From positions 62,001-126,000 of the forward strand of contig NZ_KB898043.1 in assembly GCF_000377345.1 (NCBI RefSeq): a DNA stretch of 64,000 bases. The letters run 5' to 3'. Positions 1 to 64,000 of the stretch are shown piece by piece. The notes under the pieces were generated by a model. It saw nothing but the letters and a program-made list of their open reading frames with translations. It was not told the origin of the DNA and did not search any database. The translations under genes were made by a program, and so were the position numbers. This stretch comes from Thioalkalivibrio sp. ALJ16 (GTDB taxonomy: Bacteria > Pseudomonadota > Gammaproteobacteria > Ectothiorhodospirales > Ectothiorhodospiraceae). Position 1 is the stretch's first letter. Every line of letters starts with the position of its first letter.

Positions 1-77
1 CTTGCATTCAGATCGGTGCGGCGCAGCTCCGCGTGAGTGTAGTCACGGCGGGTATGGCGGTGGTCGGCGGTGCTCAT
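1..77 (-). CDS. pdxH: Probable pyridoxamine 5'-phosphate oxidase, N-terminal fragment
   Basis: Only the first 25 codons are inside the window; the gene runs off the left edge. The ATG is preceded by GGGAG at a good distance. The visible peptide carries RRDYTHAELRRTDL, which resembles the conserved N-terminal segment of PdxH (RREYxxxxLRRxDL), where the tail helps cover the substrate. If correct, the enzyme oxidises pyridoxamine or pyridoxine 5'-phosphate to pyridoxal phosphate with FMN. It is divergent from the gene at 200. The call rests on this short motif alone. Confidence 0.55.
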   Translation of the reverse strand, partial: MSTADHRHTRRDYTHAELRRTDLNA

Positions 78-199
78 GGGGCTCCCGGGGCTAGGGTCTG
101 GCGTTCATCATACGGCGCTGTGGAAGAATCGGAAATTTGTTCGTTTTTCACTGTCAGAGTTCTGAATCTCCCATTCAAACGCAATGCAAGGAGTACCTG

Positions 200-1762
200 A
201 TGGCCGAGCCGATCATCGCCGCCGTGGAACCCAAGGGCGTGGAGCTCAAAAAGGGCGAGGAGTATGCCTTCTGTCGCTGTGGGCGCTCGCAGGACCAGCC
301 CTTCTGCGACGGGTCGCACCAGGGGACCGGGATCGAGCCGCTGGTGTTCACGGCCGAGGAGGATGGCGAGGCCTACCTGTGCCAGTGCAAGCAGTCCGGC
401 AACCTTCCGTATTGCGACGGTAGCCATGCGCAGTTCGATGCGGATGCGGTCGGGGGACCGGCCGACGGGTCCGATGCGCCGGAGGAGGAAGCGGACTCGG
501 ACACGGGCATGCCAAAGGCGCGGAACAGCGAGGCCGAGCCGCATGTGGAGTGGATCCATGCGCTGGCGCGTGATGGGCTGGAAGGGATCGGGCACCATGG
601 CCCGACGGTCGCGATGGGGGTGCCGCGCGACCGGCTGCCGAGCTGGGACGAGATCCAGCTTCTCGCGGCGCAGCTGGCGTCACGGCCGCTCGACGACGAT
701 GCGGAGGTGGGCACCCGTCTGGTGATCGGGCCGGAAGCGAAGCGGCCGCTGGAACTGGACGTCCCCCTGCTGGTGTCGGACATGAGTTTCGGCGCGTTGT
801 CCCGCGAGGCGAAGATCGCGCTGGCGCGCGGGGCGCAGCGCGCCGGTACCGGCATTTGTTCCGGCGAGGGCGGCATGCTGGATGCGGAGCAGGCCGAGAA
901 TTCGCGCTACCTGTTCGAGCTGGGGCCGGCCGGCTTCGGTTATTCCGATGCCATCATGGACCGGATTCAGGCCTTTCATTTCAAGGCGGGGCAGGCAGCC
1001 AAGACCGGTGTGGGTGGCGTGCTGCCGGGTAGCAAGGTCAGTGACGAGATCGCGGAGGTGCGGGGGATCGAACCGGGCCAGGACGCGCTCTCGCCCGCGG
1101 CCAGCGCGAAACTGGAAACGGCTGCCGATTTCCGTCGGTTTTCCGACGAGGTACGGGAGAAGACGGGCGGCGTTCCGATCGGCTTCAAGCTATCGGCCAA
1201 CCACATCGAGGCCGACCTGGCCTTTGCCCTGGAGGCGGGGGCGGACTATCTGATACTCGACGGGCGCGGCGGCGGAACGGGTGCCGCGCCGGCACTGCTG
1301 CGCGATCACATCAGCGTCCCGACCATTCCCGCGCTGGCGCGCGCCCGCCGCTTTCTGGATGCAAACGGCGCGTCGGGGCGGGTCACGCTGCTGGTAACGG
1401 GCGGTCTGCGCACCCCGGCGGACTTCATCAAGGCCATGGCGCTGGGTGCGGACGGGATTGCGCTGGCCAATTCCGCGATCCAGGCCGTGGGCTGTGTGGG
1501 GGCCAGGATGTGCCACACCAACCGGTGCCCCAGCGGCGTCGCGACCCAGGACCCGAAGCTGCGCCGCCGGCTTGACCCGCAGGAGGGCGCGGAACGGCTG
1601 GCGCGATTCCTTGGTGGATCGGCGGCGCTGATGCAGGTGCTGGCCCGCGCCTGTGGCCACGCCAATCTCGAGGATTTCGGGCCGAACGATCTGACCACGT
1701 TCGACCGCGACCTGGCGCGTCTGGCCGGGATTCAGTACGCGGGTGTGCTGGAGGGTTCCTGA
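200..1762 (+). CDS. Double-CDGSH iron-sulfur / glutamate synthase FMN-domain fusion protein
   Basis: 520 aa from the ATG at 200, chosen because AAGGAG lies 7 bases upstream; the frame stays open 21 codons further up. Two mitoNEET-type CDGSH motifs come first (C25, C27, C36, H40 and C61, C63, C72, H76), each expected to hold a 2Fe-2S cluster with Cys3-His ligation. An acidic linker follows (about 80-110), then a GltS-type FMN-binding barrel to the end, with the Cys-rich segment CVGARMCHTNRC (about 432-443) matching the 3Fe-4S motif of glutamate synthase. The glutaminase domain and C-terminal beta-helix of full GltB are absent. It is probably a redox enzyme of the glutamate-synthase-related family; substrate unknown. 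The fusion is seen directly; electron transfer from CDGSH clusters to FMN is inference. Confidence 0.85.
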   Translation: MAEPIIAAVEPKGVELKKGEEYAFCRCGRSQDQPFCDGSHQGTGIEPLVFTAEEDGEAYLCQCKQSGNLPYCDGSHAQFDADAVGGPADGSDAPEEEADSDTGMPKARNSEAEPHVEWIHALARDGLEGIGHHGPTVAMGVPRDRLPSWDEIQLLAAQLASRPLDDDAEVGTRLVIGPEAKRPLELDVPLLVSDMSFGALSREAKIALARGAQRAGTGICSGEGGMLDAEQAENSRYLFELGPAGFGYSDAIMDRIQAFHFKAGQAAKTGVGGVLPGSKVSDEIAEVRGIEPGQDALSPAASAKLETAADFRRFSDEVREKTGGVPIGFKLSANHIEADLAFALEAGADYLILDGRGGGTGAAPALLRDHISVPTIPALARARRFLDANGASGRVTLLVTGGLRTPADFIKAMALGADGIALANSAIQAVGCVGARMCHTNRCPSGVATQDPKLRRRLDPQEGAERLARFLGGSAALMQVLARACGHANLEDFGPNDLTTFDRDLARLAGIQYAGVLEGS

Positions 1763-1840
1763 GCGCGCAGCGGTGTCTCCGAGCGGGTGGGTGGTCCGCG
1801 GTAGTAGCCGGCTGCTGCTCACGCTTGAGGCGGCCCGGAT

Positions 1841-1854
1841 TTGATCTGGATCAG
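1841..1854 (+). promoter_or_regulatory. FNR/Anr-type site upstream of the globin gene
   Basis: TTGAT-CTGG-ATCAG matches the FNR consensus TTGAT-N4-ATCAA at 9 of 10 positions. A plausible -10 (TAAACT, 1877-1882) puts the start of transcription near 1889, so the box is centred at about -41.5, the standard position for class II FNR activation. Confidence 0.7.
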
Positions 1855-1876
1855 GCTCGGGGCAGGCGGCGTGCGG

Positions 1877-1882
1877 TAAACT
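1877..1882 (+). promoter_or_regulatory. Candidate -10 element of the globin promoter
   Basis: TAAACT, placed 22 bases after the end of the FNR-like box. No good -35 hexamer is seen, as expected for an activator-dependent class II promoter. Confidence 0.45.
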
Positions 1883-1907
1883 GGCGCGATACCAGAAGGG
1901 AGCCGCG

Positions 1908-2306
1908 ATGAGCTACTCCGACGTACACCAGAGTTATGGACGCTGCCGGCGTTCCGGCAATTTCGTGGATCGCTTTTACGAGCGCTTCCTGGCCGCCGAC
2001 GAGCGGGTGGCACAGGCCTTTGGCACCACCAACTGGTCGCAGCAGAAGCGGGCACTGGGTCAGGCGGTGTCGACCGCGATCAGCTATGCGGAGGGCGAGC
2101 GCTTCGTCGCCCCGACCATGGAAAAGATGGCGGAGGTCCACAGCCGCCACGGTCGGGTCCCCGTGGATCCCGAGCTGTACGGGATCTGGCTGGACTGCAT
2201 GGTCGAGACCGCGCGCGAGGTGGATCCGCGCTGGGACGAGGCACTGGCGCCGCGCTGGCGCGAGGCCCTGACCCCGGCGATCGAGCTGTTCGTCGAGCGC
2301 TATTAG
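1908..2306 (+). CDS. Single-domain globin-like heme protein
   Basis: 132 aa, ATG preceded by AGAAGGGAG. The all-helical sequence with F-x-x-R-F-Y-x-x-F-L near the N-terminus (about 19-28) and a His in EVHSRHGRV (about 76-85) that can serve as proximal heme ligand fits the bacterial globin family. Such proteins bind O2 or NO; the exact role is unknown. The upstream FNR/Anr-type site suggests induction when oxygen is low, fitting a function in NO or microaerobic physiology (inference). It stands alone: the gene before ends 145 bases upstream and the next starts 170 bases downstream. Confidence 0.75.
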   Translation: MSYSDVHQSYGRCRRSGNFVDRFYERFLAADERVAQAFGTTNWSQQKRALGQAVSTAISYAEGERFVAPTMEKMAEVHSRHGRVPVDPELYGIWLDCMVETAREVDPRWDEALAPRWREALTPAIELFVERY

Positions 2307-2476
2307 AGTTCCCCGGGTTAACGGGCCCGACGTGGGCGGTGACCACCCGGACACGCACGCGCTCCGATAGCGGCGGCTATTTCCCGCCTGCGCGCATGAG
2401 CGGTTGATCTCCGGGGCTCGCGCGCGTGTAATGCGCGCATTTCCTGTTGCCGGCGCGCGCCGGAAGAAGCCTGGTC

Positions 2477-4771
2477 ATGTCCGCAGCACCCGATACCCTG
2501 TTCTCCCGCCGGCCCTACTGGGCCAAGCGTTTCGGCACGGCCCCGTTTCTTCCGACCACGCGCGAGGAGATGGACGCCCTTGGCTGGGACAGCTGCGATA
2601 TCGTCCTGGTGACCGGTGACGCCTACGTGGATCATCCCAGTTTCGGGATGGCGATTATCGGGCGTTTGCTGGAGGCGCAGGGGTTCCGGGTTGGTATCCT
2701 GGCGCAGCCCGACTGGACCTCGGCCGAACCGTTTCGTGCGCTCGGCCGGCCCAATCTGTTCTTCGGCGTGACCGCCGGGAACATGGACTCCATGGTCAAC
2801 CACTATACCGCCGAGCGGAAGGTGCGTTCCAACGACGCCTACACCCCGGGTGACGTGCACGGCCGCCGCCCGGATCGCGCGGTGATCGTGTATGCCCAGC
2901 GTGCGCGCGAGGCCTACAAGGATGTGCCGATCGTGGCCGGGGGCATCGAGGCCAGCCTGCGCCGAATCGCCCATTACGACTACTGGCAGGACAAGGTTCG
3001 CCGTTCGGTGCTGCTGGATTCGCGCGCGGATATCCTGCTGTTTGGCAATGCCGAACGGGCGCTGGTCGAATTGGCCCATCGGGTCGCGGCGGGCGAGCAT
3101 CCGCGCGAGATCACGGATCTGCGGGGTACGGCGTTCCTGCGTGACGACGTACCCGCGGACTACGTCGAGCTGGATTCGAGCGAGGTCGACACCCCCGGAC
3201 CGGTGGATGCGAACCCGGACCCCTACGCGATGGTCACGGCCGAGACCTGCGCCGACGCCGACGTGTCCACTGCGGACGGGGCGGGCCTGGAGGCCGCGTC
3301 AGGTGCCCGGGTGGTCCGTTTTCATCGCGATATCCCGCGCGGCACCCCGCGCGAGCGCACGGTCATCCGCATCCCGGCCTTCGAGCAGGTCCGTGGCGAC
3401 CCGGTGCTTTATGCCCACGCCTCGCGGGTGCTTCATCTGGAGACCAACCCGGGCAATGCGCGCGCCATCGTGCAGCGCCATGGCGACAAGGAGGTGTGGC
3501 TGAATCCGCCGCCGATTCCCCTGTCGACCCCGGAGATGGATGCGGTATTCGATCTGCCCTATGCGCGCGCCCCGCACCCGTCGTACGGCGATGCGCGCAT
3601 CCCGGCCTGGGAGATGATCCGCTTCTCGGTGAACATCATGCGGGGCTGCTTCGGGGGGTGCACCTTCTGCTCCATCACCGAGCATGAGGGGCGCATCATC
3701 CAGAGCCGTTCCGAGGAGAGCGTGCTGCGGGAGATCGAGGAGATCCGGGACAAGGTTGACGGCTTCACGGGCGTGATCTCCGACCTGGGTGGCCCGACCG
3801 CGAACATGTACCGCCTGGCCTGCAAGGACCCGAAGATCGAGCGCTCCTGCCGCCGCCTGTCCTGTGTCTACCCCGGGATCTGCAGCAACCTGGATACCGA
3901 CCACAGCAGTCTGATCCGGCTGTATCGCAAGGCGCGGGCCCTGCCCGGTATCAAGAAGATCCTGATCGCCTCCGGCCTGCGTTACGACCTGGCGATCGAA
4001 TCACCCGAGTACGTGAAGGAGCTGGTCACCCATCACGTCGGGGGCTACCTGAAGATTGCCCCGGAACACACCGAGAGCGGCCCGCTGTCGCGGATGATGA
4101 AGCCGGGCATGGGCACCTACGATCGTTTTCGGGCGCTGTTCGAAAAGTACTCGCGGGCGGCCGGCAAGGAGCAGTACCTGATCCCGTACTTCATCGCGGC
4201 CCACCCGGGCACCACGGATCAGGACATGCTGCAGCTGGCCCTGTGGCTGAAGCGCCATGACTTCCGTGCCGACCAGGTGCAGGCCTTCCTGCCCAGCCCG
4301 ATGGCGCTGGCTACGGCCATGTGGCATTCCGGGCGCGACCCGCTGCGCGGCATTCGCCGCAAGGTCAGCGAACGCGTGCCGGTTGCGCGCGGGGTACGCG
4401 CGCGGCGGTTGCACAAGGCCTTTCTGCGCTACCACGACCCCAACAACTGGCCGCTGCTGCGGGATGCGTTGCAGCGCATGGGGCGGGCGGATCTGATCGG
4501 GAACGGCAAGCACCACCTGGTGCCCACCTGGCAGCCGGCGGGGACCGGGCAGGGCGGTGCGCGGCCCGCCGCGGGCGGCCGCATCACCCGTGGGGGCAAG
4601 GCGCTGCGGCGGCGTGGCCAGACCTTCCAGACCCAGCACAACGGTGTCGAGGCGGCAGCGCGCCCGGGGGCAACGCCCGCGGGGAGTGGCAAGCCCGCCG
4701 GGCCGAAGAAACCCCGAAAGGGTGCCGGCGCACGCCGGGGGCGACCCGCGGGCCGGCGTCCGCGCGGCTGA
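2477..4771 (+). CDS. YgiQ family radical SAM protein
   Basis: 764 aa from the ATG at 2477, with GGAAGAAG as ribosome site; the frame is open a little further upstream from a TTG. YgiQ N-terminal domain first, then a radical SAM core with the cluster motif CFGGCTFC at about 393-400. The family is widespread but its reaction is not established. Two unusual parts: an insertion rich in Asp and Ala at about 255-275, and a C-terminal tail from about residue 690 rich in Arg, Lys, Gly and Pro that is probably disordered and could bind nucleic acid. No operon partner: a convergent SDR gene ends 12 bases downstream. Confidence 0.88.
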
Positions 4772-4783
4772 TGCCGCGCGGGT

Positions 4784-5572
4784 TCAGGAGGTCGTGTCCG
4801 CTACCGGAACCTGGCCCTCGAGACTGATGTTCTTCCCGGTGGTGGTGCGGTCGCCGGGGTCCAGGAAGTAGAGGTAGGGGCCCACGACCGCGTCCGGCTC
4901 CGGCAGCAGGTCGGCGTTCTCGCCGGGGTAGTGGCCGGCCCGGAAACGGGTACGCACGGGGCCGGTGTCGACGCCGTTCACGTGGATGAAGCGCGGCTCG
5001 TTGCGGTGCTCGTGAGCGAGGATGTCGATTAGCGCATCCTGCGCGGCCTTGGCCATGCCGAAGGCCCCCCAGAAGGCCTTGCGCGCGTTCTGGGTCGATA
5101 CCACCAGGCTGCCGGTCGGGCTTTTTTCCAGCAGCGGCAGCACCGCCTGCACCAGGAAAAACGGCCCGTGCAGGTTGCTGTTGATGACCTTGAACCAGAG
5201 CTCCGGGTCATAGTTCTTCATCGGCATCAGCGCGCCCGCCCAGCCGGCGTTCAGCACCAGCCCGTCCAGCCGACCCAGCGAGTCGCGGATGTTTTCCGCG
5301 AGGTCACCGTAGTCCTTGACGGTGGCCCCTTCCAGGTTGAGGGGGTAGATGGCCGGCTGCGGATGCCCGGCCTGCTCGATCAGGTCGTAGACCTGTTCCA
5401 GGCCCTTGAGGTCCTTGTCCAGCAGGACGACGGTCGCGCCGGCGGCGGCACAGGCGCGGGCCACCGCGCGGCCAATCCCGTCAGCGGCCCCGGTCACGAG
5501 GATGACGCGCTGGTCGAAGGCACCCGGTTGCGGGCGGTAGGCGAGCAGGCGTGGGATATCGAGGTCGGTCAA
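4784..5572 (-). CDS. YciK-like short-chain dehydrogenase with catalytic Tyr replaced by Phe
   Basis: 262 aa from a TTG at 5572 with GGAGGA just upstream; the TTG overlaps the hpnE stop (TTGA), so translation is coupled. The open frame extends 140 codons further, but that stretch is a shadow of hpnE. Rossmann motif TGAADGIG (28-35) and NAG (108-110) place it in the SDR superfamily, closest in layout to E. coli YciK. The catalytic YxxxK motif reads FGMAK: Phe171 stands where Tyr is expected, with Lys175 and a candidate Ser159 kept. It may bind NAD(P) yet lack normal SDR catalysis. It is third in hpnD-hpnE-SDR, so a link to squalene or hopanoid metabolism is possible but unproven. Confidence 0.8.
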   Translation of the reverse strand: MTDLDIPRLLAYRPQPGAFDQRVILVTGAADGIGRAVARACAAAGATVVLLDKDLKGLEQVYDLIEQAGHPQPAIYPLNLEGATVKDYGDLAENIRDSLGRLDGLVLNAGWAGALMPMKNYDPELWFKVINSNLHGPFFLVQAVLPLLEKSPTGSLVVSTQNARKAFWGAFGMAKAAQDALIDILAHEHRNEPRFIHVNGVDTGPVRTRFRAGHYPGENADLLPEPDAVVGPYLYFLDPGDRTTTGKNISLEGQVPVADTTS

Positions 5573-6912
5573 GGATGGTCCTCCAGGAACAGGTGGGCCG
5601 ATTCTAGTCCAGATTGTACGGCCGCTTCGAGCGTCGAGGGCAGTGCACGGGTCAGGTAATCCCCGGCCAGAATGCAGCCGCGCCAGGGTGTGTGTGGCGA
5701 CGGACGCTGGCAGTCCAGCCCTGGCCGCGCATCCACGGTGGCCCGGCGTTCGCACACCGTATGCCCTGCCTCGGGGGTGCCCAGTTGCGGGAACGTTGCG
5801 GCCAGGGAACGGGCGACGGTGCGCCACCGGGCCTGCGCCGTCAACGGCTGCTGGTCGTCGGCGGCCGAGATCACCACGGCCAGCCAGTGCGGCGCATCCG
5901 CCAGGTGCCGCGGGATCAGCCACTGGCCATGCTGGTCCAGCAGCCCCTGCAGCGGTCCGATCTCGCCGGGGGGGGTCGGGTAGCGCAGGTAGACCGTGCA
6001 AATACTGCGCGCCCCCATGGCCTGCAGTGCCTGCTTCGTGGGCAGCCAGGGCCCCGATGCGGGCAGCAGACGGGCGGCGGCCGCGGGGGTGGTTGCCAGG
6101 ATCAGGCCGCGGGCCGGGAGTGGGTCGCTCGCGCGGCTATGGATACGAAATGGAGCCACAGGGTCGTCGGGCCGCTGTTCCAGCGCGGTCACCCGGCGGC
6201 CGAGGTCGATCCGGGCCCCGCGCGCGCGCAGCTCCTGCAGTGCAGGCTCCGGGAACAGGGCGCCGAGGGGACGCGCCGGAATCAGCAGACGTGCGGCCTG
6301 CGGCCCGTGATTGAGGGCCAGGCGCAGCACATGCTGGAAGATGCGGGCGGAGGCATGGCGTGTCGGCGTATTCATCACCGCCAGGCAGAGCGGGTCCCAC
6401 AGTGCGTGTATCAGGGCGGGTGGCTGGTGGCGCGCGAGCAGCCAGTCTTGTACCGGGAGGTCGTCGCGCAGCGGCCGGTGCAGCATAGCGGCGGCTCCCA
6501 GCAGCGCCCGCAGCCGGTCGCGGAGGTCGGTTTGCGACAAGGCGCGGTACAGGGCGGCCGCGAGTGCCGGCAGGCGCGGTGAACGCGGCTCCAGGTGGAA
6601 CGCGGGCTGTTCGTCCGCCTGGCCCGGCGCGAACATGCGCAGGCCGAAGGGCAGTGCATGAAAGCCGGTATCGGTGTCCACCCCGAGGGCGCGCATCTGC
6701 GCCAGGGTCTCCCGGCATGCGCCGACCAGTACGTGCTGGCCGTTGTCCAGTTCGGTGCCGTCCAGACTCAGGCTGCGGGCGCGGCCCCCCGCCGTCTTGG
6801 CGGCCTCGATCAGGTGCACGCGGTGACCAGCGCGGGCAAGGGTCAGCGCGGCGGTGAGCCCGGCCCAGCCGGCGCCCAGCACCACCACCGGCGGTGAGTG
6901 ACCGGAGGGCAT
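5569..6912 (-). CDS. hpnE: Hydroxysqualene dehydroxylase
   Basis: 447 aa flavin amine-oxidase-like protein. The N-terminal dinucleotide-binding motif GAGWAGL (about 13-19) is followed by EAAKTAGGRA, the second half of the FAD-binding signature. HpnE reduces hydroxysqualene to squalene as last step of the three-enzyme HpnCDE route used by many bacteria in place of a single squalene synthase. The start lies 4 bases after the hpnD stop and the stop overlaps the SDR start, so the three form one operon. HpnC, the partner enzyme, is encoded separately at 9377-10270. Confidence 0.9.
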   Translation of the reverse strand: MPSGHSPPVVVLGAGWAGLTAALTLARAGHRVHLIEAAKTAGGRARSLSLDGTELDNGQHVLVGACRETLAQMRALGVDTDTGFHALPFGLRMFAPGQADEQPAFHLEPRSPRLPALAAALYRALSQTDLRDRLRALLGAAAMLHRPLRDDLPVQDWLLARHQPPALIHALWDPLCLAVMNTPTRHASARIFQHVLRLALNHGPQAARLLIPARPLGALFPEPALQELRARGARIDLGRRVTALEQRPDDPVAPFRIHSRASDPLPARGLILATTPAAAARLLPASGPWLPTKQALQAMGARSICTVYLRYPTPPGEIGPLQGLLDQHGQWLIPRHLADAPHWLAVVISAADDQQPLTAQARWRTVARSLAATFPQLGTPEAGHTVCERRATVDARPGLDCQRPSPHTPWRGCILAGDYLTRALPSTLEAAVQSGLESAHLFLEDHP

Positions 6913-6916
6913 GGGT

Positions 6917-7777
6917 TCAGGCCGCGCGGCGGCGGTGTTCGCGCTTCAGGCGGCGCGCGGTGCGCCAGGCGATCCAGAGCTTGCGGATCGGGGTCAGGCG
7001 CACCCGATGTTCCAGCACGCGATAGCCGTCGCGATCGATCTCGTCCAGCAGGGTGCGGTAGATCGCCGCCATGATCAGGCCCGGCCGCTGCGGATAGCGG
7101 TCCGTTTCCGGCAGGTGCTCCTCGGCGCGCTGGTAATAGCGGCGTGCGCGCTCGGCCTGCTCGGCGAACAGGGCCTGATGACGCGCATCGGTGACGTTGA
7201 CCTGGAATTCCTCGGGTTTCACGCCGTGCTTTTTCAGCTCGTCCAACGGGATGTAGACGCGGCCGCGCATCGCGTCCTCGTGGACATCGCGCAGGATGTT
7301 GGTCAGCTGCAGGGCCATGCCGAGGTCGTGTGCGTATTTCAGCGTGCGGCGGTCGGAGTACCCGAATATCTGTGCGGACAGGATGCCCACCACACTCGCC
7401 GCGCGATAGCAGTACAGCGACAGCGTGGTGAAGTCCGGGTAGCTGTCGTAGTCGAGATCCATCTGCATGCCGTCGATGATCTCGTCAAAGTGCTCGCGGC
7501 CGAGATCGAAGGGGGCGAGGTGCGGCTGCAGGGCCTGCGAGATCGGATGGCGCGGCTCGCCCGCGAACAGGCGTTCAATCTCCTCGCGCCACCATTGCAG
7601 CTTGGTGCGGGCCACGCTCTCTTCGGAGACCTCGTCGACGATGTCGTCCACCTCGCGGCAGAAGGCATACAGCGCGGTAATCGCGCGGCGCCGGTCGGGT
7701 TCCAGGAAGCGGAAGGCGTAATAGAAGCTGGAACCGCTCTGTGCGGCCCTTTCCTCGCAGTATTCGTCGGGGGACAT
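6917..7777 (-). CDS. hpnD: Presqualene diphosphate synthase
   Basis: 286 aa from the ATG at 7777; the frame extends another 60 codons upstream, but that part is low-complexity and overlaps the hemN promoter. Trans-isoprenyl diphosphate synthase (squalene/phytoene synthase) family: first Asp-rich motif in FCREVDDIVDEV (about 45-56) and second in NILRDVHED (about 165-175), both needed for Mg-diphosphate binding. HpnD condenses two farnesyl diphosphates to presqualene diphosphate. First gene of hpnD-hpnE-SDR, divergent from hemN. Confidence 0.92.
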   Translation of the reverse strand: MSPDEYCEERAAQSGSSFYYAFRFLEPDRRRAITALYAFCREVDDIVDEVSEESVARTKLQWWREEIERLFAGEPRHPISQALQPHLAPFDLGREHFDEIIDGMQMDLDYDSYPDFTTLSLYCYRAASVVGILSAQIFGYSDRRTLKYAHDLGMALQLTNILRDVHEDAMRGRVYIPLDELKKHGVKPEEFQVNVTDARHQALFAEQAERARRYYQRAEEHLPETDRYPQRPGLIMAAIYRTLLDEIDRDGYRVLEHRVRLTPIRKLWIAWRTARRLKREHRRRAA

Positions 7778-7864
7778 GCGTTCTCGGGATCGCGTTCCGG
7801 CCAGGGAGGGCAAGGCTAGCACAGCCGCCGCGGTTTGCGGGGATGGCGCCGGACGGGTGCGCCT

Positions 7865-7878
7865 TTGACCTACATCAA
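7865..7878 (+). promoter_or_regulatory. FNR/Anr-type site upstream of hemN
   Basis: TTGAC-CTAC-ATCAA matches the FNR consensus at 9 of 10 positions. TAGGCT at 7901-7906 is a plausible -10 and predicts a start near 7913, which again centres the box at -41.5. The site is in the divergent hpnD/hemN intergenic region. FNR/Anr control of hemN is well known in other proteobacteria. Confidence 0.75.
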
Positions 7879-7955
7879 GCGGAGGGGCGCGGCGGCGCCG
7901 TAGGCTGGTCGCGAACGGGTGGCCATTGGCGTCACCCGCCACGCCGGAGACTCGC

Positions 7956-9344
7956 ATGGAACAACGTCTGGTATTCGACCCGGAGGTGCTGCGTCGCTAC
8001 GACGTGAGCGGGCCGCGCTACACCTCGTATCCCACCGCGCCGCAGTTCCACGAGGGATTCGATGCCAGTACCTATGCTCGCGTGGCACGGGAAAGCAGCG
8101 TGGCGGACCCGCATGCACCGCTCTCGCTGTACGTGCACGTGCCGTTCTGCGACACCGTGTGTTTCTACTGTGCCTGCAACAAGGTCGTGACCGGCAACTA
8201 CCGCAGGGCGGAGGCCTACCTGGACGCCCTGGAACGAGAGATTGCGCTGCAGGCCGCGCTGTTCGGCCGCGGGCGCCCGGTACGCCAGCTGCATCTTGGC
8301 GGGGGCACGCCCACGTATCTGTCGGACGCCGATCTCGCGCGGGTCATGCATGCGCTGGCGCGGCATTTCTGGCTGGAGACCGGGCCCGAGCGCGAGTTCT
8401 CGATCGAGATCGACCCGCGTGCGGTGGGACCGGATACGCTCGCGCATCTGGCCAGGCTGGGCTTCAACCGGGTATCCCTCGGGGTGCAGGACGTGAACCC
8501 GGAGGTACAGAGGGCGGTTAACCGCATCCAGCCGTTCGCGGTGACCGAGCAGGCGGTGCGCCAGGCCCGCGCGAACGGTTTTGTGTCCACCAACGTTGAT
8601 CTGATCTATGGCCTGCCCCTGCAGACGGTGGCGACCTACACCGCCACCCTGGACCGGGTGCTGGAGCTGCGCCCCGAGCGTCTGGCGATCTACAACTACG
8701 CGCATCTGCCGGAGATGTTCAAGACACAGCGGCAGATCCGCGAGGCGGACCTGCCGCCGGCCGCGGAGAAGCTGGCCATTCTCGAGGCGACCATCGAGCG
8801 CCTCACCGCGGCCGGATATGTCTACATCGGTATGGATCACTTCGCGCTGCCGGAAGACGAACTGGCCGTGGCCCAGCGCGCGGGGACGCTGCAGCGCAAC
8901 TTTCAGGGCTATTCGACCCGGGCGGAATACGACCTGGTGGCGCTGGGTCCGACCGCGATCGGTCGCGTGGGTAACAGCTACAGCCAGAACCTGCGCGAGG
9001 TGGAGGCCTGGCAGACGCGCCTGGAGGCGGGCCGTCTGCCCGTGTTCCGCGGCCTGGAGCTGTCAGCCGACGACCAGTTGCGACGGGATGTGATCCGCGA
9101 ACTGATGTGCCATTCCCGGATCGACTTCGCCGCGATCGAGGCGCGCCACGGGATCGATTTTCACGCGACCTTCGCGGATGCCCTCACGCGCCTGGAACAG
9201 ATGCAGGCGGATGGTCTGCTGGAAATCGACGCGCAGCAACTGCGGGTACAGCCGCGCGGGCGCCTGCTGCTGCGTAATATCGCGATGGCCTTCGATGCCT
9301 ACCTGCAGCGCGAAGAGCGGCCGCGCTACTCGCGTGTGGTCTGA
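7956..9344 (+). CDS. hemN: Oxygen-independent coproporphyrinogen III dehydrogenase
   Basis: 462 aa from the ATG at 7956; ten more codons are open upstream without a ribosome site. Radical SAM enzyme: cluster motif CDTVCFYC (about 62-69), GGGTP (about 113-117), and the HemN-type start YDVSGPRYTSYPTAPQF, which separates it from HemW-type paralogues. It decarboxylates coproporphyrinogen III to protoporphyrinogen IX without O2. The FNR/Anr box 78 bases upstream of the start codon fits induction under low oxygen. It converges with hpnC. Confidence 0.95.
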   Translation: MEQRLVFDPEVLRRYDVSGPRYTSYPTAPQFHEGFDASTYARVARESSVADPHAPLSLYVHVPFCDTVCFYCACNKVVTGNYRRAEAYLDALEREIALQAALFGRGRPVRQLHLGGGTPTYLSDADLARVMHALARHFWLETGPEREFSIEIDPRAVGPDTLAHLARLGFNRVSLGVQDVNPEVQRAVNRIQPFAVTEQAVRQARANGFVSTNVDLIYGLPLQTVATYTATLDRVLELRPERLAIYNYAHLPEMFKTQRQIREADLPPAAEKLAILEATIERLTAAGYVYIGMDHFALPEDELAVAQRAGTLQRNFQGYSTRAEYDLVALGPTAIGRVGNSYSQNLREVEAWQTRLEAGRLPVFRGLELSADDQLRRDVIRELMCHSRIDFAAIEARHGIDFHATFADALTRLEQMQADGLLEIDAQQLRVQPRGRLLLRNIAMAFDAYLQREERPRYSRVV

Positions 9345-9376
9345 ACACCGGTGACGGGTATCAATCGCCTGCCCGC

Positions 9377-10270
9377 CTAGCGGCGACGCGGGCGCAGGCT
9401 GTGGGCGAGGATGACCCAGACGTCGCGGGCACGCAGGCGGGGGCGCGCGAATACGTCGTCCTGCTGGCGCAGGCGCCAGAGGATGCGGGCACCGCCGTTG
9501 ATGATCGCGCGAATCTCCAGCCCCATGCGCCCGCGGAGCAAGCCGCCGAGGGGCGCGCCGGCCCGCAGCAGGCGATCGGCGCGAGCGTACTGGAACTGCA
9601 TCAGGTTGCGTAGCTGGAAGCTGGACTGGCCGGCGGCGAGCATGGCCTCGGTCACCCCGTACTGGTCCATCTCGTCCTGCGGCAGGTAGATACGGTTGTT
9701 CTCGCGAAGGTCCTGCTGCAGGTCCTGGTAGAAATTGATCAGCTGCAGCGCCGAGCAGATTGCGTCCGAGTAGCCGAGCATCGATTCCGTGGGCTCGCCA
9801 TCGAGATGGAGCATCAGGCGCCCGACCGGATTCGCCGAGCGCCGGCAATAGTCCATGAGCTCGCCAAAACTGGCATAGCGGGTCTGCTCGAGGTCCTGGA
9901 GGAAGGCGTCGATCAGGTCGCGGAAGGGTTCGGCGGGGAGGTCGAAGCGGGCGCGGGTATCGGCCAGCGCGATCCACTCCGGTTCGTGTTCCGCTGCCGG
10001 GTCCTCGAGGATCTCCACGCGTTCCTGCATGGCGAGCAGGTCCGCGCGGCGCGCGGCGAGCGGGCGCGGGTCTTCGTCCGCCAGGTCATCGGCGTCGCGG
10101 GCAAAGCAATAAATGGCGGCGACCGGGCCGCGCAGGTGCCGGGGCAGCAGCCAGGAGGCTACCGGGAAGTTCTCGTAGTGGGCCGTGGCGCGCCGACGGC
10201 AGTGGCGGTAGGCGTCCTTGACGCGGGGCGGGATGGGCCGCTGCCGGCCGCTGCCGCCTTCAGCTCGCAA
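9377..10270 (-). CDS. hpnC: Hydroxysqualene synthase (squalene synthase HpnC)
   Basis: About 297 aa if started at the TTG at 10270, which has GGAGA upstream and overlaps the gph stop; the exact start is uncertain because the frame is open to 10339. Squalene/phytoene synthase family with Asp-rich motifs FARDADDLADE and NFYQDLQQDLREN. In the HpnCDE pathway it converts presqualene diphosphate to hydroxysqualene. It is last in mtaD-ubiG-gph-hpnC and on the other side of hemN from hpnDE. No squalene-hopene cyclase gene is in the window. Confidence 0.88.
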   Translation of the reverse strand: MRAEGGSGRQRPIPPRVKDAYRHCRRRATAHYENFPVASWLLPRHLRGPVAAIYCFARDADDLADEDPRPLAARRADLLAMQERVEILEDPAAEHEPEWIALADTRARFDLPAEPFRDLIDAFLQDLEQTRYASFGELMDYCRRSANPVGRLMLHLDGEPTESMLGYSDAICSALQLINFYQDLQQDLRENNRIYLPQDEMDQYGVTEAMLAAGQSSFQLRNLMQFQYARADRLLRAGAPLGGLLRGRMGLEIRAIINGGARILWRLRQQDDVFARPRLRARDVWVILAHSLRPRRR

Positions 10271-10949
10271 GCCCGGTCTCCGGGGTCGGTGTGTTGGCGT
10301 ACCAGGGCCAGAATGCGTCGGGGTGCTCCAGGCGGCCATCGGCGCCCCATTGTTCCGGGGTCTGATCGGTGTCGATGTAGCCCCAGCCGGCGATCAGCGT
10401 GCTCATGCCAGCGGCGCGTCCGGCGGCGATATCGCGCTCGGCATCGCCCCAGTAGCAGTGGCGTTCGGGGGGGAGCCCGGTCTGGCGGGCGGCCAGCCAC
10501 ATGGGCTCCGGTGCCGGCTTGCGCTGGGGCAGGGTGTCGCCGCTGACCACGGTCGCCATGCGTGCGTGCAGGCCCAGGGCGTCGAGCAGTGGATCGGTGA
10601 GCCAGCCGGGCTTGTTGGTCACGACGCCGAGCGCCCAGCCGCGATCCTCGCAGGCCTCCAGCAGGTCAGGCAGCCCGGGGAACAGGCAGGTGGCCTGACA
10701 CAGGTCGCGGGCGTAGATCTCGAGGTAGCGCTTCTTCAGGTGTTCGGCGAAGTCCGGAGCGGCATCCGGAAACCCGAGCGCGACCAGTGCCTGCGAGCCA
10801 TGCGAGACGTGATTGCGCACGCGTTCGAAGGGCAGCGGGGCGCGGTCGTGCTCGGCCATCAGCTTGACCAGCGCGGCGTGCATGTCGGGTGCGGTGTCGA
10901 GCAGGGTGCCATCCAGGTCGAACAGCACCGATCCGAGCATGCTCCTCAT
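10260..10949 (-). CDS. gph: Phosphoglycolate phosphatase, HAD family
   Basis: 229 aa; the start at 10949 overlaps the ubiG stop by 4 bases (ATGA); a second in-frame ATG at 10940 is possible. HAD motif I FDLDGTLLDT near the N-terminus, motif II/III region VVTNKP and RKPAPEP, and motif IV GDAERDI. Gph proteins hydrolyse 2-phosphoglycolate, which also arises from RubisCO oxygenation in autotrophs. In many gammaproteobacteria gph lies directly behind ubiG, as here, so an alternative HAD substrate cannot be excluded. Confidence 0.88.
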   Translation of the reverse strand: MRSMLGSVLFDLDGTLLDTAPDMHAALVKLMAEHDRAPLPFERVRNHVSHGSQALVALGFPDAAPDFAEHLKKRYLEIYARDLCQATCLFPGLPDLLEACEDRGWALGVVTNKPGWLTDPLLDALGLHARMATVVSGDTLPQRKPAPEPMWLAARQTGLPPERHCYWGDAERDIAAGRAAGMSTLIAGWGYIDTDQTPEQWGADGRLEHPDAFWPWYANTPTPETGLAS

Positions 10950-11692
10950 GCGGGGCCTGCGGTTTCTTCGCGGCGGGCCGCCATCAGGTAGTTCACGTCG
11001 GTACGCGGGACCAGACGGTACTGGCCGTTCAGGGGCGAGTAGGTGAGGCCGGTCATCGCCGTCACGCGGAAGCCATGGCGGCGCAGGGCCGTACCCAGCT
11101 CCGAGGGACGGATGAAGCGCGCGTACTCGTGCGTGCCCGTGGGCAGCATGTTGAGGACGTACTCGGCGCCGACGATGGCCTCGGCGAACGCCCGCGGGGT
11201 GCGGTTGATGGTGGACAGGAACAGCCAGCCGCCGGGACGTACCAGCCGCACGAGGGCGTCGATCACGGCCTCGGGGTCGGGGACGTGTTCCAGCATTTCC
11301 AGGCAGGTCACGATGTCGTAGGCGCCGGCATGGTGTTCCGCGTGGGCCTCTGCGGTGGTGTGCAGGTAGTGGATCTTCAGCCCGGCCTCCGTGGCATGTT
11401 CGCGCGCGACCTCCAGGTGTTCGGCGCCAGCATCGAGGCCGGTCACGCGCGCCCCGCGCACGGCCATCGTCTCGGACAGGATGCCTGCGCCACAGCCCAC
11501 ATCCACAACGGTCTTGCCCTCCAGCCCGGCGTGCTGGTCGATCCATTCCAGGCGCAGCGGGTTGATGGCGTGCAGCGTGGCGAAGGCCCCGTTCGGGTCC
11601 CACCACTCCCGGGCACGGTGCGCAAACTTGTGGACCTCGGCGTGATCGACGTTGTCGTGACGGCGGGATTCGGGCTCGGGGCTCATGGGCAT
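10946..11692 (-). CDS. ubiG: Ubiquinone biosynthesis O-methyltransferase
   Basis: 248 aa class I SAM-dependent methyltransferase with motif I VVDVGCGAGILSE (about 62-74) and the UbiG-typical start NVDHAEVHKFAHRAREWWDPNG. It carries out both O-methylations of ubiquinone synthesis. It starts 5 bases after the mtaD stop and overlaps gph, so it is co-transcribed. Confidence 0.95.
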   Translation of the reverse strand: MPMSPEPESRRHDNVDHAEVHKFAHRAREWWDPNGAFATLHAINPLRLEWIDQHAGLEGKTVVDVGCGAGILSETMAVRGARVTGLDAGAEHLEVAREHATEAGLKIHYLHTTAEAHAEHHAGAYDIVTCLEMLEHVPDPEAVIDALVRLVRPGGWLFLSTINRTPRAFAEAIVGAEYVLNMLPTGTHEYARFIRPSELGTALRRHGFRVTAMTGLTYSPLNGQYRLVPRTDVNYLMAARREETAGPA

Positions 11693-11697
11693 CTCGA

Positions 11698-13035
11698 TCA
11701 GGCGGTGAGGGGCTGCTGTGTCTCCAGTACCCGCGTGCGCCAGTACTCGGCTTCGGCATGGAGCTCATACAGGTCCAGCGTAAGCAGTTGGCGGTTGCGG
11801 AGCAACGGCTGGCCCGCCACGTAGACGCTGCGCACGGCGTCACGGGTTGCGGCATACACGATCTGGGCGCAGGGATCATGCGCGGGCTGAAGCTCCGGCG
11901 CCTGCAGGTCCACGGCCACCACGTCCGCCTGCTTGCCGGCCTCCAGCGATCCGATGTGATCGTCCAGGCCGAGGGCGCGGGCGCTGCCCAGCGTGGCCAT
12001 CTCCAGGGCGGCGCTGGCGGGTAGCGCGGAGGCATCGCCGCTGACGCCCTTGGCCAGGAGTGCGGCGGTGCGCATCTCGCCGATCATGTCGAGGTCGTTG
12101 TTGGAGGCGGTGCCGTCCGTGCCCAGGCCCACATTGATGCCTGCCGCCTGGAGGCGGGCGATGGGGCAGAAACCCGAGGCCAGCTTGAGGTTGGATTCCG
12201 GGCAGTGCGCGATGGACACCGGACGCCCCTGCAGCTGTTCCAGGTCGCTGTCGGCGACCTGAGTCATGTGGACCGCGATGAACGGCTGATCAAGCATTCC
12301 AAGGCGGGCCAGGCGTGCCAGGGGACGTTCGCCGTGGTCGCGCAGGCTGTCGCTCACCTCGCTGGCGGTCTCGTGGACATGCATGTGGATGGGCACGCGC
12401 AGCTCGCGCGCTCGGGCTGCCACCCGCTCCAGGCTGGCATCACCCACGGTGTACGGTGCGTGTGGCGCCACGTTGAAGCGGATGCGGGGGTGGTCGCCCC
12501 AGGCGTCCACGACGTCGGCACCGCGCTGGAAGTATTCGTCGGCCGTGCGGGCCCACGGGGTCGGGAAGTCGAACACCGTCAGCCCCAGCGAGGCACGAAT
12601 GCCGGTTTCGTCCACGACCCGCGCCGCATCCTCGACAAAGAGATACATGTCGCCGAAACAGGTGGTCCCGCCGCGCAGCATCTCGGCGACCGACAGGCGT
12701 GTTCCGGAACGCACGAATTCGGGCGACAGCAGTTTGCCTTCGGCCGGCCAGATGTAGCCCTTGAGCCATTCCATCAGCGGGCGGTCGCTGCCCACGCCAC
12801 GCAGCAGGCTCATCCCGGAATGGGTATGCGCATTGACAAGCCCCGGGATCAGTGCCTGACCGGGGTGATCCTGGATATCGGCATCCGGATATTGCGCCTT
12901 TGCCTCGTGCTGCGGCAGCACGGCGGTGATCTCCCCGTCGCGGACGACCAGTGCATGGTCTTCGAGTACCGTGTTGCGGGGCACGACCGGGACAATCCGG
13001 GGGGCGGCGAGGATCAGGGTCGGGGTATTGGGCAT
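11698..13035 (-). CDS. mtaD: TRZ/ATZ family amidohydrolase, 5-methylthioadenosine/S-adenosylhomocysteine deaminase type
   Basis: 445 aa from the ATG at 13035; a GTG five codons upstream (13050) is an alternative. Metal-dependent amidohydrolase: NAHTHSG near the N-terminus (HxH metal ligands), HVHETASE (third His and catalytic Glu region), HCPESNLKL and GTDGTASNNDLDM (catalytic Asp). Members deaminate 5'-methylthioadenosine or S-adenosylhomocysteine. The neighbour ubiG is a SAM-dependent methyltransferase that produces S-adenosylhomocysteine, which makes a recycling role plausible. First gene of mtaD-ubiG-gph-hpnC. Confidence 0.85.
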   Translation of the reverse strand: MPNTPTLILAAPRIVPVVPRNTVLEDHALVVRDGEITAVLPQHEAKAQYPDADIQDHPGQALIPGLVNAHTHSGMSLLRGVGSDRPLMEWLKGYIWPAEGKLLSPEFVRSGTRLSVAEMLRGGTTCFGDMYLFVEDAARVVDETGIRASLGLTVFDFPTPWARTADEYFQRGADVVDAWGDHPRIRFNVAPHAPYTVGDASLERVAARARELRVPIHMHVHETASEVSDSLRDHGERPLARLARLGMLDQPFIAVHMTQVADSDLEQLQGRPVSIAHCPESNLKLASGFCPIARLQAAGINVGLGTDGTASNNDLDMIGEMRTAALLAKGVSGDASALPASAALEMATLGSARALGLDDHIGSLEAGKQADVVAVDLQAPELQPAHDPCAQIVYAATRDAVRSVYVAGQPLLRNRQLLTLDLYELHAEAEYWRTRVLETQQPLTA

Positions 13036-13118
13036 GGAAGGCTCGTGCACGCGGTTCCAGGGCGCGCATGGTACCCGAAAGGGGCGGCGTTGCGCCGCCC
13101 CGGACGGGGTGGGTCAGG

Positions 13119-13511
13119 TTACATGCGGTTGATGGCCAGACGGCCTGGACCGGTCAGGGCCAGCGCGATGGCGGCAAACAGGAACATCCCCTGCAGTTCC
13201 AGGGCCCAGCCCCCGGTCCCTGTCAGCTGGAAGACCTCGTCGGCATGCGCCAGGCCGATCGCAAAGACCATGTTGATCGCGATCAGTACCGCGCCGATTC
13301 GGGCATACAGCCCAAGGATGACGAGGATGGGCGCCAGGATCTCGCCGACGTAGACACCGTAGGCCAGGATGGCGGGCAGCCCCGCGTTGGTCAGCATGCC
13401 CTCGATGCCGCTGATGTCGCCTGTGATCTTGGCGACGCCGTGCATGAGGATGAGGATCCCGAGGGCGAGCCGCAGGATGAGTTTCCCGCTGTCGTCGAGT
13501 GTGTTGTCCAT
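13119..13511 (-). CDS. DoxX family membrane protein
   Basis: 130 aa with four predicted membrane segments (about 10-27, 46-66, 70-88, 104-120). It fits the DoxX/YphA family of small inner-membrane proteins, whose biochemical role is generally unclear, although relatives are linked to quinone-coupled redox reactions and stress. GGAGAG lies just before the ATG. It is downstream of wrbA on the same strand, with two large inverted repeats in the 203 bases between them. Confidence 0.85.
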   Translation of the reverse strand: MDNTLDDSGKLILRLALGILILMHGVAKITGDISGIEGMLTNAGLPAILAYGVYVGEILAPILVILGLYARIGAVLIAINMVFAIGLAHADEVFQLTGTGGWALELQGMFLFAAIALALTGPGRLAINRM

Positions 13512-13562
13512 GGCAGTGCTCTCCTTGCTGGTGCAGTGGGCTTGGGTGTTGGGTCGGGTCCG

Positions 13563-13606
13563 GGATGGCCATGTGCGTCACACCGCGGTGTCACTCTCGG
13601 CCATCC
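13563..13606. repeat. Nested inverted repeat between doxX and wrbA
   Basis: Outer arms GGATGGCC (13563-13570) and GGCCATCC (13599-13606) are perfect and enclose a perfect 12-base palindrome ACACCGCGGTGT (13580-13591). It lies 52 bases upstream of the doxX start, so it could be an operator or an mRNA structure; there is no T-run for a standard terminator. Confidence 0.6.
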
Positions 13607-13660
13607 GCGGAGGCGGGTCCCTGGCGGCTTCGTTGCCGTTGACTGTCCGTTATGGCTACC

Positions 13661-13705
13661 GGCCCCTGCATCAGCGCGTACCTCCCTGGCCGCTGTGCAG
13701 GGGCC
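13661..13705 (-). terminator. Possible terminator or 3' stem after wrbA
   Basis: Perfect 10-base inverted repeat: GGCCCCTGCA (13661-13670) and TGCAGGGGCC (13696-13705), 25-base loop. It begins 9 bases past the wrbA stop on the minus strand. No U-tract follows, so it may stabilise the wrbA 3' end rather than terminate by itself. Confidence 0.45.
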
Positions 13706-13714
13706 ATCCAGCCC

Positions 13715-14335
13715 TCAGCCCGCCGCGCGACCCAGGCGCTGGGCGCGCGCGACTTCCGCCACGTGGCGACCCTGTGATGCCGCCATGGCGAGTTCGTTCT
13801 CGCTGGGCTGGCGCGAGCCGTCGCCGTCGGCCAGGGTGGTGGCGCCGTACGGCGTACCGCCGCTGATCTCGGACATGTCGACCAGGCGCTTCTCGGTGTA
13901 GGGCAGGCCGACGATGGTCATCCCGTAGTGCATGAGATTGACAATAGTCGAAATCAGCGTGGTTTCCTGCCCGCCATGCTGCGAGGCGGTGGATCCAAAC
14001 ACGCTGCCGATCTTGCCGACCAGTTTGTCGCCAAACCACAGGGCCCCGGTCTGGTCGAGGAAGTTCGCCATCTGGGCGGACATGCGGCCAAAGCGAGTGG
14101 GGGTGCCGATGATAATGGCATCGTAATCCGCCAGCTCCTCCGGCTTGGCGATCGGCGCGGCCTGGTCGAGCTTCGCGCCTGCGTTGCGGGCGATCACATC
14201 GGGCATCAGTTCCGGCACGCGCTTGATGGTCACCTCGGTATCGGGCACCTCGCGCGCACCGCGGGCGACGGCCTCGGCCATCTGTTCGATATGACCCCAG
14301 GTGGAGTAGTACAGGATCAGGATCTTGGTGCTCAT
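13715..14335 (-). CDS. wrbA: NAD(P)H:quinone oxidoreductase, WrbA type
   Basis: 206 aa flavodoxin-fold protein, usual length for the family. FMN-binding stretches are visible: [14 protein letters not shown] (phosphate loop, about 9-22), GTPTRFG (about 77-83) and [12 protein letters not shown] (about 114-125). WrbA reduces quinones by two electrons with NAD(P)H, protecting against oxidative stress. The 108 bases upstream hold two similar palindromes that look like operators, shared with or near the 3' end of the GGDEF-EAL gene. Confidence 0.93.
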
Positions 14336-14382
14336 GGTCTCGCGTCCTCCGCGTTGACGTTCCGGTTAGGTATCACCTTAGA

Positions 14383-14397
14383 TCCGGTTTAACCGAA
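14383..14397. promoter_or_regulatory. Operator-like palindrome 1 upstream of wrbA
   Basis: TCCGGTT-T-AACCGAA, arms matching at 6 of 7 positions around a single central base. A further lone TCCGGTT half-site is at 14361-14367, nearer wrbA. The centre is 43 bases from the centre of the second palindrome, close to four helical turns. Confidence 0.55.
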
Positions 14398-14425
14398 TGA
14401 AAATGGCGAAAATAGCCGCCAAAGT

Positions 14426-14440
14426 TTCGATTAAATCGAA
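14426..14440. promoter_or_regulatory. Operator-like palindrome 2 upstream of wrbA
   Basis: TTCGATT-A-AATCGAA is a perfect 7-1-7 inverted repeat, of the same form T(T/C)CG(A/G)TT-N-AA(C/T)CGAA as the site at 14383. The AT-rich centre stands out from the GC-rich surroundings. It lies only 3 bases from the stop of the GGDEF-EAL gene, so it most likely serves wrbA. Confidence 0.55.
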
Positions 14441-14443
14441 CAT

Positions 14444-17236
14444 TCAACGCTGCTCGATGGATGAACCGCGCCCCTGCTGCTGCAGGACCATGGCCTCCAG
14501 GGCGGTGGCGGTATCCGGGTACCCGTAGAGGAAGCCCTGGAAGTGGCGGCACCCGAGGCCAAACAGGAAGGCGCGCTGCTGTTCGTTTTCCACCCCCTCG
14601 GCGATAACGTCCAGGTCCAGGGTGTTCGCTAGATTCACCACCATCTGGGCGATGGCGGCATCATTGGTGTCGTCCAGCACGTCCCGCACGAAGGACTGGT
14701 CGATCTTGAGCTGGGCCAGGGGCAGACGTTTGAGATAGGCCAGCGAGGAATATCCCGTGCCGAAGTCGTCCAGCGCGAACTCGATCCCGAGCGTCCGCAG
14801 TTCCTCGATGTGCGCGATTACCGTCTCGACGTTGTCGAGCAGCATGCTCTCGGTAAGCTCCAGCTTGAGCCGGTAGCCCGGAGCACCGGTACTGACCAGC
14901 GTCTCGGTGAGGTCGGCTACAAAGCGCTTGTGCCGGAACTGGCGGGCACTGACGTTCACCGAGAGGGTCAGTTCACGAAATTCCGGTTTTTGCTGCCAGG
15001 CCGCCAGTTGCTCGCAGGCTATGTACAGCACCTTGCGCCCGATCGGCACGATCAGTCCGGTCTGCTCGGCGACCGGGATGAACTCGGACGGCGAGACGGC
15101 CCCGCGCTCCGGGTGATTCCAGCGCAGCAGCAGTTCCGCACCGATAACCGCCCCATTGGCCTCCACCTGCGGCTGGTACTGCACCGAGAAGGCATCCGCA
15201 TCGAGTGCGTGGCGCAGTTCGCTTTCCAGCTCGAAGCGCGCCTCGACCGCGCGGTGCAGGTCGGGGTCGTAGAAGCGCAGCGTATTGCGCCCGGCGTTCT
15301 TGGCCCGGTACATGGCCAGGTCGGCCTGTTTCAGGATCTCTTCCACGCCGAGTTGGCGGCCGCTGAACAGGGTGGCACCGATACTGGGCGTGATGTGCCG
15401 TTTCTGCCCGGCCAGATCGAACGGTGTGCGCAGGATCTCGATCAGCTTGCGGCCGACGGCCTCGGCCTGGGTGGCGGCCCGTGCCGGGTCGCGGTGGAGA
15501 TCGTTGAGGATCACCACGAACTCATCGCCGCCCAGGCGTGCCAGGGTGTCGGCCTCGCGCACCGAGTCCAGCATGCGCTCCGCCACCTGACGCAGCAGGT
15601 CATCGCCGACGGCGTGGCCCAGGGTGTCGTTGATGTCCTTGAAGTTGTCCAGATCGATGAACAGCAGCGCCCCGTGCAGGTTCGTGCGTTCGGTGTTGGC
15701 CAGGGTCTGACTCAGGCGGTCGTGGAGCAGTGTGCGGTTGGGCAGGTGGGTGAGCCCGTCAAAGAATGCCAGCCGCCGGATCTCGTCTTCGGCCTCCTTG
15801 CGGTCGGAGATGTCGGTCATCGTGCCGAAGGTCGCGGTCACGCGCCCACCGTCGTCGAAGCGGGCGCTGGCGTAGACATTCACCCAGCGCACCTCGCCGT
15901 CGCGTGTCTGCAGGCGGATCTCCTCGGACTGGGCGTGCGAGCTGCCCTCCAGCAGGCTGGCGCAGAAGTGGTGGGTGTCTTCGCGGTCTTCCGGGGCCAC
16001 AAAGTTGCATATTGGCTGGCCAAGGGTCTGTTCGACACTGAAGCCGGTCAGGGACTCCCAGGCGGGGTTCAGCAGGGTCAGGTGGCCTTCGGCATTGGTT
16101 CGGAAGATGACTTCCGAGATGTGATCCACCACATCGCGATAGCGGTTCTCGCTTTCCGCCAGCGCATCGCTGGTGCGCCGGTGCGCGGTGATGTCCAGCG
16201 TAAGCCCGCGCAGGCTCTCGCGCCCATCGCCGTCGTGCGCCCAGGACAGGATGTCGCGCAGCCAGATCCACTGCCCGTCACGATGGGCAAAGCGGTAGTC
16301 GACCGAGCGCGGGGCCTCGCGGCTTTCGCGTGCCGCGTTCTGGACGCGCGGGAGGTCAACGGGATGGATGTGCCGCGCACGGAGTTCGCCCCGCCCCAGG
16401 TTGCGCGCCGGGAACCCGAGCAGCCGACGGGTGTCGCCGGCCACGAACTCCCATTCGTGGGTGCCGGGGTTGGCCTCCCAGAGGATGGCGTTGGCGCCAC
16501 CGAGCATGGATTCCAGACGTGCGACCGACCGGTTGAGCTGCTGATTCTGTTGTTCCAGCGCGGCCTGGGTGGAACCGAGGTGGGCGGCGACGTCGTTGAT
16601 GGTGCGTGCGAGGTCGCCGAACTCGTCGTTCGAACGCACGCGGATGCGGTGGTCCAGGCGCCCGCTCTGCAGGGCTTTCCCGCCCTGGTTAAGCAGGCGT
16701 AGACGGCGGGTGACCACCAGACTGAATACGATCGCGGCAACCATGGACAGCAAAAGAACGCCGATGGCCAGAGTGACATTGCGCTGCAGAAGATTGGTGG
16801 ACATGGCGTCGATGGCATTTGTGGAGTATCCGACCGCGAGGGAACCCAGTGGCTGGCCGGCCAGTTCGATCTCCTTGAATACCTCGATCTGTCCGGGGGC
16901 GGTGCGAATGTGGCCTGGTTGCTCGGGAAGCGCCTCCGGCGAGATGCCCGAGGAGGCCATCGGTTGATCCTGAGCATCGAGCACGACTGCGTAAAGCACG
17001 TTGGAGTCGCCCGCGACCAGATCCAGCAGGTCCTGCAGCATCTCCGGGTCGGCGTATGCCAGCCCTGGGGTCAGCGCGCTGGACAAAAGGCGTCCCTGTT
17101 GCTCGGCAAAGCGCTCCAGCATCTGCGACTGGTTTTGCTGCACCTGGGAGATGCCACTGAACATCAGCGCGACAACCATCACGACCTGGATCGCGACGGT
17201 GCCAATGATGATCTGCCAGGCGAAATTCAGGCGCAT
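14444..17236 (-). CDS. Membrane sensor with HAMP, two PAS, GGDEF and EAL domains
   Basis: 930 aa. Membrane helix about 7-29, periplasmic sensor region about 30-150, second helix about 152-172, HAMP about 173-225, PAS domains about 250-355 and 362-485, GGDEF about 490-655, EAL about 670-920. The cyclase motif is intact (GGDEF, about 569-573) with an inhibitory I-site READ five residues before it. The phosphodiesterase motif reads ELL in place of EAL but keeps the Glu; VNVSAR, ELTES, DDFGTGYSS, KIDQSF and AEGVE are also present, so both activities are possible. It would make or break cyclic di-GMP in response to a periplasmic and perhaps redox signal. The PhnD-like binding protein 200 bases upstream on the same strand is a possible sensory partner. 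Confidence 0.92.
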   Translation of the reverse strand: MRLNFAWQIIIGTVAIQVVMVVALMFSGISQVQQNQSQMLERFAEQQGRLLSSALTPGLAYADPEMLQDLLDLVAGDSNVLYAVVLDAQDQPMASSGISPEALPEQPGHIRTAPGQIEVFKEIELAGQPLGSLAVGYSTNAIDAMSTNLLQRNVTLAIGVLLLSMVAAIVFSLVVTRRLRLLNQGGKALQSGRLDHRIRVRSNDEFGDLARTINDVAAHLGSTQAALEQQNQQLNRSVARLESMLGGANAILWEANPGTHEWEFVAGDTRRLLGFPARNLGRGELRARHIHPVDLPRVQNAARESREAPRSVDYRFAHRDGQWIWLRDILSWAHDGDGRESLRGLTLDITAHRRTSDALAESENRYRDVVDHISEVIFRTNAEGHLTLLNPAWESLTGFSVEQTLGQPICNFVAPEDREDTHHFCASLLEGSSHAQSEEIRLQTRDGEVRWVNVYASARFDDGGRVTATFGTMTDISDRKEAEDEIRRLAFFDGLTHLPNRTLLHDRLSQTLANTERTNLHGALLFIDLDNFKDINDTLGHAVGDDLLRQVAERMLDSVREADTLARLGGDEFVVILNDLHRDPARAATQAEAVGRKLIEILRTPFDLAGQKRHITPSIGATLFSGRQLGVEEILKQADLAMYRAKNAGRNTLRFYDPDLHRAVEARFELESELRHALDADAFSVQYQPQVEANGAVIGAELLLRWNHPERGAVSPSEFIPVAEQTGLIVPIGRKVLYIACEQLAAWQQKPEFRELTLSVNVSARQFRHKRFVADLTETLVSTGAPGYRLKLELTESMLLDNVETVIAHIEELRTLGIEFALDDFGTGYSSLAYLKRLPLAQLKIDQSFVRDVLDDTNDAAIAQMVVNLANTLDLDVIAEGVENEQQRAFLFGLGCRHFQGFLYGYPDTATALEAMVLQQQGRGSSIEQR

Positions 17237-17436
17237 ACGGAACCGTCTAGCCGTGCTGTTGTGGCAAGACTATTGAAGGGCGAAGCTTGCTTTTGGCTGA
17301 GTCGGTGAGCGTCATGAGGGGGTCTTTGGCTGGATATGCGCCAGTGCACGCGGTCAAGCGGTGTGTGAACCGAGACGTGCATTCTACGGGGAGTTTGTGG
17401 TGGCTGCCCATGATGGAGCACAAAGACCGGGTGCCT

Positions 17437-18372
17437 TCAGTGAGTCATTGCGTCTCGCATGGACGGAAGTTGTCTTTGGAAGGTGTCGGGACGAAAAGGC
17501 CGATAGTCGCTCTCCTCAACCGTAATAAAGCCACGGTGGCGGATCTTCTGGAGTACCTCTTGCCCCTCAGGAGTTTTACGCAGCCCGATCAGGCGCTCCT
17601 CCAATTCTGGCGAGCCCAGCAGCACATCGTTGCTGGCAAGCAGGGTCATTCCCGGGAAACTGGGCGAATTGGCAATGATCCGAACGAGGGTGCCATCACC
17701 CAGCGACATCAAACGCTGGACCGTGGTGTCATGGGGTAGTCGTGCGATCAGATCGCCGTCGGTCACGACCACGAGGGCATCGGCTTCCCCGCGAGCAAAC
17801 GTAGTCAATGCCCCGGAGTGGTGATGGTGGTGTCGCACCGTCGGGGCTGAGGACCCATACGGCCATTCGAGATACGAAAGCGTGTATTTCAGAAAAGCGG
17901 CCGCAAGACTTTCCTCGAAAGGGGCCGCGATCGTCGTATCCGCCAGGTCTTCTATTTGGGTGAACTGAGCTTCCGACCTGACCACGAGCACGATCGCGAG
18001 TCGATCGACTGTGGCTGCGACTGGACGGTAGCCCGTTTCTTCCGTAAGCAGGGGCACAACGTGCGGCGATGTAAAGACGAAGTCGTAGCGCTCGGCTGCG
18101 ATCCTTCGGAGGAAGGCGCTGCGTGTGCGCGCTGATTGAAGTTGGACGGGCTCACCGATCTGTTCCGCAAGCCAGTCACGAAGTGGCGCGTAGCGCTCGA
18201 AGAGTGCTGGAGGGCTGAGAAATGGCTGTATACCCAGCGAACGTGTCTCAGATCCATGTGCGGGCATATGGGCAAGGAGCAGCAGGGCGAGCAAGCAGGC
18301 GACGGTCCCCGGGATACGGAGAGATGGGCGTGATACCGAAAGCCCCAAATGAAACGCAGAAACCTTGGACAT
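17437..18372 (-). CDS. PhnD-type periplasmic substrate-binding protein
   Basis: 311 aa with an N-terminal hydrophobic signal segment (about 22-36, possible cleavage after AHG). The body matches the phosphate/phosphonate-binding PhnD-like family: GIQPFLSPPALFERYAPL at the start of the mature protein, YDFVFTSPH and DLADTTIAAP. A run of five His (181-185) lies in the loop before SGALTTFARGEADA, where family members usually have a ligand-contacting SH motif. No permease or ATPase gene is near. With the GGDEF-EAL gene next on the same strand, it may feed ligand information to that sensor instead of a transporter (inference). Confidence 0.8.
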   Translation of the reverse strand: MSKVSAFHLGLSVSRPSLRIPGTVACLLALLLLAHMPAHGSETRSLGIQPFLSPPALFERYAPLRDWLAEQIGEPVQLQSARTRSAFLRRIAAERYDFVFTSPHVVPLLTEETGYRPVAATVDRLAIVLVVRSEAQFTQIEDLADTTIAAPFEESLAAAFLKYTLSYLEWPYGSSAPTVRHHHHHSGALTTFARGEADALVVVTDGDLIARLPHDTTVQRLMSLGDGTLVRIIANSPSFPGMTLLASNDVLLGSPELEERLIGLRKTPEGQEVLQKIRHRGFITVEESDYRPFRPDTFQRQLPSMRDAMTH

Positions 18373-18694
18373 GATCAGTGTGCCACCTCTCGCAGAGGAG
18401 CAGATGCGCTCGTGCGCATCTCCTAATTAAACCTGTAGCAGAGCTGTTGGGCTTATACCAGAAGCGGGAAGCGATCCGCGCTAAGGCAGCGCGGGTTTTG
18501 ACCGGGACTGCCTTGATAGTCGGAAAAATGACGGTTTTGGAGGCTGACCGCGATTGTCGAAGGGTGCTTGTGTCAATAAATTATCGAGCGGTTGATTGCG
18601 GGCGCCGCCTCTGATCGTGCCGTATCGACTGGCTTGTTTCTTGCTCAGGCCGTGGAGTGATGAACGCGTGTCCCACGCTATGGCAGGAGAAGTT
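18373..18694. other. Divergent intergenic region between the PhnD-like and ZorA-like genes
   Basis: 322 bases without a convincing gene. It is AT-richer than its surroundings and holds a perfect 8-base stem with a 4-base loop (AGATGCGC, 18402-18409; GCGCATCT, 18414-18421) in the leader of the PhnD-like gene. A stretch around 18554-18585 (TTGTCG, later AATAAATTAT) could be a promoter towards the ZorA-like gene. A 78-codon frame at 18378-18614 shows no family features. Confidence 0.5.
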
Positions 18695-19756
18695 ATGACA
18701 GCGACACTTGACCGGATTGCCGAGGCCCTGCTGGCGACGCTGCAGGGCATGAGCCCGATGACCGTGATCGGGTTGTTTACGCTGTTGCTGTTCGCGCTGT
18801 TTCTGCTGGCGCTGCTGGCGACCGCCCTGCGCCGTGCACGCGCCCTGCAGGGGGCGGCGCCGGCCCTGCTGACGACGCTGGGGATTCTCGGAACCTTCCT
18901 GGGGGTGGCGATCGGATTGCTGGACTTTGACTCCGGCCGCGTGGAGGCGAGCATCCCGGCGCTGCTGGAGGGGCTCAAGCTGGCGTTTGTCACCAGCATC
19001 GTGGGCATCCTGCTGTCGGCGGTGCTCCGCCTGGTTCAGGTGCTGACGCCGGGGCACGGTACGCAGGCCGCGGCCACCGCTGTTGATCCGGATACCGGTC
19101 CCCGGGGGGAAGCGGCGGGCAGGGCCGAGATGCTGCAACTGCTGGCGCAGCAGCGCGATGCCGCGCTGGGCACGGCGGAGGCGGTACGGGTGCTTGACCA
19201 GCGGCTGGAGACGCGGCTCGATCACCAGCATCAGGCCCTGCTCGCGGCGCTGGACGCGATGGCCGAGCGTTTGACCGAGCTGAGCAGCACCCATCTGGTC
19301 GAGGCACTGGAGCGGGTGATCCACGATTTCAACAGCCGGCTCGGCGAGCAGTTTGGCGAGAATTTCCGCCGTCTGGATGCCTCGGTGGAGCGCCTGGTCG
19401 AGTGGCAGGAACGTTACCGGGAGCAGATGGACAGTCTGCAGCGGGCCTTTGAACAGGCACGTAGCGGGGTCGAGCAGACCGAGCAGACCCTCGAGCGCAT
19501 GACCGGGCAGGCCCTGCAGATCACCCGTCACGTCGAGGATCAGGAGGCGACGCTGGCCAGCCTGCGGCGCGAGACGGTCGAGCTGGAGGCGCTGCTCGGC
19601 AGCATCGCGGCGTTGCGCGACCGCGCCACGGAGGCCTTCCCGGCGATGGATGCGCGTCTGGAAGCGATGCTCGAGAGCATTGAAAACGCGGTACAGGCGG
19701 GGCAGTCCGCGCAGCGCCGCCACCGCGGGCTGGCCGCGGCAGAAGGGGCGGTTTGA
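18695..19756 (+). CDS. ZorA-like MotA/TolQ/ExbB proton-channel protein with coiled-coil tail
   Basis: 353 aa from the ATG at 18695, chosen for GGAGAAG just upstream; the frame is open 33 codons further. Three membrane helices at about 21-44, 55-76 and 89-116. TLGILGTFLG (61-70) and IPALLEGLKLAFVTSIVG (87-104) are the MotA/TolQ/ExbB channel signatures. From about 170 to the end the sequence is heptad-like coiled coil rich in Glu, Gln and Arg, predicted to project into the cytoplasm, as in ZorA but shorter. It overlaps the MotB-like gene. Together they would form an ion-driven rotary or pumping complex across the inner membrane. No ZorC, ZorD or ZorE gene is near, so membership in a defence system is not shown. 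Confidence 0.82.
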   Translation: MTATLDRIAEALLATLQGMSPMTVIGLFTLLLFALFLLALLATALRRARALQGAAPALLTTLGILGTFLGVAIGLLDFDSGRVEASIPALLEGLKLAFVTSIVGILLSAVLRLVQVLTPGHGTQAAATAVDPDTGPRGEAAGRAEMLQLLAQQRDAALGTAEAVRVLDQRLETRLDHQHQALLAALDAMAERLTELSSTHLVEALERVIHDFNSRLGEQFGENFRRLDASVERLVEWQERYREQMDSLQRAFEQARSGVEQTEQTLERMTGQALQITRHVEDQEATLASLRRETVELEALLGSIAALRDRATEAFPAMDARLEAMLESIENAVQAGQSAQRRHRGLAAAEGAV

Positions 19757-20478
19757 TGCTGTCCTGGGTGGCGGGCGCCCGGCGTGACTCGCGTGGCGGC
19801 GCGGCCGGTCACGAAGCGGATCAGGGTTCGCACTGGCTTGCGGTAGCGGACCTGATGGCGGCGCTGATGATGATCTTCCTGTTCCTGGCGCTGCTGCACA
19901 TGGTGCAGGTGGAGCGCGAGAGCGCGGCGCATACCGAGGTTCGCGACGAGGCAGCGGCACTGCGCGCGGCAATCTATTCCGTGCTGGAGGCGGAATTCCG
20001 CGAGGATCTGCCGCGCTGGAATGCGGAGCTGGATCGCGACAGCCTGACCCTGCGTTTCCGCGAGCCCGAGGTCCTGTTCGAGCGCAGCTCGGCGCGCATT
20101 CGGCCGCGTTTCGAGGCCATCCTGGAGGACTTTATCCCGCGCTACGCGGAGCAGCTGCGGCCGTTTGCGGAGGTCATCCGCGAGGTCCGGATCGAGGGGC
20201 ATACCTCCAGCGAATGGGCCGGCAGCGAGGACGAGCTGGAGTCCTATTTTGGCAATATGGACCTGAGCCAGCGGCGCACGCGGGCGGTGCTGGAATACGC
20301 CTACCAGCTGGAGCCGCTGCGGGAGGACGACTGGTTTCGGTCACGTGTGGCCGCGGTGGGCCTGTCGTCTTCGCGGCGCATCCTGGATGCCGCGGGCGAG
20401 GAGGATCGGGCGGCTTCGCGACGGGTGGAATTCAGTGTGCTCACCGATTTCGAGACGCGCCTGCTGGGCGGCGGCTGA
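19756..20478 (+). CDS. ZorB-like MotB/OmpA-type motor protein
   Basis: 240 aa; its ATG overlaps the stop of the ZorA-like gene (TGATG). One membrane helix at about 28-48 contains Asp32 in VADLMAALMM, the position of the conserved ion-carrying Asp in MotB, TolR and ExbD. The periplasmic part (about 90-235) has OmpA-type peptidoglycan-binding features: IEGHTS, LSQRRTRAV and RRVEF. It would anchor the complex to the cell wall while the ZorA-like ring surrounds the helices. A loop (about 155-165, EDELESYFG) interrupts the OmpA core after IEGHTS, a trait shared with ZorB-like proteins. Flagellar motB is unlikely because no flagellar genes are near. Confidence 0.82.
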   Translation: MLSWVAGARRDSRGGAAGHEADQGSHWLAVADLMAALMMIFLFLALLHMVQVERESAAHTEVRDEAAALRAAIYSVLEAEFREDLPRWNAELDRDSLTLRFREPEVLFERSSARIRPRFEAILEDFIPRYAEQLRPFAEVIREVRIEGHTSSEWAGSEDELESYFGNMDLSQRRTRAVLEYAYQLEPLREDDWFRSRVAAVGLSSSRRILDAAGEEDRAASRRVEFSVLTDFETRLLGGG

Positions 20479-20503
20479 GCGTCAAGGCACCACGGGTTGA
20501 GGC

Positions 20504-23179
20504 TCAGATCGCCGCCAGCAGCGCCTCGCGCAGCTTTTTCTGCTCTTCGCTGTCGAGCGGCTGTCGGCCGGGCCGGCTGAGCAGGAAGCTGTCCTCGACC
20601 TGCTCGCCAGCGGTGGCGATCCGGGCCGTACTGACATCGATGCCCTGTTCCGCAAGGATGTGTCCGATAGTGGATAGCAGGCCGGGACGGTCCAGGGCGC
20701 GCAGGCGCATGCGTGTCGCCTGACCGCTAGAGGCGGGCTCGAATTCGATGCGGGTGTCGACGTCAAAATGCTTCAGTCGGCGTGGAAGCTGGCGGCTGAC
20801 CGGGGTACTGGGGCCGTCGCTGTGGCGCAGTTCCCGTTCCAGGCTTGTGCGGATTTCCTCGCAGCGGTAGCCGGCGTCCACCGTCTGTCCGCCGCCGCTC
20901 TCGAGTACCAGGAAGGTATCCAGTGTCCGGCCGCTGGCGGTGGTGATGATGCGGGCATCCACGATATCGAGGCCCAGCTGGGTCAGGGTGCTGGTGATGC
21001 GCGCGAAGATCTGCGGGTGGTCGTCGGCGCAGACGAAGATCTCGGTACTTCCGCGCGAGGTCTTGGGCCGGACCAGGATCAGCGGGAGCTCGGTGGCGGC
21101 GGGCGACAGCAGGGCCTGGCCGTGCCAGGCGATCTCGTCGGCCGAATGGCGCAGGAAATACTCGTCATCCAGTTCGTCCCAGAGGGCGCGTGCGCGCTCG
21201 CTGTCGAATCCCTGGTGCTGAAGCTGCTCCAGCGCCTCGGAGCGGGTTTGGTGGATCTGTTCTTCCAGATCGGGGGGCGTGTCCAGGCCGCGCTCCAGTA
21301 ACGTGCGGGTCGCGTGATACAGGGTCTGCAGCAGGGAGTCCTTCCAGCTGTTCCAGAGCTCCGGGTTGGTCCCGCGGATGTCGGCGATGGTGAGGAGATA
21401 CAGGAGGTCCAGGCGCTCGCGTGTGCGGACCTCACGGGCAAAGCCAAGCACGACCTCGGGGTCGGAGATGTCCTTGCGCTGCGCCGTCAGCGACATCAGC
21501 AGGTGCGAGCGCACCAGCCATGCAACGGTGCTGGCATCCGCGTCCGAGAGGTCGTGCTGCTGGCAGAAGTGCAGTGCGTCGTGGGCCCCGAGTTCGGAAT
21601 GGTCGCCGCCGCGACCCTTGGCGATGTCGTGGAACAGGGCGGCGAGGACCAGGCGTTCCGGGCGTTCCAGGTCGGCGTGAATGCGACTGGCCAGTGGCTG
21701 TTCGTGGGCGAACTCCGGCAATGCCAGGCGCCGCGCATTGCGCACCACATTAAGGGTGTGTTCGTCGACGGTGTAGGCGTGAAACAGGTCGTACTGCATG
21801 CGGCCGATAATGCGGCCGAACGCGGGCAGGTAGTTGCCCAGCACGCCGTAGCGGTTCATGCGCCGGAGCTGGCTGGTGATGCCACGCGGGGCCCGCAGGA
21901 TGTCCATGAACAGGGCGCGGCACACCGGGTTGCGCCGGAAGTGGCCGTCGATCAGGTGGCGGTGGGCGCGGATCAGACGGATAGTGGAGGCGCGTATCCC
22001 CTGGATCTCCGGGTGTTCCTGCAGGAGCCGAAAGACCTCCAGCAGCGCCGGGGGGTAGATCATGAAGACCTGGTCGTGGGCGGCTTCCAGATAGCCGCCA
22101 CGGGTCTGGAAGCGCTGGTGGATGCGCACCGGTTCCTGCAGTGATCGCGGGTCGTCGAGGATGGCCTCGTTGAAGTGCTGCAGGAGCAGTTCGTTCAGAC
22201 GCTCGAGGTCGTTGATGGTGCGGAAGTAGCGCTGCATGAACTGTTCGACGGCGCGGTTGTGGTTCTGGTCCACGAAGCCGAAGTTGTTTGCAAGCTGGCG
22301 CTGCAGGTCGAACAGCAGGCGATCCTCGCGTCGCCCGGTCAGCATGTGCAGCGCGAAGCGTACCCGCCACAGGAAATTCTGACCCTCCATCATCTCGCGG
22401 AACTCGCCCTCACGCAGGAATCCGAGGGAGACCAGTTCCTCGATGCGCTCGGCCGCGTAATGACGCTTGGTGACCCAGCCGATCATCTGGATGTCGCGCA
22501 GGCCGCCCGGGCCTTCCTTTACGTTTGGTTCCAGGCGATAGGCGGTCTCGCCGAAGCGTCGGTGGCGCGCCTGTTGCTCCGCCAGTTTGGCGGCGTAGAA
22601 GCTGCGCGAATCCCAGATCCGGTCCGGCTCGATGGCGCTGCGAAACTGGTTGAACAGGCCCAGGTGGCCCGCGAGGTAGCGCGCCTCGATGAGGTTGGTG
22701 GCAACCGTGATGTCGTCCCGGGCCTCGCGGGTGCAGTCCTCGATGCTGCGAACGCTGTGGCCGACTTCGATACCGATATCCCAGAGGAAGGTGACGAACT
22801 CGCTGATGCGCTCGAAGTAGGCGCGATCACTGGCGCCTTCCATGATGATCTGGATGTCGATATCGGAGGCGGGGTGCAGCTCGCCGCGCCCGTAGCCCCC
22901 GACCGCGACCAGGCAGAGGTGAGCGTCGTCCGCAAGACCCTTCTGGGCCCAGATCAGCTTGAGCAGTTCGTCGATGCGTTGCGCGTGCCCGTGGATCAGG
23001 TCGGCGATGGGCATGCCGTCACGAAAGCCCTGGTACTGCTGCTCCAGGATGGCCTTGCGGCGGTCGCGGAACAGGGCGATGTTGCCCGGGTTGCGGCTGA
23101 GGCGCTGGTAGTCGTCACCCCAGTCGGGGGTGAAGGCCGGGGTTTCCAGTTCGCCGGGGGTGCTGCCCGCGGGATTCAT
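20504..23179 (-). CDS. glnD: [Protein-PII] uridylyltransferase/uridylyl-removing enzyme
   Basis: 891 aa, standard length. Nucleotidyltransferase motif GGYGRGELHPASDID (about 93-107), GlnD-type linker, HD hydrolase motif FHDIAKGRGGDHSE (about 505-518), and two C-terminal ACT domains (about 705-780 and 815-885) that sense glutamine. GlnD adds or removes UMP on PII proteins and so couples nitrogen status to glutamine synthetase and Ntr regulation. It starts 46 bases after the map stop and is probably transcribed with it. Convergent with the ZorB-like gene. Confidence 0.97.
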   Translation of the reverse strand: MNPAGSTPGELETPAFTPDWGDDYQRLSRNPGNIALFRDRRKAILEQQYQGFRDGMPIADLIHGHAQRIDELLKLIWAQKGLADDAHLCLVAVGGYGRGELHPASDIDIQIIMEGASDRAYFERISEFVTFLWDIGIEVGHSVRSIEDCTREARDDITVATNLIEARYLAGHLGLFNQFRSAIEPDRIWDSRSFYAAKLAEQQARHRRFGETAYRLEPNVKEGPGGLRDIQMIGWVTKRHYAAERIEELVSLGFLREGEFREMMEGQNFLWRVRFALHMLTGRREDRLLFDLQRQLANNFGFVDQNHNRAVEQFMQRYFRTINDLERLNELLLQHFNEAILDDPRSLQEPVRIHQRFQTRGGYLEAAHDQVFMIYPPALLEVFRLLQEHPEIQGIRASTIRLIRAHRHLIDGHFRRNPVCRALFMDILRAPRGITSQLRRMNRYGVLGNYLPAFGRIIGRMQYDLFHAYTVDEHTLNVVRNARRLALPEFAHEQPLASRIHADLERPERLVLAALFHDIAKGRGGDHSELGAHDALHFCQQHDLSDADASTVAWLVRSHLLMSLTAQRKDISDPEVVLGFAREVRTRERLDLLYLLTIADIRGTNPELWNSWKDSLLQTLYHATRTLLERGLDTPPDLEEQIHQTRSEALEQLQHQGFDSERARALWDELDDEYFLRHSADEIAWHGQALLSPAATELPLILVRPKTSRGSTEIFVCADDHPQIFARITSTLTQLGLDIVDARIITTASGRTLDTFLVLESGGGQTVDAGYRCEEIRTSLERELRHSDGPSTPVSRQLPRRLKHFDVDTRIEFEPASSGQATRMRLRALDRPGLLSTIGHILAEQGIDVSTARIATAGEQVEDSFLLSRPGRQPLDSEEQKKLREALLAAI

Positions 23180-23225
23180 GGGATCTCCTTGGAAAGGGCG
23201 GGCGGGTGCGCGGATCGGGCGGCGA

Positions 23226-24011
23226 TCAGGCCGCGATCTCCTGGGGCGGGGTCTCGTCCCTGCGCAGGGTCAGGATCTCGTAGCCGTCGGCGGTGACCAG
23301 GATGGTGTGTTCCCACTGGGCGGAGGGGCTGTGATCCTTGGTCACCGCAGTCCAGCCATCCGCGAGGATGCGGGTATGGCGGCGCCCGGCGTTGACCATG
23401 GGTTCGATGGTGAAGCACATGCCTTCCTGCAGCGCCATGCCAGTGCCCGGCTTGCCGTAATGGAGGATCTGCGGATCTTCGTGGAACCCGCGACCGATGC
23501 CGTGGCCACAGAATTCGCGCACCACCGAGCAGCGCTGACCCTCGGCGTACTGCTGGATGGCGTGGCCGATGTCCCCCAGTGTGGCGCCTGGGCGCACCTG
23601 CTGGATGCCCAGGTACATGCTGGTACGGGCGACATCAATCACGCGCTGGGCCTGAATGCCGGCCTTGCCGATCACGAACATGCGGCTGGTGTCGCCGTGG
23701 AATCCGTTCTTGATCACGGTGATGTCGATGTTGAGGATGTCGCCGTTCTTGAGCTTGCGATCACCCGGGATGCCATGACAGACCTGGTGATTGACCGAGG
23801 TACAGATCGACTTCGGGAAGCCGCGATAATTCAGCGGCGCGGGGATGGCGTCCTGGGTGTTCACGATGTAGTCGTGACAGATCCGGTCCAGTTCCCCGGT
23901 GGTGATGCCGGCCTGCACGTGGGGTTCGATCATCTCCAGCACTTCGGCCGCGAGGCGCCCGGCCACGCGCATGTGTTCGATCTCTTCGGGGGTCTTGATG
24001 GAAACGGACAT
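23226..24011 (-). CDS. map: Methionine aminopeptidase, type I
   Basis: 261 aa. The five metal ligands of the pita-bread fold are recognisable: Asp in NGDILNIDITV, Asp in FHGDTSRMF, His in EFCGHGIGRGFHE, Glu in FTIEPM and Glu in QWEHTILV. It removes the initiator methionine from new proteins. Divergent from rpsB, as in E. coli, and followed by glnD. Confidence 0.97.
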   Translation of the reverse strand: MSVSIKTPEEIEHMRVAGRLAAEVLEMIEPHVQAGITTGELDRICHDYIVNTQDAIPAPLNYRGFPKSICTSVNHQVCHGIPGDRKLKNGDILNIDITVIKNGFHGDTSRMFVIGKAGIQAQRVIDVARTSMYLGIQQVRPGATLGDIGHAIQQYAEGQRCSVVREFCGHGIGRGFHEDPQILHYGKPGTGMALQEGMCFTIEPMVNAGRRHTRILADGWTAVTKDHSPSAQWEHTILVTADGYEILTLRRDETPPQEIAA

Positions 24012-24048
24012 GAGGACTCCGGCCGCGGCGCCCGGAGGGCCTCGGCGT

Positions 24049-24078
24049 TTGGTTCGGATAAGCGTCCTATGCTATAAA
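24049..24078 (+). promoter_or_regulatory. Probable sigma-70 promoter of rpsB-tsf
   Basis: TTGGTT (24049-24054) and TATAAA (24073-24078) are separated by 18 bases. This gives a leader of about 170 bases before rpsB, long enough for the S2-binding autoregulatory structure known in gammaproteobacterial rpsB leaders; I did not fold it. Confidence 0.6.
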
Positions 24079-24255
24079 GCGCGCGCCTCGCTGGCAATTC
24101 GGCGGGGCCGGAGGCCGCCTTTTGCGGGGCGATTTTCGAAACCTTAATCCACACACGCATCGGCACGGTCTGTCGGGTGCCCGCCCGCGAAGATGATTCG
24201 CTTCGGGTTTCAGGCCGGGATGCGTGGAGGCTCAACCCGTTACAGGAGAAACCTC

Positions 24256-25029
24256 ATGTCCCTCGTGACTATGCGACAGATGCTGGAGGCCGGTGTGCAC
24301 TTCGGCCACCAGACGCGCTACTGGCATCCGAAGATGGCCCCGTACATCTTCGGCGAGCGCAACAAGATTCATATCATCAACCTCGAAAAGTCCCTGCCGA
24401 TGTTCAACGATGCGTTGAATTTCCTCGGCAAGGTCGCCGCCGACGGTGGCCAGATCCTGTTCGTCGGGACCAAGCGTTCGGCCCGCGACGTGGTGGCCGA
24501 AGAGGCGCATCGCTGCGGTATGCCGCACGTGAGCCATCGCTGGCTGGGTGGCATGCTGACCAACTTCAACACGGTCAAGCAGTCGATCAAGCGCCTGAAG
24601 GACCTCGAGACGATGGACGCCGACGGCAGCTTTCAGGTGCTCAACAAGCGCGAGGCACTGAGTCGTCGCCGCGAAAAGGAAAAGCTGGATCGCAGCCTGG
24701 GCGGTATCAAGGACATGAACCGCATGCCCGACGCGATGTTCGTGATCGATGTCGGCTACGAAAAGATTGCCGTGGCCGAGGCGAAGAAGCGCGGCATCCC
24801 GGTGGTTGCGGTGGTGGACTCGAACCATTCGCCGGAAGGCGTGGATTACGTGATCCCCGGCAATGACGATGCGATGCGTGCGATCCAGCTCTATGTGGCT
24901 GCGATCGCCGACACCATCATCGAGGCCAAGGGTGCGGTGACGACCGGTGGTGTGAGCGAAGAGGCATTCGCCGAGCCGGCCGCCGCGACGAGCGAGACCG
25001 ATACCGCGTCGCCCGCCAACCCCGCTTGA
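24256..25029 (+). CDS. rpsB: 30S ribosomal protein S2
   Basis: 257 aa from the ATG at 24256 with AGGAG 9 bases upstream; the frame is open 21 codons further. The start [22 protein letters not shown] and IHIINLEKS are S2 signatures. The acidic, Ala-rich C-terminus beyond about 225 is variable in the family. Followed by tsf, as in most bacteria. Confidence 0.98.
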
Positions 25030-25035
25030 TAACCG

Positions 25036-25063
25036 GGGCCGGTCGCCCGCAGGCGGCCGGCCC
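25036..25063 (+). terminator. Hairpin between rpsB and tsf, possible attenuator
   Basis: GGGCCGG (25036-25042) pairs with CCGGCCC (25057-25063) and continues inwards as CGCC/GGCG, 11 pairs with one mismatch and a 4-base loop. No U-tract follows. A hairpin in the same place reduces tsf read-through in E. coli, so partial attenuation is plausible. Confidence 0.45.
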
Positions 25064-25088
25064 GCGTACGATTCAGGAGCAAGTGACG

Positions 25089-25958
25089 ATGCAGATTACT
25101 GCTGCACAGGTAAAAGAACTTCGCGAGCGCACTGGCGCCGGCATGATGGAGTGCAAGAAGACGTTGACCGAGACCGGCGGCGACCTGGAGGCGGCCATCG
25201 AGGCGATGCGCAAGTCCGGTATGGCCAAGGCCGACAAGAAGGCCGATCGCGTGGCCGCCGAGGGCCGGGTCGAAATCGCGAGCGAGGGCTCGAATGCGGT
25301 GATCGTCGAGATCAACTGCGAAACCGACTTCGTTGGCAATGATGACAACTTCCGCGCGTTCGCGGCCAATTGCGCACAGGTGGCGCTGGGCTCCGCGGTC
25401 GATTCCGTCGAAGAGCTGATGGCCGAGACGGTCGATGGCCAGACCCTGGAAGAGCAGCGTACCCAGCTGGTTGCCAAGGTAGGGGAGAACGTCCAGGTCC
25501 GTCGCTTCCAGCGCATGAACGTGGACGGCGTGTTCGGTGCGTACCAGCATGGCGCACGTATCGGCGTGCTGGTGGGCCTGAATGGCGGCGACGAGGCACT
25601 GGCGAAGGATGTGGCCATGCATATCGCGGCCAGCCAGCCGGTGTGCGTCGACGAAAGCCAGGTGCCGAGCGAGATGCTCGACAAGGAACGCGCCATCTTC
25701 AAGGCCCAGGCCGAGGAATCCGGCAAGCCGGAGAACATCATCGAGAAGATGATCGAAGGCCGCATTCGCAAGTACCTCGCCGAGATCACCCTGGTCGGCC
25801 AGCCGTTTGTGAAGGATCCGGACCAGACGGTCGGCAAGCTGCTGGAGGCCAGTGGTGCATCCGTGGCCGGCTTCATCCGCTTTGAAGTGGGCGAAGGGAT
25901 CGAAAAGAAGACCGAGAACTTCGCGGAAGAGGTCATGGCGCAGGCACGCGGCGCCTGA
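25089..25958 (+). CDS. tsf: Elongation factor Ts
   Basis: 289 aa; ATG at 25089 with CAGGAG upstream, 21 codons inside the longer open frame. The N-terminal TDVGF-type region appears as CETDFVGND and the UBA-like start as [17 protein letters not shown]. It exchanges GDP for GTP on EF-Tu. Confidence 0.98.
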
Positions 25959-25975
25959 CCCAGCAGGACCCCGGG

Positions 25976-25996
25976 GCGGCCGCAGGATGCGGCCGC
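25976..25996 (+). terminator. Strong hairpin after tsf
   Basis: GCGGCCGCA (25976-25984) and TGCGGCCGC (25988-25996) are a perfect 9-base stem with a 3-base loop, 17 bases past the tsf stop. Only TT follows, so it would be a weak intrinsic terminator; it separates rpsB-tsf from pyrH. Confidence 0.5.
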
Positions 25997-26062
25997 TTCC
26001 GGATGTACGGGCCAGAATAGACTGGCAAGCGAGAATAACCGAGCCCGAGATCAAGGAACCCC

Positions 26063-26800
26063 ATGAGTCAGGACAGCCAGCCCGCGTATCGGCGCATCCT
26101 TTTGAAGTTGAGCGGGGAGGCCCTGATGGGCCAGCAAGCCTACGGGGTTGACCCGGATGTACTGGCGCAGGTGGCCGAAGAGGTTTCGGAGCTCTCCCGC
26201 ATGGGGGTCGAGGTCGGCATCGTGATCGGTGGCGGCAACATCTTCCGCGGTGCGGGACTGGCCCAGGGCGGCATGGACCGCGTCACCGGCGACCATATGG
26301 GTATGCTGGCGACGGTCATTAATGCCCTGGCGCTGCAGGACGCGATCGAACGGGCCGGCCGCTTCTCCCGGGTCATGTCCGCGATCCGCATCAATCAGGT
26401 CTGCGAGGACTACATCCGCCGGCGGGCGGTACGCCACCTGGAGAAGGGACGTATTGTCGTGTTCGCCGCAGGGACCGGCAATCCGTTTTTCACCACCGAT
26501 TCCGCGGCCAGCCTGCGTGCGATCGAGATCAATGCCGATATCATGATCAAGGCCACCAAGGTCGATGGTGTGTACGACGCGGACCCGATGAAACGCAAGG
26601 ACGCCCGCCGCTACGAGCGGCTGACGTTCGACGAGGCCCTGACCCAGCGCCTCGGTGTGATGGACACCACCGCCCTGGTGATGTGCCGTGACAACGGCCT
26701 GCCGATCCGGGTAATGAACATGTTTGCCAAGGGCGACCTGATGCGGCTCGTGATGGGCGAGCCGATCGGCACCCTGGTCGAGGGATCCAGCAATGAGTGA
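26063..26800 (+). CDS. pyrH: UMP kinase
   Basis: 245 aa of the amino-acid-kinase fold: [11 protein letters not shown] at the N-terminus, GGGNIFRG (about 55-62) and the uridylate-binding region [12 protein letters not shown]. It phosphorylates UMP to UDP. The stop overlaps the frr start by 8 bases, so translation is coupled. Confidence 0.97.
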
Positions 26801-27350
26801 CGCCACGATCAAAGATGCGCGCGAGCGCATGGACAAAAGCCTGGAAGCGCTCCGCAACGAGCTGGCGAAGATCCGCACCGGACGCGCCCACCCGTCGCTG
26901 CTCGAGCACGTACATGTCGATTACTACGGCTCCGAGGTGCCGATCAACCAGGTCGCGAATATCAGCGCCGAGGATGCACGCACCCTGACGGTCGTACCGT
27001 ACGAGAAGGACATGGTCGGCAAGCTGGAAAAGGCGATCATGACCTCCGATCTGGGCCTGAACCCGGCCAGCATGGGTACGGTCATTCGCGTCCCGCTTCC
27101 GGCACTGACCGAGGAGCGCCGGCGCGACCTGGTGAAGGTCGTCAAGGCCGAGGCTGAGAATGCCCGTGTCGCCGTCCGCAACATTCGTCGTGACGCGAAC
27201 AACGGGTTCAAGCAGCTCGTGAAGGAGAAGGAGATCTCCGAAGACGACGAGCGCAAGGCGCAGGAACAGGTCCAGAAGCTGACCGACGACCACATCGCGC
27301 GGATCGACGCGATGCTGGCGGAAAAGGAAGCCGAGTTGATGGAAGTCTGA
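26793..27350 (+). CDS. frr: Ribosome recycling factor
   Basis: 185 aa, standard length. Family features: [30 protein letters not shown] and [18 protein letters not shown]. It splits post-termination ribosomes with EF-G. Followed 12 bases later by uppS. Confidence 0.98.
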
Positions 27351-27362
27351 CCGGCGTCCCCC

Positions 27363-28109
27363 ATGCCGGTTACGCACAAAGTCCCGCAGGCGCTCCCCGC
27401 GCATGTTGCCATCATCATGGATGGCAACGGCCGCTGGGCGGAGGCCCGTGGGCAGCAGCGCGCAGATGGTCACCGCGCGGGCCTCGAGGCCACGCGCCTG
27501 GCCGTGCGCTTCCTCGCCGAGCAGGGCGTTCGCACCCTTACGCTATTTGCCTTCAGCAGTGAGAACTGGGGGCGCCCGCGTGAAGAGGTGGAGGCGCTGT
27601 TCGAGCTGTTTGTCTCTGCGATCGAGGCGGAGCTGCCCGAGCTCGTGGAGCGCGGCATCGCCCTTCGCTTCATCGGCGATCGTGCGAGTTTTCCGCCGGA
27701 TCTTCAGACCCGCATGAGCGAGGCCGAGCAGGCGTCGGCCGACAACGATCGTATGTGTCTGGTGGTGGCCCTGGGCTATGGCGGGCGTTGGGATATCGTG
27801 CAGGCCGCACGCCGCTGGGTGGCGGACGGCGCCCCCGGTGCGGATGCCGAAAGCGACTTCGCGGACTACTTGAGTACTGCTGGTCTGCCGGATGTCGATC
27901 TCCTGATCCGTACCGGCGGCGAGCGTCGGATCAGCAATTTCCTCCTGTGGCAGGCGGCGTACGCCGAACTGCTGTTCATCGACACCTTCTGGCCGGATGT
28001 GACGGCGGATGAACTGCGGCAGGGGCTGACCTGGTATGCCAGCCGCCAGCGCCGTTTCGGACGCGTGCGGCCGGCAGAGGACGCGCGCGAGGCGGTCCGC
28101 GATGCTTAG
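27363..28109 (+). CDS. uppS: Undecaprenyl diphosphate synthase
   Basis: 248 aa cis-prenyltransferase: IIMDGNGRWAEARG (catalytic Asp), FAFSSENWGRP, DLLIRTGGERRISNFLLWQ and the C-terminal ELLFIDTFWPD. It makes the C55 lipid carrier for cell-wall synthesis from farnesyl and isopentenyl diphosphates; dxr, ispD and ispF for isoprenoid supply are in the same window. Overlaps cdsA by 8 bases. Confidence 0.97.
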   Translation: MPVTHKVPQALPAHVAIIMDGNGRWAEARGQQRADGHRAGLEATRLAVRFLAEQGVRTLTLFAFSSENWGRPREEVEALFELFVSAIEAELPELVERGIALRFIGDRASFPPDLQTRMSEAEQASADNDRMCLVVALGYGGRWDIVQAARRWVADGAPGADAESDFADYLSTAGLPDVDLLIRTGGERRISNFLLWQAAYAELLFIDTFWPDVTADELRQGLTWYASRQRRFGRVRPAEDAREAVRDA

Positions 28110-28938
28110 GCAGCGTGTCCTGACCGCGCTGGCGCTGGGTTTGCCGGCACTGGCACTAGTCGCCTGGGGGCCGAACATCGCGGTACTGGCGCTGGTGGTG
28201 CTGATTCTGGCGCTCGCCAGCTGGGAATGGGCGGGTCTGGCCGGGGCGCCGGGTACGCCGGCCCGGGTTCTGCTCGGAGCGGCGGTCGTGATTCCGGTCG
28301 CGGTGCTGGGCTCGGCGCCGGTGGCCGGGCTGCATTACCTGTTGCTGGCACTGGCTCTCGTCTGGTGGCTGGTGGTGCTGCTGGTCCTGCCGTTTTATCG
28401 CGAACACGAGGCGCGAGTGGCCGGGCGCTTCAATGCCCTGTTCACGGTTGCCGGGATCCTGGCCCTGGTACCGGCGGGCATGGCCCTGGTGTGGCTGCAC
28501 GCCCTGGCGCCGTTGCTGGTGGTGTACCTGGTGGTGCTGGTGGGTCTGGCGGATACCGGCGCCTACTTTGCCGGCAAGTCCTTCGGGCGCAATCCGCTGG
28601 CACCGCACATCAGCCCCGGCAAGACGCGGGAAGGGCTGTTCGGCGGGCTGCTTACGGTCCTGGCCTTTGCCATCGTGGTTGCGGCCGTCTGGGGGCTGGC
28701 TCCGATGGATGCGCTGGTGTTCGTGCTGCTGTCGGTGCTGATTGGCCTGGTTTCGGTGGTCGGTGATCTGTTCGAGAGCATTCTGAAACGCGAGGCGGAT
28801 GCCAAGGACAGCGGTTCCTTGCTACCCGGTCACGGGGGTATTCTGGACCGGTTCGACAGCATGATCGCGGCGGCGCCGGTGTTCCTTGCCGGCTTGCTCT
28901 GGCTGGCGCTGATTCCGGTTCCGGCGACAGGACTCTAG
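28102..28938 (+). CDS. cdsA: Phosphatidate cytidylyltransferase
   Basis: 278 aa from the ATG at 28102, inside the end of uppS. Seven or eight hydrophobic segments fill the protein; the family signature is SVLIGLVSVVGDLFESILKR followed by KDSGSLLPGHGGILDRFDS. It forms CDP-diacylglycerol from phosphatidate and CTP in the inner membrane. The order uppS-cdsA-dxr-rseP is the conserved one. Confidence 0.96.
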   Translation: MLRQRVLTALALGLPALALVAWGPNIAVLALVVLILALASWEWAGLAGAPGTPARVLLGAAVVIPVAVLGSAPVAGLHYLLLALALVWWLVVLLVLPFYREHEARVAGRFNALFTVAGILALVPAGMALVWLHALAPLLVVYLVVLVGLADTGAYFAGKSFGRNPLAPHISPGKTREGLFGGLLTVLAFAIVVAAVWGLAPMDALVFVLLSVLIGLVSVVGDLFESILKREADAKDSGSLLPGHGGILDRFDSMIAAAPVFLAGLLWLALIPVPATGL

Positions 28939-29055
28939 CGTCTGCCGGGTTCGGGAACGGTGCGGGGGCCGGGGCGCTGCCTGTCCCGTGTTGGCGGGTA
29001 CGGACGGACGTGCGAAGAAGAATCGGTGTTCCCTGGGGGAACGGGTAGGGTATTG

Positions 29056-30258
29056 ATGAAGACGACGCAGCTCACCATCCTGGGCTCGACCGGCAGTATC
29101 GGGCTGAGCACGCTTGATGTGGTCGCGCGTCAGCCGGAGCGTTTCCGGGTGTATGCCCTGACCGCGCACCGCAACGTGGAACGGATGCGGGAACAATGCC
29201 TGGCGCATGCGCCCGAGGTGGCGGTGATGGCCGATCAGGAGGCCGCGCAGGCCCTGCGTGCTGCACTTGCGGCAAGTGGTTCGCGTACCGAGGTGCGCTC
29301 GGGACCGGAGGCGCTGGCCGAGGTCGCGCGGGCGCCGCAGGTGGATGCGGTGATGGCGGCGATCGTCGGGGCCGCCGGGCTGTTGCCGACGCTGGCGGCG
29401 GCGGAGGCCGGCAAGCGGGTGTTGCTGGCCAACAAGGAGGCGCTGGTCATGTCCGGCGCCCTGCTGATGGACGCGGTGCGGCGGTCGGGCGCCTGCCTGC
29501 TGCCGATCGACTCCGAACACAATGCGATTTTCCAGTGTCTGCCCACGGGCTATGTGTGTGCGGAGTCGGTGTCGCCGCACGGTGCCAGCCGGATATGGCT
29601 GACCGCGTCGGGGGGGCCGTTTCGCGACCGGCCGCTGGATCGCTTTGGCGGGATTACGCCGGAGGAGGCCTGTGCCCACCCGAACTGGGATATGGGGCGC
29701 AAGATTTCGGTCGATTCCGCGACGATGATGAACAAGGGGCTGGAGGTCATCGAGGCCTGCTGGCTGTTCGCGGTCGAGCCCTCGGCGATCCAGGTGGTGC
29801 TGCATCCCCAGAGCATCGTGCATTCCATGGTGGCCTACGAGGATGGTTCGGTCCTGGCGCAGCTCGGCAACCCCGATATGCGGACCCCGATTGCGCATGC
29901 CCTGGCCTGGCCGGAGCGTATGGAGTCGGGCGTGCAGCCGCTGGATCTCCTGGCCATGGGCAAGCTCGAATTCTCGGAGCCGGAACCGGCCCGGTACCCG
30001 GCGCTGGGGCTGGCCTATCAGGCGCTGGAACGGGGCGGGACCGCCACGGCGGTACTGAATGCCGCCAATGAGGTCGCGGTCGAGGCGTTTCTGGACGAGC
30101 GCCTCCCGTTCAGCGAGATCCCGGCGCTGATCGCCGCGACCCTGGACGCGGTCGAGGCCGAGGCCGCCGATTCGCTGGAGCGCGTCCTGGCGGCTGATTA
30201 CAGGGCGCGCGAGGTGGCCCGGAGCCTGGTCACGAACGCCGAGCAGGCAGTGTCATGA
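29056..30258 (+). CDS. dxr: 1-deoxy-D-xylulose 5-phosphate reductoisomerase
   Basis: 400 aa from the ATG at 29056; the frame is open 32 codons further but lacks family sequence there. NADPH motif GSTGSIG (about 11-17), substrate region ALVMSG with [12 protein letters not shown], and the metal-binding stretch [13 protein letters not shown]. Commits to the MEP isoprenoid pathway, with ispD and ispF at 55882-57125. Its stop overlaps the rseP start by 4 bases. Confidence 0.97.
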
Positions 30259-31616
30259 CCTTCCTGACCAGCGTTCTGGCTTTCATTGTGGCCATCGGGG
30301 TGCTGGTCACCGTGCACGAGTACGGGCACTACCTCGCCGCGCGTCTGATGGGGGTGAAGGTACTGCGCTTTTCCGTCGGCTTTGGCCGCCCCTTGTTCAA
30401 GCGCCAGTTCGGGCGCGACCGAACCGAATTCGTGATCGCCGCGCTGCCGCTGGGTGGCTACGTCAAGATGCTGGATGAGCGCGAAGGGGATGTCGCGCCT
30501 GCAGAGCGTGAGCGCGCGTTCAACCAGAAGAGCCTGCGTGCGCGCACCTTTGTGGTGTCCGCGGGGCCGGCGGCGAACTTTCTGCTGGCCATTGTGGTGT
30601 ACGCCGTGATGTTCATGGTTGGGGTCGGCGGGGTCAAACCGGTGCTCGGCGAGATCGTACCGGATACGCCGGCGGCGGAGGCAGGCCTGGAACGCGGGCA
30701 GCAGATCCTGCGAGTGGGCGAGCGCGCGGTGTTGGACTGGGAGCAGGCCAATCTGCGACTGCTGGACCATGCCGTTCGCGGCGAACGCGTGACGCTGCTT
30801 CTGCGTGACGCCGATGGAGGCGAGATCGAGCGGGTCGTGGATCTGCGCGATAGGCAGGCCCTGCTCGGCGAGGGCCAGTTCCTGGAAAAGCTGGGCCTGC
30901 GCCCGTACCGGCCGCTGCTGGAGCCGCGGATCGGATCGGTCGAATCCGGCAGCCCGGCGGCGGCAGCCGGGCTGGCACCGGGGGACCAGGTGCGCGCGGT
31001 CAACGGGGATGCGGTGGATGACTGGAATCGCTGGGTAGAGATCGTGCGGGCGCGCCCCGAGGAGGAGTTGCGGGTCCGGGTGGAACGCGATGGTGGCCTT
31101 GTGGAGCTGCGCATGACCCCGGAGTCGGTGCAGGATGGTGAAACCACGTTCGGGCGCATTGGTGCCGGGGTGGATACGGATCAGGCGGCGGCCCGCGAAC
31201 TGGCGGTGCTGGTGCGGCAGGGCCCGATTGCCGCGGCGGTCTCGGGGGTGGAACGCACCTGGGATGTGTCGGTTCTGACCCTGGGGATCCTCTGGCGCAT
31301 GGTCACCGGGGATGCCTCGGTCAAAAATATCAGTGGACCGGTTACCATAGCCGAGTTCGCAGGGGTCTCGGCGGTGATCGGGATCTCGGCCTTTCTGGGC
31401 TTTCTCGGGTTGGTGAGCGTCTCGCTCGGGATCATCAACCTGCTGCCGATCCCGATGCTGGACGGCGGACATCTGCTGTACTACGCCGCAGAGGCGGTGA
31501 AGGGCAGCCCGGTGTCGGAACGGACCCAGATGATCGGGCAACAGGTGGGGATTCTGGCGATAGCCGGACTGATGACCCTGGCCCTGTACAATGATTTGAC
31601 ACGACTGTTCGGCTAG
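30255..31616 (+). CDS. rseP: Regulator of sigma E protease (site-2 type)
   Basis: 453 aa intramembrane zinc metalloprotease. HEYGH at 21-25 gives the zinc ligands and catalytic Glu in the first membrane helix; [12 protein letters not shown] near 396 contributes the third ligand Asp. Two PDZ domains lie between (about 115-200 and 215-290). RseP cuts the anti-sigma factor RseA after DegS and so releases sigma E on envelope stress. It is directly upstream of bamA, whose product's folding is monitored by that response. Confidence 0.96.
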
Positions 31617-31625
31617 GCGACGGGT

Positions 31626-31677
31626 GGCGGGATCGCAGCGAGGTCCCGGCATCCCGCCCGGCGAGCGGCCTTTTTTT
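31626..31677 (+). promoter_or_regulatory. Inverted repeat and T-run in the bamA leader
   Basis: GGCGGGAT (31626-31633) and ATCCCGCC (31651-31658) form a perfect 8-base repeat; seven T follow at 31671-31677, ending 10 bases before the bamA start. The 12-base gap between stem and T-run is long for an intrinsic terminator, so read-through control is only a possibility. Confidence 0.35.
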
Positions 31678-31687
31678 GGCGGAGAGC

Positions 31688-34021
31688 ATGGCGCGAAACA
31701 GCTTGAGAGGAATGGCCCTGGTGGGCCTGCTGGGTCTGGCGGGCACGGCCTGGGGGCAGACCTATCAGATCGAGGACATCGAGATCGAGGGCCTGGAGCG
31801 AATCACGGCGGGCACGGCACTCAGCTATCTGCCGGTACAGGTGGGCGATACCTTCGATGACAGCCGCAGTCCGGAGGTAATCCGCGAGCTGTTCCAGACC
31901 GGTTTTTTCGATGATGTCGAGATCGCCCGCCGCGGCGATGTCCTCGTGGTCATTGTCTCCGAGCGTCCGGCGATCAATGAGATCAATTTCTCCGGGAACC
32001 GCGATATTCGCGACGAGGGCCTGCGCGAGGCGCTGAACTCCGCGGGCCTGCGCTCGGGCCGGGTGTTCAACCGCACCATGCTGGACCGGATCGAGAGCGA
32101 GCTGCGCCAGCAGTATTTCGCGCGTGGACGCTACAACGTTCAGATCGACGTGGAGATTGTCGAGCTGCCGCGTAACCGTGTGGATGTCGAGATCGACATC
32201 GTCGAGGGACCGGTGGCGAAGATCCGGCAGGTGAACGTGGTCGGCAACGAGGCCTTTACCGATCGCGAGCTGACCCGCCGCTTTGAATCCGGCGTTCCGC
32301 GCTGGTGGGCGTTCTTTAGCCGCCGCGACAACTATTCCCGCGAGAAGCTCTCGGGCGACCTCGAGCAGCTGCGTTCGCACTACCTGGATTCCGGTTTTCT
32401 GGAGTTCGATATCGACTCGACACAGGTGACCCTCACGCCGGACCGCCGGGACCTGTTCATTACCATCAACGTCGACGAGGGGGATCGCTACCGCGTCACC
32501 GGGGTGGATCTGGCCGGCGAATTCGTGGTCCCGCGCGAGGAACTCGAGGGGCTGATCGAGGTGGATGTCGATGCCCCGTTCTCGCGCAGCCAGGTCACGC
32601 AGTCCGCCGAGCGCATCAGTGAACGGCTGACGCGCGAGGGCTTCGCGTTCGCGAACGTGAATCCCGTGCCCGAGGTCGACGAGGAAAACCGCGAGGTGCA
32701 GATCACCTTCTTCGTGGACCCCGGTCCGCGGGTCTACGTGCGCAATATCCGCATCACCGGCAATCGCAACACCGAGGAGCGGGTCTACCGTCGCGAGCTG
32801 CGGCAGATGGAAAGCTCTTGGTACAACGGCGCCCTGGTGGACCGCTCGCGGGTCCGCATCCAGCGGCTGCCTTTTGTGCAGAGCGTGAACGTCGAAACCG
32901 AGCGGGTGGCGGGCACGGATGACGAGGTAGATCTCAACATCACGGTCACCGAGCAGCAGTCCGGGGCGCTGTCCCTGGGTGCCGGGTTCTCCCAGAACCA
33001 GGGCGTGCTGCTGACCGCGAGCCTCAGCCAGGACAATTTCCTCGGTACCGGCAACCGCTTCTCCACCGAGCTCAGCAACAGCCGGGTCAATCAGATCTTC
33101 CGCCTCAGCGTGACGAACCCGCACTTCACCCCGGCTGGCGCCAGTCGCGGCTTCTCGGTCTTCTACCGCAAGATCGACGCCGAGCGGGCCAATATCTCGC
33201 GGTATTCGTCCAACCGCTATGGTTTTGACGTGACCTACGGGATCCCGCTGTCGGAGTTCGACCGTCTCCAGGTACGACCGGGTTTCGAACACGTCGAAAT
33301 ACAGACTGTCGATGGAAATGGGGGCCTGGTGGGTACTCCGGATGAAATCATCGACGAGCTGGACGAATTCGGCCGCTCCGCCAACCTCTACAAGTTGGAT
33401 ACGAGCTATGTCCACGACACCCGTGACAGCACTACCTTTGCCTCGCAGGGGCGTCGGCATCGCGTCGGGCTGGAACTGACCATTCCCGGGAGCGACCGCG
33501 AGTTCTACAAGCTGACCTACTCCGGGCAGGAGATCTTCCGGCTGTCGGACCGCTATTCGTTCAGCATGTCGGCCGGGCTGGCCTATGCCGATGGATATGG
33601 CGGCGACGAGGTGCCGTTCTACGAGCGCCTGTTCGCGGGCGGTATCCGCTCGGTCCGTGGCTACGAGGACAACCGTCTGGGCGATCTGCGTCCCCTGCGC
33701 GACGGTGATCCCGCCACGCGGGACTCCAACAACGACCCGTACGGCGGGCGGTTCCGGACCACGCTGTCCGCAGAGCTGTTCTTCCCGCTGCCATTCGCCG
33801 CCGACAACGATGCGGTGCGCATGAGTACCTTTGTCGACGCGGGTAACGTGTTCAACGATATCTCCGACTTCGATGCCAGCGAATTGCGGGCCTCGGCCGG
33901 GGTCGCGGTGACCTGGTTCTCGCCGGTGGGGCCGCTGAGCTTCAGTGTGGCGGAGCCGTTCAACGACCAGCCGGGTGATGATTTGCAGCGCTTCCAGTTC
34001 CTGCTGGGTGCCAGTTTCTGA
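31688..34021 (+). CDS. bamA: Outer membrane protein assembly factor BamA
   Basis: 777 aa from the ATG at 31688 (GGAG 5 bases upstream); a TTG four codons earlier is rejected. Signal peptide with likely cleavage at AWG-Q, five POTRA domains (about 25-425), then a 16-strand beta-barrel. The barrel keeps the FAGGIRSVRGYE segment of lid loop 6 with its conserved VRGY motif. C-terminal Phe (LGASF) is the usual barrel signal. BamA folds and inserts outer-membrane proteins; skp follows, as in most gammaproteobacteria. Confidence 0.97.
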   Translation: MARNSLRGMALVGLLGLAGTAWGQTYQIEDIEIEGLERITAGTALSYLPVQVGDTFDDSRSPEVIRELFQTGFFDDVEIARRGDVLVVIVSERPAINEINFSGNRDIRDEGLREALNSAGLRSGRVFNRTMLDRIESELRQQYFARGRYNVQIDVEIVELPRNRVDVEIDIVEGPVAKIRQVNVVGNEAFTDRELTRRFESGVPRWWAFFSRRDNYSREKLSGDLEQLRSHYLDSGFLEFDIDSTQVTLTPDRRDLFITINVDEGDRYRVTGVDLAGEFVVPREELEGLIEVDVDAPFSRSQVTQSAERISERLTREGFAFANVNPVPEVDEENREVQITFFVDPGPRVYVRNIRITGNRNTEERVYRRELRQMESSWYNGALVDRSRVRIQRLPFVQSVNVETERVAGTDDEVDLNITVTEQQSGALSLGAGFSQNQGVLLTASLSQDNFLGTGNRFSTELSNSRVNQIFRLSVTNPHFTPAGASRGFSVFYRKIDAERANISRYSSNRYGFDVTYGIPLSEFDRLQVRPGFEHVEIQTVDGNGGLVGTPDEIIDELDEFGRSANLYKLDTSYVHDTRDSTTFASQGRRHRVGLELTIPGSDREFYKLTYSGQEIFRLSDRYSFSMSAGLAYADGYGGDEVPFYERLFAGGIRSVRGYEDNRLGDLRPLRDGDPATRDSNNDPYGGRFRTTLSAELFFPLPFAADNDAVRMSTFVDAGNVFNDISDFDASELRASAGVAVTWFSPVGPLSFSVAEPFNDQPGDDLQRFQFLLGASF

Positions 34022-34062
34022 GTATGGTGGACGACAGCGATGCATAGGCATCGGGAGGGGTC

Positions 34063-34578
34063 ATGAGATCCGGGGTAGCCTGGTTGGCGGCGGTGGCCGT
34101 GGTCGCGGCGGGCTGGCTGGCCGTGCCGGCGGTGGCGGGTGCGCAGAATGTGGCGTTCGTGACGATGAACCGCATCCTTGAGGATTCGCCACAGGCCGAG
34201 GAGGCCATGCGCGAACTGGAACGCGAGTTCTCGCCACGCGACTCCGAACTGGTGGCGGAGCGCGAGGAGCTGCAGCGCCTGCGTGACCGCCTCGAGCGCG
34301 ATGGCGACCTGATGAATCCGTCCGAGCGGGCCGACCTGGAACGAGAGTTCTCGCAGCGCTCGCGCGAGTTCCGGCGCGCGCAGGAGAGCTTCAGCGAAGA
34401 CCTGAACGTTCGCCGCAACGAGGAGCTGGCCAAGCTGCAGCGGCGCATCAACGATGCCATCGTCGATCTCGCGCGCGAACGCGACATCGACCTGATCCTG
34501 ACCGAGCGCAACGTGCTCTACGCCAGTGACCGGATCGACATTACGGACGATATCCTTGCTGCAATGCAGCGGGACTGA
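34063..34578 (+). CDS. skp: OmpH/Skp family periplasmic chaperone
   Basis: 171 aa. Signal peptide about 1-27 (ends VAGAQ), then [17 protein letters not shown] and two long charged helices (about 50-135) that form the tentacles of the Skp trimer. It holds unfolded outer-membrane proteins on the way to BamA, encoded just upstream. The last codons overlap the likely lpxD start. Confidence 0.9.
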
Positions 34579-35569
34579 ACGCGGCTGCCTGGCGCGCGAG
34601 CTTGCGCAGCAGCTCGGCGGGCGTCTGGCAGGCGATGCCGATTGCCGGGTCACCGGCCTGGCGCCGCTGGCCAGTGCGACATCGACGGACCTGGCATTCC
34701 TGATCGATCCCCAGCGCCACCCGGAGGCCCTCGAACAGAGCGCCGCGGGGGTCGTGCTGGTGCCGGAAGGCGCCGACCTCGAGCCGGAGGCCGGGCGCGC
34801 CCTGATCTTTCTGCAGGATGTGTATCGGGGTTATGCCGGCGCGAGCCGGCTGTTCGGGGCCGGCCGCCGTGCCCGTGCCGCGGGCATCCACCCGGCCGCG
34901 GTGGTCGACGACGCGGCGCGGGTCGCGTCCGATGCCCATGTCGGGCCGGGTGCGATCATCGGGCGTGGGTCCCGCGTCGGCGCCGGGGCCGTGGTGGAAG
35001 CGCACTGCGTGCTGGGTGCGGGCGTCGTGGTCGGGGCCGGGAGCTTTCTGCACCCGCGGGTCACCTTGCTGGACGGGGTGCAGGTTGGCGAACGCTGCAT
35101 CCTGCACAGTGGCTGCGTGATCGGCGCCGACGGCTTCGGTTTTGCGCCGGGGGCGACCGGCGATTGGGAGAAGATCGAGCAGCTGGGCGCGGTGGTGATC
35201 GGGTCGGACGTGGAGATCGGCGCCAACACAACCATTGACCGCGGCGCCCTCGTGGATACCCGTGTCGGCAACGGCGTGAAGATCGACAACCTGGTTCATG
35301 TTGCCCATAACGTCGAGATTGGCGACCATACGGCCATTGCGGGATGTGTGGGAATTGCGGGGAGCGCGCGTATCGGGGCGCACTGCGCGATCGGTGGCGG
35401 GGCGGGCATTCTCGGCCATCTCGCCATTGCGGATCATGTCACGATCCACGCGATGACCCTGGTGACGCGTTCGATCGAACGGGCAGGGCAGTACGCCTCG
35501 GGCGTGCCGCACCAGGAGGCGCGGCTGTGGAATCGCATGCTGGCGCGCCTGCGAAGAATGGCTCGATAG
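34556..35569 (+). CDS. lpxD: UDP-3-O-(3-hydroxyacyl)-glucosamine N-acyltransferase
   Basis: About 337 aa if started at the TTG at 34556; the start is uncertain because no ATG lies in a suitable place and the frame opens at 34526. Left-handed beta-helix built of hexapeptide repeats (about 100-300), with the uridine-binding LpxD N-domain before it. The catalytic His is in [11 protein letters not shown]. It adds the second 3-hydroxyacyl chain of the lipid A precursor. Overlap with skp shows coupling. Confidence 0.95.
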
Positions 35570-35590
35570 GGAGTACGGATCCGTATTCCC
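35569..35590 (+). repeat. Hairpin at the lpxD stop
   Basis: GGGAGTACG (35569-35577) and CGTATTCCC (35582-35590) form a 9-pair RNA stem with one G-U pair and a GATC loop, starting on the last base of the lpxD stop. Without a T-run it is more likely a processing or stabilising element than a terminator; fabZ starts 98 bases later. Confidence 0.45.
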
Positions 35591-35688
35591 ATGGAACCCC
35601 CGGCCGCCCCCGGTCGGACCGAACGTCGTACTCGATGTCCGCTCGGCGGCCTGGATGCGGCACAACAAGTCTAGAAAAGGACATCTGC

Positions 35689-36147
35689 GTGGATGACTTC
35701 AACGTCCAGGAGATCATGCGCTACCTCCCGCACCGGTACCCGTTCCTGATGGTGGACCGGGTGCTGGACTGGGAGGCGGGCAGCTACTTGACCGGCATCA
35801 AGAACGTCAGCATCAACGAGCCCTATTTTCAGGGACATTTCCCGATCAAACCGGTGATGCCCGGTGTGCTGATCCTGGAGGCGCTGGCCCAGGCCACCGG
35901 CCTGCTCGCGTTCAAGACCGAGGAGGCTCGCAACGAAAACCAGGACAAGCAGCAGCTGTATCTGTTTGTCGGGATCGACGAGGCCCGTTTCCGCCGTCAG
36001 GTGACCCCCGGGGACCAGCTGCATCTGCGGGTGGACCTGAAGCGCACCGTGCGCGGTATCTGGCGTTTCGACGCGGTGGCGAAGGTTGGCGATGACGTGT
36101 GTGCCAGTGCCCAGCTGATGTGCTCCGGTCAGGAAATTCCGGCGTGA
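35689..36147 (+). CDS. fabZ: 3-hydroxyacyl-[ACP] dehydratase FabZ
   Basis: 152 aa from the GTG at 35689, with AAGG 9 bases upstream; the longer open frame to 35344 is a shadow of lpxD. Hot-dog fold with [11 protein letters not shown] and the active-site stretch [19 protein letters not shown] (His50 in FQGH, Glu64 in LILEALAQ). It dehydrates 3-hydroxyacyl-ACP and competes with LpxA and LpxD for that substrate. Its stop overlaps the lpxA start (GTGA). Confidence 0.96.
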
Positions 36148-36926
36148 TCGATCCACGCGCGGAGGTCCATCCCAGTGCCGAGCTGGACAGCTCGGTCGAG
36201 GTCGGCCCGTTCTCGGTCATTGGCGCCAACGTGAAGATCGGCGCGGGCACCCGGATCGGGCCGCACGTGGTGATCAGCGGGCCCACCGAGATCGGTCGGG
36301 AGAACCGGATCTTTCAGTTCTCCTCCATTGGCGAGGAACCCCAGGACACCAGCTACCGCGGCGAACCCACCCGCCTGGTGATCGGCGATCGCAACGTGAT
36401 CCGCGAGTCCGTGACCCTGCACCGAGGGACCGAGAAGGGACTTGGCGAGACCGTGATCGGCCATGACAACCTGATCATGGCCTATGTGCACATCGCGCAC
36501 GACTGCACCATCGGCAGCAAGATCATCTTCTCGAATGCGACCTCGCTCGCCGGGCATGTCGAGATCCAGGACCACGCGACACTGGGCGGCTTTACCCTGG
36601 TTCACCAGTTCTGCCGGGTGGGGACGTTCGCGTTCACCAGCATGGGTGCGGCACTGAACCGCGACCTACCTCCCTATTGCCTGGCGAGCGGCAATTATGC
36701 CCGTCTGATCGGGATCAACAAGGTCGGCTTGAAGCGCAACGGCTTCTCGAATGAGGCCATCCAGGCCCTGCACCGGGTGTTCATCCAGGGGATGCGCGGC
36801 CGGGCCGGGCGCGAGAGCCATCTCGACACCATGTTCGAGGAGACGGACGTACCCGAGGTGCGCAATCTGATCGGGTTCGTGCGTGGCAGCCGTCGCGGCA
36901 TACTGCGCGGGGGGCGTCCGCACTGA
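36144..36926 (+). CDS. lpxA: UDP-N-acetylglucosamine acyltransferase
   Basis: 260 aa from the GTG at 36144. Hexapeptide beta-helix (about 1-190) and C-terminal helical domain. His119 in HIAHDC corresponds to the catalytic His125 of E. coli; HQFC (about 154-157) matches His160. At the acyl-chain ruler position (E. coli Gly173) the alignment puts Met167 in TSMGAA. Met at this place in Pseudomonas aeruginosa goes with a C10 chain, so a short 3-hydroxyacyl chain is predicted. With gnnAB next to lpxB, the true acceptor may be the 3-amino sugar nucleotide. Convergent with lpxB. Confidence 0.96.
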
Positions 36927-36968
36927 TTGCGGTGGCCGCGGCCCGGCGTGGCCGCTCCGCCGTCGCGG

Positions 36969-38147
36969 TCAGTCCTCGTTCGCGGTGACGGCAGTCGTGT
37001 CCTGGAGGTGTCCGTACAGCAGCATCTCCCGCGCCATTTCCGCCACCCGCTGGTCGGCGCCTCCGGAACCCAGCCGTTCCCGTACGTGCCCGAGACGCTC
37101 GCGCATGCGCTCAAGATCCAGCGGCTGATCCAGCAGGGTGGCCGCATCGGCCGCGAGGCGTTCCGGCTGGGCATCCTTCTGCAGATATTCCGGAACCACC
37201 CGTGACCCGGCCACGATATTGACCAGCGCGATGTCCTTTACCTTGACCAGCCGCGAGAAGACCGCATGGCTGAGCGCGCCCATGCGGTAGAACACCAGCA
37301 TGGGGGCCCGCAGCAGGCCGGCCTCCAGGGTGGCCGTGCCGGAGGCGATCAGCAGCAGGTCGGCACCGGCCATCAGGGAATGGGTTGCCGCGTCGCCGCC
37401 CACGAAGTGCAGGCGCAGGTCCTGTGCGGATGCCAGTGCGGCGAGGCGTTCTGCGGTCACGCCGGGCGCGAGGGAGACCACGAATTCGAGGTCGGGGTGG
37501 CTACGGCGCAGGCGGAGCGCGGTTTCCACCAGCAGCGGCCAGTGGCGCTTGAGTTCCCCGCTGCGGCTGCCCGGCAAGAGGCCAACGATACGGGTATCAC
37601 CGGGCAGCCCGAGACGCTCGTGGACGGGGATCCTGGGCGGTTGCACGCGGTCGACCAGCGGGTTGCCGACGTAGCGCACCGGGATACCGGCCTGCCGGTA
37701 CATCTCGGTTTCGAACGGGAACAGGACGGCCATCGCGTCCACGCAGCGACGAATACGCCGGATGCGACCGGGACGCCAGGCCCAGAGCTGGGGGCTCACA
37801 TAGAACAGGACGCGGATGCCCAGGCGGCGGGCATGGGCCGCCAGGCGCAGGTTGAACTCGACGTAGTCCACCAGCACCAGCAGGTCCGGTCGGGTGGCCT
37901 CCAGGTGGGTGCACATGCGCCGAAACAGGCGCCGAAGGCGCGGATAGTTGACCAGCACGTCGACCAGGCCGACCACAGCCAGTTCTTCGACATCGATCAG
38001 CGTCTCCACGCCGGCGGCGCGCATCTGGGTGCCGCCCATGCCGCTGTAGCGCAGGCCGGGTTCGAGGTCACCCAGCGCGTGCACCAGGCCGGCGGCGAGC
38101 GCGTCGCCGGAACTTTCGCCCGCGCAGATGACGACGTGTCGGCTCAT
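36969..38147 (-). CDS. lpxB: Lipid-A-disaccharide synthase
   Basis: 392 aa from the ATG at 38147 (GTG at 38162 is an alternative). GT19 family: N-terminal VVICAGESSGDALAAGLV, GVGGTQM-like YSGMGGTQMRAAG, YVSPQLWAWR, and LLPGSRSGELKRHWP. It joins UDP-2,3-diacyl-sugar and lipid X into the lipid A disaccharide. It is inverted relative to lpxA and followed upstream by gnnB and gnnA on the same strand. Confidence 0.95.
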   Translation of the reverse strand: MSRHVVICAGESSGDALAAGLVHALGDLEPGLRYSGMGGTQMRAAGVETLIDVEELAVVGLVDVLVNYPRLRRLFRRMCTHLEATRPDLLVLVDYVEFNLRLAAHARRLGIRVLFYVSPQLWAWRPGRIRRIRRCVDAMAVLFPFETEMYRQAGIPVRYVGNPLVDRVQPPRIPVHERLGLPGDTRIVGLLPGSRSGELKRHWPLLVETALRLRRSHPDLEFVVSLAPGVTAERLAALASAQDLRLHFVGGDAATHSLMAGADLLLIASGTATLEAGLLRAPMLVFYRMGALSHAVFSRLVKVKDIALVNIVAGSRVVPEYLQKDAQPERLAADAATLLDQPLDLERMRERLGHVRERLGSGGADQRVAEMAREMLLYGHLQDTTAVTANED

Positions 38148-38190
38148 CGCCGCCAGTGGCACGTCACCGGCCCGGAGGGCAGAGCCGGGT

Positions 38191-39288
38191 TCACGCGAGG
38201 GCGTCGCGGATGGTGCCGCAGATCATGTCGATAGTGGCGTCCTCGAGCTCCGGGAAGATCGGCAGCGACAGGCAGCGGGCCGCGACCGACTCGGTAACGG
38301 GCAGCGAGGCCGGACGGTTGGCGAGATCGGCAAAGGCCTTCTGCTGGTGCAGCGGGACCGGATAGTAAATTGCGTTGGCGATGTCGGCCGCCTTCAACGC
38401 CTGCATGATGGTGTCGCGATGGTCACTGAGCAGGGTGTACTGGTGATAGACGTGCACCCCGATACCGTCCTCGAACGGCACCTCTACGGGCAGGCCGGCG
38501 AGTCCGTCGCGATAGCGTGCGGCGACGCGGCGGCGCTCGGCGTTGTAGGTGTCGATGTGCGGCAGCTTCACGCGCAGGATGGCCGCCTGCATCTCGTCCA
38601 GACGGCTGTTGTAGCCGATCTCGTCGTGATAGTAGCGTTCGCTGGAGCCATGGTTGCGCAGGCGCCGCAGGGTCTCGGCCGAGGTCGGGCAGCTGGTGGT
38701 CACCAGGCCGCCGTCCCCGAACGCCCCGAGATTCTTGCTGGGGAAGAACGAGAAACACCCGAAGGCGTTGCCGGCCCCGGTCTGCACGCCATCCACGGTC
38801 GCGCCGAAGGACTGGGCGCAGTCCTCCACGATCATCACCTTGTGTGCCTTGGCGATCGCCTCGAGGCGCGGCATGTCGGCCGGCTGGCCGAACAGGTGCA
38901 CGGGCAGGATCGCGCGCGTGCGTTCGGTGATCGCCGCCTCGACCTGATCCGGGTCGATGTTGAAGGTGCGCGGGTCGATGTCCACGAATACCGGGTCCGC
39001 ACCGACGTAGCGAATGGCCTCGGCGGTGGCGATGAAGGTGAACGGGGTGGTGATGACCTCGTCGCCAGGACCAATGCCGGCCGCCGCCAGCGCCAGGTGC
39101 AGGGCGTCGGTGCCGGAGGCGCAGGTGATCGCATGGCCGACTCCCAGGTACGCGGCCAGCTCCTGCTCCAGGGACTGTACGTTGGGTCCGAGGATGAAGC
39201 GGGCCCCCTGGAGCACGTCCTCTAGCGCGGCATCGATTTCGGGGCGCAGGGTCTGGTACTGGCGCTGCAGGTCGACCATCGGGATCAC
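38191..39288 (-). CDS. gnnB: DegT/DnrJ/EryC1 aminotransferase, probable GnnB
   Basis: 365 aa PLP-dependent sugar aminotransferase: ASGTDALHLAL (phosphate site), EDCAQSFGA (Asp and Gln to the cofactor), and the Schiff-base Lys in SFFPSKNLGAFGDGG (about 190). WbpE-like overall. In Acidithiobacillus ferrooxidans GnnB lies between lpxA and lpxB and converts the 3-keto product of GnnA to UDP-2-acetamido-3-amino-glucose for lipid A. The position beside lpxB and the 4-base overlap with gnnA support that reading. Alternative: a 3-amino sugar for O-antigen. Confidence 0.75.
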   Translation of the reverse strand: MIPMVDLQRQYQTLRPEIDAALEDVLQGARFILGPNVQSLEQELAAYLGVGHAITCASGTDALHLALAAAGIGPGDEVITTPFTFIATAEAIRYVGADPVFVDIDPRTFNIDPDQVEAAITERTRAILPVHLFGQPADMPRLEAIAKAHKVMIVEDCAQSFGATVDGVQTGAGNAFGCFSFFPSKNLGAFGDGGLVTTSCPTSAETLRRLRNHGSSERYYHDEIGYNSRLDEMQAAILRVKLPHIDTYNAERRRVAARYRDGLAGLPVEVPFEDGIGVHVYHQYTLLSDHRDTIMQALKAADIANAIYYPVPLHQQKAFADLANRPASLPVTESVAARCLSLPIFPELEDATIDMICGTIRDALA

Positions 39289-40298
39289 GGCTTGACTCCT
39301 GTTGGGTTGGCGTCGAGGTGGCTGTGCGGACCGTCGGCCCGGCTCATGATGTTGAGGTTTTCGTAGACCAGATCGGTGATGCGGCTGGCCGTTTCCAGGG
39401 CACGCTGCCCGTCGCGGCCGCTGACCACGACCGGCCCCTGGCCGCGCACCGCGGCCACGAAGGCCTGGATCTCGGCCAGCAGGGCATCGGCCGCATCGAA
39501 CACGCTCTCGTCGCGGTGGATCGCCGGGGCCCCGGTCGCCGGATCCGGCTCGCCGATGTGGTTCAGCGACAGGATGCGGTTCTGGAAGTCCACCGAGGCG
39601 TAGGCGTGCGACTGGAAGATGCGCATCCGCCGCTCGGTCTTGGTGCTGACCCGGCTGGAGGTCACGTTGGCCACGCAGCCATTGGCGAACTCGAGGCGCG
39701 CATTGGCGATGTCGATGTCCTGGGTCAGCACCCGCGCGCCGGAGGCGCGGATGTCCGCGAGCGGGGCATCCACCAGCGACAGGATGATGTCGATGTCGTG
39801 GATCATCAGGTCCAGGACCACGGAGACGTCCGTGGCGCGCGGGGTGTACGGCGCGAGTCGGTGCGATTCGATGAAGCGCGGATGCAGCGGGCTCTCGGTC
39901 AGGCGCCGCAGGGCGGCGTTGAAGCGCTCGAGGTGGCCGACCTGCAGCACGACCCCCTTGTCCTCCGCGATCCGGTTCAGGGCCTCGGCCTGCTCCAGCG
40001 TCGCGGTAATCGGCTTTTCCACCAGCACATGGCAGCCCGCTTCCAGGAAGTCGCGGGCGATATCGAAATGCAGGGTGGTCGGGGCCGCGATGGACACGGC
40101 GTCGACCTTGCCGAGCAGGGCGCGGTGATCGGTCTCGGCGGCACAGCCGTGTTCAGCCGCGATGCGGGCGGCGGTGTCGGCGTCGGCATCGACCACGGCC
40201 ACCAGTTCGGTGTCGGGCAGGGCGGCGTATTTGGCGGCATGCCATTTACCGAGATGGCCTACGCCGACGGCGGCGCAGCGTAACGGGGTTTGGGACAT
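39285..40298 (-). CDS. gnnA: Gfo/Idh/MocA oxidoreductase, probable GnnA
   Basis: 337 aa. NAD-binding motif AAVGVGHLGKWHA (about 9-21), EKPITAT (about 94-100) with the conserved Lys, and a second domain with DLMIHDIDI (about 163-171), the His and Asp of the active site. GnnA of Acidithiobacillus ferrooxidans oxidises the 3-hydroxyl of UDP-GlcNAc with NAD. Gene order gnnA-gnnB-lpxB on the minus strand suggests one transcript. It is divergent from rnhB. Confidence 0.75.
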   Translation of the reverse strand: MSQTPLRCAAVGVGHLGKWHAAKYAALPDTELVAVVDADADTAARIAAEHGCAAETDHRALLGKVDAVSIAAPTTLHFDIARDFLEAGCHVLVEKPITATLEQAEALNRIAEDKGVVLQVGHLERFNAALRRLTESPLHPRFIESHRLAPYTPRATDVSVVLDLMIHDIDIILSLVDAPLADIRASGARVLTQDIDIANARLEFANGCVANVTSSRVSTKTERRMRIFQSHAYASVDFQNRILSLNHIGEPDPATGAPAIHRDESVFDAADALLAEIQAFVAAVRGQGPVVVSGRDGQRALETASRITDLVYENLNIMSRADGPHSHLDANPTGVKP

Positions 40299-40417
40299 GG
40301 GTAGGCTCGGGTTCGGAGGGGGTGTGCTAGGATTTTCGGCGCTATTGTAACGGATCGCGGGCGCGGCGCATGGTCGCGGGCGATCAATGGTCTGCAGTTC
40401 ACCGTTGTGGGGTATTC

Positions 40418-41026
40418 ATGTCCGGAATCGAGGCGGGCCAGCGGTACGTGGCCGGCGTGGACGAAGTAGGGCGCGGGCCGCTGGCCGGCCCGGTTGTGGC
40501 CGCAGCCGTGATCTTGCCGGAGGACTATGCGGGGGTTGGCCTCGCGGACTCCAAGAAGCTCGGCGTTCGCCGGCGCGAGATCCTGGATCGGCAGATCAGG
40601 GCCGATGCGCTGGCGTGGTCGCTGGGGCGGGCCGAGGCCGCGGAGATCGATGAACTGAATATCCATCGTGCAACCCTGCTGGCGATGCAGCGCGCGGTCG
40701 CGGGGCTGACCATCGCGCCTGCCCATTTGCTGGTGGACGGGCGCTTCACCCCCGAAGGCCCCTGGAGCGCGGAGGCGATCGTCGGGGGTGATGGCTCGGT
40801 GCCCGCGATCAGCGCGGCCTCCATCATTGCGAAGGTGGCGCGCGACGCCTGGCTGAATGAGCTGCACGAGGTCTACCCGGAGTACGGCTTTGACCGCCAT
40901 GCCGGTTACCCCACCCCCGCGCATCGCGAGGCTCTGGAACGCCTGGGGCCCTGTCCGCAACACCGGCGCAGCTTCGCGCCTGTGGCCCGGGCCCTGGCGG
41001 CCGCGGACGCGGTGACCGGGCGATGA
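40418..41026 (+). CDS. rnhB: Ribonuclease HII
   Basis: 202 aa from the ATG at 40418; an ATG at 40370 is possible but gives an N-terminus unlike the family. [15 protein letters not shown] carries the first two acidic residues; later [18 protein letters not shown] and the Gly-Tyr-Pro-Thr motif follow. It cuts the RNA strand of RNA-DNA hybrids, including single ribonucleotides. Overlaps dnaE by 4 bases. Confidence 0.96.
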
Positions 41027-44000
41027 CTACGACCTCACCTGGATTCGTGCATCTGCGGGTGCATTCCGAGTACTCGCTGGTGGACGGTCTGGTGCGGCTG
41101 AAGCCGCTGGTCCGGGCCGTGGCGGAGGCCGGCATGCCGGCGGTTGCGGTGACTGATCACTGCAACCTGTTCGGGCTGGTCAAGTTCTATCGTGCGGCGA
41201 TTGCACAGGGCGTGCAGCCCATTATTGGCGCCGATGTACTGGTCCGCGATGCCCGGGCCGATGGCAGCCTGGCGCGGATGACGCTGCTGGCGCAGAACGA
41301 TCCCGGCTACCGCAACCTGACTCGCCTGATCTCTCGGGCCTGGCAGGAGGGTCAGGAGAAGGGCATCCCGCGCGTGGACTGTGCGTGGCTGGATGCCGCC
41401 GCCGAGGGCCTGATCGCGCTGTCCGGAGGGATCGACGGCCTGTTCGTGAGCGGGACGGGGGTTGCCCGTGCCCTGCTGGCGGAGGATCTGGAACCGTGGA
41501 TGCGGCGCTTTCCGGGGCGTTTCTACCTGGAACTGGTGCGCAGTGACCGGCCCGGTGAGGAGGCCTGGATCGAGCAGGCCCTGGCGGCCGCCGAGGCCTT
41601 TGATCTGCCGGTCGTGGCGACGAACGATGTGCGGTTTCTGCGTTCGGAGGATTTCGAGGCGCACGAAGCGCGTGTCTGTATCCACGATGGCGTCACCCTG
41701 GATGACCCGAGGCGTCCGCGCCGCTATTCCGAGGCGCAGTACCTGCGATCGCCCGCGGAGATGGCGGAACGCTTCGCGGATATCCCCGAGGCGCTGGCCA
41801 ACAGCGTGGCCATTGCGCGGCGCTGCAGTGTCCGGCTGACGCTGGGGCAGTCGGTTCTGCCCGATTTCCCGGTGCCCGAGGGATCCACGGTGGAGGATCA
41901 CCTGCGCGTCACCTCCGCGCGCGGGCTGGAGGCGCGGCTGGAACGCTTCTGCTTTGCGCCGGTCGAGGACTACCAGGCACGGCTCCAGCGCGAGCTGGAC
42001 GTGATCTGCCAGATGGGGTTTCCCGGGTACTTCCTGATCGTGGCCGATTTCATCCAGTGGGCCAAGGACAACGCGATCCCGGTGGGGCCTGGTCGTGGCT
42101 CCGGGGCCGGATCACTGGTGGCCTATGCGCTGGGTATTACCGACCTGGATCCATTGCGTTACGAACTCTTGTTCGAGCGGTTTCTGAACCCCGAGCGGGT
42201 CTCCATGCCCGACTTCGATGTCGATTTTTGCATGGAGAAGCGCGATGACGTGATCGATTACGTGGCCGCGCGTTACGGCCGCGACAAGGTCTCGCAGATC
42301 ATCACCCACGGCACCATGGCGGCCAAGGCGGTGGTGCGCGATGTCGGTCGCGTCCTTGGGCATGGCTATGGTTTCGTGGACCGGATCGCCAAACTGATCC
42401 CGTTCGAGCTGGGCATGACCCTGGAGAAGGCCCTGACCGAGAGCGAGGAGCTCAAGGCCCTGTATGACGAGGACGAAGAGGTCCGGGCGATCATCGATCT
42501 CGCGCGCAAGCTCGAGGGGCTGACCCGCAATGCCGGCAAACATGCGGGTGGGGTGGTCATCGCGCCGTCCGCGCTGACCGATTTCTCGCCACTGTACTGC
42601 GAAGATGATGGCGGCTCGCTAGTGACCCACTTCGACAAGGACGACGTCGAAGCGGTGGGGCTGGTGAAGTTCGACTTCCTCGGTCTGCGCACCCTGACCA
42701 TCATCGACTGGGCCGTGCAGAACGTTCGCAAGATGGATGCCTCGACCCTGGTGGATCTTGACGCGATCCCGCTGGATGACCCGGCGACCTTCCAGTTACT
42801 GAAGGATGCCCAGACCACGGCGGTGTTCCAGCTCGAATCCGGGGGCATGAAGGAGCTGATCAAGCGCCTGCAGCCCGACAGCTTCGAGGAGATCATCGCC
42901 CTGGTGGCGCTGTATCGCCCGGGCCCGCTGCAGTCCGGCATGGTGGACGACTTCATCGACCGCAAGCACGGTCGGGCCGAGGTCAAGTATCCGCACCCTG
43001 ACCTGGAGCCGATCCTGCAGCCAACCTACGGCGTGATCCTGTACCAGGAGCAGGTCATGCAGATTGCCCAGGTGCTGGGGAACTACACCCTCGGCGGCGC
43101 GGATCTGCTGCGCCGCGCGATGGGCAAGAAAAAACCCGAGGAGATGGCCAAGCAGCGGGCGATTTTCCTCGAGGGGGCCCTTGGCCGCGGGGTCGACGAG
43201 GGGGTCGCGACCTACATCTTCGACCTGATGGAGAAGTTCGCGGGCTACGGCTTCAACAAGTCGCACTCCGCCGCCTACGCGCTGGTGGCGTACCAGACCG
43301 CCTGGCTGAAGGCGCATTATCCCGCGCCGTTCATGGCCGCCGTGCTGTCCGCCGACATGGACAATACAGACAAGGTCGTAGGCCTGATCGAGGAATGCCG
43401 CAACATGGGGCTCGCGGTGCTGCCCCCGGACGTGAACCAGTCGGACTACCGCTTTACCTGCAAGGATGCGCAGACGGTGGTGTATGGACTCGGCGCGATC
43501 AAGGGCGTGGGCGAATCGGCCATCGACACCCTGCTGCGGGCCCGCGCGGACGGGGGTGGCTTTCACGGGCTGGTCGATCTGTGCCAGCGCGTGGAGCTTG
43601 GCAAACTGAACAAGCGAGTGCTGGAGACCCTGGTCCGGGCCGGGGCCCTGGATGCGATCGGCGTCAACCGCGCCACGCTGCTGAAGGATATCCCGATGGC
43701 GGTAGCGGCGGCGGAACAGACCGAGCGCAACGCCAGTCTGGGGGTGGTCGATCTGTTTGGCGATCCCGCGGCCGCGGTCATCCCGGAAAGTGAAACCCTG
43801 CCGGAGATGGAAGATGACGACCGTCTCCGCGGTGAAAAGGACACGCTGGGGCTGTACCTGACCGGCCACCCGGTGGAGCGCTATCGCGCGGAGCTGCTGC
43901 GCCTGACCGGCACCACGTTGCAGGCACTGGAGGCGAAACTGGAGGAGCGCCCGGACGAGCCCCAGGGCCAGAAGTGGCGCGGCAAGCAGGAGAGTGTGCG

Positions 44001-44496
44001 CATCGCCGGCCTGATCGTCGCGGTGCGCCTGCGCAATACCCAAAGCGGCCGCATGGGGATCATCACCCTGGACGATCGCAGCGGGCGGGCCGAAGTCATG
44101 CTGTTCAATGACGACCTGGCACGTTACAAGGAGCTGCTGGAGCCGGATGCCCTGCTGGTGGCGGAGGGACCGGTCGCGCTCGACGAATACGCCGGGGGCA
44201 TCCGCATGCGGGCGCGTGCCATCCACAGCCTGGACGAGGCGCGGGCACAGTGGGCGCGCGCCCTGCACCTGTGCCTGGAGGGCGTGGTGCCGGAGCAGGT
44301 GAGTCACCTGCGCGGGCTGATGGAGGCCCATCGCGAGGGGCCTTGCCGGGTCCACATGTGCTATCGACGCGAGGATATGGAGGCGGACATCAGTCTGCCC
44401 GAGGGCTGGACCATCCGTCCCGACGAACGCCTGCTGCGGGGCATCCAGCAGTCGCTTGGCCCGGGCTGCGAGGCCCGCGTACTGTACGGGCACTAG
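41023..44496 (+). CDS. dnaE: DNA polymerase III subunit alpha
   Basis: 1157 aa, usual for DnaE1. PHP domain at the N-terminus ([15 protein letters not shown]), palm with the catalytic acids in [15 protein letters not shown] (about 391-405), [16 protein letters not shown] and fingers [15 protein letters not shown], helix-hairpin-helix and OB-fold (about 990-1065). Replicative polymerase. Co-transcribed with rnhB. Confidence 0.98.
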
Positions 44497-44634
44497 GCGC
44501 AATCGGCATCGGGTTCGCGGGCCTGTCGCACGGACGAAGATGCGCGGGTGCACCTGCAACGCAGCGACGATCGTCGCAATTGGTTACAATTCGCGTCCTT
44601 CACCGGTATCCACAACCAGTCTTCGGGACCCTGC

Positions 44635-45600
44635 ATGAATCCGGATTTTCTCGACTTCGAACAGCCCATTGCCGAACTGGAGGCGAAGATCCGTGATCTG
44701 CGCTATGTCGGCGACGACGCCGAGGTCAATATTCAGGAGGAGATCCAGCGCCTGGAGGACAAGTGCCGCTCGCTGACCGAGAGCATCTTCGCCAAGCTGT
44801 CTCCCTGGCAGGTGGCGCAGATGTCGCGTCACCCGCGCCGTCCCTACACGCTGGATTATATCCCCGAGCTGTTCGACGAGTTCGAAGAGCTGCACGGTGA
44901 CCGCGCCTATGGCGACGATCCGGCGATCGTCGGTGGCGTGGCGCGTCTTGATGGCCGGCCGGTGATGCTGATCGGCCACCAGAAGGGTCGGCAGACCCGC
45001 GACAAGATTCACCGCAATTTCGGGATGCCGCGGCCGGAGGGTTACCGCAAGGCCTTGCGTCTGATGGAAATGGCCGAGCGCTTCCACCTGCCGGTCCTCA
45101 CGTTTATCGATACCCCCGGTGCCTATCCGGGCGTCGGGGCGGAGGAGCGTGGCCAGAGCGAGGCCATTGCGCGCAATCTCCGGGTAATGGCCCGTCTCGA
45201 TACCCCGATCATCGCCACTGTGATCGGTGAGGGCGGTTCCGGTGGTGCGCTTGCGATTGGCGTGGGTGATGCCACCCTGATGCTGCAGTACTCGACCTAC
45301 TCGGTGATCTCGCCGGAGGGCTGCGCCTCGATCCTCTGGAAGAGCGCGGAGAAGGCATCGGATGCTGCCGAGGCACTGGGCATTACCTCGGAGCGCCTGA
45401 AGGAGCTCGGGCTGGTCGACCGTATCGTGCCGGAGCCCCTGGGCGGCGCCCATCGTGACCCCGAGGCCATGTCTGCGCGCCTGCGCACGGCACTGCTGGA
45501 CACCCTGGTCGGCCTTGAGGGGCTGGATCCGCGCAAGCGTCTGGATCGGCGCTATCGCCGACTCATGGATTACGGTGCCTTCCAGGAAGCCGCCTCCTGA
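44635..45600 (+). CDS. accA: Acetyl-CoA carboxylase carboxyltransferase subunit alpha
   Basis: 321 aa from the ATG at 44635; the preceding open frame of 29 codons is intergenic. Family sequence [34 protein letters not shown] and the oxyanion region [12 protein letters not shown]. With AccD it transfers carboxyl from biotin to acetyl-CoA. A possible -10 (TACAAT, 44585-44590) lies upstream. Its end overlaps the tilS start by 26 bases. Confidence 0.97.
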
Positions 45601-46882
45601 CCCGCGCGCGGCGGCGGACGACCCCGTCGTCGCCGCGCTCCGCGACTTTCTCAAGCCTGCTTCGGGCCCGCGCCGGGTCCGCGTTGCCTTCAGTGGCGGC
45701 CTCGACTCGAGCGTGCTGTTGCACGCCGCGACACGACTGGGTGTCGCGGGGCTGGAAGCCATGCATGTGGACCATCGCCTGCGACCGGATGCGCCGCTGC
45801 AGGCCGAGCACTGTGCGGCCATGGCCGGAGCGCTGGGCTGTCTGTTTCAGTTGCGGGTGCTGGCGCCACTGGACCGGACGGACGGCGGGCTCGAGGCGGC
45901 CGCGCGCAAGGCACGCTATGCCCGGTTGCGCGAGGGCCTCGGTGCGGACGACCTGATCCTGACCGCGCAGCATGCCGACGATCAGGCCGAGACCTTTCTC
46001 CTGGCGGCCCTGCGCGGCAGCGGTCCGGACGGGCTGCAGGGCATGCGCCCCCGGCGCCGTGAGGGCGCAACCTGGCTGGGACGGCCCTTCCTGAACCTGC
46101 CGCGCGCGGCACTGATCGAGTATGCGCAGCGCGCGCACCTGGACTGGTACGACGATCCCAGCAATCGTGATCTGCGCTTTGACCGCAACTTCCTGCGCCA
46201 TTCGGTAATGCCGCGGCTGCGCGAGCGCTTTGGCGGCAGCGCGGGGCTGGCGCGTGCCGCGGCGTGGCAGCAGGAAGCGGTGGCCCGGCTGCGCGCCCGG
46301 GATGCCGCGCGCCTGCCAGCGCCAGATGATATGGCCCGGCCATGGCTGGAGCTCGATCGCCTGCGCCCGCTGCAGGCCAGCGAGCAGCGCGGCCTGCTGC
46401 GGCAGTGGCTGCGCCAACAGGGGCTGCGGCCACCGGGGCACGAGCGCCTGCAGGAGTTCCTGCGTCAGGTGCTGGCCGCCAGCCCGGATGCCTCGCCCTG
46501 TGTGGCATGGGACGACGGCTGGATGCGGCGGTATCAGGGTCGGGTATACGCCGGGCCGGGTCCCGCGACGGCAGCGGACGCCGAGCCGCCACCCGATCAC
46601 CTCTGGCCTGTGGAGCAGCGGGAATTCGTCCTGCCCGATGGCCGCTGCCTGAATCGTGACATGCTGCCGGCCCTGGGAGTGGAGCGGGACGCGGCCCTGA
46701 CCGTTAGCTATCGGCGCGGTGGTGAGCAGGTGCTTACGGCGGGCGGCCGGCGCAGTCTGAAAAAGCTCCTGCAGGCCCGGGGGATCCCGCCCTGGGAGCG
46801 CCAGCGGATCCCGCTCCTGCGCCGGAGTGACGGCGAGCTGGTGGCCGTGGTCTGGCCGGAGATGGCTAACGCCCGGAGTTGA
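45575..46882 (+). CDS. tilS: tRNA(Ile)-lysidine synthase
   Basis: 435 aa from the GTG at 45575, inside the end of accA; the start is inferred from this overlap. PP-loop ATP site [12 protein letters not shown] (about 38-49), [23 protein letters not shown], and C-terminal TilS domains ending [18 protein letters not shown]. It makes lysidine at position 34 of the AUA-reading isoleucine tRNA. The accA-tilS order is common in gammaproteobacteria. Confidence 0.95.
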
Positions 46883-46942
46883 CGGGCACGCAGGATCCGA
46901 CGATTCTTGGGGCGTATTCATGGTCTTCCGGGTGAGCGGCAC

Positions 46943-47704
46943 GTGACAGGTTTCGCGGCACAGTGCGGACGAAGGGGTATCGGGATGCTTGCGGCCGGTC
47001 TGCTGCTTGCCTCGCCACTGGCGGCGCAGTCGCTGGTGCTGACCACCGAGAGTTACCCGCCTTTTAATTTCGAGACCGATTCCGGAGAGCTGGACGGAAT
47101 CTCTGTCCGGGTGATGGACGTGCTGCTGGAGGCCGCGGGCGTGGAGGCGGATATCCGCCTGTTGCCCTGGAGCCGTGCGTACGCCGAGGCCCAGGCGGAG
47201 CCCGGTACCTGCGTCTTCTCCACCACGCGTACCGAAGAGCGCGAGGACCTGTTCACCTGGGTCGGTCCGCTGGTGGACAACGAATGGCACGCGTTCGTAC
47301 TCGAGGACTCCGATGTGGACGCCGAATCGCTGGAGGATCTCCAGCGCTACCGTGTTGGAGGCTACCGTGATGATGCCGTGGCGCTGTTCGTGGAGGCGCA
47401 GGGCATCGCGGTGGACACCGCCCCGAATGACCGCCTGAATGCACGCAAGCTCGCCGCCGACCGGATCGATGTCTGGGTCAGTGGCGAATACCTGGCGCCC
47501 TGGTATGCCCAGCTGGAGGGGATCGGGGAACTGCGTTCGCTGTTTGCGTTCAACGACACGGTGATGTCGCTGGCCTGCCACCCGGACACCGACCGCGCCC
47601 CGCTGGACCGAATGCAGGAAGAACTGGACGCCATGCGCTCCGACGGGCGTTACGCGGCGATCCTGCAGGATGTGCTCGAGAGCAATGGAGGGGTGCATGA
47701 GTGA
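46943..47704 (+). CDS. Family 3 periplasmic solute-binding protein heading the Sia operon
   Basis: 253 aa from a GTG at 46943 (GGTGAG upstream); later starts at 46982-46985 are possible. Signal peptide to about residue 29 (PLAAQ). The mature start SLVLTTESYPPFNFETDSGELDGISVRVMDVLL is typical of amino-acid-binding-type (SBP_bac_3) proteins; WSRAYAEAQ and FSTTRTEERE are also family-like. No transporter genes follow. The stop overlaps the siaB-like start by 8 bases, so it is translated with a signalling switch. It may present a ligand to the SiaA-like sensor (inference). Confidence 0.82.
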   Translation: MTGFAAQCGRRGIGMLAAGLLLASPLAAQSLVLTTESYPPFNFETDSGELDGISVRVMDVLLEAAGVEADIRLLPWSRAYAEAQAEPGTCVFSTTRTEEREDLFTWVGPLVDNEWHAFVLEDSDVDAESLEDLQRYRVGGYRDDAVALFVEAQGIAVDTAPNDRLNARKLAADRIDVWVSGEYLAPWYAQLEGIGELRSLFAFNDTVMSLACHPDTDRAPLDRMQEELDAMRSDGRYAAILQDVLESNGGVHE

Positions 47705-48290
47705 GGCAGCAGCCGAGGCCCGGACGGATTCCCCGGCCCTGATCGCCGAAGAGGTGCTGGGCTTTCAGCGCAACATGGCGCGCCGCGGCATTATCTTCTC
47801 GTTCACCGGATACATCTCCGAGGGCATCCTGAAGGCCCTGGGCGATGCCCTGCGCCAGAAGATTCGACTCGAATCCACCGACAACAAGACCGTCAACCGG
47901 GTGTTTTCGGTGTTCGTGGAACAGGTGCAGAACATCATCCGCTACTCCGCGGAGCGTATCGAACACGATGACGAACCCCCGGTTGAGCTGAGCTCGGGGA
48001 TGATTACCGTGGGCTCGGAGAACGGCCGCTTCTTCGTGATCTGCGGCAATGTGATCGGACGCAAAGATGCCGACGTGCTGGCTGGCCGGCTGCGCGAGCT
48101 CGCCGCAATGGACAGCGCCGAGCTGCGGCGCTTCTACAAGGAGAAGCTGCGGGAACCGCCGGACGAGGGCAGCAAGGGTGGCAGTATCGGCCTGATCGAG
48201 ATCGCGCGGCGGGCCAGCGAGCCGATCCAGTTCGATTTTCAGCATATCTCCGATGCGCAATCCTACTTTGTTCTCAAGGCCTATATCTGA
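47697..48290 (+). CDS. siaB: SiaB-like protein kinase
   Basis: 197 aa; ATG with GGAGGGG upstream. It resembles SiaB, a kinase with histidine-kinase-like ATPase fold: EQVQNIIRYSAE (about 80-91) is an N-box-like helix and GSKGGSIGLIEIARRA (about 165-180) a G-box-like loop. In Pseudomonas aeruginosa SiaB phosphorylates the small protein SiaC, which then cannot activate the cyclase SiaD. The SiaC-like gene starts at the stop codon. Confidence 0.8.
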   Translation: MSEAAAEARTDSPALIAEEVLGFQRNMARRGIIFSFTGYISEGILKALGDALRQKIRLESTDNKTVNRVFSVFVEQVQNIIRYSAERIEHDDEPPVELSSGMITVGSENGRFFVICGNVIGRKDADVLAGRLRELAAMDSAELRRFYKEKLREPPDEGSKGGSIGLIEIARRASEPIQFDFQHISDAQSYFVLKAYI

Positions 48291-48682
48291 TGGCAGTCGT
48301 CGAATCGATCCAGCACGAGGCAACCGATCGGACCCCAGCAGTCCTGTTTGATTTTGGTGCGGGGCAGTACCGGCTCTCGGGCGAGTCCTATCCGGAGGAT
48401 GCGGCCAATTTCTATGGTCCCCTCACCCTCGGGCTGCGTCAGGCGCTGGAGGACCGGGTCAGCGACGAGGTGGAATTTACCGTCGAGATGATCTATTTCA
48501 ACAGCTCCACCGCGAAGGCCCTGATGAACATGTTCCAGATTCTGGAAGATGCGGCCGAGTCCGGCGTGGGCGTGCGGATCAACTGGTGTTACCACGAAGA
48601 CGACGAGACCATGGAGGAGTTCGGCGAGGACTTTTCCGAAGACTTTGTGCACGCTGACTATCGAATGTGCCCGCAGTCATGA
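48290..48682 (+). CDS. siaC: SiaC-like regulatory phosphoprotein (DUF1987)
   Basis: 130 aa. The family segment VEMIYFNSSTAKALMNMF (about 65-82) contains Ser72, Ser73 and Thr74; by position one of these, probably Thr74, matches the Thr phosphorylated in SiaC. Its acidic C-terminus (about 100-122) is typical. Unphosphorylated SiaC binds and turns on SiaD. Start overlaps the siaB stop (TGATG) and stop overlaps the siaD start (ATGA), so production of all parts is closely coupled. Confidence 0.83.
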   Translation: MAVVESIQHEATDRTPAVLFDFGAGQYRLSGESYPEDAANFYGPLTLGLRQALEDRVSDEVEFTVEMIYFNSSTAKALMNMFQILEDAAESGVGVRINWCYHEDDETMEEFGEDFSEDFVHADYRMCPQS

Positions 48683-49548
48683 GTGCTCCCTCCCGCGATA
48701 ATCCGATGGACCCGACCCAGCGCACACAGAAGACCCAGGAGGTCGAGAGCCTGGCCGACTTTTCTCTGTTCGAGCAGGAAAAGGCGGTCATGCAGCGCTC
48801 CGAGCAGATGCTCGAGGCCCTGGATGCCGTCGCGGACGGGGTGAAGGTATTGGCCAAGGCCTACTCGGAGAGCTACCGCGCCCAGCGGCGCATGATGCGC
48901 ATGAGCGATCGCATGCAGGCGGACCTGCAGGATGCAAACCGCCAGTTGCGCGAGCAGGCGGAACACCTGGCCCAGCTCAACAACGCGCTGTCCGACGAGG
49001 TGCGCGAGCGCGAGCGCCTGACCGCGGAGCTGGAACGGCTCGCACTGGAGGATGCGCTGACCGGGCTGTTCTCGCGCCGGCGTGTGATCGACTGCGTCGA
49101 GGGCATGGCCGAAGGCGTTGGAGAGCAGTCGCAGACGCTGACCGTGATGATGCTGGATCTGGACGACTTCAAGACCCTGAACGACACCCATGGCCATGCC
49201 GCCGGGGATTTCGCCCTGGAGAGCTTCGCCGAGATCCTGCGTGGCGAGCTGGGTGCGGAGCAGTATGCCGGCCGCATGGGTGGTGAGGAGTTCCTGGTGG
49301 TCGCGGCCGATCTGGACTGTGATGCCGCCGTTGCACTCGCGGAGCGCATCCGCAGCGCGGTGGAAAATGCCTCCTTGCACTGGAAAGGCGAGCCGCTGTC
49401 GCTCGCGGTTTCCATTGGCCTGGTAGTCACCACCGACCCGTGGCCGAACGCCGGAGAGCTGGTAGCCCTCGCGGATGATCTCCTTTATCGCGCCAAGAAC
49501 GAAGGCCGCAATCGCGTGATCGTGCAGATGCGCGGCCAGTGCGGGTGA
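48679..49548 (+). CDS. siaD: SiaD-like diguanylate cyclase
   Basis: 289 aa. N-terminal helical coiled-coil (about 20-122) for docking to SiaC and dimerising, then a GGDEF domain with active GGEEF at 201-205 and substrate-loop DLDDFKTLND (about 160-169). The place of the inhibitory I-site, five residues before GGEEF, reads GAEQ, not RxxD, so product inhibition is probably absent. No membrane segment. It would make cyclic di-GMP when released by dephosphorylated SiaC. Confidence 0.9.
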   Translation: MSAPSRDNPMDPTQRTQKTQEVESLADFSLFEQEKAVMQRSEQMLEALDAVADGVKVLAKAYSESYRAQRRMMRMSDRMQADLQDANRQLREQAEHLAQLNNALSDEVRERERLTAELERLALEDALTGLFSRRRVIDCVEGMAEGVGEQSQTLTVMMLDLDDFKTLNDTHGHAAGDFALESFAEILRGELGAEQYAGRMGGEEFLVVAADLDCDAAVALAERIRSAVENASLHWKGEPLSLAVSIGLVVTTDPWPNAGELVALADDLLYRAKNEGRNRVIVQMRGQCG

Positions 49549-51227
49549 TGGCTGCCGGCACCCGCCGCCGAACCCGCAGTCTGGTTGCCAAGCTGGCCGT
49601 TGCCACCCTCCTGGCGGCGCTGGCTCTGAGCCTCCTGAGCAGCGCCTACGTGATTGCCTCCGACTGGAATGCCTTCCGCGCCGAGACCTCGGAACAGATG
49701 GACCGGCTGCAGCGCCTGGTCGAGCCCCCTGCGGCCGAGGCCGCCTTTCAGCTGAGCGCAGACCAGGCCGATTCCCTTGTGCAGGGGCTTCTGGTCTTCG
49801 AGGAAATCCGCCAGGTGGAGATCCTCGACGACTTCGGCAATACCCTGGCGAAGGATTCCCGCGAGGGCGACGGCGAGGCGGCCGACTGGGCCCTCTGGCT
49901 GTTCGGCGACCTGCAGACCCACGAACGCGATCTGACCCATCCCGGGACCCGTGGCAATGTACAGGGCGTAGGACAATTGCGCGTGGAGCTTGACCCCGGC
50001 GTGCTGGGGCGGGTCTTTGTCGCAAGGCTGCAGACCGGGGTGGTGACCAGCGTGACCCAGGCCGTAATCGTCTCGGTCGTGGTGGTGCTGCTGTTCTATG
50101 TGCTGATGCTGCGGCCGATGCTGCGCATTTCCCGTGCGGTCGCGGACACCGACCCGGACCAGCCCGCGCAGTGGCCCATGCCGCGGCTGGGGCACCACGA
50201 GAACGACGAGCTCGGGGCCCTGGGCCGGTCGCTCGACCGTCTGTTGCGGGCGTTCCAGGAAGGACTGGATGCGCGCGACGGGGCGCGCGGCGAACTGAAG
50301 GCGCTGAACGCGGACCTGGAACGGCGTGTGGAGGAACGCACCCGCCAGCTGGAACGGGAGAAGGCGGAGACCGAGCGCGCTATGGCCCAGGTGGACGAGG
50401 CCAACCGCGAACTCGAGCGCAGCAACCGGCTGGTGGTGGAAAGCATCCGCTACGCACGCCGCATCCAGACTGCGATGCTGCCGGACAAGCATGCCCTCGA
50501 CGCGCATATGGACGAGGTGCAGATCTTCTGGGAGCCGCTGCATCTGGTCGGGGGCGATTACTTCTGGGTCGAGTCCATCGAAGGCCGCAGTATCCTGGTG
50601 GTGGCGGACTGCACCGGGCATGGCGTGCCGGGGGCCTTCATTACCCTGGTGGTGGCCTCGGCACTGGACCGCATCCTGCACGAACACCGGCTGCTGGAGC
50701 CGTCCGCGATCCTGCGCGAGATGGACCGACTGGTGCGCTCGCGGCTGCGTCAGGATGGTCAGGATTCGGACTCCGACGATGGCCTCGAGGCCGCCGTCTG
50801 CGTGTACTGCCCGGATGATCGCAAGCTGCTTTACGCCGGGGTGGGGCTGCCATTGATGATCGACAACGGTGGTGAGGTCGAAGAGATCCGCGGCGTTCGT
50901 GGCGGACTCGGGTACCGCAGCCTGGAGCCGGCCCAGCCGGTGGATCACGAGATCGCTGTGGAGCCGGGCATGGAATTTTTCCTCATAACCGACGGCGTTC
51001 ACGACCATGTCGGCGGCGAGCCGCCCCGGCTGTTCGGCCGCCGGCGTCTGCGGCGCGTGCTGGCGGAGAAGAGCGGGCGCGACCTGTCGGCCAAGATCGA
51101 TGCCGTGGTGCGGGTGCTGGAGGATTACCGGGACGGCGAACCGCGTCGCGACGACATGACGCTGGTCGCCTTTCGGCCGCTGTCGAGCCAGTCGCCAAAC
51201 GGGCGTTTGCCCGCGCCCTCCGATTGA
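49548..51227 (+). CDS. siaA: SiaA-like membrane PP2C/SpoIIE phosphatase
   Basis: 559 aa. Membrane helix about 14-37, periplasmic sensor about 38-165, second helix about 172-192, HAMP about 193-250, coiled-coil to about 300, then a SpoIIE-type PP2C domain. GGDYFWVE and VADCTGHGVPGAF carry the first metal-binding Asp residues and RRDDMTLVAF the last. SiaA dephosphorylates SiaC in response to an outside signal. Here it is the last gene of the operon instead of the first. Start overlaps the siaD stop (TGATG). Confidence 0.88.
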   Translation: MAAGTRRRTRSLVAKLAVATLLAALALSLLSSAYVIASDWNAFRAETSEQMDRLQRLVEPPAAEAAFQLSADQADSLVQGLLVFEEIRQVEILDDFGNTLAKDSREGDGEAADWALWLFGDLQTHERDLTHPGTRGNVQGVGQLRVELDPGVLGRVFVARLQTGVVTSVTQAVIVSVVVVLLFYVLMLRPMLRISRAVADTDPDQPAQWPMPRLGHHENDELGALGRSLDRLLRAFQEGLDARDGARGELKALNADLERRVEERTRQLEREKAETERAMAQVDEANRELERSNRLVVESIRYARRIQTAMLPDKHALDAHMDEVQIFWEPLHLVGGDYFWVESIEGRSILVVADCTGHGVPGAFITLVVASALDRILHEHRLLEPSAILREMDRLVRSRLRQDGQDSDSDDGLEAAVCVYCPDDRKLLYAGVGLPLMIDNGGEVEEIRGVRGGLGYRSLEPAQPVDHEIAVEPGMEFFLITDGVHDHVGGEPPRLFGRRRLRRVLAEKSGRDLSAKIDAVVRVLEDYRDGEPRRDDMTLVAFRPLSSQSPNGRLPAPSD

Positions 51228-51287
51228 GCGGGGGCGGGCGCTCTGGTACTCTCTGAGGCGTTTTCCGCCGACTCGAAGCACGCCTAG

Positions 51288-53000
<1,713 letters not shown>

Positions 53001-53065
53001 ACCGGGCCAACCGACGTAGCGGCACCCGGCCCGAGAGCGGCCGGGGTCGCAGGACAGGACAGAAC

Positions 53066-53908
53066 ATGCAGCTTTGCGGATTTGAAGTCGGGCTCGATCA
53101 GCCCTTTTTTCTGATTGCCGGCCCCTGTGTTATCGAGTCGGAGGCGATGGCGCTGGAGACCGCGGCGGCACTCAAGACCATCGCCGATGACCTCGGTATC
53201 CCGTTTATCTATAAATCGTCCTTCGACAAGGCCAACCGCTCTTCCACCCGCAGCTTCCGCGGGCTGGGCATGGCGGAGGGTCTGCGCATCCTCGACAAGG
53301 TGAAGTCGGAGATCGGGGTGCCGGTGCTGACCGATGTACACGAGGATACTGCACTGGACGAGGTGGCCAGCGTGGTGGATGTGCTGCAGACACCGGCGTT
53401 CCTCTGCCGCCAGACCAACTTCATCCAGAACGTGGCGCGCCAGGGGCGGCCGGTCAACATCAAGAAGGGCCAGTTCCTGGCGCCCTGGGATATGGGCAAC
53501 GTGGTGGACAAGGCCCGCGAGGCGGGCAACGACCAGATCATGGTCTGTGAACGCGGCGTTTCGTTCGGATACAACACCCTGATTTCCGATATGCGCGGGC
53601 TGGCCCAGATGCGCCAGACCGGCTGCCCGGTGGTGTTCGACGCGACCCACTCGGTGCAGCAGCCGGGCGGGCAGGGCGCGAGTTCCGGCGGTCAGCGCGA
53701 ATATGTCCCGGTGCTGGCGCGGGCGGCCATTGCGGCCGGCGTGTCGGGTGTGTTCATGGAGACCCATCCGGACCCGGAACGCGCCCTGTCCGACGGCCCG
53801 AACGCCTGGCCGCTGCCTAAGATGGCGGAGCTGCTGGGAACGCTGAAGGCGCTGGATGTTGCCACCAAGGGCCAGCCGTTCGCGGAGGCAGAATACGGTC
53901 TCGGCTAG
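53066..53908 (+). CDS. kdsA: 3-deoxy-D-manno-octulosonate 8-phosphate synthase
   Basis: 280 aa TIM-barrel enzyme of standard length: [36 protein letters not shown] and [12 protein letters not shown]. The Asn in DKANRSS and the Cys-free metal site region suggest the metal-independent class. It condenses phosphoenolpyruvate and arabinose 5-phosphate, the first committed step to Kdo of the LPS core. Confidence 0.97.
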
Positions 53909-55297
<1,389 letters not shown>

Positions 55298-55487
55298 CGC
55301 CGCGCGCAGACGTCCCTGGCCGGTGCAGTGCGGGCAGCCTGTGGGGCGGTTCCTGTCCCCGCGCGTTTCGGGCTCGTAGAATGCCGGGCATGGTGGTGGA
55401 TGGCGCAATGGTGCGGATTCCAGCACCCGGACCCCATGCGGGTTGCGGGTGCCGTCGTGCTGTATGCGGTCAGCCGGTGGTGCGCTG

Positions 55488-55889
55488 ATGCGCGTCCTGC
55501 TGGCGGGGCTGGCCGTGGTCTTCCTGCTGCTGCAATGGCCCCTGTGGCTGGGCGAGGGGAGCTGGCGCGACGTGCGCGAGCTGCGTGCTCAGGTGGAGCG
55601 CCAGTGGGAGGCGAATGCCGAACTGGAGCAGCGCAACCAGGCGCTGGAGGCCGAGGTACGCGATCTGCGCAGTGGCACCGAGGCGGTAGAGGAACGCGCG
55701 CGGCGCGATCTCGGCATGATTCGCGACGACGAGGTCTTTTTCTTCGTGGTCGGCGAGGACGAACCCGCGCGGTTGCAGGTGGAGCCACTGCCGGGGCCGG
55801 CGCGGGAGGTCACGCCGGGGACCCAGGCTCCGGAGGACGCCGAGCCGGCAACCGATACCCTGCCACCCGAGGACCCCTTTGATGGCTGA
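55488..55889 (+). CDS. ftsB: Cell division protein FtsB
   Basis: 133 aa from the ATG at 55488. Short cytoplasmic start, membrane helix about 4-21 (LLAGLAVVFLLLQWPLWLG), then periplasmic coiled coil (about 30-70) and the conserved VEERARRDLGMIRDDEVFF. About 40 extra residues at the C-terminus are rich in Pro and acidic residues, longer than the roughly 100-aa E. coli protein. FtsB joins FtsL and FtsQ in the divisome. Overlaps ispD by 8 bases. Confidence 0.92.
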   Translation: MRVLLAGLAVVFLLLQWPLWLGEGSWRDVRELRAQVERQWEANAELEQRNQALEAEVRDLRSGTEAVEERARRDLGMIRDDEVFFFVVGEDEPARLQVEPLPGPAREVTPGTQAPEDAEPATDTLPPEDPFDG

Positions 55890-56628
55890 ATCAGCGCAGA
55901 TGGCGGAACGCGAGCCGGTATTCTGGGCGCTGATACCGGCAGCCGGAATCGGTCGCCGCATGGGCCTGGATCGCCCGAAGCAGTACCTCACCCTGGGTTC
56001 TCGCACCATCCTTGCGCATACCCTGTCCATCTTTCTGGAGCATCCGCGCATCCGTGGTGTGGTGCTGGTGCTGGGCCCGGATGTGGACCCGGATGCCCTC
56101 GACCTGCCCCTTGCCGGGGGGCGCCTGTTCCGCGTGGCCGGGGGTGCGGAACGCGCGGATTCGGTGCAGAACGGCCTCGATTTCCTGAGCGAACGCGCCC
56201 ATGGCGATGATTGGGTGCTGGTGCACGATGCTGCCCGGCCCTGCCTGCCGGCGAGTGACGTCGATCGCCTGCTGCGCGAGCTGCGCGACGATCCGGTGGG
56301 CGGGCTGCTGGCCTGCCCCAGTACCGATACCATCAAGTGGAGCGATGGTGCGGGTCGCGTAGAGCACAGTCTGGAGCGGGAGCGGGTGTGGCGTGCGCTG
56401 ACCCCCCAGATGTTCCGTCTCGATATGCTGCGTCGCGCCAATGCCCAGGCCCGTTCCGGCGGGCACGCGGTGACCGACGAGGCCAGCGCGATCGAGTATC
56501 TTGGCGAGCACCCGCGGCTGATCGAGGGCTCGGCGATGAATATCAAGATTACCCGCGCCGAAGACCTGGAGCTCGCGCGGCTCTATCTGATGCAGCAGGG
56601 GCGACTGGACGGAGGGTACCGGCCATGA
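55882..56628 (+). CDS. ispD: 2-C-methyl-D-erythritol 4-phosphate cytidylyltransferase
   Basis: 248 aa from the ATG at 55882. Nucleotidyltransferase motif [32 protein letters not shown] and [10 protein letters not shown]. Third step of the MEP pathway, between Dxr (29056-30258) and IspE/IspF. Overlaps ispF by 4 bases. Confidence 0.97.
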
Positions 56629-57125
56629 GCGCATTGCGGATCGGTCAGGGGTTCGATGTGCACGCCTTCGGTAAGGGCGACGACCTGGTGCTGGGGGGCG
56701 TTCGCATCCCGTTTGATCGGGGCTTCGTGGCGCATTCGGATGGCGACGTACTGTTGCATGCGGTCTGCGATGCGTTGCTGGGGGCTGCGGCCCTGGGCGA
56801 TATCGGTCAGCATTTTCCCGACACCGATCCGCAGTTTCGCGGGGCGGACAGCCGCATGCTGCTGCGGGAAACGGTGCGACGGGTCGCGCAGGCCGGCTGG
56901 CGCGCCGTAAACCTGGACGCCACGGTGATCGCGCAGGCCCCGAAGATGGCGCCGCATATCGCGGCCATGCGGGCCAATATCGCGGCGGATCTGGGACGGC
57001 CGCTGGAGGTGGTCAGCGTGAAGGCCACAACCACGGAACGCCTGGGCTTTACCGGGCGCGGCGAGGGGATTGCGGCGCAGGCCGTGGTGCTGCTGGAGCC
57101 GGCCTCGGGGCTGATGGCGGTATGA
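56625..57125 (+). CDS. ispF: 2-C-methyl-D-erythritol 2,4-cyclodiphosphate synthase
   Basis: 166 aa, family length. [11 protein letters not shown] gives the metal-binding Asp and His; [30 protein letters not shown] and [17 protein letters not shown] are further signatures. ATGA overlaps join it to ispD in front and the VOC gene behind. Confidence 0.98.
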
Positions 57126-57514
57126 CGGCTACGGCGGCGCATCGGATGCAGGGGCTGGATCACGCCAGTCTGGTCATTGCCGAGCTGCCCCGGGCACAGC
57201 ATTTCTATGAAGATTTACTCGGGCTCGTGCCGGTCGCACGGCCCGATCTGGGCTTTCCCGGCTTGTGGTACGACCTGGGGCGGGGGCAGACCCTGCACCT
57301 GCTGGGCGGACCCAACCCAGACCCGGTGGAGCGCCCGGTGCGCGGCGGCCGCGACCGCCATCTGGCGCTGCGGGTGCAGGGCCTGGACGGCCTGCTGGCG
57401 CGACTGGAGGCCGCCGGGTTTGCCGCGGACCGAAGCCGTTCCGGGCGCCCGGCCGCCTTTGTCCGCGACCCGGACGGCAACACCATCGAGCTGATCGAGT
57501 CCGTGCCGGGCTGA
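57122..57514 (+). CDS. VOC/glyoxalase family protein
   Basis: 130 aa of paired beta-alpha-beta-beta-beta modules: [24 protein letters not shown] at the start and the closing [14 protein letters not shown] of the glyoxalase/extradiol dioxygenase fold. Candidate metal ligands are His in LDHASL, His58-60 area (QTLHLL) and Glu in IELIE. Substrate unknown; methylglyoxal-type or antibiotic-binding activity cannot be chosen. Its start overlaps the ispF stop. Confidence 0.8.
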
Positions 57515-57542
57515 TGCGGACCGTGGCATTTCCTTGAGTCTC

Positions 57543-59060
<1,518 letters not shown>

Positions 59061-59070
59061 AACGCGCGGG

Positions 59071-59919
59071 CTATTCCACGCTTGCGGGCGCGGCGGCGAG
59101 CTGGCCGGTCTGGTAGTCGTTGATGGCCTGTTCGATCTCGTCGGGGGTGTTCATCACGAAGGGACCGTAGTGGGCGATCGGTTCGCCCAGGGGGCGCCCC
59201 TTGAACAGCAGTACGCGGGCATCCTGGCGGGCAACCAGGTGGATCTGGGTCTGGCCGTTCCAGACGCCCAGCTGGCCGGTCTGGAGGCCGGTGAGTTCGC
59301 CATCGAACACATAAGCCAGTACGCGATCTTCCAGCTGCACCGCGAGTGACAGGCGGTAGCCGGCCGGCAGCGTGAGCTCGGCCATCGCGGCCCCTTCGCC
59401 GATCTGTGGCAGCGGACCTTCGGTATCGCCGGCGCTGGTCTGCCAGGAGCCGGCGATCGCCTTGAAGTGCAGCGGGCCCTCGTCCTCCGGGAGATGGCGC
59501 ATGGCGTCGGCACGCACGTCGCGATAGCGCGGGGCGTCCATCTTGCGCGCGGCCGGCAGATTGACCCACAGCTGGAAGCCGTGCAGCCCGTCGGAGTCCA
59601 GCAGCGGCATCTCGGAATGGATCACCCCGCGCCCGGCGCTCATCCACTGTGCCTCACCGGCTTCCACCCGGCCCTGGTTGCCCATGGAGTCCTCGTGCGT
59701 CAGGCCGCCGTGGACCAGGTAGGTCAGCGTTTCGAAACCGCGGTGCGGATGGGAGGGAAAGCCGCCGATGTAGTCCTCGCGCGCACTCGCCTTGAGTTCA
59801 TCCAGCATCAGGAACGGATCCAGTCCGCCGCGGAAATCGTGAATGCGGCGGATCTTCACGCCTGCGCCGTCCTGGGTCGGCTGGGCGTTGCGTACGCTGT
59901 CCGGCGGTGTGGGGGTCAT
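59071..59919 (-). CDS. Pirin family protein
   Basis: 282 aa bicupin. The N-terminal metal site is complete: FPSHPHRGFETLTYLVHGGLTHEDS and GRGVIHSEMP supply three His and a Glu. GGLDPFLMLDE is the usual pirin start. Bacterial pirins are iron proteins, some with quercetinase activity; others regulate metabolic enzymes. AAGGAG precedes the ATG. The 157 bases upstream contain an inverted repeat. Confidence 0.9.
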   Translation of the reverse strand: MTPTPPDSVRNAQPTQDGAGVKIRRIHDFRGGLDPFLMLDELKASAREDYIGGFPSHPHRGFETLTYLVHGGLTHEDSMGNQGRVEAGEAQWMSAGRGVIHSEMPLLDSDGLHGFQLWVNLPAARKMDAPRYRDVRADAMRHLPEDEGPLHFKAIAGSWQTSAGDTEGPLPQIGEGAAMAELTLPAGYRLSLAVQLEDRVLAYVFDGELTGLQTGQLGVWNGQTQIHLVARQDARVLLFKGRPLGEPIAHYGPFVMNTPDEIEQAINDYQTGQLAAAPASVE

Positions 59920-59944
59920 GACGTCTCCTTGTTAAGCCCTAGAA

Positions 59945-59994
59945 CGATACCGACCATGCAGACAAAAGAAAATTGCCTACCGGTATCGGTCTGC
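59945..59994. promoter_or_regulatory. Inverted repeat in the pirin promoter region
   Basis: CGATACCG (59945-59952) and CGGTATCG (59981-59988) are perfect inverted copies around an AT-rich centre; GCAGAC (59958-59963) and GTCTGC (59989-59994) add a second interleaved pair. It lies 26-75 bases upstream of the pirin ATG and could bind a dimeric repressor. Confidence 0.4.
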
Positions 59995-60076
59995 GCCGGG
60001 AGGCCCCCGGATTTGCGACGGATCGGCGCCGGCCCGCCGCGCGCTGAATGCAACGGAGGGCAGGCGTGGGCCGTGA

Positions 60077-60460
60077 TCAGCACGCCTCTGGTGGGAGGCG
60101 GGTCAGCTCCAGCCAGCTGTCGGCGAAGAGCTCCAGGCTCTCGACGAAATCCGGGTCGTGTTCCGCCCGGTTGATGGTCAGGTGCAGGATCACCGCGTCG
60201 GGGGCTGGTGGGTGTCCGGTGGTCAGTGTCCAGGCCAGCGCGTTGGGGCAGCCCGGCAGGCTGAAACGCACGCCGCCATTGATGCACTCCCGGTGCACGC
60301 GAAACTCCCCCCACAGGCAGTAGACGACCCCGACATCGAGGCCTGCATCCTGCAGCAGGGTGTCGATGGCGCTGTTGAGCCGCGGCAGGGCAGGCACGGT
60401 GACGGCGCGCTGCAGGGTTGCGGCATCCGCCTGCAGCGGGAGGGTGCGAAAGAACTCCAT
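60077..60460 (-). CDS. Conserved-looking protein of unknown function, end of btu operon
   Basis: 127 aa. The ATG has GAGGAG 5 bases upstream and lies 12 bases past the btuD stop, so it is clearly translated with btuFCD. I recognise no domain. It is soluble, with three Cys (in VVYCLWGEF, HRECINGG and SLPGCP) clustered in the middle and one at the C-terminus, Leu-rich ends and a mixed alpha/beta look. Its place suggests a role in cobalamin or corrinoid handling, but this is context only. Confidence 0.65.
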   Translation of the reverse strand: MEFFRTLPLQADAATLQRAVTVPALPRLNSAIDTLLQDAGLDVGVVYCLWGEFRVHRECINGGVRFSLPGCPNALAWTLTTGHPPAPDAVILHLTINRAEHDPDFVESLELFADSWLELTRLPPEAC

Positions 60461-60472
60461 GGTGCTCCTCGA

Positions 60473-61333
60473 CTACGGGATGGTGGGCAGAAAGACCGGG
60501 CGGCCGTCGATCTCGCCGACGCTCAAGGGCTGGTTGTACAGCCGTTCCAGGGCGGCAGGGACGAGCATGGTCCGTGTCGGTCCCCAGCAGGCTGTGCCAT
60601 CCGGGAACAGCAGCAGCAGGTGGTCGCAGTAGCGCGCGGCGAGGTTCACGTCATGCAGCACCAGGATGGCGGCTCGTTTGGGATGTGACGCGATCTTGCG
60701 TACCTGGTCCAGGACTGCCACCTGATGATGCAGGTCGAGCTGGCTGGTGGGTTCGTCCAGCAGCAGCAGGGCCGGGTCCTGCGTGAGCACGGTGGCGATG
60801 GCCAGGCGCTGGCGCTCGCCGCCGGACAGGGTGTCGACCAGCCGGTCCTCCATGTCGCCAAGGTCCATCTCGGCCAACGCGCGGCGGGCGAGGGCGTAGT
60901 CCTCCGCGGTCTCGATGTCCCAGGGACGCAGATACGGGTGGCGGCCGATCAGCGCGGTCTCCAGCACGGTGGCCGGGAAGCCGTCGTGGTGTTTCTGGAA
61001 CACCAGCCCCAGGCCGCGCGCCAGGTCGCGACGCGCGTGCCGTGCGAGCGGGGTACCGCGCAGCTCGATGTGACCGGCGCGGGCGGCGCGCAGCCCGGCG
61101 AGGGTGTGCAGCAGGGTGCTCTTGCCGGCGCCGTTGGGGCCGAGGATGCCCCAGCACTGTCCCTGGTTTACGGTCAGGTCCAGGGGTGCCCCGGCCGAGC
61201 GACCGGGGATGTCGATGACGAGGCTACGGGTCGCCAGCAGCGTGTCGGGGCCCGGGGCCTCGTGAACGCTGCGGGCATCCGCTGCCGCCGCATGCGGCTG
61301 CGGCTGGGCCGGTGGTTGCTCAAATTCGGCCAT
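60473..61333 (-). CDS. btuD: Cobalamin ABC transporter ATP-binding protein
   Basis: 286 aa from the ATG at 61333, overlapping the btuC stop (TGATG). Walker A LGPNGAGKSTLLH (about 65-77), Q-loop VFQKHHDG, signature LSGGERQRLAIA, Walker B LLLLDEPTSQLD and switch LHDVNLAARY. A non-conserved N-terminal stretch of about 40 residues rich in Pro and Ala precedes the domain. It powers the BtuC permease. The 973-codon open frame over this region is a shadow outside these limits. Confidence 0.9.
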   Translation of the reverse strand: MAEFEQPPAQPQPHAAAADARSVHEAPGPDTLLATRSLVIDIPGRSAGAPLDLTVNQGQCWGILGPNGAGKSTLLHTLAGLRAARAGHIELRGTPLARHARRDLARGLGLVFQKHHDGFPATVLETALIGRHPYLRPWDIETAEDYALARRALAEMDLGDMEDRLVDTLSGGERQRLAIATVLTQDPALLLLDEPTSQLDLHHQVAVLDQVRKIASHPKRAAILVLHDVNLAARYCDHLLLLFPDGTACWGPTRTMLVPAALERLYNQPLSVGEIDGRPVFLPTIP

Positions 61334-62304
61334 CAGCGACTCCGGTACAGCAGGAACAGGAACACGGGTACCCCCAGCATGGCGGTGATCACGCCGACCG
61401 GGAGCTGTTCCGGCGCGATGATGGTGCGGGCGAGGGTGTCGGCCAGGGTGAGCAGGATGCCGCCGGCCAGGGCCGAGGCGGGCAGGATCACGCGCTGGTC
61501 GTTGCCGAACACCAGGCGCAGCATGTGCGGCACGATCAGCCCGACAAAGCCCACCGCGCCGACCTGGGTCACCGCGGTCGCGGTGATCAGCGCCGCCGCG
61601 ATGTAGATGCTCCATTCCACCGGGCGCACCGCCACGCCCAGGGCCGCGGCCTGCATCGGTCCGCGTGCGAGCACGTTCAGCGTGCGTCCCAGGGGCAGCG
61701 CCAGCAGCACCACCAGCACCAGCACGCCCCAGGCCGGGTACGGGTTGCGCGCATGCGAGACATCGCCCATCAGCCAGTACAGCATGCCGGGCAGCTCCGC
61801 GGTGGGGCTCACCGCGAGGATGAAGCTGATCATCGCCCCCCAGCCGGCGGCCACCACAACCCCGGTCAGCAGCAGACGCGTCGGGGTCCAGCTGCCGGTG
61901 CCGTGGGCGAGGCCGAATACGATCACGGTGGACAGCAGCGCGCCGAAGAAGGCCGCCATCGAGACCGAGAACATCGACAGCCCCGCCAGCATCGCCAGCA
62001 ACGCACCGACCGAGGCCCCGCCGGACAGCCCCAGCACATACGGATCGGCCAGGGGGTTGCGCAGCAGCACCTGCATCAAGGCCCCGGCGATGCCCAGCAG
62101 CCCGCCAGCGGCGAATGCGGCCAGGGCCCGCGGCAGGCGCAGCTCCAGCACCAGTGTGCTGTGCAGGCGCGAGGCCTCCCCGTTGAACACGGCCAGCAGA
62201 TCGGCTGTGGGGATGGTCACACTGCCAAAGGCCAGCGCCACCAGTACGGCCAGCACGGAGGCCGGCAGCAGAACTCCCATCGCCAGCAGGAAGGCGCGAG
62301 TCAT
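61333..62304 (-). CDS. btuC: Cobalamin ABC transporter permease
   Basis: 323 aa FecCD/BtuC family with about ten membrane helices. Typical segments: RLPRALAAFAAGGLLGIAGA, NPLADPYVLGLSGGASVGA and GAVGFVGLIVPHMLR (coupling region). Imports a corrinoid or iron chelate; cobalamin is favoured by the BtuF-like partner and the riboswitch-bluB locus next door. Confidence 0.88.
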   Translation of the reverse strand: MTRAFLLAMGVLLPASVLAVLVALAFGSVTIPTADLLAVFNGEASRLHSTLVLELRLPRALAAFAAGGLLGIAGALMQVLLRNPLADPYVLGLSGGASVGALLAMLAGLSMFSVSMAAFFGALLSTVIVFGLAHGTGSWTPTRLLLTGVVVAAGWGAMISFILAVSPTAELPGMLYWLMGDVSHARNPYPAWGVLVLVVLLALPLGRTLNVLARGPMQAAALGVAVRPVEWSIYIAAALITATAVTQVGAVGFVGLIVPHMLRLVFGNDQRVILPASALAGGILLTLADTLARTIIAPEQLPVGVITAMLGVPVFLFLLYRSR

Positions 62305-62370
62305 CGGCGTTCGCGCCGCGTGGACGCCGGGGCGCGCCGACAGAGGGGTTGATGGCGTCTCGCCACCGGA

Positions 62371-63276
62371 CTACTGCCCCGGGCGGCGCAGCCGCGCGCG
62401 TTCCAGCTCTTCGCACATCAGCGCGGTCCCCTCGGCGATACGCGGCGTGTGCCGCTGCAGCAGGGAGGGGGCAATGAAGAACAGGTTGTCGCGCTGGACG
62501 GCCGTCAGGTCTTCCCAGCGCTCCCAGGCGCGCACCCAGTCCGGCCGGTCCTCGCCCATGCCGCCACCGATGATGACCTCGGGATCCGCCTCGATCACCG
62601 CCTCGCGATCCATGCGTGGCACCAGCCGGTCGAGGTGGCCGAAGACGTTGCTGCCGCCGCAGACCTCGATCGCCTCGGCAATCAGATGCTGGTCGTTGAT
62701 GGTCATCAGCGGCTGCTCCCAGACCTGATAGAACACCCGGACCGGGTCCCGCTGTGCGTACTCGTTGCGCAGGGCCTCGATACGGTCGAGGAACGCCTGT
62801 GCGGCGGCATCGCCCGTCGCTTCCGTACCCGCCAGGTGGGCGATACGGCGCATGCTGGAGGCCACCCCCTCGAAGCGCCGCGGTTCCGAGACATAGACCG
62901 GGATACCGAGATCGCGCAGGCGTTCGATCTGGCTGCCGGAGTTGCCACTGCGCCAGGCAATGACGAGGTCGGGTTCCAGTTCCAGTACGCGCTCGAGGTC
63001 GATGCGGCTGTAGCCGCCGACCCGGGGGATGTCCTCGGCCTCTGGTGGGTAGTCGCTGTACTGGGTCGCGCCGACCAGGCGATCGCCAGCGCCGACCGCG
63101 AACACCACCTCGGTGATGTGCGGCGCCAGGCTGACGATGCGCTGGGCGGTCTGTTCGAGACGTAGCTCGCGATCCTCGTCGTCGGTCACCGTGACCGGTT
63201 CGGCCAGTGCCGGTGTCGCGCACAGGAATGTGGCCACGAGGAGGGCCATGTGGCGTCGGAATACCTTGAAAGTCAT
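62371..63276 (-). CDS. btuF: Cobalamin-binding periplasmic protein
   Basis: 301 aa. Signal peptide to about residue 25 (TPALA-EP). RIVSLAPHITEVVFAVGAGDRLVGATQYSDYP is the classic BtuF start, with SLAPHITE and the YSDYP motif; PDLVIAWRSGNS and EVIIGGG follow. A siderophore-binding role is possible but the sequence is nearest to BtuF. 66 bases separate it from btuC. Confidence 0.88.
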   Translation of the reverse strand: MTFKVFRRHMALLVATFLCATPALAEPVTVTDDEDRELRLEQTAQRIVSLAPHITEVVFAVGAGDRLVGATQYSDYPPEAEDIPRVGGYSRIDLERVLELEPDLVIAWRSGNSGSQIERLRDLGIPVYVSEPRRFEGVASSMRRIAHLAGTEATGDAAAQAFLDRIEALRNEYAQRDPVRVFYQVWEQPLMTINDQHLIAEAIEVCGGSNVFGHLDRLVPRMDREAVIEADPEVIIGGGMGEDRPDWVRAWERWEDLTAVQRDNLFFIAPSLLQRHTPRIAEGTALMCEELERARLRRPGQ

Positions 63277-63358
63277 TCAATTTCCGTTGGTTGTAGAAAG
63301 AAAGTAAACAAAAACATGCGACGTTTCTGGCGCGGCCTGAAGCCAGCGAAGCCGTCTC

Positions 63359-63367
63359 ATCATAGCA
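63359..63367 (-). promoter_or_regulatory. Extended -10 promoter of btuFCD
   Basis: On the minus strand TGCTATGAT matches the extended -10 consensus TGnTATAAT with one change; start of transcription near 63352 gives a leader of about 75 bases. I see no second cobalamin riboswitch in that leader. Confidence 0.45.
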
Positions 63368-63434
63368 GTTAGGATGAAATGGTTTGGTGCCCAAATTGGT
63401 CGCGGGTGGCCCGAGCGCGTATCATGTCGCGCTT

Positions 63435-63612
63435 TATCAGGTGCCTGCCGTGCGCAGGTGAAACGGGAAGCCGGTGCAATTCCGGCGCTGCCCCCGCAAC
63501 GGTAAGCGAGCGGCTAAAGGCTTGGCAGGCTGGCCACTGGGTTGTGCACCCGGGAAGGCGTCTGCCGATTCGGCATCGGCGACGCGCGCAAGCCCGGAGA
63601 CCGGCCTGGACA
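63435..63612 (+). ncRNA. Cobalamin riboswitch
   Basis: The conserved blocks occur in order: AGGTGCC (63439), GAAACGGGAAGCCGGTG (63460-63476), ATTCCGGCGCTGCCCCCGC with CAACGGTAAGC (63479-63510), GGGAAGGCG (63552-63560) and AGCCCGGAGACCGGCCTGG (63591-63609). It senses adenosylcobalamin or a related corrinoid and controls bluB downstream. After it, 63611-63664 can fold in exclusive ways: CAGGGC (63611-63616) with GCCCTG (63627-63632), GTTGCCC (63624-63630) with GGGCAAC (63653-63659), or CGACCGT (63641-63647) with ACGGTCG (63658-63664). This looks like the expression platform. Confidence 0.95.
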
Positions 63613-63732
63613 GGGCGACCGACGTTGCCCTGCAAACCTGCGACCGTGCGGCGGGCAACGGTCGAGGGCGCAGGCATGCGTTCGTGCCTGTCCCTTCGTG
63701 TGTTCGCCGTGTCGTCGCCGCGACGGAAGCTC

Positions 63733-64000
63733 ATGACGGCCCCAGCTACCAACCAGTCAGAAGACCATCCGAACGCGTTCCCCTCCGCGGAGCGCGCGGC
63801 GGTCTATCGCGTGATCGGCGAGCGCCGGGACATGCGCCATTTCCGCCCGGACCCGGTGGACGCCGCTACCCTGCGGCGGCTGCTGGCCGCCGCGCACCAG
63901 GCGCCCAGCGTGGGCTACATGCAGCCCTGGCGCTTTCTGCGAGTGACGGACGCCCGCCTTCGTGATGCGCTGCATGGCCATGTCGCGGCGGAACAGGCGC
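63733..64000 (+). CDS. bluB: 5,6-dimethylbenzimidazole synthase, N-terminal part
   Basis: The first 89 codons; the gene runs off the right edge. The ATG at 63733 has GGAAG upstream. ERRDMRHFRPDPVD and the BluB hallmark APSVGYMQPWRF are visible, within the flavin-binding nitroreductase-like fold. BluB breaks down reduced FMN to form the lower ligand of cobalamin. The riboswitch 121 bases upstream fits feedback control by cobalamin, and more cob genes may follow outside the window. Confidence 0.88.
   Translation, partial: MTAPATNQSEDHPNAFPSAERAAVYRVIGERRDMRHFRPDPVDAATLRRLLAAAHQAPSVGYMQPWRFLRVTDARLRDALHGHVAAEQA

What the first reader, a model, noticed from the sequence alone, without database searches (positions are those of the whole stretch)
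18695..20478. Stand-alone ZorAB-like ion-driven motor pair
Seen: a MotA/TolQ/ExbB-type protein with three helices and a coiled-coil tail of about 180 residues overlaps a MotB-like protein with the ion-binding Asp32 and an OmpA-type domain. Known: this architecture is that of ZorA/ZorB in the Zorya anti-phage systems, where the tail signals to effectors ZorC/D/E. No effector, flagellar or Tol/Ton gene is near. Inference: either an orphan motor working with an effector encoded elsewhere, or a non-defence motor, for example in envelope maintenance. The divergent PhnD-like/GGDEF-EAL genes are its only directed neighbours.
Basis: partly seen in the sequence, partly recalled or inferred. Interest (0 to 1): 0.62.

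Follow-up and report, generated by a model that had tools for sequence, protein, structure and literature searches.

The report
Zorya-like motor in a flagellar regulon
This Thioalkalivibrio gene pair is a relative of the rotary membrane motor of the type II Zorya anti-phage system, but its lineage has lost the nuclease partner and the motor's tail tip, is inherited like a core gene, and carries the promoter signals (and, in its closest relatives, the chromosomal position) of flagellar genes, so it probably serves motility rather than phage defence.

Summary
Confirmed: 18695-19756 and 19756-20478 encode a ZorA2-like and a ZorB2-like protein (best solved match: type II ZorAB, 8VVI). Zorya membership is not met: no ZorE in the genome, scores far below curated equivalog cut-offs. 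The pair belongs to a 100/100-supported clade found in half of the Thioalkalivibrio genomes examined (always convergent with glnD) and in many Chromatiaceae. All 17 clade loci from the genome collection lack ZorE; 62 of 63 more distant loci have it. The canonical C-terminal tip of ZorA is present in 65/67 canonical and 0/46 clade members. In Chromatiaceae the pair directly follows flagellar motAB in 15/30 loci; all 33 carriers have FliG, versus 91/161 non-carriers. Upstream of zorA lies a conserved sigma-54 site (15/15 Thioalkalivibrio; 25/29 Chromatiaceae; 1/65 canonical), preceded by a FleQ-box-like palindrome (jointly 24/29 Chromatiaceae; 0/65 canonical). The same arrangement precedes a flagellar sigma-54 regulator in this genome. 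Best reading: a type II ZorAB motor that lost its effector and was recruited into the sigma-54/FleQ flagellar regulon. The regulon link is well supported by sequence; what the motor does there is inferred.

The parts
18519..18532 (+). second GTC-N8-GAC palindrome, GTCGGAAAAATGAC (4 mismatches to the FleQ consensus)
18572..18585 (+). FleQ-box-like site GTCAATAAATTATC, 2 mismatches to GTCAATAAATTGAC; the only site with 3 or fewer mismatches in the 64 kb window
   Evidence: consensus GTCaNTAAAtTGAC quoted in PMC6120874
18630..18645 (+). sigma-54 (-24/-12) promoter-like site TGGCTTGTTTCTTGCT, present upstream of all 15 Thioalkalivibrio zorA copies
18686..18689 (+). ribosome-binding site GGAG, 5 bases before the ATG
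   Evidence: read by eye
18695..19756 (+). zorA-like gene: MotA/TolQ/ExbB-type protein, three TM helices and a helical tail; lacks the canonical ZorA2 C-terminal tip
19271..19429 (+). ZorA residues 193-245: first tail segment, conserved in all ZorA2 (ALxxVIxDFN..QFGxNF..L..WQ..Y)
19430..19699 (+). ZorA residues 246-335: distal tail, 53-94% conserved inside the clade but 13-27% to canonical ZorA2; proposed new output surface
19756..20478 (+). zorB-like gene: one TM helix with Asp32 and a periplasmic OmpA-type domain (residues 107-221)
19849..19851 (+). codon of ion-binding Asp32 (equivalent of D21 in S. kujiense and D24 in type I ZorB)
   Evidence: PMC11890865

Best explanation
A type II Zorya-derived ion motor (five ZorA, two ZorB by homology) that lost its nuclease ZorE and the distal part of the ZorA tail including the tip, and is now a vertically inherited, chromosomal member of the sigma-54/FleQ flagellar regulon of Thioalkalivibrio and Chromatiaceae. 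Proposed working: ZorB anchors to peptidoglycan through its OmpA domain; protons flowing past Asp32 turn or switch the ZorA pentamer; the shortened helical tail passes this to a cytoplasmic target that belongs to, or is made with, the flagellar apparatus, instead of recruiting ZorE. Shown here: homology, loss of ZorE and tip, constraint, flagellar gene order in relatives, promoter footprints. Inferred: proton drive, 5:2 assembly, rotation, identity of the target.
For: Type II ZorAB homology. Monophyletic clade, 100/100, stem 2.05, placed among ZorE-bearing lineages in an outgroup-rooted tree. ZorE absent: 0/17 clade loci versus 62/63 other loci; genome-wide ZorE model 0/15 Thioalkalivibrio carriers while it rings in canonical controls and next to the second, canonical ZorAB of three Chromatiaceae. 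Tail tip 0/46 versus 65/67. Constraint. Fixed place next to glnD in all 15 carriers. motAB directly upstream in 15/30 Chromatiaceae loci and no match near any of 63 canonical loci; fliG within 20 kb in 16/33 and FliG in 33/33 carriers versus 91/161 non-carriers, p = 1e-7. Sigma-54 site 15/15, background 1.3%, its bases among the few invariant columns of a poorly conserved intergenic region; Chromatiaceae 25/29, jointly with the palindrome 24/29 versus 0/65 canonical. FleQ-box-like site in 13/15 Thioalkalivibrio, background 3.8%. Same two-element arrangement before a sigma-54 regulator next to fliF in this genome.
Against: In Thioalkalivibrio the pair is not near flagellar genes, and in half of the Chromatiaceae loci motAB is not adjacent. 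The genomes are related, so counts are not independent events. GTC-N8-GAC is short, the FleQ consensus is poorly predictive in P. fluorescens (PMC6120874), and sigma-54 sites also occur outside flagellar regulons; glnD is a nitrogen gene, so NtrC control was considered. ZorA has no cytoplasmic loop of the MotA kind, so it cannot drive FliG as MotA does. No target of the tail is known.
Confidence: 0.6

Rival explanations
1. It is still an anti-phage device: the motor senses infection (for example by phages that attach to flagella, which would explain co-regulation) and signals to an unknown effector encoded elsewhere.
For: Core motor, Asp32 and peptidoglycan-binding domain intact; Zorya is modular (PMC11890865).
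Against: No ZorE in any Thioalkalivibrio carrier; canonical tail tip lost; one fixed chromosomal site and vertical inheritance rather than the patchy, mobile pattern of defence genes; three Chromatiaceae carry a complete canonical Zorya II in addition.
Confidence: 0.13
2. A general envelope-maintenance or stress motor (Tol/Ton-like work on peptidoglycan), sigma-54 controlled through nitrogen or envelope stress rather than flagella.
For: OmpA-type peptidoglycan-binding fold; sigma-54 can serve other regulons; position next to glnD.
Against: The genome already has its own TolQR and ExbBD; no TolA/TonB-like gene nearby; FleQ-type rather than NtrC-type palindrome (the NtrC site is from general knowledge); absent from all 70 FliG-less genomes of the Chromatiaceae sample.
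Confidence: 0.2
3. An evolutionary remnant of a Zorya system on its way out, without present function.
For: Effector and tail tip are lost.
Against: dN/dS of about 0.06-0.12 for ZorB against most congeners, conserved promoter, long persistence over two families.
Confidence: 0.02

Closest known systems
Zorya type II (ZorA2-ZorB2-ZorE), solved as 8VVI
   Same: Membrane core, invariant Asp, OmpA-type domain, first tail segment, gene order zorA-zorB; best match of both proteins by sequence and fold
   Different: No ZorE, shorter ZorA tail without the canonical C-terminal tip, core-gene inheritance, sigma-54/FleQ-type promoter, flagellar gene order in relatives
Flagellar stators MotA/MotB
   Same: Ion-motor superfamily; MotB-like TM helix plus OmpA-type domain; in Chromatiaceae lies in the same direction directly after motAB in half of the loci
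   Different: The ZorA-like protein has no MotA_N domain and no cytoplasmic loop between TM1 and TM2; Pfam MotA_ExbB does not report it in the genome scan
TolQ/TolR and ExbB/ExbD
   Same: Three-helix A subunit, ion-driven
   Different: Sequence and fold place it with ZorAB; the genome's own TolQR/ExbBD are other genes
MinE-linked ZorAB loci seen here (L259, L261; L260 is related)
   Same: Chromosomal type II-like ZorAB beside housekeeping genes
   Different: These keep a tail tip and a third gene, ZorE-like in two of three; separate branch

Membership tests
Zorya type II anti-phage system | ZorA2 and ZorB2 homologues adjacent | tested here: met
   PADLOC ZorA2 211 bits, ZorB2 263 bits; 8VVI best in PDB
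Zorya type II anti-phage system | NCBIfam equivalog cut-offs for ZorA2 and ZorB2 | tested here: not met
   158 of 700 bits and 209 of 400 bits
Zorya type II anti-phage system | ZorE nuclease encoded next door or elsewhere in the genome | tested here: not met
   0/15 Thioalkalivibrio carriers with positive controls ringing; next gene is glnD
Zorya type II anti-phage system | C-terminal tail tip of ZorA2 | tested here: not met
   0/46 clade, 65/67 canonical
Zorya type II anti-phage system | patchy, defence-island or mobile distribution | tested here: not met
   single fixed site beside glnD in 15/15 carriers
Zorya type II anti-phage system | protection against phages | not testable with these tools
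   needs phage assays
ZorAB motor core (as architecture) | ion-binding Asp in the ZorB helix | tested here: met
   Asp32 invariant
ZorAB motor core (as architecture) | peptidoglycan-binding OmpA-type domain | tested here: met
   PF00691 39.1 bits over 27.2 cut-off; fold match
ZorAB motor core (as architecture) | 5:2 assembly | not testable with these tools
   only monomers could be predicted
Flagellar stator MotAB | MotA_N domain and cytoplasmic loop that contacts FliG | tested here: not met
Flagellar sigma-54/FleQ regulon | -24/-12 site upstream of the operon | tested here: met
   15/15 Thioalkalivibrio
Flagellar sigma-54/FleQ regulon | FleQ-box-like site upstream | tested here: met
   13/15 with 4 or fewer mismatches, background 3.8%; Chromatiaceae palindrome 26/29
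Flagellar sigma-54/FleQ regulon | actual dependence of expression on RpoN and FleQ | not testable with these tools
   needs expression or ChIP data
TolQR / ExbBD | adjacent TolA/TonB or best match to these families | tested here: not met

The most novel reading that the evidence does not exclude
An anti-phage rotary motor was domesticated into the polar flagellar regulon: after losing its nuclease and tail tip, the type II ZorAB core became an auxiliary, peptidoglycan-anchored motor or sensor made with the flagellum and working on a cytoplasmic flagellar target through a re-evolved tail. A corollary is that the canonical ZorA tail tip is the ZorE-recruiting element.
Probability: 0.5. Interest if true: 0.82.

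Novelty: new variant of a known kind. Interest (0 to 1): 0.68.

Why it matters
Zorya has been described as a flagellar-motor-like machine adapted for defence. This clade would be the reverse step, a defence motor put to work under flagellar control. It also gives two directly testable predictions: the C-terminal tip of ZorA2 recruits ZorE, and zorAB of Thioalkalivibrio and purple sulfur bacteria is needed for some aspect of motility. Genome annotation that labels such pairs Zorya would be misleading.

Tried and rejected
Effector in trans: ZorE model searched with positive controls, none in Thioalkalivibrio; an earlier single-protein search was empty but had no control. PhnD/GGDEF-EAL as partners: both absent in L035, PhnD absent in L044 and fast diverging. 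Mobile defence island: rejected by the fixed glnD neighbourhood. The strict sigma-54 pattern (TTGC) found nothing upstream of zorA in Chromatiaceae; the alignment showed that the -12 box there is mostly CTGC, ATGC or similar, and the looser pattern was judged against its own background of 12.6% and against canonical zorA upstreams. This loosening was made after seeing the sequences, so the Chromatiaceae promoter counts are exploratory; the Thioalkalivibrio count used a pattern read from the window and one or two congeners before the systematic scan. Sites upstream of motA in the same loci are near background. Rooting used distant Bacteroidota rows with long branches, so the nested position has moderate support only. 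Literature searches in the open library found no report of an orphan or flagellum-linked ZorAB.

Full report
What is there. The window lies in a 2.76 Mb genome of the genus Thioalkalivibrio. Two overlapping genes at 18695-19756 and 19756-20478 encode a 353-residue MotA/TolQ/ExbB-type protein and a 240-residue MotB-like protein. Pfam alone does not recognise the first, but ZorA2 and ZorB2 models do, and the best solved structure for both is 8VVI, the type II ZorAB complex of Sulfuricurvum kujiense. Predicted folds agree: ZorB pLDDT 85, best fold match 8VVI; ZorA pLDDT 79, three membrane helices and a long helical tail, best match 8VVI. The genome's TolQR, ExbBD and flagellar MotAB are other genes.

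Not a Zorya system by test. The scores lie far below NCBI's equivalog cut-offs, the next gene is glnD, and a ZorE model finds nothing in any of the 15 Thioalkalivibrio carriers, although it rings in canonical controls and beside the second, canonical ZorAB copies of three Chromatiaceae.

A separate, conserved clade. In 15 of 30 Thioalkalivibrio genomes the pair is present, always convergent with glnD. In the genome collection, 17 loci with ZorB at least 63% identical (Thioalkalivibrio and Chromatiaceae) all lack ZorE; 62 of 63 loci at 51% or less have ZorE directly downstream. In a maximum-likelihood tree the clade is one side of a branch with 100/100 support and a long stem; with an outgroup it falls among ZorE-bearing lineages, which suggests loss of ZorE, with moderate support. 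ZorB evolves under constraint similar to glnD.

The tail was rebuilt. The last 55 or so residues of canonical ZorA2 form a recognisable tip (65 of 67); no clade member has it (0 of 46). The two exceptions among the canonical set are shortened ORFs (L130 also lacks ZorE). The first tail segment is shared with canonical ZorA2, but the distal segment, residues 246-335, is conserved only inside the clade. Two further lineages on other branches, L254/L255 and L256, lack both tip and ZorE, while L257 has the tip without an adjacent ZorE. Since ZorAB recruits ZorE to the membrane on infection (PMC11890865), the simplest reading is that the tip is the ZorE dock; this is an inference from co-occurrence.

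Flagellar link by gene order. In Chromatiaceae the pair follows motA-motB in the same direction in 15 of 30 loci, with fliG, fliF, a sigma-54 regulator and HDOD genes close by in many of them. FliG lies within 20 kb in 16 of 33 carriers. All 33 carriers in a sample of 194 genomes have FliG, against 91 of 161 non-carriers (p = 1e-7, not corrected for relatedness). In Thioalkalivibrio all 15 carriers have FliG, and the three near-complete FliG-less genomes lack the pair.

Flagellar link by promoter. Upstream of zorA all 15 Thioalkalivibrio copies have a sigma-54-type site 65-91 bases before the start (background 1.3%). In the alignment of this otherwise variable region, its GG and GC bases are among the few invariant columns. 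About 45 bases further upstream in the window lies GTCAATAAATTATC, two mismatches from the published FleQ consensus and the only site with three or fewer mismatches in 64 kb; 13 of 15 copies have a site with four or fewer mismatches against 3.8% of control windows. In Chromatiaceae a GTC-N8-GAC palindrome (26/29) precedes a sigma-54-type site (25/29); both together occur in 24/29, against 5.7% of control ORF upstreams and 0/65 canonical zorA upstreams. In this genome the same arrangement lies before a sigma-54 regulator that sits between a FleQ-like gene (63% identical to the Chromatiaceae one) and fliF. A genome-wide search for the two-element pattern gave eight matches (three in the backward control), of which this one and zorA are among the few that lie directly before a gene start. 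FleQ with RpoN is the known control of polar flagellar genes in Pseudomonas (PMC6120874), with the caveat, from the same paper, that the FleQ consensus is a weak predictor by itself.

How it probably works. By homology it should be a 5:2, peptidoglycan-anchored ion motor, probably proton-driven like the type II structure (PMC11890865). It is unlikely to replace MotAB because it lacks the cytoplasmic loop with which MotA contacts FliG (general knowledge of MotA). The most likely role is an auxiliary motor or envelope sensor made with the polar flagellum, its tail acting on a cytoplasmic target. This last step is inferred and unproven.

Noticed in passing
L259-L261 (G293:C213, G422:C52, G427:C206): In other Gammaproteobacteria a type II-like ZorAB with a tail tip is followed by a third gene, ZorE-like in two of three loci; in two loci (L259, L261) it follows minE directly. 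Another possible housekeeping use of ZorAB.
   Followed up: partly
L254:3266-4818 and L255:9926-11568: A second, unrelated tip-less and ZorE-less ZorAB pair next to an EF-G-like gene, in genomes of one genus that also carry another ZorAB elsewhere.
   Followed up: partly
L257:9878-14734: A 1340-residue ZorA-like protein with tail tip but no adjacent ZorE.
   Followed up: no
L092 (Thiorhodovibrio MAG) and L224: Clade ZorB without any detectable ZorA upstream; may be an assembly fault or a real loss.
   Followed up: no
L252 (Prevotella plasmid pE2-28, 3920-4621): ZorB-like gene in a run with two FtsK-annotated genes and unknown genes, without an annotated ZorE.
   Followed up: no
window 17437-18372 and congeners: The PhnD-like periplasmic protein divergent from zorA diverges much faster than its neighbours (37-72% identity where glnD is 79-95%), and is sometimes lost.
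   Followed up: partly
L093:10841-13007 and equivalents: Two HDOD-domain genes are convergent with zorAB in over half of the Chromatiaceae loci, also where motAB is not adjacent; possible functional partners.
   Followed up: no
L263 / L269 (G000:C4, about 83-88 kb): Flagellar cluster of this genome: FleQ-like gene, a second sigma-54 regulator and fliF, with sigma-54-type sites before the second regulator and before the fliE/fliF region.
   Followed up: partly
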